Shown: piece after piece, positions 1 through 64,000 of the stretch | Position numbering within the stretch: position 1 is the first letter of the stretch | Layout of the letters: each line of letters starts with the position of its first letter | DNA from: Thermanaeromonas sp. C210 | GTDB lineage: Bacteria > Bacillota > DSM-521 > Neomoorellales > Neomoorellaceae | Direction of reading: 5' to 3' | DNA: 64,000 bases | Assembly: GCF_013167955.1 (NCBI RefSeq) | Contig: NZ_BLWF01000003.1 | Coordinates: 372,001 to 436,000, forward strand | The notes under the pieces: model-generated | Seen by the model: only the letters and a program-made list of their open reading frames with translations | The model's database searches: none | Told to the model about the DNA's origin: nothing | Translations under genes and position numbers: made by a program

Positions 1-163
1 CCGTATTTACGTGCACAAAATACTTTGACGACATACCAGGACTTTTTAGGGACGGCGTCGAATACTTGTCTTACTGCTTTAAGCAGAGTTCGAAGCGCCG
101 GCCCTTGTTGTTTCTTTAGAGGACGCCGGAGGGTTGAAGAGGTATTTAATCGAGGTGAAGAAA

Positions 164-1186
164 ATGGCGTTAAAGCTAAGGGGAGAAAGCAGCCAGTATC
201 GTTTACCGCCCACGGTAGAGGTTGTGAGGGGTAATATTATCAAATATGGCAATCCCCTCGGTCTTTCTGGTAAAGAAATTGCCGGTTGGGCCAGCGACTT
301 AAACCTGCCCCGAGAAGGGGAAGTGCTTTTATACACCGGCGGGGAATATCAATTGGTTCCCTATATCGACGGCCTGGTCGACATGCTCACCAAGGTGGAC
401 CAAGGCAGTGTGGGTTTCTCCCTGATGATGGGTTTCCGCAACCTAGTGGACAGGGTGGGGGTTAACCCGGAAAAGATCGTTGCCGGTGTGCTTTCAGGAC
501 AGAGGGAGCGCTACCGGAACGTGAGCCGACAAGCCGCGGCGGTCCTGCAAAGGATGGGTCTACAAATATGTTACCTGGGCGAAGAAGAGCTTTACAGCGG
601 CGCCTTGCTCTATGAGTATGGCTTCATGGATGACTTACGCCGCCACGCCCGCAAGCTGGCCGGGTTAATTAAAGGGACCGGGGCCAGGACCATCATCTGC
701 TTGTCACCCCATTCGGCCGAAGTTTTTAAGCTCATTTATCCCCGCATAATCGAGGATTTCCATTACGAGGTAAAAACCTTCACCGAAGCCCTTTGGGATT
801 TGTGTAACAGCGCCCCCGGGCGGCTGGTCGCGTCCTTTAATGGAAGGGTCACGGTACACGATTCCTGCCGGATGGCCAGGGAACTGGGTATCACAGAAGA
901 GATCAGGGAAATTTTTAAGAGGATAAAGGGAGTTTCCTTGATAGAGCCGGAGTTCAACCGGCGATGGACCACCTGTTGCGGCGGGCCGGGTAAGGTGCTG
1001 TTTCCCGAACTGGCCGGAAAGATAGCTGCGCGCCGGCTCGATGAACTTATGAGTACCGAAGCCGATGTAGTGGTCACCTTCTGCCCTTATTGCCTGGCTG
1101 CCCTAGACAAAGCCCGGCGGGAGGGACAAAGAAGCATAGAGATTCAGGATATCATCGAGTTTATGTACAGGGGGATGGCCGAGTGA
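164..1186 (+). CDS. CCG-domain iron-sulfur oxidoreductase subunit (LutA/HdrD-like)
   Basis: A soluble 340-residue protein with one clear cysteine-rich CCG domain in its C-terminal half: a Cys in HDSC, then TTCCGG near residue 270 and FCPYC near 305. These are the usual ligands of a 4Fe-4S or non-canonical cluster in heterodisulfide-reductase and lactate-utilization proteins. The N-terminal half has the same fold length, but its first motif reads YTGGEY where LutA has a cysteine, so the first cluster site looks degenerate. ATG 164 was chosen because GAGGTGA lies just upstream; an earlier in-frame TTG at 134 has its Shine-Dalgarno too close. The stop overlaps the next start by 4 bases (GTGA), implying coupling with the LutB-like partner. 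The electron donor (lactate, glycolate or other) cannot be told from sequence. Confidence 0.8.
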   Translation: MALKLRGESSQYRLPPTVEVVRGNIIKYGNPLGLSGKEIAGWASDLNLPREGEVLLYTGGEYQLVPYIDGLVDMLTKVDQGSVGFSLMMGFRNLVDRVGVNPEKIVAGVLSGQRERYRNVSRQAAAVLQRMGLQICYLGEEELYSGALLYEYGFMDDLRRHARKLAGLIKGTGARTIICLSPHSAEVFKLIYPRIIEDFHYEVKTFTEALWDLCNSAPGRLVASFNGRVTVHDSCRMARELGITEEIREIFKRIKGVSLIEPEFNRRWTTCCGGPGKVLFPELAGKIAARRLDELMSTEADVVVTFCPYCLAALDKARREGQRSIEIQDIIEFMYRGMAE

Positions 1187-2388
1187 GGAGTCTTGCACGC
1201 GCCTTTCAAAAGTATACGACGGAGCTTAATAGGGCTTCCAACGATCCCAATATCCAGCTGGCCCTGGCCAGGGCCGTCAAATCTTACCGGGAGAACACGG
1301 CAGCCGCCCTCAAACGTTTTCCCCATACTGTCGGGCTGGCAGAGGAAGTACGCGCCATCAAGCAATCGGCCGTTGAACGCATGGATGACCTGGTGGCCCG
1401 GGCCAGGGAAGCTATTGAGGCCAACCATGGACGTGCCTATCTGGCCAGGTCGGCCGAAGAAGCTTTAAACTTGGTGGCTGACATCATTGGTACGGGCAAG
1501 ATAGTAGTAAAGGGCAAGAGTATTTTGGGGGAAGAACTGGAAATAAGGGAGTACCTCCTCGAAAAAGGCAACGAGGTCTGGGAAACAGATCTAGGGGAGT
1601 TTTTGTTGCAGTTGCGCCATGAAAGGCCTATGCATATTGTTTCTCCTTCAATCCATGTGCCGCGGGAGCAGGTTGCGGAGGTGTTCACCGAGTTCTTCGG
1701 CCGGGAAATCCCCCCGGATATTGCTGCCGAAGTGGGGGCCGTTAGGGAATTTATGAGGGAAAAGTATTTTAAGGCCCATTTCGGCCTTAGCGGTGCCAAC
1801 GTGGTGGCCGCCGACTGCGGGGCCCTGGTCATTATCGAAAATGAAGGCAACGCCCGTTTATGCACTGCCGTGCCCCCGGTGCATATAGCCCTGGTGGGTA
1901 TCGAAAAAGTGGTGCCCACTTTTCAGGATGCCATGAAGGTGGCGGAAGTCACCTGGCGTTATGCTAACTACCCCGTTCCCGGTTACGTAAATATAATCAG
2001 CGGGCCCAGCAAGACGGGAGATATCGAAAAAGTAACTACTTATGGTGCTCACGGGCCCAGGGAGCTGCACGTTATTTTTGTGGATAACGGTCGGAGTGAA
2101 ATGGCCGCCGATCCCTTGTTTAAACATGGACTGTACTGCTTAAGGTGCGGGGGTTGTATGTACGAATGCCCGGTATTCCAACTCACCGCCGGGTATTTCG
2201 GTTATCGTTATCTGGGGGGAATAGGGGCTATATGGACGGCTTTTGTGGCCGGAGGTCTGGAGAACGCGGCGCCCCTGATTTACACTTGTCTCCGCTGCGG
2301 CCGTTGCGTGGAACGTTGCCCGGTAAGCATTGACGTCCCTTCAATGATCGCCGAATTGCGCCGGCGGATAGCCGCCCTTGCTTACTAG
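1183..2388 (+). CDS. LUD-domain 4Fe-4S protein (LutB-like)
   Basis: A protein of about 401 residues with an N-terminal LUD (lactate utilization) domain at roughly residues 40-300 and a C-terminal ferredoxin module. The module has two cluster motifs, CLRCGGCMYECP near 318 and CLRCGRCVERCP near 368. This is the LutB architecture, and together with the CCG protein upstream it should form a soluble electron-transfer dehydrogenase complex. The start is GTG 1183, overlapping the preceding TGA; a longer reading from 1090 would run inside the upstream gene and has no ribosome site. There is no LutC-like third subunit downstream, only a 47-codon frame and a terminator. The physiological substrate is unknown. 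Confidence 0.82.
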   Translation: MRSLARAFQKYTTELNRASNDPNIQLALARAVKSYRENTAAALKRFPHTVGLAEEVRAIKQSAVERMDDLVARAREAIEANHGRAYLARSAEEALNLVADIIGTGKIVVKGKSILGEELEIREYLLEKGNEVWETDLGEFLLQLRHERPMHIVSPSIHVPREQVAEVFTEFFGREIPPDIAAEVGAVREFMREKYFKAHFGLSGANVVAADCGALVIIENEGNARLCTAVPPVHIALVGIEKVVPTFQDAMKVAEVTWRYANYPVPGYVNIISGPSKTGDIEKVTTYGAHGPRELHVIFVDNGRSEMAADPLFKHGLYCLRCGGCMYECPVFQLTAGYFGYRYLGGIGAIWTAFVAGGLENAAPLIYTCLRCGRCVERCPVSIDVPSMIAELRRRIAALAY

Positions 2389-2402
2389 GAGGGCTAAGGA
2401 AG

Positions 2403-2546
2403 GTGGTCGGAATTGGCGAAGTGTTTGACGGGGGACCAGTACGCGGTTTGCTGGGTAAAGCCCGCGGAACTTCCGGCAGGAGCTCCTGGAGGGGAATCCG
2501 CGACTGGTTCACCAGGGCTGCCCCGGTCGCGGCCGAACAAACATAA
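2403..2546 (+). CDS. Small ORF, 47 residues, unknown
   Basis: An open frame from GTG 2403 to TAA 2546 directly behind the LutB-like gene and ahead of its terminator, preceded by AAGGAAG. The product is basic and Arg/Gly rich, with no motif I recognise. It might be the shrunken remains of a third subunit gene or a chance frame in a 3' untranslated region. Confidence 0.22.
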   Translation: MVGIGEVFDGGPVRGLLGKARGTSGRSSWRGIRDWFTRAAPVAAEQT

Positions 2547-2607
2547 CCAACCGTCAAGCTCCTAACCTTTCAAGGCGAGCCGGCCCTTGTGGGTAGCTGG
2601 GGTTTAT

Positions 2608-2645
2608 GCCGGGGTTTCTCTAAGCCTTTAGTACCCCGGCTTTTT
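2608..2645 (+). terminator. Rho-independent terminator of the LutAB-like operon
   Basis: GCCGGGGT at 2608-2615 pairs with ACCCCGGC at 2633-2640, followed at once by TTTTT. Confidence 0.85.
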
Positions 2646-2741
2646 CGTGACCGCCAGGTAAATAGCTGAAATAAGGGAGGAAGCAAAAAAGAGAATCGTT
2701 AGGAGGACTCCAAAAATACTGCGCACGGCAACGCCATCCAT

Positions 2742-3057
2742 TTATCTTTCTACCTCCGTTTCAACCTGTATCTGCGGAGTCAGTTTATGGACTTCTCCTA
2801 CTGAAGTGGTCACTGCAAAGAAGGACATAACGAAAAGCAGAAACACAATTACCGGTATGAGGGTGGCTATAATCTTGTCTCTGAGCCTCCAGGCGGGCGA
2901 AATCCAGGCCAGGATAATCCCCACGGGCCAGAACAAGACGGTCAGCGCAAGGATCAGCCAGGTGGGAGGGTACGAACCCTGCGGCCTGGCCTCAAGGCCG
3001 GCCTTGGCCAGATAGTCTTGGGCGATTTCCTGGGGATCGCTGGAGTTCGCCCGGCCT
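2742..3057 (-). pseudogene. Truncated membrane protein fragment
   Basis: Minus-strand frame ending in TAA at 2744-2742. It encodes a linker (APGRANSSDPQEIAQDYL), then two hydrophobic segments (WLILALTVLFWPVGIILAW and IIATLIPVIVFLLFVMSFFA), then a short polar tail. The order suggests a small protein with an N-terminal soluble or zinc-ribbon part and two membrane helices. The frame has no credible start: it runs backwards into the Dam fragment near 3057 and soon meets a stop, so its 5' part has been lost at a junction. Confidence 0.55.
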
Positions 3058-3348
3058 GGTGCCTTTGTATATTTCGACCCTCCCTATTACCCCTTATCCG
3101 AGACGGCCAATTTTACGGGCTACACTCCGGACGCTTTCGGGCCGGAGGACCAGAAGAGACTGGCGGCCGTATTTAGAGAACTAGATAGAAGTGGCTGTTT
3201 GGTAATGCTCAGCAATTCAGATACACCCTTCATACGTGAGCTCTATTCGGCATGCGATATCCGGGTGGTCTGCGCCAGGCGGGCCATAAACTGCAGGCCC
3301 GACCGGAGGGGGCCGGTAACGGAATTAGTTATTAGAAATTATGAGTGA
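3058..3348 (+). pseudogene. DNA adenine methylase (Dam-type) C-terminal fragment
   Basis: A 96-codon frame ending in TGA 3346-3348 opens without a start codon and contains the catalytic DPPY motif (VYFDPPYYPL), followed by SETANFTGY and MLSNSDTPFIREL, all typical of the C-terminal third of D12-class N6-adenine methyltransferases. The S-adenosylmethionine-binding N-terminal part is missing. The fragment abuts the opposite-strand membrane fragment at about 3057, which marks an old recombination or deletion end. It cannot make an active methylase. Confidence 0.75.
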
Positions 3349-3558
3349 CCTCTGCTGGTGTTGGTCCCGGGAAAAGATCCTCTTTTTGGGGGATGTCGTC
3401 ATGCCCGGAAATAGACAAGATCGCCCCCGCATAGGGTACGGGTGAAAACAGTATGACTGCCAGGCTAGCGATTCCTAAATTCTTGGCTTGCCGGAGTTCG
3501 TGCACGAAACTCCTCTCCTTGGGACCCAGACCGTCCTCTTCATTGTGCGTCCGTGTGG
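3332..3558 (-). pseudogene. Hydrophobic protein C-terminal remnant
   Basis: Minus-strand frame open from about 3558 to TAA 3334-3332 with no start. It reads RSFVHELRQAKNLGIASLAV and then LFSPVPYAGAILSI, which looks like a short membrane segment of a small zinc-ribbon/DUF4190-like membrane protein. It overlaps the last codons of the Dam fragment. Taken with the neighbouring minus-strand fragment it may be part of the same broken gene separated by a frameshift near 3560. Confidence 0.4.
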
Positions 3559-3561
3559 GCG

Positions 3562-3810
3562 TTAACTAGAAGGGGTTCGTGTACCTTGCGACGGCGCGTC
3601 CGGCACAGTGACCGGCATGGTCAAAAAGGCAATGACCGTGAAAATGGCACCGATAATTATGATGACTGCGCCGAGGCCGAAGATTATGCTGAGCACCGCC
3701 CCCCAGAACAGGGCATGCCCGGCCCAGGTAAACCACTTGTGCTGCAGGCGCGCACCCGCTCCTTTCAGGGAGCAGGACTGGAAGTAGGCGGCTATGACCC
3801 TTGTCGGGCT
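3562..3810 (-). pseudogene. Membrane protein remnant
   Basis: Minus-strand open frame from 3810 to TAA 3564-3562 without a usable start codon. It encodes HKWFTWAGHALFWGAVLSII, then FGLGAVIIIIGAIFTVIAF, a strongly hydrophobic hairpin. Composition and spacing are those of a real membrane protein, whereas the opposite-strand frame at 3553-3846 has the odd Arg/His/Tyr composition of a shadow. It is probably an N-terminally truncated relic. Confidence 0.45.
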
Positions 3811-4017
3811 TTATACTATGTGGCTATTAGTTTCAAACGCTTCTAAGATCACCGGCCTATCTTTCAAGATGGCCCGGCTGCCGGGAAAAAAAGTCCCCAA
3901 CATGTAAATATGGTATATATTGTTATGATTTTAAGGGAACTTTTTTGAGCCGGAGGCGTCTATCAATTTTAGAGGAAAACTTAAAACCATGATTAGTGGA
4001 GGAGCTGATAACGATCG

Positions 4018-4713
4018 ATGCGGTCCAAAATCCTGTTAATAGTGCTTATCGCTATTTTATCCCTGGCGTTAATCAGTTGCAGTTGCGCGGAGAAGGAAGA
4101 GGGTGCAGGTAACCCTCCGGAATCGAATACGAACTCCGGGCAGGTAGATTCGGCAAGCAAAAACCCGTTACCATCGGATACCCTGGGTGAGGCTCCAACT
4201 GGAGGTCCGGACACCCCGGTACAAAGCCCGGCATCCGGACAGGGAGACAAATCCGCTGCCAGGACCAGTATAGCAGGTATTCATTTGGGTGATACCCGGG
4301 AAGACGTGCTAAGGCTTCTCGGAAATAAATACCAGGAAACCCTTAATGAAGAACCGGCCTATTACGGCGAAGGGCAGTATATATGGAAGTATGATGCGGG
4401 AATAGATATTGTGATAGGCAGGGATTCCTCAAAAGTACTGGACATAATGGTTTATAGCCCGGACTTTAAAACTGACCTGGGGGCAAAGGTGGGAGATACC
4501 GCCGGAGATGTCCTGGCAAAATACCGGGCCAAATACAAAGAACCCGAGAGCCGTCATGGAGAAGGCACGCTGGAAGGTTGGTTTGAAGTGGAAGATGGAG
4601 GTTATTTAATCTTCGATTTCAACAAAAACGACGGCAGTCTCGTAAATGGAACAATAAAGGACGAGGACAGGGTGGAAATGATAAGGCTCATCCATTCTTT
4701 TTATCTAGATTAG
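4018..4713 (+). CDS. Lipoprotein with SmpA/OmlA-like C-terminal domain
   Basis: A 231-residue secreted lipoprotein. The signal peptide has KILLIVLIAILSLAL, then a lipobox LISC with the acylated Cys at position 21. A low-complexity, Pro/Ser/Gly-rich spacer (about 23-82) leads to a C-terminal domain (about 85-231) with repeated blocks GIHLGDTREDVLRLLG and KVGDTAGDVLAKY, the type of duplicated motif seen in SmpA/OmlA-like and DUF4309-like envelope proteins. GGAGGA at 3998-4003 is the ribosome site, about 14 bases from the ATG, which is long. It is the only intact gene in a stretch of remnants. Its role is unknown beyond an envelope location. Confidence 0.72.
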   Translation: MRSKILLIVLIAILSLALISCSCAEKEEGAGNPPESNTNSGQVDSASKNPLPSDTLGEAPTGGPDTPVQSPASGQGDKSAARTSIAGIHLGDTREDVLRLLGNKYQETLNEEPAYYGEGQYIWKYDAGIDIVIGRDSSKVLDIMVYSPDFKTDLGAKVGDTAGDVLAKYRAKYKEPESRHGEGTLEGWFEVEDGGYLIFDFNKNDGSLVNGTIKDEDRVEMIRLIHSFYLD

Positions 4714-4966
4714 CGGCTTAATTGGCATTTTCCCATCCTGTTTTAGTTTAATGTTTATCTGCCGCCGGAGGTGGCGGAGCGGTACCATTTCAGCCCTACC
4801 ACTACCGGCGAGGATGGAGCAGGCGCTTCGCTACCCTTACCATAATCATATGGTTTAGACGTGCCATCCCTTGGCTGACGTGCCGGATACCAGGAGATGG
4901 GGCCGGCTGCCATATGTCCATGCAATGAGCTGGCAGGCAATCGTGGCTACAAATCGTCTTGAGCGC

Positions 4967-5160
4967 CAGCCACCCCCTGTAAACCCGCCGACTATTGATC
5001 CGCTTTTAGAGCAATCAATAGCATGACCCTAGACGAAAAGAACGGTCAGCTAGTTTTAGTCGGGTACATCCCTATTACAGTCACACCGGCACTCCTTCCG
5101 TACTTAAAAAAAGGCCACCCCCTGCCATATTCTGGGGAGGAGCAAGTTCGGGTGAGCTAA
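4967..5160 (+). pseudogene. Remnant of a GH3/NagZ-like beta-N-acetylhexosaminidase N-terminus
   Basis: Two short frames joined by a frameshift near 5022. The first encodes PPPVNPPTIDPLLEQSIA and the second, from ATG 5023, MTLDEKNGQLVLVGY. Together they match the well-known start of family 3 glycoside hydrolases of the NagZ type (pattern: I..MTLEEK.GQL..VG). The frame stops at 5158-5160 after about 45 codons, so the catalytic barrel is gone. It is an inactive fragment next to the disrupted ATPase gene. Confidence 0.5.
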
Positions 5161-5185
5161 GCTCCCTATGTTGTTAGCTGCCGGT

Positions 5186-6035
5186 TCACGCCGCGTTGAA
5201 CTCGGCCGCATATTTCAAGATACGGGCCAGTATTTCTTCCCGCTTGGCATTGATGGCGTCGAAATTCATGGCCGGGATGTAGAAGCTCTCCATGTAGTCG
5301 TGGGTAAGTTTGGCCTGGCGGATGTAGGCCACTGCCCGGTCCAGGCAGGCCTGATAGCGGAATTTGGCGCTTAACATTTCGTGGGTATATATAGCGAGTT
5401 TCTTTTTATCAATGTACCCGTTTAGATTTATAGACATAGCTATGAGGTGGCCGAAGGGAGAGGGATCGAAGGTATGGGGTGGTTCTACATTCATGACCGC
5501 CACTTTAATTTCCGGGATTATAATGAGATCGTAGTTATCGGGGTTAAAGGGACAGTGGTATATTTCCGTAAATAGGCATTTGCTGAGGGCGGTGTTAGCG
5601 ATCCGCTCGAGTATCCTGGTAACTCCCGAGCCCGGTTCTCCGGATACAGTATAAATGCGGTCAACCTCGTGGAGCAAAGTCTCTACATTGCCGGTTACAA
5701 TTCCTTCCGGGGTGATGGCAGTGGCAAAGAGGTGGCGGGCCTTGGGAGGTCGATCGTACCGGGCTGCGACCCCGTCAAATACGGCTTCTAAGAGCCGGGC
5801 TTCGGCGCGGTTGACTAACGCCTGATTAGTGCATTCCGCCACATAATCTTCCCATTCATCACGGATCACCTTGGCCTCCTTTAGGGCACTATAGGCTATA
5901 CGAAAGAGACGTTTTACCCGGGCATTGGCTTCCAGGATCTCCTCTTTGTGCTGCCGCATTTGTTCCTCGTCCCAGAAGTCACCAAGGTGAACAATCTCAT
6001 CCACAGCCCCGGGATTCTTAGGATCGACGATGTGC
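5186..6035 (-). pseudogene. 3' part of a split P-loop ATPase gene (PRK06851-like)
   Basis: This is the C-terminal three quarters of a predicted ATPase whose first 94 codons lie 5.1 kb away at 11135-11417. The frame runs IVDPKNPGAVDEIVHLGDFW, then a second nucleotide-binding loop YTVSGEPGSGVTRILERIA, then a mixed alpha/beta domain to TAA 5188-5186. The family has two P-loop modules; this half carries the second. Joining the halves at the shared GCACA (minus strand) gives GTAPH-IVDPKNPG with no gap and a 375-residue product. A start codon at 6061 inside the element could allow translation of this half alone, but it would lack the first P-loop. Confidence 0.85.
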
Positions 6036-7628
6036 AGCGTCGTGTCTACCGTAGAAACCATTGCCCGCAGCAGCAGTTTCGAGAATGGCTACGTTTTCGG
6101 GTATAGTGTCGGGAATTTTGGCTTTGATGTCAATGCGCTTCCCGGTAACAGTAATCTCTTCAATCAAGAGATTAACCAGGCGCTTTTTCTCTTCAAGAGA
6201 AAGAGTGTCGAGAGCATCTCCGACCTGGGCAGCAAGCTCTTCTAACCGTTCCAATTCCTGCGCCGCCAGGTCGTGCCGGGAAAGTTCCCTTAAAATCCGC
6301 TCCCGGCGGCGCGACAGGTACTCCCAGCGCTCCTTTATTCCCCTGAGCCGCTGTTCCATTTCAACTTCCGGTATCAAATCTTTTTGGAACATGGTCGCTA
6401 CCCGTGACCGTTCTTTGGAGACTTGAACCAATTCTTTTTCGGTGGTGGCAAGCTCGATTTCCAAAGCTTTGGCAGTCTCGTCAGGGAAAACGGCATGCAG
6501 CTCTGCGCGAAGCCTTTCCGGATTTGTCAGCCAACCTGAGACTCTTTCCCAAACGATTTCTTCTAATTCCGGAGCATTAAGATATTGGGATTTACAGCGT
6601 TCCCGACCCGGTATGCCTGGCGATTTCGCAGTGCAGACGTAATAAGCCCTCTTCTTTCCTTTTGACGTAACAAGATTCCCGTGTATAGTCGCGCCGCATT
6701 TTCCGCAGCGCATAAGGCCCGAAAGAAGATAAGGGTAAGCGCTGTAGCTGCGCCAGCGCCTTCGAGAGTTCTCAAAACGCTTTTGGGCTGCCTCCCAGGT
6801 CTCTTTATCAACAATGGCGGGGACAGAAATAGGGACCCACTCTTCGCGGGGCCTTTCTTTTCGGCTTACCCTTTCTTCAGGCGGCTTATATTTATTGAAC
6901 TTGACGTCCTTAGTATCATAGCGGCGGATATACAGGATGCCCGCATAAGCGCTATTGGCTAAAATACGTTTGACCGTTTGTTTGGCCCATTGTTTGCCTT
7001 TGGGACTAGGGATGCCCATGGCATTCAATCGCCGCGCTATTTCATAAGGACTGGCGTCTTCTTCAGAAGTGAACCATTGATACATAAGTCTTATAATTTT
7101 AGCCTCTTCTTCGATAATATGGAGGGTATCTGTTTCTTTATCAAATTCATAGCCGTACAGTCCAGGACTGTGAGTAAGTTTTCCCGCTTTTGCCTTGGCT
7201 CTTTTGCCAATCAAGGAGCGGAGCCTGGTCCTGGCGCGTTCGTATTCGTCAACGGCGCTAAGTACAGTTAAGTGAAAACGGTCTTCAGGGGTGTCGGTAA
7301 ACTTGGAGTTGACAAAAATCAGCTCCGCTCCCGCTTTTTTAATCTCGTCAATCAATAAAAGCTGGTGTGCCACGCTGCGTGACAAACGGCTGGTATCTAA
7401 ACAAATAAACCAGCGGATGCCGCCGGTTTTAAGCTTTTCCAGCGCCGCCACCAGGGCGGGGCGCTCTAAGATTGAGCCCGAGACCCCTTCGTCTACAAAT
7501 TCTGTTATTTCAGTTGCGCCTAATTCCTGGGCCTTGGCCCTGCATTCCTCCCGCTGCGCCGCAATTGAATAGCCGCGTTCGGCCTGTTCCTCAGTGGACA
7601 CTCGTAAATATATCAGTGCAGCGCTCAC
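6018..7628 (-). CDS. Large serine recombinase (integrase of the element)
   Basis: A 536-residue site-specific recombinase. The resolvase catalytic domain starts at once (YLRVSTEEQAERGYS, catalytic Ser 11; LDTSRLSRSV further on), followed by the Recombinase DNA-binding domain (about 160-280), a zinc ribbon with CGKCG near 306 and a second Cys pair near 332-344, and a coiled-coil tail (about 370-470). It would cut at a central dinucleotide and join attP to attB. The start is GTG 7628, overlapping the stop of the small upstream gene by 4 bases. The reading frame crosses the left attachment core, so its last few codons (after HDAA) lie in host DNA. In the circular form it would instead end QGRVYPRNNGQAFEVVVFK. 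Confidence 0.93.
   Translation of the reverse strand: MSAALIYLRVSTEEQAERGYSIAAQREECRAKAQELGATEITEFVDEGVSGSILERPALVAALEKLKTGGIRWFICLDTSRLSRSVAHQLLLIDEIKKAGAELIFVNSKFTDTPEDRFHLTVLSAVDEYERARTRLRSLIGKRAKAKAGKLTHSPGLYGYEFDKETDTLHIIEEEAKIIRLMYQWFTSEEDASPYEIARRLNAMGIPSPKGKQWAKQTVKRILANSAYAGILYIRRYDTKDVKFNKYKPPEERVSRKERPREEWVPISVPAIVDKETWEAAQKRFENSRRRWRSYSAYPYLLSGLMRCGKCGATIHGNLVTSKGKKRAYYVCTAKSPGIPGRERCKSQYLNAPELEEIVWERVSGWLTNPERLRAELHAVFPDETAKALEIELATTEKELVQVSKERSRVATMFQKDLIPEVEMEQRLRGIKERWEYLSRRRERILRELSRHDLAAQELERLEELAAQVGDALDTLSLEEKKRLVNLLIEEITVTGKRIDIKAKIPDTIPENVAILETAAAGNGFYGRHDAAHRRS
6031..6058. other. Left attachment junction (attL) of the integrated element
   Basis: TGTGC at 6031-6035 is the core shared with 11135-11139. 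Immediately inside lies GTCGTGTCTACCGTAGAAAC (6039-6058), which is the inverse of GTTTCTTGGATAGACACGAC at 11113-11132 in 17 of 20 positions. These two arms would face each other across the core in the circular form, as expected for the dyad attP site of a large serine recombinase. Confidence 0.8.
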
Positions 7629-7798
7629 GTTCCGTGTCCCTCCTTCAGCGTAACTTTACTTTGACGTGCTTGCGAGAATTTCCTGCTCTGTTCAGGAAGG
7701 CGGAACAAAAGAAAGCGAATCGCTTTCCGGTAGGCTTGTTCACGTTCATCCTGGGAGCCGCTGCGGGTTATGATCACCTCAAATTCCCGCTTTGCCAT
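7625..7798 (-). CDS. Small basic protein translationally coupled to the recombinase
   Basis: A 57-residue product starting MAKREFEVIITRSGSQDERE, with ATG 7798 preceded by AGGAGGTGGGGGCC, a very strong ribosome site. A longer in-frame start at 7807 has none. Its TGA overlaps the recombinase GTG (GTGA), so the two are coupled. It is charged, with no cysteine or membrane segment. The position suggests an accessory or directionality factor for the recombinase, but I recognise no domain and this is inference. Confidence 0.7.
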   Translation of the reverse strand: MAKREFEVIITRSGSQDEREQAYRKAIRFLLFRLPEQSRKFSQARQSKVTLKEGHGT

Positions 7799-8003
7799 GG
7801 CCCCCACCTCCTATTAAGGCCCGGTGACGGGTAAAAACCCTTCCACCTCTAAGCCTACCGGTACTCGAAGCAGATTCCAATTATCAAGCAAATAACTGCA
7901 CTTTTTTCATTAATTCAGTTTATGCTGGAGGTGTCTATGGACGACCCGGGGAGAAATAATTACCATTTCTAAGCCTTGGGCCGTCGAGACGGCAAGGCGG
8001 AGA

Positions 8004-8038
8004 CAACAAAAACCCCTTCACCTTGCTGGTGAAGGGGC
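8004..8038 (-). terminator. Terminator of the toxin-antitoxin operon
   Basis: On the minus strand a 10-bp stem (CCCCTTCACC / GGTGAAGGGG, 8013-8037) with loop AGCAA is followed by a T-run. It sits 24 bases past the PIN gene stop. Confidence 0.85.
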
Positions 8039-8061
8039 TGGTATACGTTTCTGCCGTCAGT

Positions 8062-8544
8062 TTATTTCCCAATTGCTTCCTTAATTTTTGTTCTTACCCT
8101 TTCGCTAAAGCGGAACCCATTCTGTTCCAGGCTATCGAGGATTGGATCAATAGCAGGCAATAACCCCTTTTTTACACCAAGCGCCACAACGCCTAAGGTA
8201 CCCATAATCCTTAAGCCCGAGTTTCTGGCGATACGTCGGGCTTTTTTCTCATCAACTAAAAGATAATCCGCCTTAACTTCCTTGGCTAAAACGATGGCTT
8301 CCGCTTCTCCCCGATCAAGGTCGGTTCTAAGTAAGGAAACCGCCAGAGCGTTTTGTACTTGGAGGGTCTCGATCCAGGTAGCTTCTCTGATTTCTTTCAC
8401 ACCGGGAAGTTCAGTTCCCTGTAATACCACTTCATTGTATACACCTTGAGGAATAATAATTCGTCCGAATACGGCATGCAGGAGGTTTACTTGCTTAATC
8501 CGGGCTAAAGCAATAAGTGGTGTCGAGTTAGAGACCACTTTCAT
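8062..8544 (-). CDS. PIN-domain (DUF3368-type) toxin
   Basis: A 160-residue predicted nuclease with the DUF3368/PIN pattern: VSNSTPLIALARI at the N-terminus, DLDRGEAEAIVLAKE in the middle (acidic metal ligands) and DYLLVDEKKARRIA, then GTLGVVALGVKKGLL. PIN toxins cleave RNA with Mg2+ held by the conserved acids. The gene overlaps the upstream UPF0175 antitoxin gene by 17 bases, the normal antitoxin-first order. As cargo of an excisable element it could favour retention of the element by killing cells that lose it. The RNA target is unknown. Confidence 0.85.
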   Translation of the reverse strand: MKVVSNSTPLIALARIKQVNLLHAVFGRIIIPQGVYNEVVLQGTELPGVKEIREATWIETLQVQNALAVSLLRTDLDRGEAEAIVLAKEVKADYLLVDEKKARRIARNSGLRIMGTLGVVALGVKKGLLPAIDPILDSLEQNGFRFSERVRTKIKEAIGK

Positions 8545-8818
8545 TTTGCAAAAACTCCTTAACGGTCGCCAAGTCTTCCTCTAGCTCGTCGAGATCATAA
8601 TTGAGAGGAATGTTATGTGCGGCCAAGAAATCGAGGAATTCCTGTTTGGAAACGTTGGCCAGTTCCGCCGCCTTGCCCAGGGATAAACTCCCATCTGCGT
8701 AAAAGGTTGCCACCAGCCTCTTCAAGGCCTCCATTTTTACCCGTTGAGCCGATGCCCGGCCTTTGATGAACAGTTCTTTTGGCAACTCGAGATCAATCCT
8801 TATAGTTTGGTCCGGCAT
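8528..8818 (-). CDS. UPF0175-family antitoxin
   Basis: A protein of about 96 residues, MPDQTIRIDLELPKELF at the start, then RVKMEALKRLVATFYADGSL and the diagnostic segment LGKAAELANVSKQEFLDFLA (helix-turn-helix-like), ending in an acidic tail. ATG 8818 has GGGAGG 8 bases upstream; a longer reading to 8857 lacks a ribosome site. UPF0175 proteins usually pair with DUF3368 PIN toxins, as here, and often autoregulate the operon. Confidence 0.85.
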   Translation of the reverse strand: MPDQTIRIDLELPKELFIKGRASAQRVKMEALKRLVATFYADGSLSLGKAAELANVSKQEFLDFLAAHNIPLNYDLDELEEDLATVKEFLQNESGL

Positions 8819-8892
8819 TTTAGCGCCTCCCGGTAATACCAACTTTAGCAAAATCATACCATAGAGAGATACACATCCTCAATTTTATGTTT

Positions 8893-8898
8893 ATTATA
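8893..8898 (-). promoter_or_regulatory. Candidate -10 box of the toxin-antitoxin operon
   Basis: TATAAT on the minus strand about 75 bases upstream of the antitoxin start. The best -35 (ATGACA) is only 15 bases away, so the promoter is tentative. Confidence 0.35.
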
Positions 8899-9086
8899 GT
8901 CCATCTGTGATATTGTCATCTTGAAAAAATCTGTAACAGCTTGTAAGGCTTGCTTATGGCAGGCAGGAAGTCAATAGAGAATAACGATGATTGGGACAGC
9001 CATAGACATCAGCCGAGCAGAAAGACTGCTAAAGCCCAAAACAGCTTCCCGGGCAACAGTGACAAATGAAGGGGATGAAATGAGTT

Positions 9087-9776
9087 ATGTTTAAAAAACC
9101 GGCCGTTCTTCTTGAACGCCGGCAGATGGAAGCTGCCCTGCAATTATACCAGAAATGCAAGGGGTGGCAGGCGACGGATGAGGCGCTGGATTCCCTTGCC
9201 CGGTCTTTTCCGGACTTCGATTTCAAATCGATCTTGCTCAAAGCGGCAGCCGTCAACGCCCTCTACGGAACCCAGGTTTACGCCGTAGTAGAGGTGGCCG
9301 AACACTTATGCAGCGTCTTGGGAAATACCACGTTACCGGCTACTCCCGCCCTCGTAGAGGAGCTGGCAAAGGTGAAATTTGTCAGGGGGTCAAAGCACAT
9401 AACATGGACGTTCCGGAGTTTTGCATCCAAATTCGCCCACTTTTTTATTGATCCGAATCAATTCCCGATTTACGACTCATATGCGGTTAAGATGCTCACA
9501 TACCATTTGAATGGGAAGGGCAGGGAAGGGCTCTCGTATGAGCAGTTTGCGGCGGGCTTTTCAGCGTTGAAGGATGCCCTGGATTTTCCCGTGACCACTC
9601 GGGAACTCGACCGGTACCTGTGGTTGGCAGGCCAATTGAGGGCATGGAAGGGCTTATTGCCCTGGAGAAGCCCTTATACTGGAATTAATTCCGAATTGCG
9701 GCACCTCTTCGAAACCCCCGCGGGGGAAGTCCAGGAGCTTACGAGAGCTGTCCTTGGAAGGGGTGAAAATCCGTGA
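9087..9776 (+). CDS. Unknown 229-residue protein, element cargo
   Basis: A soluble, mostly helical protein. Notable stretches are LKAAAVNALYGTQVYAVVEV, FRSFASKFAHFFIDPNQFPI and YDSYAVKML, then an aromatic-rich C-terminus (LDRYLWLAGQLRAWKGLLPW). The pattern SFASKxxHFFxxxxFPIYDSYA resembles helix-hairpin-helix-like hypothetical proteins often found near restriction or repair genes, but no catalytic motif can be assigned. There are no signal or membrane segments. It is the only divergently oriented gene of the element and stands alone, apart from a 30-codon frame overlapping its stop. The start follows GAAGGGG, a modest ribosome site. Confidence 0.65.
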   Translation: MFKKPAVLLERRQMEAALQLYQKCKGWQATDEALDSLARSFPDFDFKSILLKAAAVNALYGTQVYAVVEVAEHLCSVLGNTTLPATPALVEELAKVKFVRGSKHITWTFRSFASKFAHFFIDPNQFPIYDSYAVKMLTYHLNGKGREGLSYEQFAAGFSALKDALDFPVTTRELDRYLWLAGQLRAWKGLLPWRSPYTGINSELRHLFETPAGEVQELTRAVLGRGENP

Positions 9777-9865
9777 GAAATACTGGACGTGAAGGCCGCC
9801 CTTTTCGCAGCACCGCTTCTTTCGGCAAACTGCAGGAAAACGCAGGCACCCCGCCCGAAGTTTGA
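9773..9865 (+). CDS. Short ORF overlapping the unknown cargo gene
   Basis: A 30-codon frame from GTG 9773, overlapping the preceding TGA by 4 bases in the style of coupled genes and preceded by GAAGGGG. The product begins VRNTGREGRPFRSTASF and matches nothing I know. It could be the truncated start of a lost gene or a chance frame. Confidence 0.25.
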   Translation: MRNTGREGRPFRSTASFGKLQENAGTPPEV

Positions 9866-10212
9866 CCGGTATAGAAATAATTTCAGCCTATTGGAGTAGC
9901 ATACAAAAAATTTGGGGTATCATTTGCCCGTATTAAAGGGACAAAAATTGAAGAGAGGTAACACACCATAGAAATTATTTTCTATGGGTTCCCCTTAGGA
10001 TGATTTTTTATTTTCCTTATTATTTCTGAGCTAGATTGAGCAAGTCTAAGCTATAGCAAATTATTCTATCGAAGATTTTTAAAATTTTAAGCGTGGAAAG
10101 ATAAACCTAATTTGGTTAATAGTAGCATGGAATAGTTTATGAACAAATTTTTTAGATTCCATATTTGGCATAATATGTCTTAGCCATTTCCATAGTAAAC
10201 TTCTGCCGGGTC
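9866..10212. other. AT-rich gene-free stretch with one perfect hairpin
   Basis: No convincing gene. CCATAGAAA (9966-9974) and TTTCTATGG (9979-9987) form a perfect 9-bp stem with loop TTAT, not followed by a T-run. Composition is distinctly more A+T than the flanking host chromosome. Confidence 0.5.
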
Positions 10213-10261
10213 TAGCGCCGCAGGCGAGATAAACCCGGTCGATGCTAACTTCGTTTAGCAT
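10079..10261 (-). pseudogene. tnpB: Truncated IS66 tnpB
   Basis: The frame begins MLNEVSIDRVYLACGA, the standard N-terminus of the IS66 accessory protein TnpB, then departs from the family after about 16 residues (near 10213) into unrelated sequence until its stop at 10079. The start overlaps the end of tnpA by 7 bases, as in intact IS66 elements. It is non-functional. Confidence 0.75.
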
Positions 10262-10620
10262 AAGCCTACCAGCACCCGTACTACCTGGATGAGCAAGGCC
10301 GGGTCAAAGCCGGGTCTTACCTCGATGCTGGCCAGTCCTATTTTGACCAGTAGGGACTGTTCTGGGGAACCTTGCTCGCTTATTTCTATTGGCAGCCACC
10401 GGTTGGAACTCTCCGGGGGAGCTGTGGTCTGGTTCTTAAACTTCCGCAGCCAGTACCATAACTGCCTGGGGCTAATGCCCTCATGGGAGGCGCACCATTC
10501 TTTAACGCTTTGCCCGCTTTCCCTGTATTCGGCTATACGAGCTTCCCACAGTTGCTGTAATTCGGCTCTGGTCATAAGGGGAAATCCTCCTCAGTTAGTT
10601 TTCTGAGGAAGATTATCCCT
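10213..10620 (-). mobile_element. IS66-family remnant
   Basis: Comprises tnpA and the first 16 codons of tnpB only. The right boundary is approximate, and no clear terminal inverted repeat was found near 10600-10620. Confidence 0.65.
10255..10575 (-). CDS. tnpA: IS66-family TnpA accessory protein
   Basis: A 106-residue protein with the IS66 TnpA signature: QLWEARIAEYRESGQSVKEW, then HEGISPRQLWYWLRKFK (helix-turn-helix), and the C-terminal LVKIGLASIEVRPGFDPALL. The frame is intact, but tnpB is cut short and the DDE transposase gene tnpC is absent, so the element cannot transpose. It was probably carried into the integrative element before or after insertion. Confidence 0.85.
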   Translation of the reverse strand: MTRAELQQLWEARIAEYRESGQSVKEWCASHEGISPRQLWYWLRKFKNQTTAPPESSNRWLPIEISEQGSPEQSLLVKIGLASIEVRPGFDPALLIQVVRVLVGLC

Positions 10621-10669
10621 TAAACTCGAGCACAATGCCAAGGTGGGTTATATTTGACGCTTACATTGA

Positions 10670-10692
10670 GCGGCGTGAGAATGGCCGCCGGA
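10670..10692 (+). repeat. Direct repeat copy 1 (GCGGCGTGAGAA-type)
   Basis: GCGGCGTGAGAATGGCCGCC followed by GGA. It matches the copy at 10957-10981 apart from a short change in the middle, and the two bracket the iteron-like block. Confidence 0.6.
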
Positions 10693-10825
10693 TGCTTGCG
10701 CCGCCGGTCTGTCATCACGTTTTTGAGATGGAAAAACGGAAGGAAACATGAAGCATGTCTACATAGCAACATAAAAGCACGTATGTAAGTCAATATGGTG
10801 GTAAGTTGGTAATATGGCTTACCAC

Positions 10826-10916
10826 CGTACTGGCATATCAGTATGCTGACATGAATACATGTCAATATACTGTTATGTAGAGATGTAAGTATACTGATAA
10901 GTCACCGTGCTGACAT
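10826..10916 (+). repeat. Iteron-like array of degenerate GTATRCTGACAT motifs
   Basis: Five degenerate copies in one orientation: CGTACTGGCAT (10826), GTATGCTGACAT (10841), ATATACTGTTAT (10865), GTATACTGATAA (10889) and CGTGCTGACAT (10906). The CTG cores are at 10830, 10845, 10870, 10894 and 10910. More distant related words (AAGTCAATATGG, AAGTTGGTAATATGG) lie at 10785-10815. The block contains no gene. It could be a protein-binding array for replication, partition or the recombinase. Confidence 0.55.
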
Positions 10917-10956
10917 AGTTGCAGGTCACGCCACTCGCGCCGCTTCTGATGGTCGG

Positions 10957-10981
10957 GCGGCGTGAGAAAAAGGCCGCAGGA
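10957..10981 (+). repeat. Direct repeat copy 2 (GCGGCGTGAGAA-type)
   Basis: GCGGCGTGAGAAAAAGGCCG followed by CAGGA, the partner of 10670-10692, with a small length difference in the middle. Confidence 0.6.
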
Positions 10982-11021
10982 CCGTCGCGCCTACGCAGCG
11001 ACCGTCCGGCGGGGGAAAAGC

Positions 11022-11052
11022 GGCATCCTTCAGCCGTTGGCTGAAAGATGCC
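11022..11052. other. Long hairpin near the right end of the element
   Basis: GGCATCCTTCAGCC (11022-11035) pairs with GGCTGAAAGATGCC (11039-11052) with one mismatch. No T-run follows on the plus strand. It lies about 60 bases inside the right attachment junction. Confidence 0.6.
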
Positions 11053-11112
11053 GGTAATTAGGAACCGCCGCAAACCTTATTTAAAAACCACTACTTCGAA
11101 GGCTTGTCCGTT

Positions 11113-11139
11113 GTTTCTTGGATAGACACGACCCTGTGC
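11113..11139. other. Right attachment junction (attR) of the integrated element
   Basis: GTTTCTTGGATAGACACGAC (11113-11132) is the second attP arm, followed by CC and the core TGTGC (11135-11139), then host sequence GGGGCCGTGCC. With the left arm it rebuilds a roughly 50-base dyad site centred on the middle TG of the core. Confidence 0.8.
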
Positions 11140-11417
11140 GGGGCCGTGCCGTCGATAAGGGCTACTTTTATGCCGGGTATTACTACAGCATCGAGGGAAT
11201 TGTTGTCAGAGGAGCAGCAGTGAAATTCCACATCAAACCCCCTTGCCAGCATGGTCTCTCCGATTTTGCGCATAAAGGTTGATTTGCCCACTCCAGGCCC
11301 GCCTTTGACCACAAATATGCGCGTGGCATCCGGTTCGATAATGTAATCGTAAAAAGAGTAAAAGCCGTAACAAGTGTTACCGCCAGGAAAGACCTTTCGT
11401 AATTTCCCCTGAGGCAT
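11135..11417 (-). pseudogene. 5' part of the split P-loop ATPase gene (PRK06851-like)
   Basis: Encodes residues 1-94 of the ATPase: MPQGKLRKVFPGGNTCYGFY, the first P-loop GGPGVGKSTFMRKIG, then the conserved CSSDNNSLDAVVIPGIKVAL and IDGTAPH, where the element is inserted. Beyond the junction the frame continues into element DNA and stops after VVSIQETTDKPSK at 11091. ATG 11417 is preceded by AGGGGG. Alone this part makes an unstable fragment; the complete protein needs excision of the element. Confidence 0.88.
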
Positions 11418-11548
11418 ACGGATCCCCCTTTTGACCTGCAAAACCTCTCTAGGACAATATATGCCCGCCGATGGAGAAATTGCCCGGGTGAGGGGTTTTT
11501 ATAATACGAAAATCTTTTTCATAATACAGTATTCAGCGGTTTAACCTA

Positions 11549-11577
11549 TTGTTTTTGCCTCTACCTTAACCTATAAT
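11549..11577 (+). promoter_or_regulatory. Sigma-A promoter of the ANTAR-glnA operon
   Basis: TTGTTT (11549-11554), a 17-base spacer, and TATAAT (11572-11577), about 85 bases upstream of the regulator start. Confidence 0.7.
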
Positions 11578-11663
11578 GATAAAGCAACAGGGCAATGGTG
11601 TCCTAGACTGGCCGCAAAGGGGTGGCGATGTTATCGGTATTTATTGTAGAGGTGGGGCCTTCA

Positions 11664-12263
11664 GTGCGTCAGCCCAGGATTTTTCTGGCATCGGCCGACC
11701 AGACATCCCTTCAGTCTTTGAGGCAGGTGTTGCAGCGGGAAGGGTATCTGGTAGCGGGAACGGCCCAGGACGGTTCCCAAGCCCTGAGGTTAATTCATAC
11801 CTTGCACCCCGATCTGGTCATTCTCGATAGTGAACTAATAGGAACCGGTGCTTTGGAGGTTGCGAGGTTCATCAATGAAAAACAAGTAGCGCCCATTATT
11901 ATGCTGGCTTCCTCCTGGCACCGCAATATCATCAGTAAAGCGCGGGATTTTCCGGTGTTTGCCTACTTGATCAAACCAGTGCAGGAAAACGCCCTTTTAC
12001 CGGCTGTAGAAGCGGCCCTGGCTAACTATGAAAAGCTGGCCCGTTTAGAAGAAGAAGTAAACAAATTAAAAGAAACTCTGGCTGCCCGCAAGCTTATTGA
12101 GCGGGCGAAAGGAATCCTTATGGAGACTTTAGGTATAACAGAAGCAGAGGCTTATCGCCGCATCCAGCGGCAAAGTATGGATAGGTGTGTTCCCATGAAA
12201 ACTATCGCCGAGGCTATAATTGTGGCTCACGACCTGCAAAAAGAGGAACAGCATAAAAAATAA
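11664..12263 (+). CDS. ANTAR-domain response regulator (RNA-binding antiterminator)
   Basis: A protein of about 199 residues: receiver-like domain at the N-terminus (PRIFLASADQTSLQSLRQVL; LVILDSELIG at the phosphorylation region), a coiled-coil linker (LEEEVNKLKETLAARKLIE) and a C-terminal ANTAR domain with RAKGILMETLGITEAEAYRR, then MDRCVPMKTIAEAII. ANTAR domains bind paired hexaloop hairpins and prevent termination. GTG 11664 fits the receiver start and has AGAGGTGG upstream; GTG 11622 or ATG 11628 would add an unconserved tail. It sits directly upstream of glnA, whose leader contains such hairpins, the NasT/AmiR-like arrangement common before Firmicute glnA genes. Confidence 0.9.
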   Translation: MRQPRIFLASADQTSLQSLRQVLQREGYLVAGTAQDGSQALRLIHTLHPDLVILDSELIGTGALEVARFINEKQVAPIIMLASSWHRNIISKARDFPVFAYLIKPVQENALLPAVEAALANYEKLARLEEEVNKLKETLAARKLIERAKGILMETLGITEAEAYRRIQRQSMDRCVPMKTIAEAIIVAHDLQKEEQHKK

Positions 12264-12378
12264 AACTCTTATCGCGTAGTTTTAGTTTTTATAGTTTATT
12301 CATTTAAGGGCAACGGCGTCCTCTAAGCAGAAAGGTAAACGTAATTACCTTCTGCGGGGACGCTTTTAATTTTTCTTT
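12262..12378 (+). promoter_or_regulatory. ANTAR-type antiterminator/terminator leader of glnA
   Basis: Candidate P1: AAAACT (12262-12267) pairs with AGTTTT (12278-12283) around hexaloop ATCGCG. P2: AGGGC-AACGGC-GTCCT (12307-12322), a 5-bp stem with hexaloop AACGGC. Both loops have A at position 1 and G at position 4, the known ANTAR consensus. The 3' arm of P2 (GTCC) is also the 5' arm of a long terminator (GCGTCC 12316-12321 with GGACGC, plus inner stem GCAGAA...TTCTGC) followed by TTTTAATTTTT. P2 and the terminator therefore exclude each other, which is the expected switch. Confidence 0.75.
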
Positions 12379-12406
12379 CAATAAATTACAAAAGGAGGTT
12401 TCTCCT

Positions 12407-13744
12407 ATGAATGACAAGGAAAAGAGGGCTAGAATCTTAAAGCAGGCGGAAGAATGGGGAGTCAAATTTGTGCGGCTGCAGTTTACCGACATATTGGGTG
12501 TATTGAAAAATGTAGCCATTCCAGTAACCCAGCTCCCTAAGGCCCTAAATAATGAATTAATGTTCGACGGTTCTTCCATTGAAGGCTTTGTCCGTATTGA
12601 AGAATCGGATATGTATCTTTATCCTGATCCGGATACTTTTGTCGTTTTTCCCTGGAGGCCCCATGAGGGGACTGTAGCCCGGCTTATTTGCGATATTTAT
12701 CACCCCGACGGCACTCCCTTCCCGGGCTGCCCTCGTAATACTTTGAAGCGGGTACTGGCTGAAGCTGAGGAGATGGGCTTTGTCCTGAACGTAGGGCCCG
12801 AGGCCGAATTCTTTCTCTTCCATACCGACCAGTCCGGGCGTCCTACTCTGGAAACCCACGACCGGGCCGGCTATTTCGATCTTACTCCTATAGATCTGGG
12901 AGAAGATGCCCGCCGGGATATGGTACTAACCTTGGAACAGATGGGCTTTGAAATTGAAGCTTCTCACCATGAAGTGGCTCCGGGACAGCATGAGATCGAT
13001 TTTAAATACGCCGATGCTTTAACCACGGCCGACCGCATTGCCACTTTTAAATTTGTGGTGAGGACTATAGCCCAGCGTCACGGCCTCCATGCCACTTTTA
13101 TGCCTAAACCCATATATGGTATCAACGGTTCCGGTATGCATTGTCACATTTCTCTCTCCTTCTCAAATGGGCAGAATGCCTTTTATGATCCCCAGGGAGA
13201 ACTGGAGCTCAGCGAAATAGCTTATCAGTTTATAGCCGGCATCATGGCTCATGCCCGGGCGCTGGCGGCTATTACCAATCCCACGGTCAACTCTTACAAG
13301 CGCCTGGTACCCGGCTATGAAGCTCCGGTTTACATTGCCTGGTCGCCCAGGAACAGGAGTCCTCTTATACGTGTTCCTGCTAAACGAGGGCCCTCCACCC
13401 GTATAGAGGTGCGGCATCCCGATCCTTCGGCCAATCCTTATCTGGCCATTGCCGTCCTGCTTAAAGCTGGACTGGACGGCATTAAAAAGCGGATGGTACC
13501 CCCTCCCCCCGTATATAAGAATATTTATGCCTTGACTTCCGAAGAACGGGCCCGAGAAGGTATAGGCGTTTTGCCGTCCACCCTGGAAGAGGCCCTGAAC
13601 GAACTGGAGAAAGACGAGATAATCAAGGAGGCCTTAGGAAGCCATATTTATGAGCGTTTTATGGTGGCCAAGAGGCTGGAATGTGAACAGTACCGGACGA
13701 CGGTGCACCCATGGGAGATAGAGCGGTACCTTACCAAGTTCTAA
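12407..13744 (+). CDS. glnA: Glutamine synthetase, type I
   Basis: A 445-residue enzyme of standard GSI length that makes glutamine from glutamate, ammonia and ATP. Visible signatures are [29 protein letters not shown] (metal ligands), the glycine loop [28 protein letters not shown], and [16 protein letters not shown] in the active site. ATG 12407 follows AAAGGAGG. Expression is probably controlled by the ANTAR leader just upstream, and the glutamate synthase genes follow within 35 bases, giving the GS-GOGAT cycle in one operon. Confidence 0.97.
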
Positions 13745-13775
13745 CGGGTGCTCGCTTTCGGGAAGGAGGAAATAG

Positions 13776-14882
13776 ATGTATCGGGAAGGTAAACGGCGGA
13801 TTCCCGCCGGTTGTGCCCTCAGCGGCTTTATTAACCGCGACGGCAGGCGGGAGACGGGAGAACGCATTATAGAGTCCATTGCCCTGATGAATGAACGCTC
13901 TAACGGCCTGGGCGGCGGGTTTGCTGCTTACGGCATTTATCCGGAACACAAAGATTATTACGCCCTGCACCTGCTTTTCGATGATAAGCACAGCCGCTAC
14001 CAGGTAGAAGACCTGCTCAAAGAGAACTTTCATATTGAAGCCGAGGACCGCATTCCCACTCGTCGTGTCCGCTCAATAGACAAGGCTCCCGGGCTGTGGA
14101 GGTATTTCGTGGTACCGCGCCTGTCCAAGATAAGAGAGGCCCAAGAGGACGAAGAAGATTTTATGACCCAATTAGTGATGCACATCAACGACGCCATCCC
14201 GGGCGCGTATGTGATATCCAGCGGAAAAAATATGGGAGCCTTTAAGGGCGTAGGTTACCCGGAAGATATCGGCGAGTTTTTCCGGCTGGATGAATACAAG
14301 GCCTATACCTGGATCGCCCACGGCCGTTTTCCCACCAATACGCCGGGCTGGTGGGGAGGAGCTCACCCCTTTACCCTTCTAAATTGGTCGGTAGTCCATA
14401 ATGGAGAAATTTCTTCCTACGGAGCTAACCGCCGGTTTTTGGAGATGTTCGGCTATAAAATTACCCTGCAAACGGATACCGAAGTTATTGCTTATGCCGT
14501 AGATTTGTTAGTAAGGCGGCACGGCCTGCCCATGGAAGTGGCGGCTAAGGTACTGGCACCGCCGTTCTGGCAGGAAATTGACAGAATGGAGCCCCCGAGG
14601 CAAATACTCTATCGCCGGTTACGGGTGGTTTACGGGAGCCTCCTCCTTAATGGCCCTTTCTCTATAATCGTAGGTTTCCCTGGGGGATTGATGGCTTTAA
14701 ACGACCGCATAAAGCTGCGGCCTCTGGTTGCCGGGGAACACGGCGCAACCCTTTATGTGGCCAGCGAAGAGGCGGCCATAAGGGAGATCTGTCCAGAGCT
14801 GGAGCGGGTATGGTACCCCTCGGGGGGTGAACCCGTCCTCGGTAAACTGGAGGAGGAGTGTGTATGCCGCCTATCAGCATGA
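13776..14882 (+). CDS. Glutamate synthase glutamine-amidotransferase subunit (GlxB/GltB-N type)
   Basis: A 368-residue class II amidotransferase that releases ammonia from glutamine for glutamate synthesis. The motif IPAGCALSGFINRDG places the probable nucleophile at Cys 13, so a short N-terminal propeptide may be removed. Other class II markers are WIAHGRFPTNTPGWWGGAHP and WSVVHNGEISSYGANRRFLE with LQTDTEVIAY. In canonical GltB this domain is fused to the FMN domain; here it is separate, as in archaea and many clostridia. Its end overlaps the following gene by about 19 bases. Confidence 0.88.
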   Translation: MYREGKRRIPAGCALSGFINRDGRRETGERIIESIALMNERSNGLGGGFAAYGIYPEHKDYYALHLLFDDKHSRYQVEDLLKENFHIEAEDRIPTRRVRSIDKAPGLWRYFVVPRLSKIREAQEDEEDFMTQLVMHINDAIPGAYVISSGKNMGAFKGVGYPEDIGEFFRLDEYKAYTWIAHGRFPTNTPGWWGGAHPFTLLNWSVVHNGEISSYGANRRFLEMFGYKITLQTDTEVIAYAVDLLVRRHGLPMEVAAKVLAPPFWQEIDRMEPPRQILYRRLRVVYGSLLLNGPFSIIVGFPGGLMALNDRIKLRPLVAGEHGATLYVASEEAAIREICPELERVWYPSGGEPVLGKLEEECVCRLSA

Positions 14883-16372
14883 ACCCACCTGAATTCAGGG
14901 TAATCCGCGATGAAGAAAAATGTATCAAGTGCCTGGTGTGTGTCCGCCAGTGCGGTTTTGAAGCCCAGCAATACGACGCGGAAGAGGACCGGGTTTATAC
15001 TATTGAGGATAATTGCGTAGCCTGCCAGCGCTGTGTTTGCCTTTGCCCTACCAGGGCTTTACGTATCGAACAAAACCCGGTGCCCTATAAAGCTAATGCC
15101 CACTGGACGCCGGAATATATTCATAACATTAACAAGCAGGCGGCTACCGGGGGTGTCCTTCTTACCGGCATGGGGAACGATAAACCTTTTCCCGGTTACT
15201 TTGACCGGTTGCTGCTCAATGCCAGCCAGGTCACCAACCCTTCCATCGATCCCTTGCGGGAGCCCATGGAACTCCGGACGTATCTGGGCAGCCGCCCGGA
15301 TTGTGTCACCCTCGACGAGGGCGATGCGTCCGGCCAGCCGCCCCTGGTGGCCCTGGAAACCCCCATTATGTTTTCGGCAATTTCGTACGGTGCCATCAGC
15401 CACCAGGCCTTTGAAGCCCTGGCCAGGGCCGCCAGGGAATACGGTACCCTCTTTAACACGGGAGAAGGTGGGCTGCCCGAAGATCTCTACGAATATGCCG
15501 ACCATGCCATAGTCCAGGTGGCTTCGGGGCGTTTCGGGGTCCACAGCGAGTACCTCAATGCTGCCCGGGTTATTGAAATCAAAATCGGCCAGGGTGCTAA
15601 ACCGGGTATCGGGGGCCATCTACCGGGGGAGAAAATTACGGCCTCTATTGCAGCCACCCGCATGATTCCGGAAGGTACAGACGCCCTGTCCCCGGCGCCC
15701 CATCATGATATTTATTCCATTGAGGACTTGAGACAGCTTATTTTTACCTTGAAAGAAGCCACCCGTTACCGGAAACCCGTATCGGTAAAAATCTCTGCTG
15801 TGCACAATGTGGCCGCCATTGCCAGCGGCATTGCCCGGGCCGGTGCCGATATTATCGCCATTGACGGTTTCCGGGGCGGCACCGGCGCTGCTCCTCTGAT
15901 GATCCGGGATCATGTGGGCATCCCCATAGAACTGGCTATTGCCGTCGTGGACCAGCGGCTGCGGGAAGAGGGTATCCGCAATCGGGTTTCCCTGGTAGCC
16001 GGCGGCGGTTTTCGCTGCAGTGCCGATGTGGTAAAAGCCATTGCCCTGGGAGCCGATGCGGTTTATATTGCCACTGCGGCTTTGGTAGCCCTGGGATGCC
16101 ATCTCTGTCAAAGGTGCTACACCGGTAAGTGTAGCTGGGGCATTGCCACCCAGGACCCATACAAGACCAGGCGTATAAATCCGGAAATAGGGGCGCAAAG
16201 GCTCTACAATCTGCTCCACGGATGGTCCCATGAAATCAAGGAAATGCTCGGCGGGATGGGCATCAATTCCCTCGATAGCCTGCGGGGTAACCGGCTCCAC
16301 TTGCGGGGTGTTGGCCTGAAGGAGACTGAACTAAGACTTCTGGGGGTCAAGCATGCCGGAGAGGGTATGTAG
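14864..16372 (+). CDS. Glutamate synthase FMN-domain subunit with N-terminal ferredoxin
   Basis: A 502-residue catalytic core. Residues about 20-65 carry two 4Fe-4S motifs (CIKCLVCVRQCG, CVACQRCVCLCP). The FMN-binding glutamate synthase barrel follows, with GEGGLPEDLY, GQGAKPGIGGHLPGEKI, DGFRGGTGAAP and the cluster loop CHLCQRCYTGKCSWGIATQ near 410. It converts 2-oxoglutarate plus ammonia to glutamate using electrons from the ferredoxin or FAD partners. ATG 14864 has AGGAGGAG 6-7 bases upstream; ATG 14879, which overlaps the previous stop as ATGA, is the alternative. Confidence 0.92.
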   Translation: MPPISMNPPEFRVIRDEEKCIKCLVCVRQCGFEAQQYDAEEDRVYTIEDNCVACQRCVCLCPTRALRIEQNPVPYKANAHWTPEYIHNINKQAATGGVLLTGMGNDKPFPGYFDRLLLNASQVTNPSIDPLREPMELRTYLGSRPDCVTLDEGDASGQPPLVALETPIMFSAISYGAISHQAFEALARAAREYGTLFNTGEGGLPEDLYEYADHAIVQVASGRFGVHSEYLNAARVIEIKIGQGAKPGIGGHLPGEKITASIAATRMIPEGTDALSPAPHHDIYSIEDLRQLIFTLKEATRYRKPVSVKISAVHNVAAIASGIARAGADIIAIDGFRGGTGAAPLMIRDHVGIPIELAIAVVDQRLREEGIRNRVSLVAGGGFRCSADVVKAIALGADAVYIATAALVALGCHLCQRCYTGKCSWGIATQDPYKTRRINPEIGAQRLYNLLHGWSHEIKEMLGGMGINSLDSLRGNRLHLRGVGLKETELRLLGVKHAGEGM

Positions 16373-16462
16373 GGGGGCCTTCCCGGCCCGTGCGAGCCTT
16401 GTAGAAATCCACCGGGGTACCCTTAGGCCGGCCTCGGGGGAGAGGGAGAAGAGGGGTGAACA

Positions 16463-16921
16463 GTGGTGAAAAAAGTTTACGCGCTCCGGGAATATTGCAT
16501 GAACTGCCACCTGTGCGAAGTGTACTGTATTACTGCCCACTCCAGGAGCCGTGACGTATGGAAGGCTTTTAAACGGGAAGACTTACGCGGTACTCACCGC
16601 GTCTTGGTAGAAGAAAAGTGGCCCGAATCTCTGGCTGTCCAGTGCCGCCATTGCCCTGAACCGCGCTGTGTGGAGGGGTGCATCTCCGGGGCTATGGTCA
16701 AGGAACCCGATACAGGAATGGTTTATTGCCAGGAAGATAAATGCGTGGGGTGCTGGACCTGTGTAGCCAGTTGTCCCTATGGGGCTATTCGCCCGGGCCA
16801 TCGCCATGGCAAACCCGTCCCGCTAAAATGCGACTTGTGCAAGGACCTCCCTGAACCGGCCTGTGTAGTCCATTGCCCCAACGGCGCCCTGGTCTACCAG
16901 GAGAGGGGAACCGGAACATGA
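16463..16921 (+). CDS. Polyferredoxin-type electron transfer subunit of glutamate synthase
   Basis: A 152-residue iron-sulfur protein with four cysteine clusters: CMNCHLCEVYC, CRHCPEPRCVEGC, CVGCWTCVASCP and CDLCKDLPEPACVVHCP, enough for four 4Fe-4S centres in the HycB/DmsB style. Lying between the FMN subunit and the FAD oxidoreductase, it probably relays electrons between them. Two adjacent GTG codons (16463 and 16466) are possible starts behind GAGGGG. Its stop overlaps the next start (ATGA). Confidence 0.88.
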   Translation: MVKKVYALREYCMNCHLCEVYCITAHSRSRDVWKAFKREDLRGTHRVLVEEKWPESLAVQCRHCPEPRCVEGCISGAMVKEPDTGMVYCQEDKCVGCWTCVASCPYGAIRPGHRHGKPVPLKCDLCKDLPEPACVVHCPNGALVYQERGTGT

Positions 16922-18153
16922 GGTATGTAATTATCGGCAATTCTGTGGCCGCGGTTAACGCCTGCCAGGGGATACGCGAACTGGATAGGGAAGGTACTAT
17001 AACCATTATTTCAGCAGAAAATTACTACGCCTACGGTCGCCCCTTAATATCTTACTGGCTGGAAGGCAAGACTGATTCTGAAAAAATGCCTTACCAACCT
17101 GTTGAGTTTTACCAAAAGAATAAAATAAACGTGCTCTTAGGGAAAAAAGCCGTGGGCTTGGATGTTAACCGGCGGGAAGTTAAATTAGACGATGGTTCTT
17201 CCCTACCCTACGACCGCCTCCTCATAGCCACAGGCGGTCAAGCCATAGTTCCGCCCCTTACCGGCCTTACAGCTGAAGATTACTTTGCTTTTCTAACTTA
17301 TGACGACGTCCTCCGTTTAGCCCGGAGGGCCTCACCGGGCAAGGAGGCAGTAGTTCTCGGGGCCGGGCCCAGCGGGCTAAAAGCCATGGAAAGCCTTGTT
17401 ACAAGGGGTGCGCGCGTTACCTTAGTAGAACTGGCTTCTCGTATATGGTCTCCTGTTCTGGACCGAGAGGCAGCAGCCCTGATTACCCGCTTTCTTGAGG
17501 AGCAGGGGGTAACTGTAATCTTGCAAGATACTATCCTAGGTGGCAGGCGTAATAATGAGGGCCGGTTAGAGCTCGACCTCCAGTCCGGCAGGCAGTTAAC
17601 CTGCGATATACTGGTCGTGGCCATCGGTGTTAGGCCCAATACCGAATTGCTGGAAAAGGTGGCCGGCGTGAATCTGAACCGGGGCGTAGTGGTAGATGAA
17701 TATTTAAGTATAGGCCTCCCCGGTATTTACGCGGCAGGAGATGTGGTGGCGGGCGGCCCTCCCCTTTTACCCCATGCTGCGAGGCAGGGCCGCATAGCCG
17801 GCCGCAATATGGCCGGGGGCCGGGAAAAGTATATAGCGGGACCGGCGTATAATGCTCTCGGTTTTTTGGGCTTGCACACCATTAGCATAGGTATTAGTGC
17901 CCCTGAACCGGAGGAGGGTTATGAGATACTGGCCGAAAAGCGGGAAGAGGGGCGGATCTATCGGAAGCTGGTGCTGGATAACAACCGCCTAGTAGGAGCT
18001 CTCTTTATTAATGAGTTCGACCGTGCCGGGCTCTACCGGCGTTTGATAGAAGAGCAGGTGGACGTTACACCTTTTAAGGATAACCTTTTACAAAAGGGGT
18101 TTGGTTTTCTGCATCTCCCTGGGGAGCTGTGGGAGGGTAAACTTGGGGAGTGA
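16918..18153 (+). CDS. FAD-dependent pyridine nucleotide oxidoreductase (NADH oxidase/nitrite reductase-like)
   Basis: A 411-residue flavoprotein with an N-terminal FAD Rossmann motif (YVIIGNSVAAVNACQGI), a second nucleotide-binding motif near 140 (EAVVLGAGPSGLKAMESL), and the FAD-contact segment GIYAAGDVV with PLLPHAARQGRIAGRNMAGG. It is expected to oxidise NAD(P)H and feed the adjacent ferredoxin and glutamate synthase core. ATG 16918 overlaps the previous stop; an upstream GTG at 16873 lies inside that gene. Confidence 0.88.
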   Translation: MRYVIIGNSVAAVNACQGIRELDREGTITIISAENYYAYGRPLISYWLEGKTDSEKMPYQPVEFYQKNKINVLLGKKAVGLDVNRREVKLDDGSSLPYDRLLIATGGQAIVPPLTGLTAEDYFAFLTYDDVLRLARRASPGKEAVVLGAGPSGLKAMESLVTRGARVTLVELASRIWSPVLDREAAALITRFLEEQGVTVILQDTILGGRRNNEGRLELDLQSGRQLTCDILVVAIGVRPNTELLEKVAGVNLNRGVVVDEYLSIGLPGIYAAGDVVAGGPPLLPHAARQGRIAGRNMAGGREKYIAGPAYNALGFLGLHTISIGISAPEPEEGYEILAEKREEGRIYRKLVLDNNRLVGALFINEFDRAGLYRRLIEEQVDVTPFKDNLLQKGFGFLHLPGELWEGKLGE

Positions 18154-18174
18154 AAGGCAGGGGCTGGCGATGGG

Positions 18175-18912
18175 GTGAAAAAGATAAACGCCCGCGGTTT
18201 GGGTTACCGGGAATTGAATGAGAAAATCAGGTCGCTCCTCGATAACGGCGAAGATGAACTGGTCATTGAGAATGTTAACGGACAGAGATACATCGGCACC
18301 GGGATACAAGGTAAAGCCAGACTAAAAATCTACGGGGTCCCGGGCAACAATCTCGGTGCCCTTATGGATGGTCTGCATATTGAGGTTCATGGCAACGCCC
18401 AGGATGGAGTGGGCAATACCATGAACGACGGTACGGTTATCATTCACGGGCACGCTACCGATATTGCCGGCTATTCCATGCGGGGCGGCAAGATTTTTGT
18501 TCGCGGTAATGTAGGTTACCGTGTAGGTATTCATATGAAGGCTTTTAAGGAGAAAAGTCCTTTAATTGTAGTAGGGGGACGGGCAGGGGACTTTCTGGGC
18601 GAATATATGGCCGGGGGAACCCTGGTACTCTTGGGCCTGGATCTCAGACCAGGTGAAAGACTCGTGGGCAACTATCTGGCTACCGGTATGCACGGTGGAG
18701 AAATTTTCATCCGCGGGGAACTCAAGGGAGTGTTCTTAGGTAAAGAGGCGCAACCCCTTGAGCCCAGCCGCGAGGACTACGAGCGCCTCAAGTCTATTGT
18801 AGAGGAATTTGCCAGTTATTTTGGCCTCGATAGCGATAGAATTCTATCTGAATCCTTTATAAAGCTGATTCCTTTAAATAGACGTCCTTACGGCAACCTC
18901 TACGCCCATTAG
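18175..18912 (+). CDS. GXGXG-domain subunit of glutamate synthase (GlxC/GltB-C type)
   Basis: A 245-residue right-handed beta-helix protein corresponding to the C-terminal GXGXG domain of GltB. Repeats are visible as GNNLGALMDGLHIEVHGNAQ, DGVGNTMNDGTVIIHG, DIAGYSMRGGKIFVRGNVGY and GEYMAGGTLVLLG. The domain is structural, holding the amidotransferase and synthase subunits together around the ammonia tunnel. GTG 18175 follows GGGG. It completes the five-gene split glutamate synthase. Confidence 0.9.
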   Translation: MKKINARGLGYRELNEKIRSLLDNGEDELVIENVNGQRYIGTGIQGKARLKIYGVPGNNLGALMDGLHIEVHGNAQDGVGNTMNDGTVIIHGHATDIAGYSMRGGKIFVRGNVGYRVGIHMKAFKEKSPLIVVGGRAGDFLGEYMAGGTLVLLGLDLRPGERLVGNYLATGMHGGEIFIRGELKGVFLGKEAQPLEPSREDYERLKSIVEEFASYFGLDSDRILSESFIKLIPLNRRPYGNLYAH

Positions 18913-18999
18913 GCCGTGAACGGGACGGCCCCCCGATCATATAATGAACAAGAGGGCGACGACGTCCTTCGCATTATGTGCGGGGGCGTCTTTTATTTT
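18912..18999 (+). promoter_or_regulatory. ANTAR-type antiterminator/terminator leader of asnB
   Basis: P1: GGCCGT...ACGGCC (18912-18930) encloses GAACGGG, giving hexaloop AACGGG after one bulged G. P2: AGGGC-GACGAC-GTCCT (18953-18968) has the same 5-bp stem as the glnA P2. The terminator GACGTCC (18961-18967) ... GGGCGTC (18984-18990) plus TTTTATTTTT uses the 3' arm of P2, so the two are mutually exclusive. The P2 loop has G rather than A at position 1, which weakens the ANTAR match slightly. Confidence 0.65.
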
Positions 19000-19021
19000 T
19001 CTTAATGGGGGGTAGAAATTA

Positions 19022-20866
19022 GTGTGCGGCATTAGCGGGTGGATAGACTGGGAAGTAGATGTGACCCGCCACAGGCCGACCTTGGAAGCCATGACCGAAA
19101 CCCTCTCCTGCCGCGGACCCGATGCCGGTGGAATCTGGATTTCACCCCGGGCGGGCCTGGGCCACCGCCGCCTGATAGTAGTCGACCCTGAGGGCGGTGT
19201 TCAGCCTATGGTTCGCAAGAGAGGGGAGGAACAGTACATCATAATTTACAACGGCGAGCTTTATAACATGCCAGAGCTGCGCAGAGAACTGGAGGCCCGC
19301 GGGTATTCTTTCCAAACCCGTTCTGACACTGAAATTATCCTGGTGGCCTTCATGGAATGGGGAATGGAATGCGTCGAACGTCTGAACGGCATTTTTGCTT
19401 TCGCCATCTGGGATGTAAAGGAGCAAAGCCTGTTCTTAGCCCGCGACCGCCTGGGAGTTAAACCGCTATTCTATGCCCAGCGGGGTAGCGCTTTCCTTTT
19501 CGCCTCGGAATTAAAAGCCCTCCTTACCCACACAGCGGTTCGTCCGGAAATAGATGCCGAAGGGCTGGCCGAGATTTTTGTTATAGGCCCGGCCCGCACA
19601 CCGGGGCACGGAGTGTTTAAAGGTGTTGCTGAGCTCAAACCCGGACACTGCCTGCTGTATCACCAAAACGGTATCTCTATACGCCAGTACTGGAGGCTTC
19701 AAAGTCATCCTCACCCGGATGATCTGGATACCACCGTTGCTAAGGTCAGGGACCTTCTAAAGGATTCCGTCGAGCGGCAGCTTATATCTGATGTTTCTCT
19801 CTGCACTCTACTATCCGGTGGCATTGATTCGAGCGCTATTACCGCCTTTGCCGCCGGAGCACTGCGACGGAAGGGGTTGGAACCCCTTAAGACATATTCC
19901 ATAGATTATGCAGGCAACGAGAGCTATTATAGGCCTAATGAGTTCGAACCCACCTCTGACAGGGATTGGGGGAGAAGAGTTGCGGCCTTTCTGGGTACTA
20001 ATCATCATACCGTCGTGGTTGATACTCCCGAGTTGGTCGAAGCCTTAACAGCGGCTGTCCAGGCTCGCGATTTGCCAGGCATGGCAGATATCGATGCCTC
20101 CCTTTACCTCTTCTGCCGCGAAATTAAGAAAGGGGCGAGCGTAGGCTTGTCAGGCGAATGTGCGGACGAAGTCTTTGGGGGTTATCCATGGTTTAGGCGC
20201 CAGGAGGCACTCCGGGCCCGGACCTTTCCCTGGTCCCTTGAAATAGAGAAAAGGGTGCGCCTGCTCTCGCCTGAGCTAACCCAGGAGATCCGGCCCTTGG
20301 AGTACGTAGCGGACCGGTATGCTGAGGCACTGGCTGAGGTACCCCGACTTCCGGCAGAAAATCCTTTCGAAGCCCGCATACGCGAGATTTTCTACCTGAC
20401 CCTTACCCGCTGGATGCCCACCTTACTGGACCGCAATGACCGTATGAGCATGGCGGTGGGTTTGGAGCTCCGCGTACCCTTTTGCGATCACCGCCTGGTA
20501 GAGTATGTCTGGAATGTTCCCTGGGCCGTAAAGTACGTGGACGACAAAGAAAAAGGTCTTTTGCGCCGGGCCTTAGCAGGTGTACTGCCAGACGAAGTGC
20601 TGGCGCGGCGCAAAAGCCCGTATCCCAAAACGCATAATCCTGCTTTTCTGCATGCCGTGGGTGCCTGGGTGCGGGATATTGTTCACCAGCCTAATTCACC
20701 CCTGCGCCCCCTCATAAATATCCCCGTTGTCCGAGCTCTCGTGGAGTCACGTACCGAGTTCGATATACCGTGGTTTGGGCAGCTCATGAGACGACCGCAG
20801 CTCCTGGCCTACTTGGCCCAGATAGATTTTTGGTTGCGGGAATATCGGGTGTCGCTTGACCTTTAG
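19022..20866 (+). CDS. asnB: Asparagine synthetase (glutamine-hydrolysing)
   Basis: A 614-residue enzyme making asparagine from aspartate, glutamine and ATP. The mature N-terminal Cys 2 (MCGISGWIDW) is the amidotransferase nucleophile, with RRLIVVDPEGGVQPM and IIYNGELYNMPELR in the first domain. The synthetase domain has the PP-loop LSGGIDSSAITAFAA near 264 and GLSGECADEVFGGYPWF. The GTG start at 19022 is fixed by the need for Cys at position 2. The leader upstream resembles that of glnA, so asparagine and glutamine synthesis are probably co-regulated. Confidence 0.95.
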   Translation: MCGISGWIDWEVDVTRHRPTLEAMTETLSCRGPDAGGIWISPRAGLGHRRLIVVDPEGGVQPMVRKRGEEQYIIIYNGELYNMPELRRELEARGYSFQTRSDTEIILVAFMEWGMECVERLNGIFAFAIWDVKEQSLFLARDRLGVKPLFYAQRGSAFLFASELKALLTHTAVRPEIDAEGLAEIFVIGPARTPGHGVFKGVAELKPGHCLLYHQNGISIRQYWRLQSHPHPDDLDTTVAKVRDLLKDSVERQLISDVSLCTLLSGGIDSSAITAFAAGALRRKGLEPLKTYSIDYAGNESYYRPNEFEPTSDRDWGRRVAAFLGTNHHTVVVDTPELVEALTAAVQARDLPGMADIDASLYLFCREIKKGASVGLSGECADEVFGGYPWFRRQEALRARTFPWSLEIEKRVRLLSPELTQEIRPLEYVADRYAEALAEVPRLPAENPFEARIREIFYLTLTRWMPTLLDRNDRMSMAVGLELRVPFCDHRLVEYVWNVPWAVKYVDDKEKGLLRRALAGVLPDEVLARRKSPYPKTHNPAFLHAVGAWVRDIVHQPNSPLRPLINIPVVRALVESRTEFDIPWFGQLMRRPQLLAYLAQIDFWLREYRVSLDL

Positions 20867-20950
20867 ATCCAAGACTGCACCCAGGGGATTGGTGAGGTAT
20901 AATTAGTTCAGGACGGGGCGGCGGCTCCCTCAAAGAGGAGGTGGAGGACC

Positions 20951-21616
20951 TTGAAGCCGGTTATTTTGGTGGTCGATGACGATGAAAAGATTACCTCTTT
21001 ATTGAAGCGCATACTCCTTTATGAAGGCTACGAAGTATTGGTAGCAGGCGACGGGTTTACGGCCCTTTCCCTGGCTACGCGCCAACCCGATTTGATAATC
21101 CTGGACCTCATGTTGCCCGATATAGACGGCGTGGAGGTTTGCCAGAAGATAAGACAACAGAGCGAGGTCCCCATTCTCATGCTCACGGCCAGGGATGAGA
21201 CCGCCGACCGGGTTTTGGGCCTGGACAGCGGGGCCGACGATTACTTGGTGAAACCCTTTGCCCTGGAGGAACTGCTAGCGCGCATACGGGCCCTCCTGCG
21301 CCGCCACCGGCGGGCTGAGAGGAAAGTGCTGGAGTACGCCGACCTCAAACTGGATACGGGTACCCGGGAGGCCTGGCGGGGAAACAGGGTATTTCAATTG
21401 ACGGCTAAAGAATACGATCTCTTAGAGTTATTTCTGCGCCATCCCCGCCAGGTCTTGACCAGGGAAACCCTGATGACCAAGATCTGGGGTTACGATTACA
21501 GTGGGGAATCAAACGTCTTGGAGGTTTATGTGGGGTACCTCCGCAACAAGTTGGAAGCGCAGGGGGAACCCCGTCTTATTCATACAGTACGGGGAGTCGG
21601 GTATGTTCTTAAATGA
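20951..21616 (+). CDS. OmpR/PhoB-family response regulator
   Basis: A 221-residue transcription factor: receiver domain with VVDDDEKI, phosphoacceptor Asp 52 in [12 protein letters not shown], and K in [16 protein letters not shown]; then a winged-helix DNA-binding domain with [16 protein letters not shown] and [11 protein letters not shown]...[15 protein letters not shown] 20951 follows AGGAGGTGGAGGACC. The partner kinase starts 16 bases downstream. The signal is unknown. Confidence 0.93.
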
Positions 21617-21631
21617 AGGGCGGCGAGGAAA

Positions 21632-23041
21632 GTGAATCTTAGGAGCCGCCTTACCTTGTGGTACACCGGGGTTTTGGCCTTTACTCTCCTCGTATTCGGA
21701 AGCTTAACTTACGCCCTGCTATCCCGCTATCTAACGTGGGAAACCGACTATTCTTTAATGAGCAAGGGCGATGAAGTCCTGCGCTCCATCAGGGTAGTGA
21801 GCCGGCCCCTGCGGCCCCAAGCTATTGTTTTGCCCGATGTAAATGCCTTTTCCAGCCCTTACACTTTTCTCCAAGTAGTAGACCTGGGAGGAGAAATTGT
21901 CGCCCGTTCCCGCAACCTGGCCGACCAGTTCTTACCGGTTGACGGAGAGACTCTAATCCGGGCCTTGGAAGGTAAGACCTTTTTTGAAACTAAACAAGTG
22001 GGAAACCAATGGCTGCGTTTATATAACCTCCCCCTGTACCTAGGTGACCAACCCGTAGGATTGCTCCAGGTTGGACGGCTCATGCACCCCGGCCTGGCGA
22101 TTTTGGCCAGGTTACGGCAGATACTCCTCCTTTTGGGATTACTGGTACTGGTCTTGGCCGCAAGCCTGGGGCATCTCCTTGCCCGGGCGGCATTGAATCC
22201 CATAAGCCGTATGACCCGCCTGGCCGCGGAGATCGGCGAAGGAAGGGATCTGGCCCGGCGCCTGCCCCACCATGGCCCCATGGACGAGGTCGGCCGCCTG
22301 GCGGCTACCTTTAACGGCATGCTCGCCCGCCTCCAGAACGCGTACCAGCGGCTTGAGGAGGCTTATGCCTCCCAGCGCAGGTTTGTGGCCGATGTATCCC
22401 ACGAGTTGCGCACGCCTTTAACTACCATCAGGGGAAATGTGGAACTCCTCCAACACATGGTTGAGTCGGGAAGTCCCATCCAGCCGGAGGCCCTGGCGGA
22501 TATTGCCGGAGAAGCCGAGCGCATGAGCCGCCTCTTAAACAACCTTTTGACCCTCGCCCGGGCCGATGCGGGTTTTACCCTCGAACGGAAGCCCCTTGAT
22601 ATCGGCCGGCTACTGGCTGAAGTAGCCCGCCGGGCACCCTTCCTCGGTCGGGCCTCCTTTTCCTTGGCCGATTTGGGAGAACTAGAGGGCTGCCTGGTCC
22701 TGGGCAATGAGGACTTTCTAAAGCAATTGTTTCTTATCCTGCTGGACAATGCTTTTAAATATACCCCTCCGGAAGGCGCTGTCACCTTAGAGGCTGCCTT
22801 GCAGGACCGAGAAGTCGAAATAAAGGTTAGGGACACGGGTATGGGGATCCCGCCGGAGGAGTTGTCCCGTATTTTTGAACGCTTCTACCGGGGTGAAGCC
22901 AGCCGGCGGTCCGGCGGTACCGGCCTGGGGCTGGCCATAGCCCGGTGGATTGTGGAACAACATGGGGGAGCCATCCGGGTGTCAAGCAGCCCAGGGGAGG
23001 GCAGCATTTTTACCGTCCAGTTGCCCAGGCTGCAGAGGTGA
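21632..23041 (+). CDS. HAMP-domain sensor histidine kinase
   Basis: A 469-residue membrane kinase. Two transmembrane segments (about 7-30, LWYTGVLAFTLLVFGSLTYA, and about 163-185, LLLLGLLVLVLAASLGHLLA) flank an extracytoplasmic sensor domain of about 130 residues. A HAMP linker follows, then the H-box DVSHELRTPLTTIRGN with phospho-His near 257, the N-box LLDNAFKYTPP, DTGMGIPPEELSRIFERFYR and the G-box GGTGLGLAIARWIVEQHGG. It phosphorylates the regulator encoded just upstream. The N-terminal sensor is generic and the ligand cannot be deduced. Confidence 0.93.
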   Translation: MNLRSRLTLWYTGVLAFTLLVFGSLTYALLSRYLTWETDYSLMSKGDEVLRSIRVVSRPLRPQAIVLPDVNAFSSPYTFLQVVDLGGEIVARSRNLADQFLPVDGETLIRALEGKTFFETKQVGNQWLRLYNLPLYLGDQPVGLLQVGRLMHPGLAILARLRQILLLLGLLVLVLAASLGHLLARAALNPISRMTRLAAEIGEGRDLARRLPHHGPMDEVGRLAATFNGMLARLQNAYQRLEEAYASQRRFVADVSHELRTPLTTIRGNVELLQHMVESGSPIQPEALADIAGEAERMSRLLNNLLTLARADAGFTLERKPLDIGRLLAEVARRAPFLGRASFSLADLGELEGCLVLGNEDFLKQLFLILLDNAFKYTPPEGAVTLEAALQDREVEIKVRDTGMGIPPEELSRIFERFYRGEASRRSGGTGLGLAIARWIVEQHGGAIRVSSSPGEGSIFTVQLPRLQR

Positions 23042-23095
23042 GCCTGCCTGCTTCCGCAGTGCATACTTTTTATGGAAGTGTCCGAAATTTTGTGG

Positions 23096-23101
23096 TATAA
23101 T
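23096..23101 (+). promoter_or_regulatory. Extended -10 promoter before the sigma-54 activator leader
   Basis: TGGTATAAT is an extended -10 element; the corresponding -35 (TGGAAG) is poor. The transcript would have an untranslated leader of about 320 bases. Confidence 0.5.
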
Positions 23102-23427
23102 GGGCTTGGATTGCCCAGCCGGGTGGAAGGGCCTCGCCCTCCCGCAGCCGCCCGCGGTCGAAGGGTAGGTGATCCATAGGCTGTTCTAGTGAGGGCATTC
23201 ACTTCCCGCCCGGGGGAACTGTGATAAGCAATTTTACCGGCGGGGGAGGTGGAGCGGGAACTTACGGGGAGAACTTTGACGGGGGTGTCCTCAAGTTTAG
23301 CAAGGAACCCTTGGAACCGGGCCAGGTTATGCCGGGGCGGGGAGTATGGGAGTTCCTTTTTGGGGAACGGGTGAAAGGCGGATGGCAGCTTTTCTGGCAA
23401 ATTCCTGCCGAGAGAAGGTGAAGTGAT
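23102..23427 (+). other. Long leader region of the sigma-54 activator gene
   Basis: About 325 bases with several GC-rich hairpins (for example GGGC...GCCC at 23102-23115 and AGGGC-CTC-GCCCT near 23128-23140) and a possible 66-codon frame from GTG 23221 to TGA 23421. That frame has GGGGGA upstream and ends 6 bases before the regulator start. The product is Gly/Phe rich with no known motif. I cannot match the region to a known riboswitch. Confidence 0.3.
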
Positions 23428-24876
23428 ATGTTCTCCTTGCCCACAGAAAAAGTTACGAGGGGTATCCAGTTTACCAACCACAATCTTAAGCAGGTCTTTG
23501 AGAGCCTTCTGGACGCCATCTTTGTTACCGACCCCAAAGGTAACGTTCTGGTTTCCAATTCCACTACTGCCCTGAGTTTAGGAATATCACTGGACGAGTT
23601 TATAGGGTCCAACCTCCGGGACCTGGTACACAAAGGCTATTATAATACCTCTTATGCCTTGGAGGCGGTTAAAAGGAAGAGCCCCATGGGAGGAATTCTC
23701 CGGACGAGGCTCAACCTCACTTTCTTTTCGACCAGTACACCCATCCTTGACGAAAACGGGGAAGTAAAATTTGTCCTTACTACAGGTAAATTTTTAAATT
23801 TAGACGATAAATATGTAAAAACAGAAGCCGAACTATCCGGTGGCAAAAAGGGTGTTGCGGATGTATCGGTCTGTCTGGAGGAATCCACGGCTGTCGTGGC
23901 CGAAAGCAGGGCCATGCGGGAGGTGCTCCTCAAGGCCTACAAAGTGGCCCAGACAGACACTACTGTCTTATTGATGGGCGACACGGGGACCGGCAAAGAT
24001 GTACTGGCCAGGTATATACACCGGCATAGTAAACGTTCCCGGGCACCTTTTATAACCATCAATTGTGCGGCCCTGCCCGAACACCTCGTGGAATCGGAAT
24101 TATTTGGCTACGAAAAGGGAGCCTTCACGGGAGCTAAACCGGAAGGAAAAGAAGGTTTATTTGAATGCGCCCATCAGGGCACCCTTTTTTTGGATGAGAT
24201 AGGGGAACTGCCGTTGTACCTCCAGGGAAAGCTCCTGCGGGTGATAGAAACGGGTGAGGTCCGGCGGATAGGGAGTAACCGGGCCCGGCAGGTGGACGTT
24301 AGAATTATCGCAGCCACCAATAAGGACCTCGAGGCTATGGTACAGCAGGGTACCTTCAGGGACGACCTCTACTACAGATTGAGCGTGTTTCCCCTTAAGC
24401 TGCCGCCCCTGAGGGAAAGACCCGAGGACATAGTAGCCCTCGCCTTTAACTTTCTGCAGGAATTCAATAAGAGATATGGAACCAGTTTTGAACTGGATTA
24501 CCGCGTCCTCGAGTCCCTCCTGGCCTACGACTGGCCCGGTAATGTTCGGGAACTGCGAAACGCCATAGAGCGGATGGTAATTAGTTCTTCCGTAGAGGGG
24601 CAGTGTTCTCTCCAACCGATGTGCCAATCCGGGAAGGACGAGCCCAGAGCTTACAAGTTGATCAAATTGCTGGGGCTGAGTGGGACGTTGCGGGAGGTAA
24701 GGGAAGAGGTAGAAGAACTGTATATCAGACATGTTCTGGAGGAATGCGGTGGCCGCATCGGCAAAGCTGCGGAGAAACTCGGGATATATCGGACTGTTTT
24801 GTATCGTAAACTAAAGAGTTATGATGAGCGAAGACGTTCGGGCTTCGCCAGTCCGGGCGAGGCGGTCCAGAAGTAG
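23428..24876 (+). CDS. PAS-domain sigma-54-dependent transcriptional activator
   Basis: A 482-residue enhancer-binding protein. A PAS sensor domain (about 15-125: LLDAIFVTDPKGNVLVSNST) is followed by the AAA+ domain with Walker A GDTGTGKDVLARYIH near 184, an intact sigma-54 contact loop YEKGAFTGAKPEG near 231, Walker B TLFLDEIGELP, the arginine finger region and LLAYDWPGNVRELRNAIERM. A Fis-type helix-turn-helix sits near 445-470 (GGRIGKAAEKLGIYRTVLYR). It should activate a sigma-54 promoter in response to a small molecule or redox signal. The aldehyde/alcohol genes downstream are the natural candidate targets, but no good -24/-12 site was found there. Confidence 0.93.
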   Translation: MFSLPTEKVTRGIQFTNHNLKQVFESLLDAIFVTDPKGNVLVSNSTTALSLGISLDEFIGSNLRDLVHKGYYNTSYALEAVKRKSPMGGILRTRLNLTFFSTSTPILDENGEVKFVLTTGKFLNLDDKYVKTEAELSGGKKGVADVSVCLEESTAVVAESRAMREVLLKAYKVAQTDTTVLLMGDTGTGKDVLARYIHRHSKRSRAPFITINCAALPEHLVESELFGYEKGAFTGAKPEGKEGLFECAHQGTLFLDEIGELPLYLQGKLLRVIETGEVRRIGSNRARQVDVRIIAATNKDLEAMVQQGTFRDDLYYRLSVFPLKLPPLRERPEDIVALAFNFLQEFNKRYGTSFELDYRVLESLLAYDWPGNVRELRNAIERMVISSSVEGQCSLQPMCQSGKDEPRAYKLIKLLGLSGTLREVREEVEELYIRHVLEECGGRIGKAAEKLGIYRTVLYRKLKSYDERRRSGFASPGEAVQK

Positions 24877-24886
24877 CGGGGATAAA

Positions 24887-24932
24887 GGGGCCGGGGATGG
24901 TACCGTTTATGGTACGCTCCCCGGCCCCTTTT
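24887..24932 (+). terminator. Terminator of the sigma-54 activator gene
   Basis: GGGGCCGGGG (24887-24896) pairs with CCCCGGCCCC near 24919-24928, with an inner GGTACC/GGTAC stem, then TTTT. Confidence 0.88.
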
Positions 24933-25064
24933 AGCTGATGATGTTCCGGAGGAGGTACCAACCCAAAGTAAGGAACAGGCCCGGGGATTGTTACTGTCCG
25001 TCACATAGGGAGTGGCATGAAAATTGCATAAGAAACTATTGTCCAAAAGGAGGAGACGACGAGG

Positions 25065-26033
25065 GTGGCTGGGGAGCTAGCGAGAAAACGGGCTTGGGGT
25101 GGAGTGCCGGGAAGCTGCCCTGGGGAAAGAGAAACTGGGGCCGGGAGCCGCGATTTGCCCGCCCTACAGCCGGAAGACGAGTCTGTTACCGCGGAAAGCC
25201 GAGGGGAAGTTTTTGCTCACTTAATCGCTGCTGCGCCCTATTTCTACCAGCTAATGGGAGAGAGGGGTATCCTGGGAGTTACGGATACGTCAGAGTATTT
25301 ATGGATCAAGGAACCCCAGCACCTACCCATTAGTACCGGTGTCACCCCGGGACACCCCGTCCAGGAAGGGACGGTGGCCGGGGAGGCCATCAGGACGGGG
25401 AAACGGGTTGAACGTCAGGTGACGAGGGAAACATCCCGTTTCGGGGTGGGCTACTACGGGATGGCCGTTCCGGTATTTGACCGCGGCAAAGTCGTCGGCG
25501 CCATTAACTTTATACTTCCCACCGGCATACAAGACAGGTTGCGCGAGATTTCGGCCCAGCTGGTCGACTTTTCCTCCAAGGTCCATAACGCTATGGGCGA
25601 TATTGCCGGTGCGGCTGCGGAGCTGGCCACTTCGGCGGCCGAAATGACCGAGTACTCCACCGAGCTGCAGGAGGGAATGAAAGTTTTGGAGGAAGTAATC
25701 AGGCTGGTACGCGATGTAGCCGACAAAACCCACTTGCTCAGCTTGAATGCCGCGATAGAGGCTGCCAGGGCTGCCGAACACGGCCGGGGTTTTGGGGTGG
25801 TAGCCGTGGAAGTGCGTAAGCTGGCCGAAAGGGTTAAGCAGAGCGTCATCCAGATGGAGAGCAGGATCAAGCACATGACCAGCATAATGGAGGGTATAGT
25901 TGAAAGGGTTGGAAACTTGAACGCCATGAGTCAGAACCAAGCCGCTGCTTCAGAAGAGATAAACACCATGGTAGCCATCCTTAATCAGGCGGCAAAGGAG
26001 ATAGATGAGGTGGCCAAAAAAGGCTGCTTTTAA
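25065..26033 (+). CDS. Soluble methyl-accepting chemotaxis-type signalling protein
   Basis: A 322-residue protein without membrane segments. After a Gly/Arg/Glu-rich N-terminus, residues about 48-165 form a sensor-like domain (VFAHLIAAAPYFYQLMGERG; GYYGMAVPVFDRGKVVGAIN, PAS/GAF-like). The C-terminal half is the MCP signalling hairpin with the invariant tip LLSLNAAIEAARAAEHGRGF and VVAVEVRKLAERV. It probably talks to a CheA/CheW array or regulates another cytoplasmic partner. GTG 25065 follows AGGAGGAGACGACGAGG. Its place ahead of alcohol and aldehyde genes suggests sensing of a related metabolite, which is inference. Confidence 0.85.
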   Translation: MAGELARKRAWGGVPGSCPGERETGAGSRDLPALQPEDESVTAESRGEVFAHLIAAAPYFYQLMGERGILGVTDTSEYLWIKEPQHLPISTGVTPGHPVQEGTVAGEAIRTGKRVERQVTRETSRFGVGYYGMAVPVFDRGKVVGAINFILPTGIQDRLREISAQLVDFSSKVHNAMGDIAGAAAELATSAAEMTEYSTELQEGMKVLEEVIRLVRDVADKTHLLSLNAAIEAARAAEHGRGFGVVAVEVRKLAERVKQSVIQMESRIKHMTSIMEGIVERVGNLNAMSQNQAAASEEINTMVAILNQAAKEIDEVAKKGCF

Positions 26034-26323
26034 GAACAGCACCTTAAGTTTAGGTGCGCCGAGCCCCAGGACAGGAGGCTTTAGAAGAGGGCGCAAGGAA
26101 GGGAGGGATGGGGCAGGGCAGCGTTGCCACACCTAGTGGATGCTGAACGTGCGGGGACAGCGGAAAAACCCGGGGACCTAGAAGGCTGAAGGAGGTAGCC
26201 GGCAAGGGAAGGGGAGGTGGGTGGAGCGATAATTTCACGTTGGGCGGTTTGAAAACTATAAGAATTGCTCTATCTTGCAGGAATCCCCGATTTCTTACAC
26301 TTCAATAATGAGGGGGAAACGCC
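26034..26323 (+). other. Purine-rich intergenic region, no gene recognised
   Basis: About 290 bases of very purine-rich plus-strand sequence (GGGAGGGATGGGGCAGGGCAG, GGGAAGGGGAGGTGGGTGGAG) ahead of the C_GCAxxG_C_C gene. A partial sigma-54-like element near 26263-26278 (TTGCTC...TTGCA) has incorrect spacing. No terminator or known RNA seen. Confidence 0.35.
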
Positions 26324-26923
26324 GTGAGCAGTGATACCAAGGTAGCGGTGAGCGGCGTAGAAGGAGCAGCTGGGCAGTACATACAAGGAACAGGTTTAGC
26401 AGTACCGCCTCTGCCCTGGCCTTATAAAAAGCTTGACCCTGAAGTAGTACGCAGGAGGGGATATGAACTCTGTTTTAACAATGACAACTGTATGTACGGG
26501 AGCGCTGCTGCCCTGCTGCTAACCCTGCAGGAAACGGTCGGCTTCCCCTTTACATGCATCCCGGCGGACATGTTTCGTTACGGCGCCGGCGGAGTCGTGG
26601 GGTGGGGTACGGTGTGCGGAGCCATCAACGGTTCGGGGGCCATAATTGCCCTGGTTTGTAAGGAATACTTTGAAGTCATCAGGGAGCTCATGGCCTGGTA
26701 TGCCACCTATCCGTTCCCCAGCGATAAGCATGGGGCCTACTGCAGATTCGAATCGAAGGTTAAGACCATAGCCTATTCCCCCCTCTGTAGCGATTCTTTA
26801 TTCAAGTGGGGAGCCGAAGCAAAAGAAAGTATTCGCTCAGACATACAGAAGGACCGTTGCGCCAAGGTTGTGGGCGATACCGCAGCCAGGGCTGTTGAGA
26901 TGCTAAACGCCCGGTTAGGATAA
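26324..26923 (+). CDS. C_GCAxxG_C_C family redox-type protein
   Basis: A 199-residue protein with the spaced cysteine pattern of the C_GCAxxG_C_C family: ELCFNNDNCMYGSAAALL, GFPFTCIPADMFRYGAGGVV, GTVCGAINGSGAIIAL, then later Cys at AYCRFESK, PLCSDSLF and DRCAKVV. Such proteins are believed to bind a cofactor or act in redox transfer and often occur with oxidoreductases. There is no signal peptide. GTG 26324 follows GAGGGGGAAACGCC. It is followed 106 bases later by the alcohol dehydrogenase gene and may belong to the same unit. Confidence 0.75.
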   Translation: MSSDTKVAVSGVEGAAGQYIQGTGLAVPPLPWPYKKLDPEVVRRRGYELCFNNDNCMYGSAAALLLTLQETVGFPFTCIPADMFRYGAGGVVGWGTVCGAINGSGAIIALVCKEYFEVIRELMAWYATYPFPSDKHGAYCRFESKVKTIAYSPLCSDSLFKWGAEAKESIRSDIQKDRCAKVVGDTAARAVEMLNARLG

Positions 26924-27029
26924 GGGGATCTAAGTTTTTGAGTTGTTTAAGACGCCGGAGTGGGGGCGCCGCTGCGCACCCTTCTAAGGAAATTAAGGAA
27001 ATTAATTATTTAAGAAGGAGGTATCTACT

Positions 27030-28178
27030 ATGGTATCTTACATCACCCGTACGTCGCCGATTTTGTTCGGCGTAGGCGCTATTGAACAGATCGGTGAGAG
27101 GGTAAAAGGGCTGGGCTGCAAGAAGGTCATGCTGGTCACGGATGCCGGGTTGAAGAGCGCCGGCGTGACAGACGAGGTAGTGAAGCACTTGACCTCGGCC
27201 GGGCTGGGAGTAGTTCAATACGATAAGGTCCCCTCTGACCCGCCGGATTATGCTATTGAGGAGTGCGCGTCCATAGCTAGGGCAGAAGGAGTGGACGGGG
27301 TCGTAGGAGTGGGAGGCGGTAGCGTCCTGGACGCGGCCAAGGCCGTGAATGTGCTCCTCACCAATCCACCGCCCATTACTGCTTACTACGGGGTTAATGT
27401 AGGCAAGAACCCGGGCAAAGTGCTGGTCCTGGCCCCCACAACATCGGGTACCGGCAGCGAAGCCACCGCTATTTCGGTGGTTAGCGATAGCCGTACCAGT
27501 AAAAAGAGCGGGGTAATCGGGCACTACTGTACGGCTACCCTGGCTATAGTGGATCCCGCCCTCACCATAAAACTGCCGCCTGCCCTCACCGCCGGTACGG
27601 GCATGGACGCCTTTTCCCATGCGGCCGAGGCCCTCACTTCCGGCCTTGCCAACCCCATATCCGATATATTGGCCGAGCGGGCCATCCAGCTCATTACCAG
27701 ATACCTCCCCATCGCCGTGGAGAACGGCTCCGACATAACGGCCAGAACTAATATGTCCCTGGCCTCGCTGATTGCGGGTATTGCCTTTAACGACGCCTTG
27801 CCTCACTTCGGCCATGCCATAGCCCACACCATGGGGGGCCACTTCCACGTCCACCACGGCACGGCTTGCGCCCTCGCCATCGGCCCGGTCATCGCCCATG
27901 TCGCGTCCCTGGTACCCGATAAAGTGAGGATTATCGGCCGAGCCATGGGGCTGGACTTAAGGGACGATATGCCGGTCGAAGAGCTCGGACAAGAGGTGGC
28001 AGCTGCCATCAAGTCCTTCGCCGCTAAGGTGGGCATTACCGGGCTTAAACAGCTGAACCTTGACAAGTCGGCCTTGGAGGGCATTGCCGCCGATGTACCC
28101 ACGGATGACTGCGCGAACTTCGGCCCCGAAAAGATGACCGTAGAGATTGCCGCCAAGCTGCTGCGAGCAATGGAATAG
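27030..28178 (+). CDS. Iron-containing alcohol dehydrogenase
   Basis: A 382-residue group III alcohol dehydrogenase of standard length. It has the NAD(P) segment GVGGGSVLDAAKAVNVLL and LVLAPTTSGTGSEATAISVV, and the metal ligands in AGTGMDAFSHAAEAL and LPHFGHAIAHTMGGHFHVHH (Asp plus three His). It oxidises primary alcohols or reduces aldehydes. AGAAGGAGG precedes ATG 27030. The aldehyde:ferredoxin oxidoreductase gene follows, so alcohol to aldehyde to acid is a plausible sequence. Confidence 0.95.
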   Translation: MVSYITRTSPILFGVGAIEQIGERVKGLGCKKVMLVTDAGLKSAGVTDEVVKHLTSAGLGVVQYDKVPSDPPDYAIEECASIARAEGVDGVVGVGGGSVLDAAKAVNVLLTNPPPITAYYGVNVGKNPGKVLVLAPTTSGTGSEATAISVVSDSRTSKKSGVIGHYCTATLAIVDPALTIKLPPALTAGTGMDAFSHAAEALTSGLANPISDILAERAIQLITRYLPIAVENGSDITARTNMSLASLIAGIAFNDALPHFGHAIAHTMGGHFHVHHGTACALAIGPVIAHVASLVPDKVRIIGRAMGLDLRDDMPVEELGQEVAAAIKSFAAKVGITGLKQLNLDKSALEGIAADVPTDDCANFGPEKMTVEIAAKLLRAME

Positions 28179-28241
28179 GTCCTCATGAAGTGAAGAGAAG
28201 TGAGCGGAGAACAGATACGGGCATGTGAGGAGGGTTAAATA

Positions 28242-30140
28242 GTGGTAACGCTTAAGGGCGGATATACAGGCAAAATTCTCAGAGTAAACCTGACCAGGAA
28301 GGAGACGAGGGTGGAAGAGCTCGATCCAAACCTGGCTGCCGCCTTTATAGGCGGAGCCGGGTTGGGGATCAAGCTCCTCTACGACGCTCTGCCTGCAGGA
28401 GTAGACCCTTTGAGCCCGGAGAACGTGCTGATCTTTGCGCCGGGTCCAATGACGGGGACCGATGCGCCGTGTGCCAGCCGCATGGCCGTCGTTGCGCGTT
28501 CACCCCTAACGGGCGGGCTGGCCGTGGCCTTGAGCGCCGGTCATTTCCCGGCCGAGCTCAAATTTGCCGGCTTTGACGCCGTCATAATTGAGGGTAAGGC
28601 CGAGAAGCCGGTGTACCTTTACATCAAAGACGGTGAAGTGCAGTTCCGGAGTGCCGAACGGCTCTGGGGCATGATGACCACCGACACGCAGCTGTTTATC
28701 AAAGAGGAAGTAGGGGATCACAATACTCGGGTAGCCTGCATAGGGCCTGCCGGCGAAAAGCTCTGCCGTATTGCATGTATTATCAACGAGCGGCGGGCTG
28801 CCGGCAGGAAGGGTGTCGGAGCCGTGATGGGTAGCAAGAACTTGAAGGCCATTGCGGTCCGCGGTAGCGGCAAAGTCAAAGTGGACGACCCCCAATCCTT
28901 CTCGTCCGTCTTGAGGGATATGCACAAGCTCATGCGGGATGACCCGGCCCTTTACCCCGGTTTGTCCAAGGTCGGCACCTCCGCAGCCGTTGATGTAACT
29001 TCGGCCATGGGCATCTGGTCGGCCAAAAACTGGATGGATACCGGGGTTTTTAGTCCCGTCGACAAACTGGGAAGCCAGGCCCTGGACCAGTTTACCATCC
29101 GGCGTAATCCCTGCTACCGGTGCCCTGTGGGCTGTAGCCAGGTAAGGCTTGCAAGGAGCGGCCGGTATGCGGGGGTGCTGAGCGAAGGCCCTGAGTTTGA
29201 AACTATATACTCCCTCGGTACCAATGTGGGCGTGGATGATCCCTTTGCAGTCATCGCCGGTGACCGGCTCTGCGATGAGTACGGCCTGGATTCCATATCT
29301 GCCGGTGTCACCATAGGTATGGCCCTGGAGCTTTGCGAGCGGGGGATACTGAGCCGGGAAGAAGTCGATGGCCTGGAACTCCGCTTTGGCAACGCCCAGG
29401 CCGTGCTGGACCTCATCGTTAAGATGGCCAATCGCGATGGATTTGGCGATGTTCTGGCCGACGGGTCCCGCCTGGCCGCCCAGCGTATCGGCCGGGGTGC
29501 CGAGAGGTACGCCATGCACATTAAGGGGCTGGAGCTACCGGCCTATGACATCCGGGGAGCCAAGGCCCATGGACTGAATTATATCACTTCGTACACAGGA
29601 GCCGACCATAACCGCGGCTACGCCTTCCAGGAAATCTTCGGAGTCCCCGTCCCCGAGCCGGTGGATCGGCTGGCCGTAGAAGGGAAAGGCAAACTGTGTA
29701 AGTGGAACCAGGACTTTTCGGCGGCCTGTTTCGACTCCCCGCCTTTCTGCAATTTCCTCAACTCGGTTCTAGGACCTGAGGGCCCGAGGATTGTAGCCGG
29801 CCTGTTGAATGCTGCTTCCGGGCTGAGCCTATCTCCTGAAGACATCTGGAAGGCGGGCGAAAGGATAATGAACCTGGCCCGGGTCTTCCTCGCCCGGGAG
29901 GGCTTTAGCCGGGCCGACGACACGCTGCCGCCAAGGCTTATGGAGGAACCCATAAAGAGCGGGGGTTCGGCCGGTCAGCTCATTTCCCGCGAAGACCTCG
30001 ACAAGATGCTGGACGAGTACTATGAAGCCCGGGGTTGGGATAAGGAAACGGGGCTGCCCACCAAGGAGAAACTGGTAGAGCTGGGCCTGGAATACACGGC
30101 GGAAGCCGTGGAAAAGGCCAGGACCGCCCTCAGGAAGTAA
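28242..30140 (+). CDS. aor: Tungsten-type aldehyde:ferredoxin oxidoreductase
   Basis: A 632-residue enzyme of standard length that interconverts aldehydes and carboxylic acids with ferredoxin. N-terminal domain: GYTGKILRVNLTRKETRVEE and LIFAPGPMTGTDAPCASRMA; AGRKGVGAVMGSKNLKAIAV binds the pterin. The 4Fe-4S cluster motif is CYRCPVGC, with the fourth Cys probably near residue 494. Its best-known relatives hold tungsten as a bis-pterin complex; a molybdenum form cannot be excluded. GTG 28242 follows AGGAGG. With the alcohol dehydrogenase it could couple alcohol oxidation to ferredoxin reduction, or run in reverse to make alcohols from acids. Confidence 0.95.
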   Translation: MVTLKGGYTGKILRVNLTRKETRVEELDPNLAAAFIGGAGLGIKLLYDALPAGVDPLSPENVLIFAPGPMTGTDAPCASRMAVVARSPLTGGLAVALSAGHFPAELKFAGFDAVIIEGKAEKPVYLYIKDGEVQFRSAERLWGMMTTDTQLFIKEEVGDHNTRVACIGPAGEKLCRIACIINERRAAGRKGVGAVMGSKNLKAIAVRGSGKVKVDDPQSFSSVLRDMHKLMRDDPALYPGLSKVGTSAAVDVTSAMGIWSAKNWMDTGVFSPVDKLGSQALDQFTIRRNPCYRCPVGCSQVRLARSGRYAGVLSEGPEFETIYSLGTNVGVDDPFAVIAGDRLCDEYGLDSISAGVTIGMALELCERGILSREEVDGLELRFGNAQAVLDLIVKMANRDGFGDVLADGSRLAAQRIGRGAERYAMHIKGLELPAYDIRGAKAHGLNYITSYTGADHNRGYAFQEIFGVPVPEPVDRLAVEGKGKLCKWNQDFSAACFDSPPFCNFLNSVLGPEGPRIVAGLLNAASGLSLSPEDIWKAGERIMNLARVFLAREGFSRADDTLPPRLMEEPIKSGGSAGQLISREDLDKMLDEYYEARGWDKETGLPTKEKLVELGLEYTAEAVEKARTALRK

Positions 30141-30346
30141 TCTTAGCCGGCCGGCGGGCAGGGAGGGGGGCCTTCCGGGCAGGGCGATAGAGGACCGCCA
30201 TGTCTGTCCTCCTCCCCCATGGGTTGCAAGAGCCGCGGTCCGCCAGAAAAGGGTGAGCACCCGGGAGGCGGGCCGCGGACCAACCTGAGGTAGGAAGGAA
30301 AACCTTGCCTAAGGCAGGGGATTAAATGCGGAAAGGAGTGACTGTT

Positions 30347-31537
30347 ATGCAACAGTCCCAAAGCCGGGTAAAGCTGGCCATCATGAGTATCGGAATATTG
30401 ATGATGGGTGTAATGGCCATTGCCAGCGGGCTGTCGGTGATTGCTGCGCGCTTTCCCGAGGTTTCCCAGACCTCCATCCAGCTGCTGATAACCCTTCCGT
30501 GCGTTGTCATTATCGTGGTTACTCCCATAGTAGGCAAGCTACAGGAATATATTTCCATGAAGACCCTGGTCCTACTCGGTATAATATGCTTTCTGGCAGG
30601 AGGGGTGTTGCCTGCTTTCCTCACGTCTTTTTCCTTGATACTCGTTTGCCGGGCTATCCTCGGTATCGGCGTAGGTACGGTACAGGTGCTGGCCCCGGCG
30701 TTGGTTGCAGCCTCCTTTGAGGGGGATGAGCGCTCCAACGTAATGGGCCAGCTGACCTCGGCGCAAATGATAGGCTGTGCCATTATGGTGTTTGTGAGCG
30801 GCTACCTGGCTATGATGGGATGGAACATTACCTTCTATGTTCACCTCATCGCCCTCATTTCGTTGATTTGTGCTGCGGCTTTCTTGCCTCCTATTAAGCC
30901 CATGAAGTCGGGGGCTACCAAGAGCGAGCCAGCAGAGAAAGTGGAATTAACGCCAGCGGCCTATGGGTGGGCGGTTACCATGCTGGTGTTCTTTATAAGC
31001 GGATTGATTCTGGCAACTTACCTGGCCTTTCTGGTGACCGACCACAACCTGGGAACCGCAGCCGACGCCGGGCAGGCCACCATGATTTTTGCCATCGGCG
31101 GCTTCCTGATGGGCCTGGTGTATGGCAAACTGGCCCAGTTCGCCCGCAACGCCAGCCTCGCCGTGGGGCTGTTTATGGGCGTGATTGCCTACCTTATCAT
31201 AGCCTTTGCCCCCAACATCTTTTTGGTTCACTTAGGAAGCCTGATATACGGTTTCTCGGTGACTACGGTTTTTGCCAGCATTATGGTGGGAACCTCCATG
31301 TCGGTTAAACCGGTGGCGGTGCCCCTGGCCACCTCCATTGTGGTGGCCGGACAGAACCTTGGTTCTTTCTTGTGCCCCTACATTATAACTCCCTTATCCG
31401 CTTTGATGAGTTCTGACATAAATATGTACGCCTTCATCACCGGGGCCATATGGTTGGGGATAATGGGCGTTCTCGCCCTTATTTGGGGTATGGCCAAGAA
31501 CGCCAGAGAGGCGGCCTCTTCCAAGATAAGCGCTTAG
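30347..31537 (+). CDS. MFS transporter
   Basis: A protein of about 396 residues with twelve predicted membrane segments and the MFS loop ISMKTLVLLGIICFLAGGVL followed by LILVCRAILGIGVGTVQVL; a polar central loop (KPMKSGATKSEPAEKVEL) separates the two halves. ATG 30347 has AAAGGAG at good spacing; ATG 30326 is the alternative. The substrate is unknown, but the position after the aldehyde oxidoreductase suggests a carboxylate or related compound. Confidence 0.85.
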   Translation: MQQSQSRVKLAIMSIGILMMGVMAIASGLSVIAARFPEVSQTSIQLLITLPCVVIIVVTPIVGKLQEYISMKTLVLLGIICFLAGGVLPAFLTSFSLILVCRAILGIGVGTVQVLAPALVAASFEGDERSNVMGQLTSAQMIGCAIMVFVSGYLAMMGWNITFYVHLIALISLICAAAFLPPIKPMKSGATKSEPAEKVELTPAAYGWAVTMLVFFISGLILATYLAFLVTDHNLGTAADAGQATMIFAIGGFLMGLVYGKLAQFARNASLAVGLFMGVIAYLIIAFAPNIFLVHLGSLIYGFSVTTVFASIMVGTSMSVKPVAVPLATSIVVAGQNLGSFLCPYIITPLSALMSSDINMYAFITGAIWLGIMGVLALIWGMAKNAREAASSKISA

Positions 31538-31578
31538 AGATCAGGAAAAGGTCCAGGACTAGAAAGCGGGTGTAATCT

Positions 31579-31651
31579 GAGGCCGGTGGGATGACAGCCT
31601 CGCCCCCACAACCGGGCGGATAGTCGCGGGAAAGCCTGGGGGTGGGGCCTC
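31579..31651 (+). other. Possible structured RNA between the MFS and CoA-transferase genes
   Basis: GAGGCC (31579-31584) pairs with GGCCTC (31646-31651), enclosing about 60 bases with further GC-rich pairing (GGTGGG with CCCCCAC). It does not match a riboswitch I can name. It may be a 3' structure of the transporter mRNA or part of a leader of the next operon. Confidence 0.3.
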
Positions 31652-31678
31652 CCTGAGGGGTTTATTGCAGCACATAAG

Positions 31679-31706
31679 GGTGCCGCCCACGCGGCACCTC
31701 TTTCTT
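31679..31706 (+). terminator. Terminator upstream of the CoA-transferase operon
   Basis: GGTGCCGC (31679-31686), loop CCAC, GCGGCACC (31691-31698), then TCTTTCTT. About 120 bases remain before the next start. Confidence 0.7.
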
Positions 31707-31826
31707 AGGGGTAAAACGCTGGATATATCTACCTGGGCGAAGACGATTTCCTGCTTTGGCCCCCCATGCCGGGCCTTTAAGTGGTTCGGGCCAGGAGACG
31801 CAATTCATAAGGGGAGGAGACGGACT

Positions 31827-33395
31827 TTGAGCAAAGTAAAAACTGCTGACGAAGTTGCCGGACTCATCAAAGACGGCGCTACAGTAGGCGCCAGCGCCAT
31901 GGGCTTGGCAGGATGGCCCGAAGAGGTGGCCCAGGCCATAGAAAGGCGCTTCTTGGTTTCCGGCCACCCCCGCGGCCTCACGCTGGTCCACGGTTCTGCT
32001 ACTGGAGATTGGAAGGACCGGGGTGTTACGCGGCTGGGCCACGAGGGCCTGGTCAAAAGATGGATTGCTGGGCACATGGGTTCCGCAGCAAATATGGTTC
32101 GCTTGGTGGAGGAAAACAAGATTGAGGCCTACAATTTGCCCCAGGGCGTAATAGTCCAACTATGGCGGGAAATAGCCGCCAAGCGACCGGGACTGATTAC
32201 TAAAGTAGGTTTGGGCACCTTTGTCGACCCCCGCGTAGAGGGGGCCAAAATGAACGCTAAGACCACCGAAGACATCGTGAAGCTCATCGAGCTGGAGGGG
32301 GAGGAATACCTTTTCTATAAGACCTTTCCCGTTGATGTGGCCCTGATCAGGGGGACGGTGGCCGACGAAAACGGCAATCTTACTATGGATAAAGAAGGCA
32401 TGCTGCTCGAAGCCCTACCCCTGGCTCAGGCGGCCAAAAACAGCGGCGGTATAGTCATCGCCCAGGTCGAATACCTGGCGAAGGCTGGCACGCTGCACCC
32501 CAAGAAGGTGAAGGTACCCGGTATACTGGTGGACTATATTGTGATTTCCAGTAAACCGGAATATCACTTCCAAACTGAAGGCACCTATTATAACCCCGCC
32601 TTTGCCGGAGAAATTAAAGTCCCCCTGGCCTCCGTACCGCCCCTTCCCCTGGACGAGCGGAAAATAATAGGCCGCCGTGCCGCTATGGAATTGAGCCGTG
32701 GCGCTATAGTAAACCTCGGCGTGGGGATACCCACCGGGGTCGCGGCGGTGGCAGCCGAAGAAAGGGCCGTCGACCTTATAGTCCTCACTACCGAGGCAGG
32801 AAGCGTAGGTGGAGTCCCGGCGAGCCAGCCCCACTTCGGCCACGCTTACAATGCCGAAGCCGTGATTGAGCAGCACTCCCAGTTTGATTTCTACGACGGG
32901 GGCGGTATTGACGTGGCCTTTCTGGGCCTGGCGCAGGTAGACCAGGACGGCAATGTCAACGTGAGCAAGTTCGGCAGCAGGGTCATGGGATGCGGCGGCT
33001 TTATTAACATCAGTCAGAGTTCCAAAAAGGTGGTTTTCTGCGGCACCTTCACCGCCGGGGGATTGAAGGTCAAGGTCGAGGACGGGAAGCTGGCTATTTT
33101 ACAGGAGGGCAGGAACAAGAAGTTCCTAGAAAAGGTAGATCAAATAACCTTCAGCGGCCGGTATGCTCAAAAGGCCAATCAACAAGTAGTTTATGTTACC
33201 GAACGGGCTGTATTCGGCCTGGAGGAAGGGAGAATTACCCTTTTGGAAGTGGCGCCAGGGGTGGACTTGGAAAAGGACATACTGGCCCACATGGACTTTA
33301 AGCCCCGCATATCTCCGGATTTGAAGATTATGCCTCCTGAGATTTTCCTACCTCAGTGGGGTTTGCTCCGCCAGATCATAGAAACTAAATCATAG
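31827..33395 (+). CDS. Acyl-CoA:acetate/3-ketoacid CoA-transferase (family I)
   Basis: A 522-residue fused alpha-beta CoA-transferase of the YdiF type. The N-terminal half begins SKVKTADEVAGLIKDGATVG and the second half starts near RRAAMELSRGAIVNLGVGIP. The catalytic glutamate is expected in LIVLTTEAGSVGG, and GLAQVDQDGNVNVSKFG is conserved. It activates a carboxylic acid by transferring CoA from another acyl-CoA. TTG 31827 was chosen for GGGGAGGAGA seven bases upstream; the longer frame from 31665 would cover the terminator. It heads the acyl-CoA oxidation operon and supplies its substrate. Confidence 0.9.
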   Translation: MSKVKTADEVAGLIKDGATVGASAMGLAGWPEEVAQAIERRFLVSGHPRGLTLVHGSATGDWKDRGVTRLGHEGLVKRWIAGHMGSAANMVRLVEENKIEAYNLPQGVIVQLWREIAAKRPGLITKVGLGTFVDPRVEGAKMNAKTTEDIVKLIELEGEEYLFYKTFPVDVALIRGTVADENGNLTMDKEGMLLEALPLAQAAKNSGGIVIAQVEYLAKAGTLHPKKVKVPGILVDYIVISSKPEYHFQTEGTYYNPAFAGEIKVPLASVPPLPLDERKIIGRRAAMELSRGAIVNLGVGIPTGVAAVAAEERAVDLIVLTTEAGSVGGVPASQPHFGHAYNAEAVIEQHSQFDFYDGGGIDVAFLGLAQVDQDGNVNVSKFGSRVMGCGGFINISQSSKKVVFCGTFTAGGLKVKVEDGKLAILQEGRNKKFLEKVDQITFSGRYAQKANQQVVYVTERAVFGLEEGRITLLEVAPGVDLEKDILAHMDFKPRISPDLKIMPPEIFLPQWGLLRQIIETKS

Positions 33396-33414
33396 AAACT
33401 AAGGAGAGAGGCCG

Positions 33415-34563
33415 GTGAACACCATGGTTGACGCGCTCTTAACTCCAGAACAACAGAAATACCTGGAGCTGGCCCGCAAGTTTACCCGGGAAAAAATACT
33501 GCCGGTGGCCGCCCAGTACGACCGGACGGGCGAGTTCCCGTGGCCGGTAGTAGAGGCGGCCCGCGAAATAGGGCTGCATTGCATGACCGCTCCCCGGGCC
33601 TACGGCGGGCCCGAGCTGGATTCCGTAACCATTTCCCTGATCATGGAGGAGTTTGCCTACGGGTGCGCGGGCATTGCCACTACTTTAGGCGGCAACGGCT
33701 TGAGTTCGTATCCGGTGCTCATCGCGGGTACTGAGGAGCAAAAGAAACTCTTCTTCGGCCGACTGCTTGCGGGGGGCTTGGGGGCCTTTGCCCTGACTGA
33801 GCCGGGAGCCGGCTCGGACGCCGGCGCCGTGTCTACCTCCGCCAGGCGAGAAGGGGACGAGTACGTAATTAACGGAACCAAGTGCTTTATCACCACCGGT
33901 GCCATGGCAGACATCTTTATAGTTTTTGCCTCCACAAATCCAACCATGAAGGCGAGGGGCTTAAGCGCCTTCATCGTGGAGAGGGAGCGGGAAGGCATCT
34001 CCATCGGCCATGAGGAAGACAAGATGGGTATCCGCGCCTCGAATACGGTAGAGGTAAGGTTTAACAACGTAAGGGTTCCCGCCGACCACCTGCTGGGTAA
34101 AGAAGGTGAAGGCTTTAAGATCGCCATGCAGACCCTGGACATGGCGCGGCCTATTGTAGGTGCCATCGCCGTGGGAGTAGCCCGTGCGGCTCTAGAAGAG
34201 TGCATAGACTATGTCAAAAGCCGTATGGATGGTACCAAGCCTTTGAGCGCCAACCAGGCCGTCCAGTTCAGGATAGCCGACATGGCCATGAAGGTAGAGG
34301 CGGCCAGGCTCATGGTCCGGCGGGCCCTGGCCTTAAAGGAGGCGGGAGTACCCTATTCCAAGGAATCGGCCATGGCCAAGGCTTATGCCTCGGATGTGGC
34401 CATGGAAGTAACTGCCGAAGCGGTAGAAATCATGGGGGCCGTCGGTTATTCCAAAGACTCGCGGGTAGAAAAGCTCATGCGGGATGCCAAAATAACCCAG
34501 ATATACGAGGGCACCAACCAGATCCAGCGCATAGTGATTGCCAATAACTTGCTGAGGTCGTGA
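33415..34563 (+). CDS. Acyl-CoA dehydrogenase
   Basis: A 382-residue flavoprotein that oxidises acyl-CoA to enoyl-CoA. Signatures are FALTEPGAGSDAGAVSTSA (FAD/substrate binding), KCFITTGAMADIFIVFA, the second ACAD signature region near GAVGYSKDSRVEKLMRDAKI, and the catalytic-base motif QIYEGTNQIQRI. Electrons should pass to the EtfBA pair encoded downstream. GTG 33415 and ATG 33424 are both possible after GGAGAGAGG. Confidence 0.95.
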   Translation: MNTMVDALLTPEQQKYLELARKFTREKILPVAAQYDRTGEFPWPVVEAAREIGLHCMTAPRAYGGPELDSVTISLIMEEFAYGCAGIATTLGGNGLSSYPVLIAGTEEQKKLFFGRLLAGGLGAFALTEPGAGSDAGAVSTSARREGDEYVINGTKCFITTGAMADIFIVFASTNPTMKARGLSAFIVEREREGISIGHEEDKMGIRASNTVEVRFNNVRVPADHLLGKEGEGFKIAMQTLDMARPIVGAIAVGVARAALEECIDYVKSRMDGTKPLSANQAVQFRIADMAMKVEAARLMVRRALALKEAGVPYSKESAMAKAYASDVAMEVTAEAVEIMGAVGYSKDSRVEKLMRDAKITQIYEGTNQIQRIVIANNLLRS

Positions 34564-34597
34564 CCTGGGTACCAGCCACATTGAAGGGGGTCGGAAT

Positions 34598-35737
34598 ATG
34601 CGTTACCCGCTGACGGAAGAACAACTTCTTATCCAGCAAAGCGCTCGGGAGTTCGCCGAAAGATACGTGGAGCCTGAAGCGATTCGCGTCGACCGTGAGG
34701 CCGCCTTCCCCGCCGATATCATAAAGAAACTGGCGGAGCATGATTTCTTCGGCTTAGTTTTCCCCGCCGAGTACGGGGGCATTGGAGCAGGCTTCCTAAG
34801 TTATGTCTTAGCCTTACAGGAGATTTCCCGCGCCAGCGCCTCCGTCGGCGCCATTCTCATAAGCCATTGTGCCCTGGCCGCCTATTCCATATACCGCTGG
34901 GGCTCTGGGGAGCAAAAGGAACGATACCTGCCGGCCATGTGCCGGGGGGACATTCTGGGTGCCTTTGCCCTGTACGAGCCCGGAGCCGCACCCGGGTGGG
35001 GAGAGCAAAAGGTAGTGGCTATTCCCAAGGAGGGCGGTTATGTACTAAGAGGCCGGAAATACTTTGTAGGCAACGGCGGCCGGGCAGGAATTTATGTAGT
35101 GTTCGCCCTTACCGGGCCGGAGGCAGGTCCCCAGGAAATGAGCGCCTTCGTCGTTGAAGCGGGCGCGCGGGGTTTATCCATCGGTAGGGATATTGACAAA
35201 ATGGGTTTGCGGGGATGGCCGACGACGGAGTTGGTTTTCCATGACGTGGAGGTTCCCGCCTCCTCCCTCCTCGGAGCCCAGGGTAATGGGTTGGCGGTGT
35301 TGAAGGAGGCCCTGGCCGCAGCCAGAATATCGGCGGCCGCCCAAATAGCGGGTATAGTGGAGGCAGCCTTCCAACAGTCCGTTAAGTACGCCAAGGAGCG
35401 AATGCAGTTCGGAAGACCCATTGCCCGGTTCCCGGCGATACAAAATATGATAGCGGAAATGGCCGCTAATCTCCAGCTGGCGAGGCTGGCCGTCTACAGC
35501 ACCGCAGATCTCGTGGATAAAGGAGAACCCTTTGAAGCGGAAGCCGCCATGGTTCATATGCTGGCCGCCAGGATCGGCCAGAAATCGTGCACAGACGCTG
35601 TCCAGATTCACGGTGGCTACGGGTACAGCCGGGACCTGGCGGTCGAGCGGCTGTTGCGCGACGTAAAGGGTGCGATTATTACCGATAGTGCAGGGGAATA
35701 CCCCGAATTTACCGTGGCAGAGAGCATACTAGCTTAA
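34598..35737 (+). CDS. Acyl-CoA dehydrogenase paralogue with atypical C-terminus
   Basis: A 379-residue ACAD homologue: FALYEPGAAPGWGEQKVVAI replaces the usual EPGAGSD motif, and KYFVGNGGRAGIYVVFALTG and VQIHGGYGYSRDLAVERLLR follow. At the position of the usual YEGT(S/N)xIQR motif it reads IITDSAGEYPEFTVAESILA, so the catalytic glutamate and the FAD-contact sequence are changed. It may act on another substrate, use a different base, or serve as a partner of the first dehydrogenase. ATG 34598 follows AAGGGGG. Confidence 0.85.
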   Translation: MRYPLTEEQLLIQQSAREFAERYVEPEAIRVDREAAFPADIIKKLAEHDFFGLVFPAEYGGIGAGFLSYVLALQEISRASASVGAILISHCALAAYSIYRWGSGEQKERYLPAMCRGDILGAFALYEPGAAPGWGEQKVVAIPKEGGYVLRGRKYFVGNGGRAGIYVVFALTGPEAGPQEMSAFVVEAGARGLSIGRDIDKMGLRGWPTTELVFHDVEVPASSLLGAQGNGLAVLKEALAAARISAAAQIAGIVEAAFQQSVKYAKERMQFGRPIARFPAIQNMIAEMAANLQLARLAVYSTADLVDKGEPFEAEAAMVHMLAARIGQKSCTDAVQIHGGYGYSRDLAVERLLRDVKGAIITDSAGEYPEFTVAESILA

Positions 35738-35794
35738 GGTTGCGCGAGCACCATTGGTCTCTTGAGGGACTCGACTGCGGGCAGGAGGATTACT

Positions 35795-35854
35795 ATGAGC
35801 CGGCGAATTAAGCTTCGTACAAGATACTTGGAGGGACGGTCATGGGAAAAGTAA
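35795..35854 (+). CDS. Possible 19-residue leader peptide overlapping etfB
   Basis: ATG 35795 has a strong GGCAGGAGG upstream and the frame MSRRIKLRTRYLEGRSWEK ends in TAA 35854, 13 bases inside the etfB start. The arrangement would let ribosomes ending here restart on etfB. It is basic, with no homology I know. It could be a translational coupler or chance. Confidence 0.3.
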   Translation: MSRRIKLRTRYLEGRSWEK

Positions 35855-36618
35855 TTGTCTGTTACAAATGGGTAATAGATGAAAAAGACATCAAGATTAA
35901 TCCCGATCTAACCGTCGATGTGTCCAGGGCGCAGAGGAAAATAAGCGAATACGACAAGAATGCCATTGAGGCTGGGGTGCGGGCCGCGGCCAAGTTGGGG
36001 TGCCAGCCGGTGGGGCTAACCTTTGGCGGCCCTGAAACCCGCCAGTCCCTCAAGGACGCCCTTGCCAGGGGATTGGAGGCCGCGTACTGGGTAAACAGCG
36101 GCGCGGCCGCCCAGGCCGACGGCGCGGTTACAGCTCGGGTACTGGCGGCTGCCGTACGGGCCATAGGTGACTACCGGCTGGTTATTTGTGGTGAAGGGGC
36201 CAGCGACACCTACGCCCGGCAGGTGGGGCCACGGTTGGGCGCCGTGCTGGACCTGCCGGTTGTCACTTCGGTAATCTCCCTGGACTTTGAGGGTGACGCG
36301 CTCCTGGCTATCCGCAAGCTGGAGGACTATATAGAGAAAGTTAAAGTAGAACTGCCGGCGGTAGTCAGTGTGTTACCTGAGATCAACGAGGCACCGGTTC
36401 CCAGCCTGAAGGCCGTGCTCGCAGCGGGTAAGAAGCCCACGACCGAATTTACACCGGAGGGACTGGGGCTCAAGGGCGAAGATATGGCCGGCCGGGTGGC
36501 GGTAGTGGGTACCAAGGGTTACGTTATGAACCGTAAGAACGTAGTTATTAAAGATGGCGACGCGACTGCAAAAGTTCAACAACTGATCACCTGCCTCCAG
36601 AAAGAAGGTGTTATCTAG
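35842..36618 (+). CDS. etfB: Electron transfer flavoprotein beta subunit (EtfB/FixA)
   Basis: A 258-residue ETF small subunit, VIVCYKWVIDEKDIKINPDL at the start, YDKNAIEAGVRAAAKLG, and the AMP/FAD segment LVICGEGASDTYARQVGPRLGA; LPAVVSVLPEINEAPVPSLK is conserved. It accepts electrons from the acyl-CoA dehydrogenases. Together with FixC and FixX downstream it is of the FixABCX kind, some of which bifurcate electrons from NADH; whether this one does is not decided by sequence alone. ATG 35842 follows TTGGAGGG. Confidence 0.93.
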   Translation: MGKVIVCYKWVIDEKDIKINPDLTVDVSRAQRKISEYDKNAIEAGVRAAAKLGCQPVGLTFGGPETRQSLKDALARGLEAAYWVNSGAAAQADGAVTARVLAAAVRAIGDYRLVICGEGASDTYARQVGPRLGAVLDLPVVTSVISLDFEGDALLAIRKLEDYIEKVKVELPAVVSVLPEINEAPVPSLKAVLAAGKKPTTEFTPEGLGLKGEDMAGRVAVVGTKGYVMNRKNVVIKDGDATAKVQQLITCLQKEGVI

Positions 36619-36619
36619 T

Positions 36620-37549
36620 ATGCAGGGGACCTACTTCGTATTTGCAGATAAGCCGGCTTTAGCCCATGAGCTTATCAGCTTTGGTGCCTCGGCAGGGAAA
36701 AGAGTCTGCGCCATTGCCCTCGAGGAAGGTCAGGCCCAGGGTTATATATACCACGGTGCGGGCAAGGTTCTAGTGCTTAAGGGGTCGAACGATATCCCGG
36801 AAAGTTACGCCAAGGCCATGGCCACGTTGTTGAAAAAGGAAGGTGCCGAAGTTTTCCTGGTAGGAGCAACGGTCAGGGGCCGGGAACTCGCTGCGAGAGT
36901 TGCGGGGTACCTGGACTGGGCTATGGTAAGCGATGTTTCCTCCCTCCGTTATGGAGAAGAGGGGGAGCTCGTTACCGAACGTTTAATGTACGGCGGGGCC
37001 GTCCTCCAGGTGGAAGCCGTGAGAGGCCCAGCGGTAATTACCGTTCCCGGAGGCAAGTTCGAGGGCCGAGCCGACGAAACGAGGAAGGGTGAGATAACTT
37101 CGGTGGAGGTGGAGGCCGACCCGAGGGTAGTCCTGCTCGAGAGGACCCCTATTGAGAAGCAGGGTGCGGATTTAGCCATAGCCGAAAAAATAGTAGGTGT
37201 GGGGATGGGCTTCGCCAAACAGGAGGACCTCAAGCTCGCCGAAGAACTCGCCCAAACCCTGGGCGCCGAGCTCGGCTGTTCGAGGGGAGTGGCCGAGGAG
37301 CGCAAATGGCTGCCGGCCGACCTGTATATAGGAATATCCGGGGCAACGGTAAAGCCGCGCCTCTACCTGTCCTTCGGAATATCAGGGCAGGTCCAGCACA
37401 TAGTGGGAGTACGTGATGCCAAGATTATTGCCGCAGTAGATATCAACGAAAACGCCCCTATCTTCCAGGCCGCGGACTACGGTATAGTGGGCGACCTCTA
37501 TGAGATCTTACCCCTTTTAACGGCAGCAGTGAAAAAAATAAAACAGTAG
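36620..37549 (+). CDS. etfA: Electron transfer flavoprotein alpha subunit (EtfA/FixB)
   Basis: A 309-residue ETF large subunit: N-terminal alpha/beta domain, then the C-terminal FAD domain with GISGATVKPRLYLSFGISGQ, VQHIVGVRDAKIIAAVDINE and ADYGIVGDLYEILPLL. It pairs with EtfB and holds the mobile FAD. ATG 36620 follows AGAAGGTG; GTG 36608, which overlaps the etfB end, is a longer alternative. Confidence 0.93.
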   Translation: MQGTYFVFADKPALAHELISFGASAGKRVCAIALEEGQAQGYIYHGAGKVLVLKGSNDIPESYAKAMATLLKKEGAEVFLVGATVRGRELAARVAGYLDWAMVSDVSSLRYGEEGELVTERLMYGGAVLQVEAVRGPAVITVPGGKFEGRADETRKGEITSVEVEADPRVVLLERTPIEKQGADLAIAEKIVGVGMGFAKQEDLKLAEELAQTLGAELGCSRGVAEERKWLPADLYIGISGATVKPRLYLSFGISGQVQHIVGVRDAKIIAAVDINENAPIFQAADYGIVGDLYEILPLLTAAVKKIKQ

Positions 37550-37582
37550 CAACACGTAAGTTTTCCGGAGGAGAGGTGGGCC

Positions 37583-38872
37583 TTGAGCGGGGAAGACCGG
37601 TTTGATGTCATAGTAGTGGGCGCCGGCCCGGCGGGAAGTGTTTGCGCCTATTCCTTGGCTCGAGAGGGAAAGGCAGTCCTCCTCGTCGAGCGGGGGGATA
37701 TTGCCGGGGGCAAGAACGTCAGCGGCGGAAGGCTTTATACCCACGCCTTGCGGGTGCTGGGAGATGAATTGGCATGGGAAGCACAGGTGGAAAGAAGGGT
37801 TACCCACGAGCAGCTGATGATCCTCGCTGGCGAGCGTTCTTGCCTCCTGGAGTATCATGATCCGTCCTTCAATAAGGAAGGAGACGTACCTCACTCGTAC
37901 ACCGTCCTGCGGGCCGTCCTTGATGCCTGGCTGGCCGGCAGAGCCGAAGAGGCAGGGGCAGTGCTGGCCTGCGGGATCAAAGTGGACAATATTATAGAGA
38001 AGGATGGCCGAGTTATAGGAATAAGGGCCGGGGAAGATGAAGTTTACGGAGAGGTCGTCATTGCGGCCGACGGGGTAAACTCCCTCCTGGCCCAAAAGGC
38101 CGGCCTGGTGAGCGAGATCCAGCCTCACAATGTAGCCGTGGGCGTCAAGGAGATTATAGAGCTGCCGGCGAAGGTGATAGAGGAACGCTTTGGGCTGAGG
38201 GAAGGAGAAGGAGCTGCCCTTCTCATCCTCGGGTGTACCCAAGGGGCCAAGGGAGGGGGCTTCCTATACACTAATAAGGAAAGCATCTCCCTAGGGTGCG
38301 TGGTGTCCCCCGAGGAAGTGGCCCGGCAGGGAAAGCCGGTACACCGCCTCTTGCAAGAGCTCAAGTTGCACCCTGCAGTGCTTCCTCTGATCCAAGGCGG
38401 GAAAACCGTGGAATACAGTGCCCACTTGGTGAGCGAGGCAGGATACCGTGGCGTACCTGCAAAGCTCTACAGGCATGGCTTCCTAGTTATCGGAGATGCC
38501 GCCGGCCTGGTGATGAATCTGGGTTACACCATTCGCGGCATGGACCTGGCCATCTTGAGCGGGGTGGCAGCAGCCCGGGCAGTGCTGGGTGAGGATAAGC
38601 CGGAACTAATCGGACCGGCCTACATGCGGGAGCTGGAAAACCTCCAAGTCTTGCCGGCCATGAGGGCGGCCAGGGGGTATGTAGACTTCTTGGATAACCC
38701 CAGGCTTTACCGGCAATATCCTGACCTGGCCGTAGGCATTTTCCGCAAGCTGTTTACAGTAGAGGGGGGAGTCCAGCGCGGCATTAAGGCCCAGCTAATG
38801 GAAACCATTAAGGAAAGCGGCATTTCGCTTTGGGACGTGATCAAGGACGGGCTTAGGGGGTTAAGGCTGTAA
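37583..38872 (+). CDS. fixC: FixC-type electron transfer flavoprotein:quinone oxidoreductase
   Basis: A 429-residue FAD protein: dinucleotide motif VIVVGAGPAGSVCAYSLARE at the N-terminus, GDIAGGKNVSGGRLYTHAL, the FAD-contact GFLVIGDAAGLVMNLGYTIR and GMDLAILSGVAAARAVL. It takes electrons from EtfAB and passes them, through the FixX ferredoxin, to a membrane quinone. TTG 37583 follows GGAGGAGAGG. FixX starts one base after its stop. Confidence 0.93.
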   Translation: MSGEDRFDVIVVGAGPAGSVCAYSLAREGKAVLLVERGDIAGGKNVSGGRLYTHALRVLGDELAWEAQVERRVTHEQLMILAGERSCLLEYHDPSFNKEGDVPHSYTVLRAVLDAWLAGRAEEAGAVLACGIKVDNIIEKDGRVIGIRAGEDEVYGEVVIAADGVNSLLAQKAGLVSEIQPHNVAVGVKEIIELPAKVIEERFGLREGEGAALLILGCTQGAKGGGFLYTNKESISLGCVVSPEEVARQGKPVHRLLQELKLHPAVLPLIQGGKTVEYSAHLVSEAGYRGVPAKLYRHGFLVIGDAAGLVMNLGYTIRGMDLAILSGVAAARAVLGEDKPELIGPAYMRELENLQVLPAMRAARGYVDFLDNPRLYRQYPDLAVGIFRKLFTVEGGVQRGIKAQLMETIKESGISLWDVIKDGLRGLRL

Positions 38873-39166
38873 ATGGGCATACGGATTATGGATACGCCTG
38901 AACTTTTGGGCCTCAATAAGTTTAATGTAGATGAGAAAGAACCCCACATTAAGCTGGACAAGGAGTTATGCATCAGGTGTACGTCCAAGCCTTGCTTAGT
39001 GGTCTGCCCGGCAGGCCTTTACCGGCTGGACCCTAATGGGGAAGTGACTTTTGATCATGCCGGCTGCCTGGAGTGCGGCACTTGCAGGGTAATGTGTAAG
39101 AATAAAGGTATTATCCGCTGGGATTACCCCCGCGGAACCTTCGGTATTACCTATCGGTTCGGCTGA
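38873..39166 (+). CDS. fixX: FixX-type ferredoxin-like protein
   Basis: A 97-residue iron-sulfur protein with LDKELCIRCTSKPCLVVCPA and a second set CLECGTCRVMCKNKGIIRW, the ferredoxin fold of FixX and of the ETF-QO C-terminal domain. ATG 38873 is adjacent to the fixC TAA, so translation is coupled. It carries the cluster of the quinone reductase. Confidence 0.93.
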   Translation: MGIRIMDTPELLGLNKFNVDEKEPHIKLDKELCIRCTSKPCLVVCPAGLYRLDPNGEVTFDHAGCLECGTCRVMCKNKGIIRWDYPRGTFGITYRFG

Positions 39167-39210
39167 TTACCCTCACAGCGGTTGGGGCAAATCCCAGGGG
39201 AGGTGGGAAA

Positions 39211-39474
39211 ATGGCCAGGGTGATCGCCGAAATAACGGAAGTGCGGGGTAGCGGCCAGTGTTCGGCGGGTCACCGGGTGGGCGAGAGGTTCGTGTTCACC
39301 CAGGAAAAAACGCCTGCCCTGTGCCCGTGGGCCCTGGGAGCTCTGCTGGCGCCGGCTGCGGTGCTCCTTAACGGTGGACGCTTTTACTGGGCGGAAGGGG
39401 ATGAGCCGACCCTGTGGGCCTGCCCCGACCCCGATATCACGGTGGTCTTCCGTCTCTACCGGGAGGAGGAATAG
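39211..39474 (+). CDS. TIGR04076-family protein
   Basis: An 87-residue protein: EITEVRGSGQCSAGHRVGER, TPALCPWALGALLAPAAVLL and CPDPDITVVFRLYREEE. These are the conserved Cys/Trp features of the TIGR04076 family, of unknown function, often found near redox genes. AGGGGAGGTGGG precedes ATG 39211. It is the last gene of the fix operon. Confidence 0.8.
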   Translation: MARVIAEITEVRGSGQCSAGHRVGERFVFTQEKTPALCPWALGALLAPAAVLLNGGRFYWAEGDEPTLWACPDPDITVVFRLYREEE

Positions 39475-39561
39475 GGTGGGGTGAAATTCCTTTAAGCCTC
39501 AAAGCCCTTCGCCACGGCGCCGGAATAAACTACCGTTAAGCCGGCCTAAAACACCATCAGA

Positions 39562-39594
39562 AGAGGGCCACGACCAAAGGGTACGTGGCCCTCT
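39562..39594. terminator. Hairpin between convergent operons
   Basis: AGAGGGCCACG (39562-39572) and CGTGGCCCTCT (39584-39594) form a perfect 11-bp stem between the fix operon and the opposing S-layer-domain gene. There is no immediate T-run on either strand, so it is a probable but imperfect bidirectional terminator. Confidence 0.5.
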
Positions 39595-39672
39595 GTATCC
39601 CCCTCGGGGCCGGGGGAAAGCCTTAAAGCTGGCGCCAACACGCCGGCTTAAAGCTGTAGTTGCTCCTCCTAC

Positions 39673-41067
39673 TCATTGCTGTGCCGTGTCCTCGCCGGGC
39701 GCGCCTGCCTCAGGTTCGGGAAACACCGACGGTAGTTCCTCTGCGGCTAAAGCTTCGGGCGGTAGCTGGATGGTAAGGCCGGTGTCGTACTGGTAATCCC
39801 TGCTCCTCATGGTGAAGGTGAGGCTTTCCAGGGGTAGGGCCTGGCCCTGGAGCTCATCGGCCAAAACCACTAATCCCGTCATTTCCGCACCATAAGAGAG
39901 GTTATCTTCTACTCCAATGGCTTCCTCGCCCCAGAAGGAAAGGGACTTTATCACCTCACCGGCTTCCTTGAGGGCCTGTTGAAGTTCGGGGGCCAGGCCT
40001 GTAGGGAAGGCCTTCATTAGGGCCTGCCAATCGTCGAGGCGGCCGTAATAGGCTATACGGTGAACTTTTCGTCCCTCTACCGCATCTTCACCCAGGTAGC
40101 GTAAGTGAAAAGCTTCCTGCAGTTCCGGGGGTAATCCCGCATAGTTCCCGCTCTGTTCCAACAGGGACTCCAGATGGGGCATGACTTCGCCGGGGATTTT
40201 CATCCATAGGGGTTCCGCCGCACCCGGCATCTCTACTTTTTGGTAGAGGTTGCCGTCCACCAGGTACTGCTCTATGTTCATACGCATCTTCCCGCCTTCC
40301 GGCAGGTCTCCGCCGGGCATGGCCTCTACGGGGAGATTAACGGTCACGTCCATCCTCTGGTGCAGGGTTAAGGGATAGATGAACTCGCTTACCGTGTTGC
40401 CCTCCATGGTGATGGTGGGGACACTTCCGGCGGCTTCCGGCCGGGGACGGAAGCCCATGGTTATGCTGCTGGTGAACCTCAGATCCTTAATTTTAGTCTG
40501 GGCCTCCTGGGCGGCTCGGACAATCTCTTCGGCCTTCGGATCCGTCCCGAAGACCCTGGTCAGGAAGGCAAGGCCCTGGTCCACGGTGAGATAGGCTGCC
40601 GGGTCTTCACCGGAGCCCAGCAGGCCGACCTTGGTGAGCCAGGCATAGGGAGTATACCCCCAGCTTTCTTCTTCTAGAGCCACTTTGACCTCGGGCGGGA
40701 CGGTGGCGTCCGGCAGTCCCAGTACCCGGGACGACATCGCGGCCGCTTCGAGGAGGGTAACCGGCCTATCGGTGTGCAGGCTTCCGTCCGGGTAACCCCT
40801 AATCACGCCCTTTTCTTGTAAAACCCTTACGGCCGGAAGATACCAGGCCTCACCCTGGTTATCGACTGTAGCCTCATCTACCTGGATACCGGCGGCTTCG
40901 GCCAGCAGGGCGGCAAAGACACCGCGAGTGAGGACGGAATCTCCTGCCGGCATCTCAGGGAAGACTTGCTGCAGCTCCTCCACAGTGGCCGTGCCCGCCA
41001 GGGCAGCCGGTACCAGGACGAGGGTGAAAGCTACCCCAAGGAGGAGCGCCCGCAACCACTTTTTCAC
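39673..41067 (-). CDS. Secreted protein with S-layer homology domains
   Basis: A 464-residue exported protein. The signal peptide MKKWLRALLLGVAFTLVLVP ends at AALAG. Two SLH-like repeats occupy about 30-185 (LTRGVFAALLAEAAGI; YLPAVRVLQEKGVIRGYPDG; TDRPVTLLEAAAMSSRVLGL), attaching the protein to cell wall polymer. The C-terminal 270 residues have a beta-rich lipoprotein-carrier-like pattern (ITMEGNTVSEFIYPL; YLVDGNLYQKVEMPGAAEPL), similar to DUF6612-type domains. GTG 41067 follows AAGGAGG. A structured leader and a promoter lie just upstream on the same strand. Confidence 0.85.
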   Translation of the reverse strand: MKKWLRALLLGVAFTLVLVPAALAGTATVEELQQVFPEMPAGDSVLTRGVFAALLAEAAGIQVDEATVDNQGEAWYLPAVRVLQEKGVIRGYPDGSLHTDRPVTLLEAAAMSSRVLGLPDATVPPEVKVALEEESWGYTPYAWLTKVGLLGSGEDPAAYLTVDQGLAFLTRVFGTDPKAEEIVRAAQEAQTKIKDLRFTSSITMGFRPRPEAAGSVPTITMEGNTVSEFIYPLTLHQRMDVTVNLPVEAMPGGDLPEGGKMRMNIEQYLVDGNLYQKVEMPGAAEPLWMKIPGEVMPHLESLLEQSGNYAGLPPELQEAFHLRYLGEDAVEGRKVHRIAYYGRLDDWQALMKAFPTGLAPELQQALKEAGEVIKSLSFWGEEAIGVEDNLSYGAEMTGLVVLADELQGQALPLESLTFTMRSRDYQYDTGLTIQLPPEALAAEELPSVFPEPEAGAPGEDTAQQ

Positions 41068-41090
41068 TCTTTTACCTCCTTCTTTCCTTC

Positions 41091-41183
41091 GGTGCTTCCT
41101 AAAGGTTCCCCAAGCCGAGGCGCTGGTTAAAGTCCACAGGCGTGGGAAAGACCCGGAATTTGCCTCTTTCCTCGGGAAGCACC
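41091..41183 (-). promoter_or_regulatory. Candidate structured leader RNA of the S-layer-domain gene
   Basis: On the minus strand GGTGCTTCC (41183-41175) pairs perfectly with GGAAGCACC (41099-41091), a 9-bp closing stem around about 75 bases. Inside are CCGAGG/CCTCGG, CCAC-GCCT-GTGG, and a competing GGAAAGA/TCTTTCC stem, so alternative folds are possible. The element begins about 10 bases after the predicted transcription start and ends about 10 bases before the ribosome site, the usual place of a translational riboswitch. I cannot assign a known class. Confidence 0.5.
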
Positions 41184-41192
41184 TTTTAGCTT

Positions 41193-41221
41193 ATTATTGT
41201 GGTTGCTCCTTAATTCTACAA
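41193..41221 (-). promoter_or_regulatory. Promoter of the S-layer-domain gene
   Basis: Minus strand TTGTAG, 17-base spacer, AATAAT. Only moderate matches, but the spacing is ideal and it lies right before the structured leader. Confidence 0.45.
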
Positions 41222-41506
41222 CTTGCCATATTTCTCCTCCCTTGGAGATAAAATAATTTTTGCCGCTGTGCCCCGGGGGATGATATTGACGTGCTTCATG
41301 CAGGCATTGTCCTGTAAGTCAGATAGAAAATAGGCAATCCTAATAGTAGCTGCTGACAATATCCCAGTCCGGTAACACATCGAGGGCGGGATCCGTGTCA
41401 ACTCACATAAAAACCTTACCGAAGGAAGAAGGCTCACTCAAATAAAGACCTAACCTAAAGAGCGATAGTTGAAGGGGGTACTATTCTCCATCATCTCCCT
41501 TCAGCT
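41222..41506. other. Gene-free stretch
   Basis: Nothing supportable here. A 73-codon minus-strand frame (41437-41216) has no ribosome site or recognisable domain and overlaps the promoter region. Confidence 0.4.
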
Positions 41507-41854
41507 TCAGAGGGTATCCTGTATATGGGTCATTGTTCCGTGGCTGGCCAGGAGCTCAGCCGTAGAAAGGAGTACTGGATGGAGGCGTTCGGCACAAGGA
41601 TAATCCAGGGCCTCCCAAACGAGCTGGATGGCCGGGAGTGCCTTCAAATACTTTAATGGCTTAGAACGCTTTTTAGCTGGCTTTTTGGCAGGAATAGGAT
41701 TATTTAAGACATAGATAGCATACTTACGGTTATAGCCGAGCATCTTGACTACCTCGTCGATAATCTGGGATTTTTCGGTTCGGGAAGCGGCCTGAGAGTA
41801 ACGCTGGTGCATGTTGTTTAAATACTCACGGCGACTATTTAATGACATCCTCAA
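41507..41854 (-). pseudogene. Transposase N-terminal fragment (integrase-type, ISNCY-like)
   Basis: A 115-residue frame starting MSLNSRREYLNNMHQRYSQA, then SQIIDEVVKMLGYNRKYAIY and a basic stretch KKPAKKRSKPLKY, the helix-turn-helix N-terminus of long integrase-core transposases common in Moorella and Desulfotomaculum relatives. It stops after SHGTMTHIQDTL, before any DDE catalytic core; full proteins are over 400 residues. It is truncated and inactive. Confidence 0.65.
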
Positions 41855-41934
41855 TACACATCCCCTCGGTAAGATTTCGCCGTGAGTGAGCCGTTCCCCC
41901 TTCGGTTATATTTTAAGTGAGTGATCGCGGGATC

Positions 41935-41963
41935 TTGACACCCCCGAAAAGGGGTGATATACT
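41935..41963 (+). promoter_or_regulatory. Sigma-A promoter of tRNA-Pro
   Basis: TTGACA (41935-41940), 17-base spacer, TATACT (41958-41963), with the tRNA starting 20 bases downstream. Confidence 0.85.
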
Positions 41964-41983
41964 TGGTAGTGCCAAGGGAATGT

Positions 41984-42061
41984 CGGGGCGTAGCTCAGTT
42001 TGGCTAGAGCGCTACCTTGGGGTGGTAGAGGTCGCTGGTTCGAGTCCAGTCGCTCCGACCA
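41984..42061 (+). tRNA. tRNA-Pro, anticodon GGG
   Basis: Acceptor CGGGGCG (41984-41990) pairs with CGCTCCG (42051-42057), followed by A and encoded CCA. The D arm TAGCTCAGTTTGGCTAGAGC, anticodon arm CTACC-TTGGGGT-GGTAG (anticodon GGG) and T arm CTGG-TTCGAGT-CCAG are all present. It has its own promoter and terminator. Confidence 0.96.
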
Positions 42062-42067
42062 AGAAAG

Positions 42068-42099
42068 TGCGGCTCCTAGGTTACGGGGCCGCATTTTTT
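42068..42099 (+). terminator. Terminator of tRNA-Pro
   Basis: TGCGGC (42068-42073) with GCCGCA (42088-42093), plus an inner CC/GG, then TTTTTT. Confidence 0.88.
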
Positions 42100-42333
42100 A
42101 TGGCCTGGACGCGTGGCGGCCAGTACTGCCGCCGCCGGGAACTGATGGCTCTACTGTTAGGCCCCGGTTTGGCTGCTGGTTACCCTTCCGGAGCCATCTG
42201 CGCTGACGCGGAAATAAGAAAGGTGAAGGTATGAAGGGATTGGGGAAAAAATTTTACCCCGGGAAAGGCATGAATTTGGTTGGGGTTGAGGGGGATTGGG
42301 TTTAAGGAATTAAAAAATTGACCCCAAAAAAGA

Positions 42334-42400
42334 GGATGACCCTCCTTCAGAGCGAATCTGTTAAGTAAGACCAAACCAACCAAACAAAGGAGGGTCATCC
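42334..42400 (+). promoter_or_regulatory. Ribosome-site-sequestering hairpin of the transposase mRNA
   Basis: GGATGACCCTCCTT (42334-42347) is perfectly complementary to AAGGAGGGTCATCC (42387-42400), which contains the Shine-Dalgarno AGGAGG and ends at the base before ATG 42401. RNA reading in from outside would fold and hide the start; a transcript starting within the loop (42348-42386) would not. Confidence 0.7.
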
Positions 42401-43729
42401 ATGGCTATTATACCACAACAGAGGCTTTTTGGGTGGAGGGAAATCGAAAATTTAGGGGAGCTCGAACGACTTAGGCTAGTACTTGAATACATGCCGGACG
42501 AAGAATTGATGGTGGAACTGGAGAAGGAACGGGCGAATGGGCGGGATGACTATCCCATAAGGGCCGTATGGAACTCTGTACTGGCAGGGATAGTATACCA
42601 ACATCCTTCGATAGAAAGTTTAAGGCGGGAACTTTGGCGTAATGCCCAATTACGAGAGCTATGCGGATTTGACCTAACGAAGGGAGAAAAAGCCGTACCG
42701 CCGTCATGGGTATACAGCCGGTTTTTGGGGAAACTGCTTAAGAAAGAAGAGAAGGTCGAAGAAATATTTTACCGGCTGGTAGAGGAGCTAAGGGAGGAAC
42801 TACCGGGTTTTGGAGAAGTAGCGGCCATAGACGGCAAAGCCTTGGCGAGCTTAAGTCGTGGGAGGAAGAAGGAAAAAGTGGGGGAGCTTAGACCTGACGG
42901 TCGGCGGGAACAAGATGCAGACTGGGGGTGTAAGGTTTACCGGGGTAAGAGGGAAGACGGCAGCCAGTGGGAAAAAGTAGTGAAATGGTTTGGATTTCGG
43001 CTGCACCTAATAGTAGATGCCCTATACGAACTGCCTCTAGGGTTTAAAGTTACCAAGGCGTCGGCGAGCGAAGTAAAAGAGGCGCCCAAGCTTCTGGAGA
43101 GGGTAAAAGAGAAGGCACCGGGGACCTTTGAAAGGATTAAATATCTTACAGCAGACAAGGCCTACGACTCCACAGAACTAATCATCGAGCTATGGGAAGA
43201 GTATCAAATAAAGCCGGTCATAGACATAAGGAACCAATGGAAAGACGGGGAAGAAACTAAACTAATAGCGGGGCAGGAGAGCGTAGTATACGACTATAAG
43301 GGGAAAGTATACTGTTACTGTCCGGAGACGGGGATAAAGAGGGAGATGGCCTATGGAGGATTTGAGAAGGACCGGGAAACATTAAAATACCGCTGTCCGG
43401 CCAGGCATTATGGGTTAAGATGCAAGGGAATAGATAAATGTCCGGTTAAGAGCAGTATTCGGATACCCCTTAAGGAAGACCGGAGGGTGTTCACGCCGCT
43501 AGCACGTTCCAGCTACCGCTGGGAGGAACTTTACAAGAAGCGTACAGCGGTGGAGCGAGTAAACAGCCGATTAGACCAGAGTTTTGGTTTTGAGCAACAC
43601 TTTATTCGAGGATTAAAGAAGATGAGTTTAACATGCGCTCTAGCGTTAGCGGTGATGCTGGCCATGGCGCTAGGGAGGATACGAGAAAAGAAAGGAGAAA
43701 ACCTACGCAGTTTAGTAAAGGCAGCCTAA
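42401..43729 (+). CDS. DDE transposase
   Basis: A 442-residue transposase with an N-terminal DNA-binding half (YPIRAVWNSVLAGIVYQHPS; PSWVYSRFLGKLLKKEEK) and an RNase-H-type core. The likely catalytic residues are D in EVAAIDGKALASLSRG, D in KYLTADKAYDSTELI and E in KKRTAVERVNSRLDQSFGFE. The frame is complete and undamaged, so the element may be active. Translation seems limited by the hairpin upstream. Confidence 0.92.
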   Translation: MAIIPQQRLFGWREIENLGELERLRLVLEYMPDEELMVELEKERANGRDDYPIRAVWNSVLAGIVYQHPSIESLRRELWRNAQLRELCGFDLTKGEKAVPPSWVYSRFLGKLLKKEEKVEEIFYRLVEELREELPGFGEVAAIDGKALASLSRGRKKEKVGELRPDGRREQDADWGCKVYRGKREDGSQWEKVVKWFGFRLHLIVDALYELPLGFKVTKASASEVKEAPKLLERVKEKAPGTFERIKYLTADKAYDSTELIIELWEEYQIKPVIDIRNQWKDGEETKLIAGQESVVYDYKGKVYCYCPETGIKREMAYGGFEKDRETLKYRCPARHYGLRCKGIDKCPVKSSIRIPLKEDRRVFTPLARSSYRWEELYKKRTAVERVNSRLDQSFGFEQHFIRGLKKMSLTCALALAVMLAMALGRIREKKGENLRSLVKAA

Positions 43730-43941
43730 ATTAAGTGGTAGATACTACCATAAAGGGTGGTAGAAGAAGTAATATACCCTTTTTGGGGTTATTTTACCAA
43801 CGCTTGCCATCTCCTTAAGGCTTTTTATATTCCTGAGGCGCCTACCCTATTAATTATAGGGTTGCTTCTGTAAGATTATGTCAAGGCCTTCTAAAAAATC
43901 GGCCACAACGCAGATGCCTCTTCCGGTGAATTCTCTTGAGA

Positions 43942-43970
43942 TTGACCCCTTGCTGTATTAGAATTAGAAT
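43942..43970 (+). promoter_or_regulatory. Sigma-A promoter of the deacetylase gene
   Basis: TTGACC (43942-43947), 17-base spacer, TAGAAT (43965-43970). The start codon is 24 bases downstream of the -10 box. Confidence 0.7.
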
Positions 43971-43993
43971 ATTGGCAGTTGGAGGTGAAGCGA

Positions 43994-44887
43994 TTGAGGA
44001 CTTTAGCCTTCTTCCTCGTCGTGGGATTACTGTTGGTGGGTTTTACGGGGTGTAGTAGCACACAGCACCAGAAAGGAGCTTATGCCGTCGAAAGTCCTGG
44101 GGACCAAGAATTTCAGGGGCCACGAGGAAACTTAAGAAAAGGAAATACTCGAACGATAGTTCTTGTCTATCATAATATTGTGGCAGATGCTTCGAAAGCC
44201 GCCGGATCGTCCTTAACAGTAAAAGAATTCGCGGAACAGATGGCATACCTATATGCTAACAATTATCAAACATTAGGACTTGAGGAACTTTTGACTTACT
44301 ATAACGGCCAGAGCTTTCCGGAAAAGAGCGTTATGCTAACCTTTGACGATGGATACCAAAGCTTTTACACGCTGGCTTATCCCGTCTTGAAGAAATACGG
44401 TTTTAGGGCTACCATATTTCCTATCGTAGGTATGACCCCGGGCTTAGAACGACAGATTATATGGAATGAACATTTAACTTTCCATGAATTGAGAACGATG
44501 ATTAAAGAAAGTGGCCTAATAGACATCGGCTCCCATACCTATGACCTGCACTATTACCGGGAAGACGGTCATCCGGCAATCCAACGCCAGAATGGAGAAA
44601 GCGAAGAAGACTACATATATAGGATTACCAAAGATCTTCGAGTGAGCAAAGATATTCTAGAACTGCAAACTGACCAAAGGGTTACTGCCCTAGCTTGGCC
44701 CTATGGGTTAACAAACCAAACTGCTGTTCAAATAGCTAAGGAATTAGGTTATCGTTTTCTCTTCACTTTGCAACAGCAACCCCTTATCCCGGATACGCCC
44801 CTTGATAGAATACCGCGCTATGGCGTGTCTTCAGGATCTATTAAGAGCTTTAAGGAGATCTTGTCCAAGGGAGGCGCTGTTAATTGA
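43994..44887 (+). CDS. Polysaccharide deacetylase lipoprotein
   Basis: A protein of about 297 residues: signal peptide LAFFLVVGLLLVGF with lipobox GFTGC, then a NodB-type deacetylase domain. The metal and catalytic motifs are VMLTFDDGYQSFYTLAYPVL, the His pair in DIGSHTYDLHYY, and ALAWPYGLTN. It removes acetyl groups from peptidoglycan or exopolysaccharide outside the membrane. TTG 43994 has GGAGGTG five bases upstream, while TTG 43979 would start before that site. Confidence 0.88.
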   Translation: MRTLAFFLVVGLLLVGFTGCSSTQHQKGAYAVESPGDQEFQGPRGNLRKGNTRTIVLVYHNIVADASKAAGSSLTVKEFAEQMAYLYANNYQTLGLEELLTYYNGQSFPEKSVMLTFDDGYQSFYTLAYPVLKKYGFRATIFPIVGMTPGLERQIIWNEHLTFHELRTMIKESGLIDIGSHTYDLHYYREDGHPAIQRQNGESEEDYIYRITKDLRVSKDILELQTDQRVTALAWPYGLTNQTAVQIAKELGYRFLFTLQQQPLIPDTPLDRIPRYGVSSGSIKSFKEILSKGGAVN

Positions 44888-44925
44888 AGGGTGTGTCTGT
44901 TGGGTTTTAGCACCCTGGCGTTGAC

Positions 44926-45023
44926 GGGAGGCCTTGCGGGGGTCCAGCGTTCCACTGCCGATGCCAGAGCTTGGCCGCAGGGATATGCGCTGTGGTATTA
45001 TGGCCTCCCAAGGCTGTCTTTTT
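44926..45023 (+). other. Structured RNA candidate ending in a T-run, upstream of speD
   Basis: GGGAGGCC (44926-44933) pairs with GGCCTCCC (45002-45009), closing about 68 bases of further GC-rich sequence, with TCTTTTT at 45017-45023. A shorter hairpin GGGTG...CACCC (44889-44915) precedes it. It could be the deacetylase terminator in an elaborate form or a small RNA. No known family recognised. Confidence 0.4.
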
Positions 45024-45049
45024 AATCCGACATGGGCCTCGAATTTTAG

Positions 45050-45078
45050 TTGACAAGGGGGGGGTGTCCGGTTACAAT
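45050..45078 (+). promoter_or_regulatory. Sigma-A promoter of speD
   Basis: TTGACA (45050-45055), 17-base spacer, TACAAT (45073-45078), 47 bases before the start codon. Confidence 0.82.
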
Positions 45079-45124
45079 TGGATTTGATTGAATACCCACT
45101 TTAAAAATAAAGGAGGAATGGTAA

Positions 45125-45502
45125 TTGCGCGCATTGGGCCGTCATGTGCTGGCCGAGATTTATGGTTGCAGCTTTGAACTTCTAAACGACATTAAGAAAG
45201 TCGAAGAAATCATGGTCAAAGCAGCCCTCGAAGCAGGGGCCGAGATTCGTGAAGTCTGCTTCCATAAATTTAGCCCCCAAGGCGTCAGCGGCGTGGTGGT
45301 CATTTCCGAATCCCATTTAGCCATTCATACTTGGCCGGAGCTAGGGTATGCTGCCGTGGATGTTTTCACCTGCGGGGAGAGGGTAAATCCGTGGGAGGCC
45401 TGCAGGTACCTGACCGACCAGTTTAAGGCGGAGGAAGTCCATGCCACTGAGATTCAGCGTGGCATAATAGAACCCCGCCGCCCTGCGGTCGTCAATCTTT
45501 AG
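45125..45502 (+). CDS. speD: S-adenosylmethionine decarboxylase proenzyme
   Basis: A 125-residue class 1b SpeD that forms decarboxylated SAM for spermidine synthesis. The self-cleavage site is within VVVISESHLAIHTWPELGYA, where Ser 63 becomes the pyruvoyl group; the downstream AAVDVFTCGERVNPWEACRY is conserved. TTG 45125 follows AAAGGAGGA; the ATG seven bases earlier is out of frame. It has its own promoter. No speE lies nearby. Confidence 0.95.
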   Translation: MRALGRHVLAEIYGCSFELLNDIKKVEEIMVKAALEAGAEIREVCFHKFSPQGVSGVVVISESHLAIHTWPELGYAAVDVFTCGERVNPWEACRYLTDQFKAEEVHATEIQRGIIEPRRPAVVNL

Positions 45503-45544
45503 GAGGGGATATTTATTTTAGTACCTACTGCAAAGCACGGCTAA

Positions 45545-45581
45545 CAGGCCTTGCTGGCAAGGAAGAAGCTGGCAAGGCCTG
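45545..45581 (+). terminator. Hairpin after speD
   Basis: CAGGCCTTGC (45545-45554) pairs perfectly with GCAAGGCCTG (45572-45581). There is no T-run, so the terminator assignment is tentative. Confidence 0.45.
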
Positions 45582-45676
45582 CGGCATTAGTACAGGGTTA
45601 ATCTTTAAGAACCCGGCAGGAAAGCCTCAACTTAAAGCGAATTATGACTCCAGTAGTTTTGTAAGGAGCTTATCCC

Positions 45677-46366
45677 ATGGCTTTAGGTGTGTACGAGCTT
45701 ATTGCCGACGATTTAGCACTAATTGAAGAGTACGTGGACGAAGAAGTAAAAAACTATGTCCGTCCACCGTTAAACACATGGGACCAAAACTTTTTGCCGT
45801 CCCTCGTCGTCCTGAGCGGCCGCTATTACGGATATGAAGGCCGGCGCCTTTTTTCTATGGCCGCTGCCCTAAAGCTGATCTTCCTTGGTACCTTCATCCA
45901 TGCCAGGGCCGGCACTGAGCCTGCCCGTCCCGCCCTTTGGGGAGATTACCTGTATACAAAGTTTTTTGCCCTCCTCTGCCGGGACGGCAACCTGGAGTTC
46001 CTGCCTCACCTGACCGAGGTGATTTGCCGCATAAACCTGAGGTTTATCCACTCGGTGGTGAAGAAGGAGGATCCCGACGTGGCCGCCGTAGAAGTATGCG
46101 GTCTCTTGGGGGGCCTGGCCACCAGGCTGGGGACCACTTTGGCGGGAGCTCCAGCCGACGAGGTGGAGGGGTGGTACGATGTCGGCCATGCCTTCGGCCT
46201 TCTTTGGGGTATTCAGAATTGCGGCCGGCCATTGTTGACGTCCCACCACGTGGCTAAAGCGGAGGAGGCCTTAGAAAAAGTGCCGGATATTTCCGGCCGG
46301 AAGGTCTGGAGGGGAATATTCTTAGACCTTTGCAAGCCCGCGACGGTTTGGCGGTTGGCGCCTTAG
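45677..46366 (+). CDS. Polyprenyl-synthase-like protein lacking aspartate-rich motifs
   Basis: A 229-residue all-helical protein. The pattern LPSLVVLSGRYYGYEGRRLF, AAALKLIFLGTFIHARAGTE and LWGDYLYTKFFALLCRDGN follows the order of trans-prenyl synthases (where normal members have LIHDDxxD and GD(Y/F)L), but the two DDxxD metal sites are absent. It could be a non-catalytic partner of the polyprenyl synthase at 54399, analogous in role to HepS, or a divergent enzyme. It lies alone ahead of tatC. Confidence 0.6.
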   Translation: MALGVYELIADDLALIEEYVDEEVKNYVRPPLNTWDQNFLPSLVVLSGRYYGYEGRRLFSMAAALKLIFLGTFIHARAGTEPARPALWGDYLYTKFFALLCRDGNLEFLPHLTEVICRINLRFIHSVVKKEDPDVAAVEVCGLLGGLATRLGTTLAGAPADEVEGWYDVGHAFGLLWGIQNCGRPLLTSHHVAKAEEALEKVPDISGRKVWRGIFLDLCKPATVWRLAP

Positions 46367-46389
46367 AGGTTGCTGGATGGCAATTCAAA

Positions 46390-46418
46390 TTGCGAGAAAA
46401 CTTTATTGGATGTATAAT
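46390..46418 (+). promoter_or_regulatory. Sigma-A promoter of the tat operon
   Basis: TTGCGA (46390-46395), 17-base spacer, TATAAT (46413-46418), 33 bases before tatC. Confidence 0.78.
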
Positions 46419-46450
46419 GGGCAAAAAGGCCAGGAGCAGGAGGTGAACTT

Positions 46451-47191
46451 ATGGAGGACAAATCCATGACCCTTACCGAGCACTTGGAGGAATTGCGCCG
46501 GGTGCTCCTAGTCTGCCTGGTGGCCTTAGGGATATCCACCATTATCACCTATTTCGGCTTCCGTAACCAGCTCCTGGCACTGCTGACTCAGCCGGTGAAG
46601 GATTTGGGCGTGTCCTTAGTTTACATTACGCCCTGGGAGGCCTTTTTCACCTCCATCAAGGCTTCCATCTTAGCCGCCGTATTCCTGGCCTTGCCGGTTA
46701 TTCTCTGGCAGATATGGAGTTTCATTTTGCCTGCTTTACACCGGCATGAAAGGCGCTTAGTCTTCATTATCATGCCCTTTTCTTTGCTCCTCTTCTTTGG
46801 GGGCATAGCTTTCGGCTACTTTGTAGTTCTGCCGGCAGCGCTCCGTTTCTTGTTGGTGACGGCCAGCGAAGGTTTTCAACCGTTGATTACCATCTCCAGG
46901 TATATCGGATTTCTGGTTACCTTTGTTCTGCCCTTCGGTTTGGTTTTTCAGCTGCCCCTGGTCGTGGTGTTGCTGACCCGGCTAGGGCTGATATCTCCCC
47001 AGTTCCTGGCGCGCAACCGGAAGCTGGCCTTGCTCATTATTTTTCTCCTGGCGGCCCTTTTAACACCTACTCCGGATGTCGTATCCCAGCTCCTCATGGG
47101 ACTTCCCATGGTGGGACTCTATGAGAGCAGTATATGGCTATCTTTTCTAGTGCGCCGGAGGCAGGAAAAGGCCGAAAGCGAAGGAATATAA
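46451..47191 (+). CDS. tatC: Twin-arginine translocase subunit TatC
   Basis: A 246-residue integral membrane protein with six predicted helices, the TatC N-terminal signature [20 protein letters not shown] and the conserved [17 protein letters not shown] loop; [20 protein letters not shown] and [17 protein letters not shown] follow. It recognises twin-arginine signals of folded cargo. AGGAGGTGAAC precedes ATG 46451; tatA follows 27 bases later. Confidence 0.96.
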
Positions 47192-47217
47192 CTCCATATA
47201 AGGAGGTGAAGTTGCTG

Positions 47218-47436
47218 ATGTTTGGTAGTCTGGGAGTTCCGGAGCTCATTCTCATCCTTGCTTTGGCACTGATTATTTTCGGGCCCGGCAAGCTGCCCGA
47301 GGTGGGCCGCGCCCTGGGCAAGGGAATTCGCGAGTTTAGAAAGGCTACGACTTCCATCACCAGCGAAATTGAAGAGGCCGCCAAGGTAGAAGAACCGAAG
47401 GCGGAGGCCCGGGAGGTTAAGCAGCAGGAAAAGTAA
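47218..47436 (+). CDS. tatA: Sec-independent translocase protein TatA
   Basis: A 72-residue protein: short N-terminal membrane helix with the FGxxELxLI pattern ([19 protein letters not shown]), the [20 protein letters not shown] amphipathic helix, then a charged tail. It oligomerises to form the translocation pore. ATG 47218 follows AAGGAGGTGAAG; the longer frame from 47134 lies inside tatC. With no separate TatB this is a minimal TatAC system. Confidence 0.95.
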
Positions 47437-47488
47437 CTTTGAGGCGGCCCGGCCTGCAGGGGACAATTAATCCTATGACCTAACTACC

Positions 47489-47514
47489 GGGGAGGCGTTG
47501 GCTTCCCCTTTTTG
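47489..47514 (+). terminator. Terminator after tatA
   Basis: GGGGAGGC (47489-47496), loop GTTG, GCTTCCCC (47501-47508), then TTTTT. Confidence 0.8.
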
Positions 47515-47538
47515 CTGGAAGGAAAGGGGTGGGCGAGG

Positions 47539-48756
47539 GTGCAGGATACACCCCGCGGCAATAGGTTGCACATTGCCCTTTTTGGTCGGCGCAACGCGGG
47601 AAAATCCAGCTTGATCAACGCCCTTACCGGTCAAGAGCTGGCGTTAGTTTCCAGCGTTCCCGGCACCACTACCGACCCGGTCTTTAAAGCCATGGAAATT
47701 TTGCCCTTGGGACCAGTGGTGCTCATTGACACTGCCGGGATCGATGACGCAGGAGAGCTGGGAGAGCTGCGCATTAAGAAAACTATGGAGGTGCTGCGCA
47801 AAACGGACCTGGCCGTTCTGGTGCTGGATCCCGCGGAAGGGGTGGGGGTTTATGAATTGGAGCTCAAACGCCGTTTAACCGAGCAAGGGCTGCCAGTGGT
47901 GGCGGTCTTGAATAAAATCGATCTCGGAGGTGGAGAACACCTTGCCCGCATGGAAGAGGCCCTGGGCCAGCGGATACTTCCGGTCAGCGCGAAAACCCGC
48001 CAGGGCATTGAAGAGTTAAAGCGGGAACTTATAAAGGTCGCTCCGTCCTCTTTTGAAGCTCCCCACCTAGTGGGCGACCTGGTGGGGCCGGGCGAAACGG
48101 CCATCTTGGTGGTCCCCATAGATTCCGCTGCCCCCAAAGGGAGGCTGATACTGCCCCAGGTGCAGGTACTGCGGGATCTCCTGGATAACGATGCCATGGG
48201 CCTGGTGGTGAAAGAAGGGGGCCTTAAGGAGGCCTTAGACCTGATACCCCGGCCCAAAATAGTGATTACCGATTCCCAGGTTTTTGCCAAGGTGGCCGCC
48301 GAGACGCCCCCTGATGTCTGGTTGACATCCTTTTCCATCCTGATGGCCCGCTACAAGGGGAACCTGGTAGAACTCGTTAAGGGAGCCAAAGGGATTAAGG
48401 GTTTAAAGCCGGGGGACCGGGTATTGATAGCCGAGGCCTGTACCCACCATCCTCAACCCAACGATATCGGTAGAGTTCAGATACCGGGTTGGCTACAACG
48501 CTATGCGGGCGGTGCCTTGGATTTCACCTGGGTTTCCGGGGGGAGTTTTCCCGAGGACCTGGCAAGTTATAGACTGGTCGTTCACTGCGGGGGTTGCATG
48601 ATCAATCGCCGGGAAATGCTCTACCGCCTGCAGGTGGCCCGGGCGGCCGGGGTGCCCATGGTTAATTATGGAGTACTGCTGGCCCTTGCCCACGGGACCC
48701 TGGACCGGGCCCTGGAGCCCTTTCCCGCTGCCAAGAAGGAATGGGAGGAAGCATAA
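47539..48756 (+). CDS. hydF: [FeFe]-hydrogenase maturation GTPase HydF
   Basis: A 405-residue protein: N-terminal GTPase with P-loop IALFGRRNAGKSSLINALTG, SSVPGTTTDPV, DTAGIDD and VVAVLNKIDLG; a dimerisation domain; and a C-terminal 4Fe-4S domain with CTHHPQPNDIGRVQIPGWL and HCGGCMINRREML (the Cys-His...Cys-x2-Cys ligands). HydF carries the 2Fe subcluster to apo-hydrogenase. GTG 47539 is preferred; a TTG at 47512 sits inside the terminator hairpin. HydE and HydG are not in this window. Confidence 0.93.
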   Translation: MQDTPRGNRLHIALFGRRNAGKSSLINALTGQELALVSSVPGTTTDPVFKAMEILPLGPVVLIDTAGIDDAGELGELRIKKTMEVLRKTDLAVLVLDPAEGVGVYELELKRRLTEQGLPVVAVLNKIDLGGGEHLARMEEALGQRILPVSAKTRQGIEELKRELIKVAPSSFEAPHLVGDLVGPGETAILVVPIDSAAPKGRLILPQVQVLRDLLDNDAMGLVVKEGGLKEALDLIPRPKIVITDSQVFAKVAAETPPDVWLTSFSILMARYKGNLVELVKGAKGIKGLKPGDRVLIAEACTHHPQPNDIGRVQIPGWLQRYAGGALDFTWVSGGSFPEDLASYRLVVHCGGCMINRREMLYRLQVARAAGVPMVNYGVLLALAHGTLDRALEPFPAAKKEWEEA

Positions 48757-48758
48757 GG

Positions 48759-49349
48759 GTGGAAACGATTGAAGTGCGGCCCTGGCGGGTTAACGGTAAA
48801 GGAGGGTACGACTTAGTCATTACCTCGCCCCTGGCTACCGTAGATGACTATATCCGGGCAATGGGCAGGGTTGAAGAGCTTGATATTTACAGGTCCTACC
48901 GGTCCGGCAGGGGTGACTGCCAGAGCTGCCCCCATTGCTGCGGCGGGCGCTTGCCGTTGACTCTGCGTGACGTCTTGGTGCTGCGCGACGGGCTCCAAGC
49001 CCTGACGGGTAAGCTGGTAAACCTGCGGGACTTAATTGCCAACTATTGTACGGTACAGAAAATGGGCCCCGCCCTGGATATAACGCTGCGGACGGACGGG
49101 GAGGGTTACTGCATTTTCCTGTCGCCGACAGACAACTCGTGCCGCCTCTACCGTTACCGCCCCCTGGTCTGTCGCACCTTTTATTGCTGCCCGGCCACCC
49201 GGCGGGCCGGGGAGCTGCGCTCGGCCGTCATCAATGGTGGCGAAGATGAGCTGGTCTATTTCTGGCAAACCGGGAAGTTGCCCGTTCCGCGGATTTATTT
49301 AAGGAATCTTTGTTCTCCTGCATTGTGGAAAGCCTTGAGGGGGAGGTAG
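48759..49349 (+). CDS. YkgJ-type cysteine-cluster protein
   Basis: A 196-residue protein with the YkgJ/zinc- or iron-chelating pattern: [40 protein letters not shown], then [15 protein letters not shown]. Eight or more clustered cysteines suggest bound Fe or Zn, possibly an Fe-S centre. GTG 48759 is two bases after the hydF stop, with GAGGAAG upstream. The function of the family is poorly defined. Confidence 0.78.
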
Positions 49350-49354
49350 AGGTC

Positions 49355-49726
49355 TTGCGCATTGCCCTCATCGCCCATGATCGAAAGAAAGATGAACTGG
49401 TGGACTTTGTGAAGCAAAACCACGATTTCTTTGCTCGACACCGCCTGATAGCCACGGGTACCACCGGTGCCAGAATAGAAGAGCGTACCGGTTTGAGGGT
49501 ACACCGTGTGTTGTCCGGCCCCCTGGGGGGCGACCAGCACATCGGATCCCTGGTGGCCCGGCGGCGAGTGGATCTGGTGATATTCTTGCGCGATCCCTTA
49601 ACGCCCCAGCCCCACGAGCCGGACATTAATGCCCTCTTGCGCATTTGTGACGTACATAATGTGCCGGCAGCTACCAACCTGGCAACGGCCTCCATGATTT
49701 TGCATCATTTGCGCCAAACCCTCTGA
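49355..49726 (+). CDS. mgsA: Methylglyoxal synthase
   Basis: A 123-residue enzyme turning dihydroxyacetone phosphate into methylglyoxal and phosphate. It shows [20 protein letters not shown], the phosphate-binding [16 protein letters not shown], catalytic Asp in [16 protein letters not shown], and [23 protein letters not shown] 49355 lies 10 bases after GGGGGAGG; the longer frame from 49310 would overlap the previous gene. It follows the Cys-cluster gene without a gap. Confidence 0.95.
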
Positions 49727-49768
49727 GATACCTTTCCTGTCCGGCCTTAGAACCAACCTTAACCCTTG

Positions 49769-49813
49769 AAGCCTGCCCCGGCCTCTAGTTGAGGCCCTCG
49801 GGCAGGCTTTCTT
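49769..49813 (+). terminator. Terminator after mgsA
   Basis: AAGCCTGCCC (49769-49778) pairs with GGGCAGGCTT (49800-49809), with an inner GGCCTC/GAGGCC stem, then TTCTT. Confidence 0.82.
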
Positions 49814-49904
49814 GGTCCCTGCACCGCTAACGGACTGCTTGCATATCATAGAGTAACCTTTATGACCTGAAACGGCCTTAACTTTTTAAGGAGGCGTAGG
49901 CAAA

Positions 49905-50621
49905 ATGACGGAGGCCCAACATGTGCCGCATTGCCCCGGGGGCATTACCTATATCGTCCAGAGCGGGGACACTATGTTTAATATTGCCGCACGGTTCGGC
50001 ATTTCCCTGGACGACTTAATAGAGGCCAATCCCCACATTGCCGATCCGGACCTCATATTCCCGGGCCAGATATTATGTGTGCCGCTTAAGGATAGGAAGG
50101 CCTGTCCCCACGGATTTATCTATGTTGTGCGGCCGGGTGACACTCTATTTGAAATAGCCCGGCGCTTTGGGGTGAGTGTAGAGAGAATTGTAGCCGCCAA
50201 TCCGCAGATAACGGATCCCAATGTAATCTTTCCCGGCCAGCGGATATGCATACCCTTGTTCCCCGGCATACCCCGGCGGTGTCAGGCCTTTGTTTTATAC
50301 GGTACCGAACACGCCCCCTATGCCAAGGGCATGGGCATGGCCGACTGGGACCACAAGGTAGTAAGCCTGCTGGTCTGGGATCTCCCGGAACCCCACAAGT
50401 GTGGTATAGACAGGTATGCGGTTTGGGTGAGGTACAAGGAAACCGACGATTTTATCACCGACGATTTGTTTATGGGCGGACCGGGCATGATGTACTGCCA
50501 CCACCGCCTCCGTGACAATCCGGTGCGGCTAACCGCCCTCCCGTTCCTTGTGGTCGGCGTAAGATCGCCCTTCCGGCTGGGGCCCGTGTTTGTCGGGGGA
50601 ATCCTGCCGGTGGTTTGGTAA
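49905..50621 (+). CDS. Protein with two LysM domains
   Basis: A 238-residue protein. Two LysM repeats, at about 12-60 (ITYIVQSGDTMFNIAARFGI, PGQILCVPL) and 69-117 (FIYVVRPGDTLFEIARRFGV, PGQRICIPL), bind peptidoglycan or chitin-type glycans. The C-terminal 115 residues begin CQAFVLYGTEHAPYAKGMGM and look like a beta-rich domain of unknown function. There is no signal peptide, which is typical of some spore-cortex or coat LysM proteins loaded from the mother cell; that role is inference. AAGGAGGCG precedes ATG 49905. Confidence 0.88.
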   Translation: MTEAQHVPHCPGGITYIVQSGDTMFNIAARFGISLDDLIEANPHIADPDLIFPGQILCVPLKDRKACPHGFIYVVRPGDTLFEIARRFGVSVERIVAANPQITDPNVIFPGQRICIPLFPGIPRRCQAFVLYGTEHAPYAKGMGMADWDHKVVSLLVWDLPEPHKCGIDRYAVWVRYKETDDFITDDLFMGGPGMMYCHHRLRDNPVRLTALPFLVVGVRSPFRLGPVFVGGILPVVW

Positions 50622-50665
50622 TGGGGTAGACGGCTGCGGCATAAAAATTATGTAAGAAGCAACAC

Positions 50666-50695
50666 GGGGGAGATAAGAAGCTCCCCTGTATTTTT
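50666..50695 (+). terminator. Terminator after the LysM gene
   Basis: GGGGAG (50667-50672), 8-base loop, CTCCCC (50681-50686), then TGTATTTTT. Confidence 0.65.
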
Positions 50696-50701
50696 AAGGG
50701 G

Positions 50702-51529
50702 GTGCGCAACTTGCGCATCTACATATCTGTGGATATGGAAGGGCTGAGCGGAGTGGTGTCCTGGAGCCAGGTGGAGGTGCAAGGAGGGGAAGAGTACCGG
50801 CGCTCCTGCCGGCTCCTGGCAGCCGAAGTCAATGCGGCAGCCAGCGGAGCCCTGGCCGCCGGTGCCACCGCAATCCTCGTCAACGACGCCCACAACCACA
50901 TGCGAAACCTTTGGGGCGAGGCGCTACTGCCCAGGGTACAACTCATATCGGGTTCCGCCAAGGGCCTGGGAATGATGGAAGGAATAGACCGCACTTTCCA
51001 GGCTGCCTTCTTTCTGGGATATCATGCCCGGGCAGGCAGTCCCGGCATTTTGGCCCACACCTGCAACGAAACCATCCTCAGCTGCCGGATTAACGGGCAG
51101 GAAATGGGGGAGACCGGACTAAATGCCCTGGTAGCTGGCTATTACGGCGTGCCAGTAGCCTTTCTGTCCGGAGATAACATTGTGGCCGTTGAAGCCAAGA
51201 AACTCCTGGGGAACCTGGAAATAGTTATTGTTAAAGAAGCCAGGGGATCCCAGGCCGCCCGGTGCCTGGCACCGGCTGTGGCCAGGGAAAAAATAAAGGC
51301 CGCTGCCGGCAGGGCGGTGAAGAACGTAACCAGTTACAAACCCTTAAAGCCCCCGCGGCCGGCGGTTTTGGAGGTCGAGTTCAAAGAAACGGGCCAGGCG
51401 GAGATGGCCCGCTTAGTCCCGGGAAGCAGGCGGCGTAGCCCCCGGGTGGTGGTCTATGAGCATAACGATTATCTTAATGTTTACCGGGCTTTCCGGGCCA
51501 TGGCGGGGCTGGCTAAGCATTCCCCTTGA
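50702..51529 (+). CDS. dppA: M55-family D-aminopeptidase (DppA-like)
   Basis: A 275-residue zinc peptidase: IYISVDMEGLSGVVSWSQVE at the N-terminus supplies metal ligands, AAGATAILVNDAHNHMRNL and GYHARAGSPGILAHTC add the conserved Asp/His, and AFLSGDNIVAVEAKKLLG follows. Family members release D-amino acids from peptides and may serve in sporulation or nutrient recycling. GTG 50702 follows AAGGGG. Its last 17 bases overlap the opposing DUF3006 gene. Confidence 0.92.
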   Translation: MRNLRIYISVDMEGLSGVVSWSQVEVQGGEEYRRSCRLLAAEVNAAASGALAAGATAILVNDAHNHMRNLWGEALLPRVQLISGSAKGLGMMEGIDRTFQAAFFLGYHARAGSPGILAHTCNETILSCRINGQEMGETGLNALVAGYYGVPVAFLSGDNIVAVEAKKLLGNLEIVIVKEARGSQAARCLAPAVAREKIKAAAGRAVKNVTSYKPLKPPRPAVLEVEFKETGQAEMARLVPGSRRRSPRVVVYEHNDYLNVYRAFRAMAGLAKHSP

Positions 51530-51719
51530 GGTCCTTGCCTTTAGAAGCCGTAGTTCTAGCCGGAGTCTGCAGGACCACGGCGATTTTTACCACGTCGCCT
51601 TCCCGGGCGGCCCGAGGAAGCAGTGCCCGGGGCAGGTTAAAGGTGCAGTCGTGGTATTTAATGAAGGCCAATTCGCCTTCTAACCGCTCGATAACTAAAG
51701 GGGGCTGTTTTTTTACCAT
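51513..51719 (-). CDS. DUF3006-family protein
   Basis: A 68-residue protein: LVIERLEGELAFIKYHDCTF then NLPRALLPRAAREGDVVKIA, the beta-barrel-like DUF3006 pattern (ID/ER-EG..a...fdiPr.lLP..akEGD). The function of the family is unknown. ATG 51719 follows GGGAGGGGAGATA on the minus strand, a strong ribosome site that supports a real gene. It is convergent with dppA and overlaps its 3' end by 17 bases. Confidence 0.8.
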   Translation of the reverse strand: MVKKQPPLVIERLEGELAFIKYHDCTFNLPRALLPRAAREGDVVKIAVVLQTPARTTASKGKDLKGNA

Positions 51720-51824
51720 TATCTCCCCTCCCTGCTGTGAGCTTCTGGGTTAGATTATAACCCCTCCCAGCTGGAAAAATCCAGAGGAGGGAAGGCAGGA
51801 AAAAAAGGAGAAGGTGGCGAATGA

Positions 51825-54344
51825 ATGATTACGCCAGAAGCCAGCGGGGGAGGTATACGGGTGGGCACCAGAAGTGGCGAGAATAGAGTTATCAAGCTTC
51901 CCACGGGAAAGCGGCGGAAGCAGAAGCTAAAGGAGGCCGGTAGAACCGTAGCTCCTAACTCCAAACCGGCGTCCCCCGGGCTTGAGGCGGGGAGGCGGGC
52001 ACGCACCAGGGGTAGGGTGGAGGAAGAAGGCGCCAGGGGATTGTTTTGGGCGGCCCTGGCGGGCCTGCTGCTGCTGCTTTTTTATCCCCCCTTTTTCCGC
52101 GGCCTTTTCTTCCCGGTGGAGCAACGCTGGTCGTTAATCCTGGCCACCCTCCTGTTCGTTTTAACGTGGTTTTGGAAGTTCTCCCGTCGTGATTTAACAT
52201 TTCTGCGCCATCCCCTGGAGTATGCCGCTTTCGGCCTGGTGCTGGTCTATGTTGCCAGCGGAGTGTTTTACCCTGCCAGCCGGGGCCTGGCCCTGGCAGA
52301 GATCAGCAAGGTGGTTCTCTACTTTTTTGTGTTCTGGATGATTGTTCAGTTGGGCACAGGTCCGGGACCCAGGTCGTTAATCCTCCACAGCCTCTACTCC
52401 AGCGGGCTGGGGGTAGCCCTGGCCGGGCTACTGACGGCCACCGAGGTTATTTTTATAAAAGACGGCTTCCTGGGCGGCCGCTTTTATTCCACCCTGCAGT
52501 ATCCCAATGCCTTAGCCGCCTACATGATGGGTAACCTCTTTCTGGGGTTTTATTTATGGGGCCGCGCCGACAACCGCCTGCGCCTGGCTTATGCGGTCGG
52601 CAACTATTTATTGTTGGTGGTTTTCTTGGGGACAGGCTCTCGAGGAGCCTTCCTCGTACTACCCGTGGTCCTTGCCCTTTACTTCCTCCTGGCGCCGGCC
52701 GGGTGGCGCCTGAGCACTTTCGCCCATCTTCTGGCCACCGGGCTGGCCGCCCTGGTCGCCAATTATCGCTTTATCCCCCTGGCCTTGGCGAAGGATTATG
52801 CAGGATCCTGGACGTGGTTCTTCCTGGGTTTGGGAGCTGCTCTGGCCCTTCAGGTGATTTTAGCTGTCGCGGGGAAAATAGTTCCTTCGGCCCGCATGAG
52901 GGCCGCGGTAGCTGCAGCCCTGATTATTCTGGCCCTGGGAGGGGGGTATGCTTACACCTCCCTTAAGGCCGGGGAGGCCGTAGGGGCGGCCGAACCTGCC
53001 CTCGGCTGGGAGAGGATACTTCCCGCTCCCATAGCGCGGCGGATCCAGGATATTAATCTGGAGACCCGGAGCAGCCGCGAGCGCGTCGAGTGGACTCGCG
53101 ATGCTTTAAGCATGTTAAGGGAGCGGCCCCTTTTAGGGTACGGCGGTGGAGGGTGGGAGGCCGCTTATCGCCAGTACCAGCGGTATGCGTACCACTCCAC
53201 CCAAGTTCATAATTATTACGCCCAACTGGCGGTAGAAACGGGCGTAGTAGGGGTTATCGTCCTCGCTACCCTTTGGGTATCCTTTTTCCTTAGCGTCTAT
53301 GGCCTTTACCGCCGGAGCAGCGGACGGGATCGCCTGCTTACCGTCTCCTTACTGGCAGCTGCCCTGAGCCTAGGCCTCCACGCAGCCCTGGACTTCGACC
53401 TGGCCCTGGGCGCCGTGTCCATTTTACTCTGGTCTTGCTGGGGCTTGAGCCGGAGCCTGGAAAGGGGAGGGGATGTACAGGGAGTTCCGCGACGGGCAGC
53501 GGATCCCGAGTGGGCTTCCCGCCAGATAAAGTATGCCGCTGCGGTGGTTATAACAGCCTTAGTCATAGTACTCTTCAGCGGCTCCTTCCTGGCGGGTAAC
53601 GCCAGTGCCAGGGAAGGTGTCGCCGCCTTGCGCCAGGGCAATATAAGCCTCGCTACGGCCAAGCTGAAAGAAGCCCACGGCTATGACCCTTTTACCGCCT
53701 CTTACGTCGCCGATTTGGCTGCCCTTTATTTGAGGCAGGACTGCCCGAGTGAGGCGGAAAAGGTTATCTCAGAGGCCCTCTCCTACGAACCTTATAACTA
53801 CCTTCTTAAGGTGCGGCTGGGCGAGGTCTACTGGGCCCAAGGGAAAATACCGGAGGCTGTGGCGGCCCTGGAAGAAGCCCGGGATATGGCTCCCTGGATG
53901 GCAGCAACGTGGGAATCCCTGGCCAAGATCTATGTAACCGGCGGGATGAGGTATCTCCAATATAATCAGCCCGCCGAGGCCCGGGAGCTCTTCGCTGCCG
54001 CTGCCGGCCTCAAAGCCGAAGTCGAAGGGCGCTTGGCGTCGCTGGGAGATCTACGCGAATTGCACCTTGTCGAAAGGGGGGGCTTAACCCTTACTCCGAC
54101 CTTGCTTTTGGAAGTGGCGAAGGCCCAGTATTTTCTTAGCCGCTGGGAAGAGGCCGCGGCTAATCTGGAAGTAGTGCTTAAAGACAAGGACCTCGGGTCC
54201 GAGGCCCGGGTGTGGCAGGCCTTGCTGGCCGATCGGCAAGGTGAAAAGGGCCGGGCGAAAGAAATCTTAAGGGAGCTGGAACAGAAGGACCCGGCCCTGG
54301 GAGAACGGTTCAACCAGCTAAAATCGCTAGCTCCGCTGTCTTAA
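51825..54344 (+). CDS. O-antigen ligase-like membrane protein with TPR domain
   Basis: An 839-residue protein. After a basic cytoplasmic N-terminus (KLPTGKRRKQKLKEAGR), ten or more membrane helices (about 70-580) include the O-antigen ligase/Wzy core: GGRFYSTLQYPNALAAYMMG, and the periplasmic loop RPLLGYGGGGWEAAYRQYQR with YHSTQVHNYYAQLAVETGVV. A last helix near 570-590 leads to a TPR domain (about 595-830: LRQGNISLATAKLKEAHGYD, EVYWAQGKIPEAVAALEEAR). Such proteins join or polymerise surface glycans. AAGGAGAAGGTGG precedes ATG 51825. No glycan cluster surrounds it. Confidence 0.88.
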   Translation: MITPEASGGGIRVGTRSGENRVIKLPTGKRRKQKLKEAGRTVAPNSKPASPGLEAGRRARTRGRVEEEGARGLFWAALAGLLLLLFYPPFFRGLFFPVEQRWSLILATLLFVLTWFWKFSRRDLTFLRHPLEYAAFGLVLVYVASGVFYPASRGLALAEISKVVLYFFVFWMIVQLGTGPGPRSLILHSLYSSGLGVALAGLLTATEVIFIKDGFLGGRFYSTLQYPNALAAYMMGNLFLGFYLWGRADNRLRLAYAVGNYLLLVVFLGTGSRGAFLVLPVVLALYFLLAPAGWRLSTFAHLLATGLAALVANYRFIPLALAKDYAGSWTWFFLGLGAALALQVILAVAGKIVPSARMRAAVAAALIILALGGGYAYTSLKAGEAVGAAEPALGWERILPAPIARRIQDINLETRSSRERVEWTRDALSMLRERPLLGYGGGGWEAAYRQYQRYAYHSTQVHNYYAQLAVETGVVGVIVLATLWVSFFLSVYGLYRRSSGRDRLLTVSLLAAALSLGLHAALDFDLALGAVSILLWSCWGLSRSLERGGDVQGVPRRAADPEWASRQIKYAAAVVITALVIVLFSGSFLAGNASAREGVAALRQGNISLATAKLKEAHGYDPFTASYVADLAALYLRQDCPSEAEKVISEALSYEPYNYLLKVRLGEVYWAQGKIPEAVAALEEARDMAPWMAATWESLAKIYVTGGMRYLQYNQPAEARELFAAAAGLKAEVEGRLASLGDLRELHLVERGGLTLTPTLLLEVAKAQYFLSRWEEAAANLEVVLKDKDLGSEARVWQALLADRQGEKGRAKEILRELEQKDPALGERFNQLKSLAPLS

Positions 54345-54383
54345 TCTGCCCTTTCGCCCCTTGAAAAAATGACCTTTTGCAGG

Positions 54384-54392
54384 TGGTATAAT
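54384..54392 (+). promoter_or_regulatory. Extended -10 promoter of the polyprenyl synthase/heme operon
   Basis: TGGTATAAT (extended -10) with TTGAAA at 54361-54366 as a poorly spaced -35. The predicted start of transcription falls at or very near ATG 54399. Confidence 0.6.
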
Positions 54393-54398
54393 AAGAGT

Positions 54399-55367
54399 AT
54401 GCTCAACTTAAGCGCCATCGCCGAGATCCAAGAAGAGCTTCAAGCGCTGGAGGACGAACTCCTGCGACAGAGTGAAGCCCCCGATCCCTTGTTGACCCAG
54501 GTGACCAGGCAGATGGTCCAGGCCGGCGGCAAGCGCTTGCGGCCCGTTTTTGTGCTCCTGAGCGGCAAATGCTGCGGCGGACGGTTGAAGGACCTCCTGC
54601 CCCTGGCGGTGGCTATGGAAATGATCCACATGGCCACCCTGATACACGACGATGTCATCGATGCTTCTCCCTTACGGAGAGGTCGACCGACCGTGTGGGC
54701 CAGGTGGGGAGAAAGGGTTTCCCTCCACGCCGGGGATTACCTGTTTGCTCGGGCGCTTCGGCTGGTGGCCAATTACGATGATCCCCGCATACCCTCCCTA
54801 CTGGCCCAAGTTAGTGTTAAAATGGTGCGGGGGGAGCTGGAGCAGCTGGAAAACGTGTTTATCGTGGATATCACGGTACGCGATTATCTCAGGCGGATCC
54901 GGCGTAAAACCGCCCTGCTGATTTCCGCCAGCTGCGAATTGGGGGCCCTGGTGGCCGGGGGGTGTAATGATAGCATTCTGGCCCTGCGCCGCTATGGGCG
55001 TTATCTGGGAATGGCCTTTCAACTTACCGATGACGTGCTGGACATCGTAGCTGATCCCCAGATACTAGGAAAACCCCGGGGGAGCGACCTGCGTCAGGGT
55101 GTTATTACTTTACCCGCCATTTATGCCCTCCGGGCGAGTCCCCACCACCGCCGCCTGGCGCTCTTATTAGCCAAGCCGGCCAAGGGCGACGCGGAAATTG
55201 CCGAGGTCGTTGAACTTATCAAAGGTTGCGGAGGCACAGCCTACACTTTAAATGTGGCCGAAAGTTACCTCCAGAAGGCCAGGAAGCAGCTACTTCTGCT
55301 TCCGCCCGGCCGGCCGCGGGATATTTTAGAAGAACTGACCTATTTTGTAAAGGCGCGTGGGTTCTAA
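54399..55367 (+). CDS. Trans-polyprenyl diphosphate synthase (heptaprenyl/HepT-like)
   Basis: A 322-residue prenyl synthase building the side chain of menaquinone or a related lipid. First aspartate motif MATLIHDDVIDASPLRRGRP, second GMAFQLTDDVLDIVADP, plus QAGGKRLRPVFVLLSGK and GDYLFARALRLVANYD, all canonical. ATG 54399 lies 7 bases after a -10 box with no Shine-Dalgarno, so the message may be leaderless; ATG 54369 (10 codons longer) overlaps the promoter. The heme genes follow 2 bases after its stop. Confidence 0.92.
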   Translation: MLNLSAIAEIQEELQALEDELLRQSEAPDPLLTQVTRQMVQAGGKRLRPVFVLLSGKCCGGRLKDLLPLAVAMEMIHMATLIHDDVIDASPLRRGRPTVWARWGERVSLHAGDYLFARALRLVANYDDPRIPSLLAQVSVKMVRGELEQLENVFIVDITVRDYLRRIRRKTALLISASCELGALVAGGCNDSILALRRYGRYLGMAFQLTDDVLDIVADPQILGKPRGSDLRQGVITLPAIYALRASPHHRRLALLLAKPAKGDAEIAEVVELIKGCGGTAYTLNVAESYLQKARKQLLLLPPGRPRDILEELTYFVKARGF

Positions 55368-55369
55368 GG

Positions 55370-56014
55370 ATGGGTTATTATCCCTTGTTCCTGCGGTTAA
55401 GGGGCTGCCCCTGCCTGGTGGTGGGGGGCGGACCAGTGGGAGAGCGGAAGGTGAGGGGGCTGTTGCAGGCTGAGGCGAGGGTAACGGTGGTCAGTCCCAG
55501 GGTTACACCAGGGCTGGCCCAACTGGCCAGGGAGGGCCGTCTTCAATGGCGGCCCCGGCGCTATCGGCCCAGGGACCTGCGGGGAATGGTCCTCGTCTTT
55601 GTTGCCTCCGGTGACCGCCGGCTCAACTCCCGCATTGCCGACCACTGTCGCCGGGCCGGTATATGGGTGAACGTGGCCGACAGTCCGGAGGAAAGTTCCT
55701 TCCTGGTGCCCGCCGTGGTCCGCAGGGGGCAGCTACAGATAGCCGTGTCCACCGGCGGTAACAGTCCGGCCCTGGCGGCCTTTCTGAAAAGGCGCCTGGA
55801 AGAGGATATCGGCCGGGAATACAACAGCCTTCTTACCTTTTTGGGAGAGCTGCGTCCTTGGCTTAAGAAAATTCTTCCCGATGACCAGAAGAAGCGGGCT
55901 GGAGCTTTCCGCCGGTTGGTGGCCGACCGGGTTCTCTGGGAGCTGGTAGCCCGGGGAGACCGTAAAGCAGCGAGGGAGCGGGTGGCGGAATGTATATCGG
56001 AACAATGGGATTAA
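55370..56014 (+). CDS. Precorrin-2 dehydrogenase / siroheme synthase N-domain protein
   Basis: A 214-residue Met8/CysG-N-type enzyme that oxidises precorrin-2 to sirohydrochlorin with NAD and may also insert iron. The NAD motif is CLVVGGGPVGERKVRGLLQA, followed by VTVVSPRVTPGLAQLAREGR, VFVASGDRRLNSRIADHCRR and AVSTGGNSPALAAFLKRRLE. ATG 55370 is 2 bases past the polyprenyl synthase stop. Its end overlaps hemA by 25 bases. Confidence 0.93.
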   Translation: MGYYPLFLRLRGCPCLVVGGGPVGERKVRGLLQAEARVTVVSPRVTPGLAQLAREGRLQWRPRRYRPRDLRGMVLVFVASGDRRLNSRIADHCRRAGIWVNVADSPEESSFLVPAVVRRGQLQIAVSTGGNSPALAAFLKRRLEEDIGREYNSLLTFLGELRPWLKKILPDDQKKRAGAFRRLVADRVLWELVARGDRKAARERVAECISEQWD

Positions 56015-57342
56015 ATCACCGTACGGCACCCGTAGAGATCAGGGAGAAGCTGGCTTTTTCCCGTCACGTCCTGCCCTCGGCCCTTTCCGATTTAAGGAGC
56101 CAGCAGGGCATAGAGGGTAACGTAATTCTAAGCACCTGCAACCGGACGGAAGTCTATTTTACCACGCCGGATTGGGGAAAAGGCGTAGAAACCGTGAAAA
56201 GATTTCTCGGCCGGCGGTGCGGCCTGCAGGTTCCTGCCCTGCAAGACTACCTTTACCTCTACTCCTCCCACGAAGCGGTGCGGCATCTCTTCAGGGTGGC
56301 TGCCGGCCTGGACTCCATGATCCTAGGGGAGGCCCAGGTGCTGGGCCAGGTGGCCGAGGCCTATGAGGCGGCCCGCAGTACAGGAGTGACCAACGTCGTA
56401 CTCAACACCCTGTTCCAGCAGGCCATTGCGGCGGGTAAACGGGTACAGACCGAAACCCGTATTGGTCATAACACCGTATCCGTGAGCTATGCGGCGGTTG
56501 AGCTGGCACGCCAGGTCTTCGGAGGGGATTTAACCGGCCGAACGGTGCTGGTCATAGGTGCCGGCAAGATGAGCACTCTGGCTGCCCGGTATTTACGCGA
56601 CAATGGGGTTACCACCGTTCTGGTATCCAATCGCTCTTACGAGCGGGCTGCGGGCCTGGCGGAGATCATCGGCGGGCGGGCCGTGCGCCTGGACGACCTG
56701 GAGGAAATCCTCCCCCAGGCCGATATCGTTATTAGTTGTACGGCGGCCAGTCATTATATTATCCGTACCGAGCAGGTGGAAAGGGCCCGGAAGGGACACG
56801 AGCATAATCCCTTAATGCTCATCGACATTGCCGTTCCCCGGGATATCGATCCGGCCGTGGGCGAGCTACCCGGAGTCAGGCTTTTTGACATCGATGACCT
56901 GGAACAGGTCATTACCAATAGCCTCGAAGAACGCAAGAAGGCGGCCCAGCGGGCAGAGGTCATCATAGCGGAAGAGGTGGACAGTTTTTTCCGGTGGCTG
57001 GGCTCCCGGTTCGCCATACCCACCATTGTTGCCCTGAAGGCAAAGGCAGAGGCTATTAAGGAGGCCGAGCTACGGCGGGCCTTCAACCGCCTGGGTTCCC
57101 CTTCTCCCCACGAACAGAAAATCATCGGCTCCCTGGCCAACTCTATAGTAAACCGCCTTTTACACGAAGTAGTGGTAAACCTAAAGTCGGCCGCCGTAAC
57201 CCCCCAGGGTCACCTCTATGTGGAAGTGGTACAAAACCTGTTCGCACTGCAGGTGGAAGAGGATGATACTGCCTCTCCCGAAAGGGCCACGTCCCAAGAA
57301 GCCGGAGGTGGAAGGAGGGGCTCCGAGTGGGCCGAAAGTTGA
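55990..57342 (+). CDS. hemA: Glutamyl-tRNA reductase
   Basis: A 450-residue enzyme that reduces glutamyl-tRNA to glutamate-1-semialdehyde, the first committed step. It shows GLNHRTAPVEIREKLAFS, the catalytic Cys in VILSTCNRTEVYFTTPDWG, FRVAAGLDSMILGEAQVLGQ and the NADPH site VLVIGAGKMSTLAARYL. ATG 55990 overlaps the previous gene; the 3' end overlaps hemC by 16 bases. hemL is not seen within the window. Confidence 0.97.
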   Translation: MYIGTMGLNHRTAPVEIREKLAFSRHVLPSALSDLRSQQGIEGNVILSTCNRTEVYFTTPDWGKGVETVKRFLGRRCGLQVPALQDYLYLYSSHEAVRHLFRVAAGLDSMILGEAQVLGQVAEAYEAARSTGVTNVVLNTLFQQAIAAGKRVQTETRIGHNTVSVSYAAVELARQVFGGDLTGRTVLVIGAGKMSTLAARYLRDNGVTTVLVSNRSYERAAGLAEIIGGRAVRLDDLEEILPQADIVISCTAASHYIIRTEQVERARKGHEHNPLMLIDIAVPRDIDPAVGELPGVRLFDIDDLEQVITNSLEERKKAAQRAEVIIAEEVDSFFRWLGSRFAIPTIVALKAKAEAIKEAELRRAFNRLGSPSPHEQKIIGSLANSIVNRLLHEVVVNLKSAAVTPQGHLYVEVVQNLFALQVEEDDTASPERATSQEAGGGRRGSEWAES

Positions 57343-58265
57343 TCATCGGCTCCCGCCGAAGCGAACTGGCCCAGTGGCAGGCCCGGTGGGTCATACATGC
57401 CTTAAAGGAACACCACCCGTGGCTAGAGTGCGAACTGCTTACCCTCCAGACTAAGGGTGACAAGATACGGGACGTGGCCTTAGCGCGCATCGGTGATAAG
57501 GGCCTTTTCACCAAAGAGCTGGAGGAGGCCCTCCAGAAGGGTATCATTGATGTAGCCGTGCACAGTATGAAGGATGTACCCACGGTGCTGCCGCCGGGGC
57601 TGATAATCGGGGCCGTCGGGCTGCGGGAAGACCCTTCCGATGTGTTCCTGTCATCTAAGGGCTACACCCTGGCCAGTTTGCCCATTAAAGGGCGGGTGGG
57701 AACCAGCAGCCTTCGGCGCAAGGCTCAACTTTGGCACTGGCGGCCCGACCTGGAAATAGTGGATCTGCGCGGTAACGTGCCGACGCGGCTGGCCAAGATG
57801 GACAGGGATGGGCTGGACGGCATTGTCCTGGCGGCCGCTGGATTAAAGCGCCTCCGGCGGGATCACCTCATTACCGAGTATCTGCCTCACAGTATTTGTC
57901 TGCCGGCCGTAGGCCAAGGGGCCATAGGCCTCGAAATACGGGCCGAGGACAGGGAAGTCCGGTCCTTAATCGAGGCGGTAAACCATACTCCCTCTCTGGC
58001 CTGCATCCGGGCCGAACGGGCCTTCCTGCAGGAATTGGAGGGTGGCTGTCAGGTTCCCATCGGCGCCCTGGGGAAGGCAGAAGGAGACCACCTTCTCTTG
58101 CACGGGATGGTAGCCAGCCCAGACGGCAGGGAGCTCCTCCGGGAGGTTGAAACAGGCTTTCTAGGCCGGCCGGAAGAGGTCGGGAAACGGCTGGCAGGAA
58201 AGCTATTAAAACGGGGAGCAGATTCCATTCTGAGGGGAGTTCGGAGTGACCATGGGCAGGGGTGA
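57327..58265 (+). CDS. hemC: Porphobilinogen deaminase (hydroxymethylbilane synthase)
   Basis: A 312-residue enzyme joining four porphobilinogens. It shows IIGSRRSELAQWQARWVI, KGLFTKELEEALQKGIIDVA, VHSMKDVPTVLPPGL, VGTSSLRRKAQLWHWRPDLE and the cofactor-binding loop LQELEGGCQVPIGALG with Cys for the dipyrromethane. GTG 57327 lies inside hemA. The end overlaps the next gene by 20 bases. Confidence 0.97.
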   Translation: MGRKLIIGSRRSELAQWQARWVIHALKEHHPWLECELLTLQTKGDKIRDVALARIGDKGLFTKELEEALQKGIIDVAVHSMKDVPTVLPPGLIIGAVGLREDPSDVFLSSKGYTLASLPIKGRVGTSSLRRKAQLWHWRPDLEIVDLRGNVPTRLAKMDRDGLDGIVLAAAGLKRLRRDHLITEYLPHSICLPAVGQGAIGLEIRAEDREVRSLIEAVNHTPSLACIRAERAFLQELEGGCQVPIGALGKAEGDHLLLHGMVASPDGRELLREVETGFLGRPEEVGKRLAGKLLKRGADSILRGVRSDHGQG

Positions 58266-59799
58266 AGGTAAAGTCTACCTGGTGGGGGCCGGCCCCGGGG
58301 ATGTCGGCCTTTTAACCTTGCGGGCCAGGGAATGCCTGGCAGAAGCCGATGCCGTGGTATACGACCGCCTGGTAAATCCGGAACTACTCCACTTTGCACC
58401 AGACCATTGCCAGAAGATATACGTGGGCAAGACCCCCGGACGTTATTCCCCGGGCCAGGAAGACATCAGCCGGCTGCTCGTAGAGCTAGCCGGCAGGGGC
58501 TGGAAGGTAGTTAGGCTTAAGGGAGGGGATCCCTTCGTATTCGGGCGAGGAGGCGAGGAGGCCCTGGCCCTGCGGGAAGCCGGTATTCCCTTTGAGGTAG
58601 TGCCCGGAGTCACCGCCGCCACCGCAGTTCCTGCTTATGCCGGGATCCCCGTAACCCACCGGGGACTGGCCTCTACCGTGGCCTTCATTACGGGCAACGA
58701 AGATCCCGCCAAGGGGGAAAGCCACATCAACTGGAAGGAGCTGGCCCGCAGCGCCGATACCTTGGTATTCCTTATGGGGATGGCCAATCTATCCCAGATC
58801 GTGTCCCAGCTTCTCCTTCACGGCCGGGCGCCCGATACTCCCGTAGCCCTGGTCCGCTGGGGCAGCCGGGCGGAGCAGGAGACCCTGGTAGGAACCCTAC
58901 TAAATATAGAAGCCAGGGCCCAGCAGGCCTCCTTTTCTAATCCGGCCGTTATCATTGTGGGCGAAGTGGTAAAGTTAAGGGATAAGCTTGCCTGGTGGGA
59001 GCATAAACCCCTCGCCGGCCGCCGTATCGTGGTAACCCGCCCTCACCCGCAGGGTGAGGCTATGGTCAGGCGCCTGGGTGCTCTGGGAGCTGAGGTCATC
59101 CGGTTTCCCACCATCGCCATTGCACCCCCGGACGACTGGGGCCCCCTGGACCGGGCTGTGGATGACGCCGAGAACTTTGACTGGATTGTTTTTACCAGCG
59201 CCAATGGGGTACAGTATTTCTGGGAACGCCTCGTGGCCCGGGGTAAAGATGCCAGAAGGTTGGCGGGGGTGAAAATAGCCGCCATCGGCCCGGCGACGGC
59301 CGAGGCTCTTGCCCGGCGGGGAATCACGGCCGACCACCTGCCGGGGGAGTACGTAGCCGAGGCAATTGCCAGGGATCTGGGACCCAAGGTTCGGGGTAAG
59401 CGGGTATTGCTGCCCCGGGCCGATATCGCCCGCCCGGCACTGGCCGAGGATTTGAGAAGATGGGGGGCGGAGGTTGCTGAAATAGCCGCCTACCGGACCG
59501 TAAAGTCCCCTCTAAAGGGCGAAGGCCTCCGCCACCTCTTGGAAGCAGGTAAAATTTCTGCCGTTACCTTTACCAGCGCCTCTACGGTGCGAAACTTCCT
59601 CGAAATAATTGGTCCCGAGGCCGACTCCTTGTTAGGCCGTACGGCCATTGCCTCCATAGGACCTATCACCAGTGCAGAGGTGCGGCGGGCCGGGCTAAAG
59701 GTCAGCATTGAAGCCGAAGTATATACCGAGGAGGGCCTTGTAGCCGCCCTTCTGGCTTATTTCGCGCCCCGTTATGAACAGAACAGGGAAGGCAGGTGA
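58246..59799 (+). CDS. cobA-hemD: CobA-HemD fusion: uroporphyrinogen-III methyltransferase and synthase
   Basis: A 517-residue bifunctional protein. Residues about 8-250 are the SAM-dependent uroporphyrinogen-III C-methyltransferase (YLVGAGPGDVGLLTLRARE, YDRLVNPELLHFAP, LKGGDPFVFGRGGEEALALR). Residues about 262-510 are uroporphyrinogen-III synthase (RRIVVTRPHPQGEAMVRRLG, WIVFTSANGVQYFWERL, ISAVTFTSASTVRNFLEIIG). The fusion takes hydroxymethylbilane straight to precorrin-2. It overlaps both neighbours (20 and 26 bases). Confidence 0.96.
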   Translation: MTMGRGEGKVYLVGAGPGDVGLLTLRARECLAEADAVVYDRLVNPELLHFAPDHCQKIYVGKTPGRYSPGQEDISRLLVELAGRGWKVVRLKGGDPFVFGRGGEEALALREAGIPFEVVPGVTAATAVPAYAGIPVTHRGLASTVAFITGNEDPAKGESHINWKELARSADTLVFLMGMANLSQIVSQLLLHGRAPDTPVALVRWGSRAEQETLVGTLLNIEARAQQASFSNPAVIIVGEVVKLRDKLAWWEHKPLAGRRIVVTRPHPQGEAMVRRLGALGAEVIRFPTIAIAPPDDWGPLDRAVDDAENFDWIVFTSANGVQYFWERLVARGKDARRLAGVKIAAIGPATAEALARRGITADHLPGEYVAEAIARDLGPKVRGKRVLLPRADIARPALAEDLRRWGAEVAEIAAYRTVKSPLKGEGLRHLLEAGKISAVTFTSASTVRNFLEIIGPEADSLLGRTAIASIGPITSAEVRRAGLKVSIEAEVYTEEGLVAALLAYFAPRYEQNREGR

Positions 59800-60982
59800 C
59801 GTAAGCAACTTGCTGAGTTTGTCGAGACTTCTTTGCGGCGACAGTTACTTCGGCGACAGCCTGCGCTATAACCCTTCCACCAAAGGGGCCCGGGCAGGTA
59901 CGCGTCTGGACGCCGGCCCGGTGGTAGTGTGGAACTGCACCCGGGCGTGCAACCTCCGGTGCCGCCACTGCTACGCTGCCGCCACCCCAGGGCCTTCACC
60001 CGAAGAACTCACCACCGCCGAGGCGCGCGCCATGATAGACGACCTCAGCGCTTTCCACGTTCCAGTGCTACTCCTTTCGGGGGGGGAACCCCTGCTGCGG
60101 CGGGATACATTCGACCTTATAGCTCACGCTGCGAATCGCAATCTCCGGGTGGTGTTGTCCACCAACGGAACCCTTATCGACAGGAGCACGGCGCGCCACT
60201 TGAAGTCCCTGGGAGTAAGCTACGTAGGCGTTAGCCTGGACGGTGTGGAGGAGGCCCACGACACCTTCAGAGGGCAGAAGGGGGCCTTTGCCGCGGCCCT
60301 TGAGGGCATCCGCCATTGCCTGGCCCTCGATCTCCGGGTGGGGTTGCGGTTCACCATCACCCGGGACAACCTGAAGGAACTGCCGGAGATTCTGTATTTA
60401 GTTGAAGAAGAGCGAATTCCTCGAATATGCTTTTATCACCTGGTGTACAGCGGGCGGGGCAGCAAGCTGGTGGAGCAGGCACCCCCTCCCGAAGCAACAA
60501 GAGAAGTTATAGATATGCTTATAGAGAAGGTTTGCTCCTGGGGCCGTAAAGGCAGGAAAATAGAAGTTCTAACGGTAGACAACCATGCCGACGGGCCTTA
60601 CCTCTACCTTCGCCTTCGCAGGGAAGATCCCGAAGGGGCCGCCGGAGCCCTGGAACTGTTGCGCTTGAACGGGGGCAACCGCAGCGGCATAGCCATAGGT
60701 GCCGTGGACTGGGCGGGGAAGGTACACCCGGATCAATTTACCACGAACCATACGGTGGGGGATATACGCCGGGAGCCCTTCAGCCGCATATGGTCGGAGG
60801 CCAAGCACCCCATTTTGGCGGGCCTGCGGGACAGAAAGGGATTGCTTAAAGGCCGCTGCCGGCAGTGCGCCTGGTTGGACATCTGTAACGGAAACTGCCG
60901 GGCCAGGGCGGAAGCGGTAACGGGAGACTTCTGGGAGGCCGACCCGGCCTGTTATCTTACCGAAGAAGAGATAAGGAGTTGA
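59774..60982 (+). CDS. ahbC: AhbC-type radical SAM enzyme (Fe-coproporphyrin III synthase)
   Basis: A 402-residue radical SAM protein. The cluster motif is [12 protein letters not shown] (Cys-x3-Cys-x2-Cys) near 58-65, followed by [20 protein letters not shown], and a SPASM-like C-terminus with [20 protein letters not shown]. In the siroheme-to-heme route AhbC removes the acetate side chains of 12,18-didecarboxysiroheme. The assignment to AhbC rather than AhbD rests on length, the N-terminal extension ([20 protein letters not shown]) and order. It overlaps cobA-hemD by 26 bases. Confidence 0.85.
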
Positions 60983-60987
60983 TTCCT

Positions 60988-61974
60988 TTGGCGGGTTTTC
61001 CTGTGGTTCGCCTGCGGCGCTTACGTTATAACCCCGTTTTGCGGTCTATGGTGCGGGAAACGGAGATAGAAGTTAAGGATCTTATTTATCCCCTCTTTGT
61101 TACCGCCGGGCGGGACGTAAAGAATCCGGTCCCCTCCATGCCGGGAATTTACCAGCTTTCGATAGACAATCTCCTTAAAGAAGCAGAGGAGGTAGTCGGC
61201 CTGGGCATCCCCGCCGTCCTCCTCTTCGGGGTCCCGGAGCCGGGGGAAAAGGACGAGGTGGCGACGCCGGCCTATGTCCCGGAAGGGATAGTCCAGCAGG
61301 CCGTCAGGGCCCTCAAGAAGGAATTTCCCGGTCTGCTGGTCATAACCGATGTATGCCTCTGTGAATACACCAGCCACGGCCACTGCGGCCTGGTGGACGG
61401 CGGGGTGATTTTAAACGATCCCACCCTGGAACTCCTGGCCAGGACGGCCCTTTCCCACGTGGAGGCCGGAGCGGATATGGTGGCCCCCTCCGACATGATG
61501 GACGGCCGGGTGGCCGCCATCCGCAAAAAGTTGGACGCCCACGGTTTTACCGAAACGCCCATTTTGTCCTATGCGGCCAAGTACGCCTCTGCCTTCTACG
61601 GTCCTTTCCGGGAGGCGGCGGGTTCGGCTCCCCAATTCGGCGACCGGCGCAGCTACCAAATGGATCCGGCCAACGGCCGGGAGGCCTTGCGGGAGGTCGC
61701 CCAGGACCTGGAGGAGGGAGCGGACATCATCATGGTTAAGCCCGCCCTCTCCTACCTGGATGTAATCCGGCAGGTCAGGAATCACTTTAACTGTCCGCTG
61801 GCTGCCTACAACGTCAGTGGGGAGTATGCCATGATCAAGGCGGCTGCCCTCCATGGATGGATTTCGGAGAGGGAAGTAGTCATGGAAGTATTGACTTCTA
61901 TCAAGAGGGCCGGGGCCGACCTCATCATTACTTACTTTGCCAAGGACGTGGCCGGGTGGTTAAAGACATGTTAA
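60988..61974 (+). CDS. hemB: Delta-aminolevulinic acid dehydratase
   Basis: A 328-residue porphobilinogen synthase. It has the zinc-type site [16 protein letters not shown] (three Cys) and the Schiff-base lysines in [20 protein letters not shown] and [21 protein letters not shown] 60988 lies 10 bases after AAGGAG; TTG 60979 would be too close to it. Its 3' end overlaps ahbD by 7 bases. Gene order places it out of pathway sequence but within the coupled run. Confidence 0.96.
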
Positions 61975-62969
61975 TCTCCTGGAATACAACAAATCAGTGC
62001 AACCTTTATTGCGATCACTGTTACCGCGATGCCGGGGCCAGGGCGGCAGAAGAATTGAACACCGACGAAGCCAAGGAGCTAATCGACGGGGCGGTACGGG
62101 CCGGTTTTCGCATTTTCATCTTCAGCGGTGGGGAACCCCTCCTGCGCCCGGATCTCCTAGAGCTGGTGACCTATGCCACTTCCCAAGGTCTCAGGGTAGT
62201 CCTGGGAACCAACGGGACCCTTTTGACCCCAGACCTGGCCCGGGAATTGCGCCGGGCCGGAGCCCGTGCTGTGGGGATTTCCCTGGACAGCTGTAAACCC
62301 GAAAAGCACGATAAGTTGCGCCACAAGACGGGGGCCTGGCAGGCAGCTTTGGACGGCATGGAGGCCTGCCGGTCGGCGGGCCTGCCTTTTCAAGTCCATA
62401 CCACGGTTTTCGATTGGAACCGCGAGGAATTGGAGGAGTTGACGGACCTCGCCGTATCCCTGGGAGCCAAGGGTCACCATTTCTTCTTTTTAGTGCCCAC
62501 CGGCCGGGCAGCCTCCCTGGAGGAAGAGGCCTTAAGGGCCGAGGAATACGAGGAAACCATCAGGACTGTACTGTGGAAACAACAACAGGTAAACATTGAG
62601 CTCAAACCCACGTGTGCTCCCCAGTTTATGCGCCTGGCCCGGGAAATGGGGTTGAGCCTGCCCTACAGCCGGGGATGCTTGGCCGGCATAGCTTACTGCC
62701 TTGTGGGACCCCGGGGCCACCTCCAGCCCTGTGCCTACTTAAATTTAGAAATCGGCAACGTGCGGGAGATTCCCCTGGATAGGTTATGGCAAGAAAGTGA
62801 GGTGCTTAAAAAGCTCCGGGGGCAAGACTACGGGGGCGTTTGCGGCCGCTGTCGCTACCGCACCCTTTGCGGCGGCTGCCGGGCCCGGGCCTACTGTTTT
62901 TCCGGCGACTACATGGCCGCCGATCCCTGGTGCCGCTACTACTGGGGAAAGGAGGAACGCGTTGGATAA
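61968..62969 (+). CDS. ahbD: AhbD-type radical SAM heme synthase
   Basis: A 333-residue radical SAM enzyme with [20 protein letters not shown] at the very N-terminus, [20 protein letters not shown], and a C-terminal cysteine-rich SPASM-like segment [18 protein letters not shown]. It should decarboxylate the two propionates of Fe-coproporphyrin III to vinyls, giving heme b. ATG 61968 overlaps the hemB stop; GTG 61956 is possible. The end overlaps ahbA by 8 bases. Confidence 0.85.
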
Positions 62970-63441
62970 CCTGGACCGCCAACTTCTGAACCTAATCCAG
63001 CAGGATTTTCCCCTTACCGGTCGACCCTACCTGGAGATAGGTCGCCGCCTGAACTTGAGCGAAGGCGAAGTAATAAAACGGCTGAAAAAACTAAAAAAGG
63101 CGGGTATCGTCCGCCGGATCGGAGCCGTCTTTGACCTGCGGCGGCTGGGATATGTGAGCACCCTTTGTGCTCTTAAGGTGCCGCCTGAGCGCTTGGTAGA
63201 GGTGGCCGAAGTGGTCAATTCTTTTCCCGGCGTTACCCACAATTATCTCCGGGAACATGAATATAGCATGTGGTTTACCTTAATCGGGCCCAGCCGTCAA
63301 GACCTGGAGAGGACCATGGAGGAAATAAAAAGGCGAACGGGGTTGACGGAACTTCTGGAACTTCCGGCCGAGCGCTCCTTTAAAATAAGGGTTAATTTTA
63401 ACCTGGAGGTCGGGGCGGACAATGGAAGGGCCGTTCTCTGA
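62962..63441 (+). CDS. ahbA: Siroheme decarboxylase subunit (AhbA-like)
   Basis: A 159-residue Lrp/AsnC-fold protein. The helix-turn-helix region is YLEIGRRLNLSEGEVIKRLK, followed by KKAGIVRRIGAVFDLRRLGY and the ligand-binding half with SFPGVTHNYLREHEYSMWFT. AhbA and AhbB together remove two acetate carboxyls of siroheme. TTG 62962 has AAAGGAGG 8 bases upstream; the long frame from 62797 lies in ahbD. It overlaps ahbB by 20 bases. Confidence 0.88.
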   Translation: MDNLDRQLLNLIQQDFPLTGRPYLEIGRRLNLSEGEVIKRLKKLKKAGIVRRIGAVFDLRRLGYVSTLCALKVPPERLVEVAEVVNSFPGVTHNYLREHEYSMWFTLIGPSRQDLERTMEEIKRRTGLTELLELPAERSFKIRVNFNLEVGADNGRAVL

Positions 63442-63901
63442 ACTGGAGAAGAATATCGTGCGCTTTTTCCAGGGCGACATTCCCTTAGAACCCCGTCCCT
63501 TTGAAAGGGCGGCGCGGGAGTTGGGGATCAGTGAAGATGAAGTCCTTGATTATCTCCGGCGCTGGCAAAGGGAAGGGATTATACGGCGCTTCGGCGCCGC
63601 CCTCCGCCACCGGGAAGCGGGCATTGAGGCCAATGCCATGATCGTGTGGCAGGTTCCTTCGGAACAAATTCAAGCTGCCGGGAGCCGGCTGGCCTCCTTT
63701 CCGGAAGTGACCCACTGCTACCAGCGGAGAACCGCTCCGGGGTGGCCTTACAACCTCTTCGCCATGGTCCACGGGGCTACCCGGAAAGAGTGCGAGGCCC
63801 TGGCCCGCAGACTGGCGGCGGCTATTGACAACTACAATTACCGGATCCTTTTCAGCACGGCCGAGCTCAAAAAGGAAAGTATGCGTTATTTCTCGGACTA
63901 G
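63422..63901 (+). CDS. ahbB: Siroheme decarboxylase subunit (AhbB-like)
   Basis: A 159-residue paralogue of the preceding protein: FERAARELGISEDEVLDYLR, REGIIRRFGAALRHREAGIE, then VTHCYQRRTAPGWPYNLFAM. The conserved His/Tyr around HCYQR contribute to siroheme binding and catalysis in the family. The pair lies at the end of the cluster and is translationally coupled. Which paralogue is AhbA and which AhbB is by order only. Confidence 0.88.
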   Translation: MEGPFSELEKNIVRFFQGDIPLEPRPFERAARELGISEDEVLDYLRRWQREGIIRRFGAALRHREAGIEANAMIVWQVPSEQIQAAGSRLASFPEVTHCYQRRTAPGWPYNLFAMVHGATRKECEALARRLAAAIDNYNYRILFSTAELKKESMRYFSD

Positions 63902-63985
63902 GGTGCTTCCCAGGAAAATAAGATTAAGGTCTTCCCGCCGGTGGGGCAGGGAAGGGCTTCGGAAGCATTCCGGAGAAGGGGGTAA

Positions 63986-64000
63986 ATGACAGTGTATAAG
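63986..64000 (+). CDS. Start of a further gene, cut by the window end
   Basis: ATG 63986 begins MTVYK, with GGAGAAGGGGG upstream. Only five codons are present, so no product can be named. Confidence 0.4.

Follow-up and report, generated by a model that had tools for sequence, protein, structure and literature searches.

A putative ANTAR-type attenuator lacking hairpin P1 in the asnB leader of Thermanaeromonas sp. C210

The leader of asnB in Thermanaeromonas sp. C210 probably attenuates transcription in the manner of ANTAR-controlled RNAs, and it has no upstream hairpin P1. This reading rests on the observed sequences, on two mutually exclusive folds, on the conservation of the P2 hairpin and its terminator, and on true tandem hairpins found elsewhere; the dual hairpin that EutV was shown to require is missing at this asnB, which argues against it. 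The stretch of DNA that was analyzed (the window, 64,000 nucleotides) contained, in this order, a gene encoding an ANTAR response regulator, glnA, the split glutamate synthase genes (glt), and asnB, whose leader lies directly 3' of the last gene of the glt operon (Table 1). The initial annotation predicted that one regulator controls glutamine and asparagine synthesis together. Sequence comparison indicated that such joint control is well supported at the family level, because tandem hairpins with A at position 1 and G at position 4 of the hexaloop (A1/G4) precede asnB in Moorella and other Firmicutes and the genome has a single ANTAR gene, whereas the window site is degenerate. A single regulator for both pathways is thus plausible and partly supported, and the response of the window asnB to ANTAR is uncertain because its claimed P1 is non-canonical and not conserved and its P2 loop begins with G (G1).

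Table 1. Coordinates of the features discussed (numbering of the window).
Feature	Position	Strand	Remarks
-10-like box TATAAT before ANTAR-gene leader	11572-11577	+	Sequence; relatives have one at the same place
Tandem hexaloop hairpins before ANTAR gene	11589-11626	+	AGGGC-AATGGT-GTCCT (11589-11604); GCCGC-AAAGGG-GTGGC (11611-11626)
Receiver and ANTAR response regulator	11622-12263	+	Pfam PF03861 9.7e-23, PF00072 1.3e-15; EutV-like, Rv1626-like
glnA-leader hexaloop hairpin GGGC-AACGGC-GTCC	12308-12321	+	P2 type, without upstream partner hairpin
glnA-leader terminator	12316-12372	+	Overlaps hairpin 3' strand; T-rich tail; fold -28.1 kcal/mol; pattern match
glnA	12407-13744	+	TIGR00653 4.4e-179
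Inverted repeat GGCCGT-GAACGGG-ACGGCC (claimed P1)	18912-18930	+	Improbable as ANTAR hairpin; 7-nt loop; overlap with weak -35 region
-10-like box TATAAT between claimed P1 and P2	18940-18945	+	Sequence; conserved in two orthologous leaders
P2 hairpin AGGGC-GACGAC-GTCCT	18953-18968	+	Sequence, folding; loop position 1 is G, position 4 is G
asnB-leader intrinsic terminator	18961-18999	+	Uses P2 loop and 3' strand; T tract 18991-18999; arms conserved
asnB, glutamine-hydrolysing asparagine synthase	19022-20866	+	TIGR01536 2.3e-157

Both the P2 hairpin that had been described before asnB and its overlapping terminator were confirmed, and the same layout recurred before glnA, where the terminator ends at 12363. 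At asnB, the 5' arm of the terminator (GACGTCC, 18961-18967) is made up of the P2 loop and 3' strand, and the 3' arm (GGGGGCGTC, 18982-18990) is followed by TTTTATTTTT; the terminator (18961-18990 with its T-rich tail) ends shortly 5' of the gene. P2 and the terminator are mutually exclusive because they have strands in common, and the folding energies were -18.9 kcal/mol for the terminator vs. about -8 kcal/mol for P2 alone. The fold of positions 18930-19000 was more stable than all of its 200 shuffles (z = -4.5). As in ANTAR dual-hairpin RNAs, P2 overlaps an intrinsic terminator and carries G at loop position 4 (G4), both in the window (GACGAC) and in the orthologous leaders of genome G017 and M. 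sulfitireducens (AAAGGC and AAGGAC).

Such a terminator, placed right behind the last glt gene and ahead of asnB, could also be an ordinary terminator of the glt operon that is followed by an asnB promoter, its likeness to P2 being accidental. Readthrough RNA of the glt operon would in addition form a long hairpin at 18930-18986 (CCCCCG..CATATAATG with CATTATG..CGGGGG, -29 kcal/mol), which encloses P2 and which, of the three genomes compared, only that of the window has. As a further antiterminator, an outer hairpin of 17 bp (18930-18946 paired with 18972-18986) was rejected, since it is not conserved in the orthologs. An ordinary glt terminator is nevertheless improbable. The asnB leaders of M. 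sulfitireducens and genome G017 agree with that of the window in the -10-like element (as CCRATCATAYAATRA), in the P2 stem, and in the arms of the terminator, despite different surroundings: in G017, asnB lies at a distance from the ANTAR gene, in M. sulfitireducens it immediately precedes that gene, and in the window it follows glt, which indicates that the leader belongs to asnB and moves with it. Furthermore, the conserved -10 element lies upstream of the terminator, so that RNA from this promoter must cross it, and the motif occurs in asnB leaders elsewhere far above chance.

The upstream partner of P2 did not stand. The initial annotation had proposed a P1 with the loop AACGGG; the inverted repeat in question has a heptaloop, GAACGGG, that is closed by a U-A pair and separated from P2 by 22 nt, and it is missing from the two nearest orthologous leaders. 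The linker between P1 and P2 in the eut leaders of E. faecalis is 5-12 nt long, and no second hexaloop hairpin was found upstream of the window P2 within about this distance. Neither canonical nor loose definitions of P1 gave a match in the window or in its two nearest asnB orthologs (M. sulfitireducens and G017). The claimed P1 is therefore unlikely to be an ANTAR hairpin. The TATAAT box predicts an asnB transcription start near 18952, about at P2, so that the claimed P1 would be missing from the asnB RNA; the -35 region, which the claimed P1 overlaps, is weak (GTGAAC) and is common to M. sulfitireducens.

The genome-wide check comprised pattern and covariance-model searches. The pattern GGGCRANGNCGTCC had six exact matches in the genome vs. 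three for a control pattern, and only those at glnA and asnB lay in leaders; the other four were apparently inside genes, had no attenuator-like layout, and were set aside. The search suggested in the initial annotation, in which a terminator-like tail follows the pattern, gave three matches vs. two for the control; it recovered the glnA and asnB leaders, but the pattern alone is not significant genome-wide, and the case therefore rests on where the sites lie, on their overlap with terminators, and on their conservation among relatives. A search of the window genome with a covariance model built on tandem leaders gave no significant match (best E 0.29). The model gave the window asnB site 8.6 bits (E = 2, window alone), and a full dual hairpin at this site was rejected. 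The best match of this model within the window, at 25440-25499, was weak, with a score of 15.1 bits and an E value of 0.069 for the window.

The protein that might act on these leaders is the only ANTAR protein found in a genome-wide search, and its gene adjoins glnA. Alignment with EutV (6wsh) indicated that the residues holding G4 (Arg142, Lys149, Glu160, and Tyr164) and the Met plug (Met172) are kept, and that Asn173, Arg175, and Arg177, which EutV needs for backbone contacts, are replaced by Asp, Cys, and Pro. The ANTAR gene has a leader of its own with tandem hairpins and no terminator, a third element besides the glnA and asnB leaders. The second hairpin of this pair overlaps a Shine-Dalgarno-like AAAGGGG and the GTG start, and relatives within the Moorellaceae carry tandem hairpins of other stem sequence (GCTAC-AACGGC-GTAGC) at the same place. 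This arrangement suggests that the ANTAR gene may be autoregulated, perhaps in translation. Canonical P1 was missing from all 14 Moorellaceae leaders of glnA genes next to the ANTAR gene; a 3-bp A-U hairpin before glnA of genome G007 was disregarded as a P1.

Tandem leaders were found before asnB in nine Moorella genomes, with P1 GGGGUUGC-AAGGGC-GUGACCCC, a spacer of 3-4 nt, and P2 GGGC-AACGGC-GUCC (or close variants); this P2 is identical in sequence to the glnA P2 of the same genomes. Tandem A1/G4 hexaloops also precede asnB in MAGs labelled Desulfovirgula, Armatimonadetes, Clostridiales, and HGW-Firmicutes-8, in a Thermincola MAG, and in G018, which belongs to the same order as the window genome. 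An alignment of 15 tandem leaders (14 of asnB and one of glt) had pairing in 96.6% of its cells and five pairs changed on both sides, and none of 500 shuffles reached its covariation score. Of 79 related asnB leaders, 19 had a terminator that is overlapped by an A1/G4 hexaloop hairpin, vs. 13 of 1580 shuffled ones (0.8%), and loops starting with C or T occurred once among the 79. The search for ANTAR genes covered 50 genomes: each of the 21 that have a leader of this kind (the 19 together with L109 and L113) encodes ANTAR, and none of the eight genomes without ANTAR has one (Fisher p = 0.015, uncorrected for kinship).

Several further leaders were noted. Tandem ANTAR-type leaders precede further glnA-like genes in G007, G020, and G021 (L209, L210, and L199), either at a distance from the ANTAR gene or next to it, for example GGGAGC-AATGAT-GTTCCC and GGGC-AAAGAA-GCCC with a terminator. 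In Desulforamulus, Desulforudis, and related bacteria (L115, L116, L117, L121, L122, L125, and L155), asnB leaders without P1 carry GGC-AAYGGC-GCC hairpins that overlap terminators or terminator-like repeats. In three Moorella asnB leaders (L049-L051, of G008, G014, and G013), both hairpins persist but the terminator no longer has its T tract, a hint that control may have shifted to a different level, for instance translation.

A switch between P2 and the terminator could also be operated by another ligand or factor, such as an asparagine-responsive element or a T-box, as attenuation of asnB by other factors is conceivable and ANTAR binding here is a prediction. We regard this as very improbable. 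An Rfam scan of the window matched tRNA only, with no riboswitch, T-box, or other family at the asnB leader, which is too short for a T-box; moreover, the hairpin sequence is common to the asnB and glnA leaders and, in Moorella, also to the leader of the ANTAR gene.

The more serious alternative to a working ANTAR attenuator, though still an unlikely one, is that the window site descended from such an attenuator and no longer responds, P1 being gone and G1 closing the loop, so that the terminator would dampen asnB by a fixed amount. The two orthologous leaders have A1, and G1 was seen in none of the other asnB leaders of the set of 79. In folding, pairing of G1 with C6 favors a tetraloop over the hexaloop by 1.8 kcal/mol. 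It has been proposed that Met172 lets EutV exclude tetraloops and that A1 holds the loop open (PMC8934654). Loss of P1 abolished eutP induction. On the other hand, A1 is uncontacted in the EutV structure (PMC8934654), A1 to U is the sole substitution of this position that was assayed in the EutV work, and both the terminator and the P2 stem of the window are intact. G1 also recurs within the regulon, since the first hairpin of the ANTAR-gene leader carries it in three Moorella genomes (G005, G013, and G014).

In the attenuator model that we favor, RNA from the conserved promoter-like element (start near 18952) would fold either as P2 or as the terminator that shares its 3' strand. Without help, the terminator would prevail and asnB expression would be low. 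The active receiver-ANTAR protein encoded before glnA would bind the P2 loop through G4 and stabilize P2, so that polymerase passes; this antitermination would raise asnB along with glnA and glt. The recruitment hairpin P1 would have been lost in the branch of the window genome, and A1 of the P2 loop would have changed to G in the window genome itself, which leaves the strength of the response uncertain. Four elements of the model are inferred: that ANTAR binds, that the promoter exists, that the effect on asnB is positive, and that nitrogen is the signal. Against the model speak, besides the missing second hairpin, the loop base G1 and its pairing with C6, the low score of the tandem-hairpin model at this site, the replaced residues for backbone contacts, and the weak -35 region.

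The unusual feature of this leader type is the lack of P1. Leaders with a hexaloop and a terminator and without P1, as found in all 14 Moorellaceae leaders of glnA genes next to the ANTAR gene and before asnB in several lineages, may be ANTAR attenuators of a natural single-hairpin class, a proposal that we hold only tentatively. If this class exists, ANTAR antitermination could do without the recruitment hairpin, which is regarded as indispensable, and asparagine synthesis would commonly belong to ANTAR nitrogen regulons, a membership so far unreported. If the attenuator model is right, a single RNA-binding response regulator would govern asparagine synthetase together with the synthesis of glutamine and glutamate. 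Leaders that lack P1 would furthermore allow a direct test of how one or two hairpins are used by an ANTAR dimer, a question raised by the EutV-RNA structure, which suggested that the hairpins are bound successively and not simultaneously (PMC8934654).

The initial annotation considered this regulon wider than the usual cis-only case, but ANTAR regulons for nitrogen that span several operons had already been described in 2012. According to the main text of that work, which defined the ANTAR dual hairpin, such regulons occur in Desulfotomaculum, Pelobacter, and others, and their targets include glutamate, glutamine, and arginine synthesis, with glutamate synthase in D. reducens and 13 ANTAR sites in six units in D. 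acetoxidans (Ramesh et al., 2012; PMC3369931). The Desulfotomaculum regulons resemble the present case in that several nitrogen-assimilation units have one type of ANTAR RNA, and they already reach beyond cis-only control; they differ in that neither asparagine nor asnB is mentioned in the main text (PMC3369931). A literature search for a link between ANTAR and asparagine synthetase, which covered main texts of papers available without subscription, found none. Judged by the main text of Ramesh et al., asnB as a recurrent target and P1-less leaders thus appear to be additions to known ANTAR regulons. Like the dual-hexaloop antiterminators of EutV/eutP, NasR/nasF, and AmiR/amiE (PMC3369931), the window asnB leader has a G4 hexaloop hairpin whose 3' strand takes part in a terminator, a receiver-ANTAR protein encoded in the genome, and a target in nitrogen metabolism; unlike them, it has no canonical P1 in reach, G1 in place of A1, and a predicted start at P2. 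Actinobacterial ANTAR-target RNAs (PMC8164766) carry tandem hexaloops over the ribosome binding site, as does the pair before the window ANTAR gene, and they act in translation control, whereas the window asnB leader would be a terminator switch.
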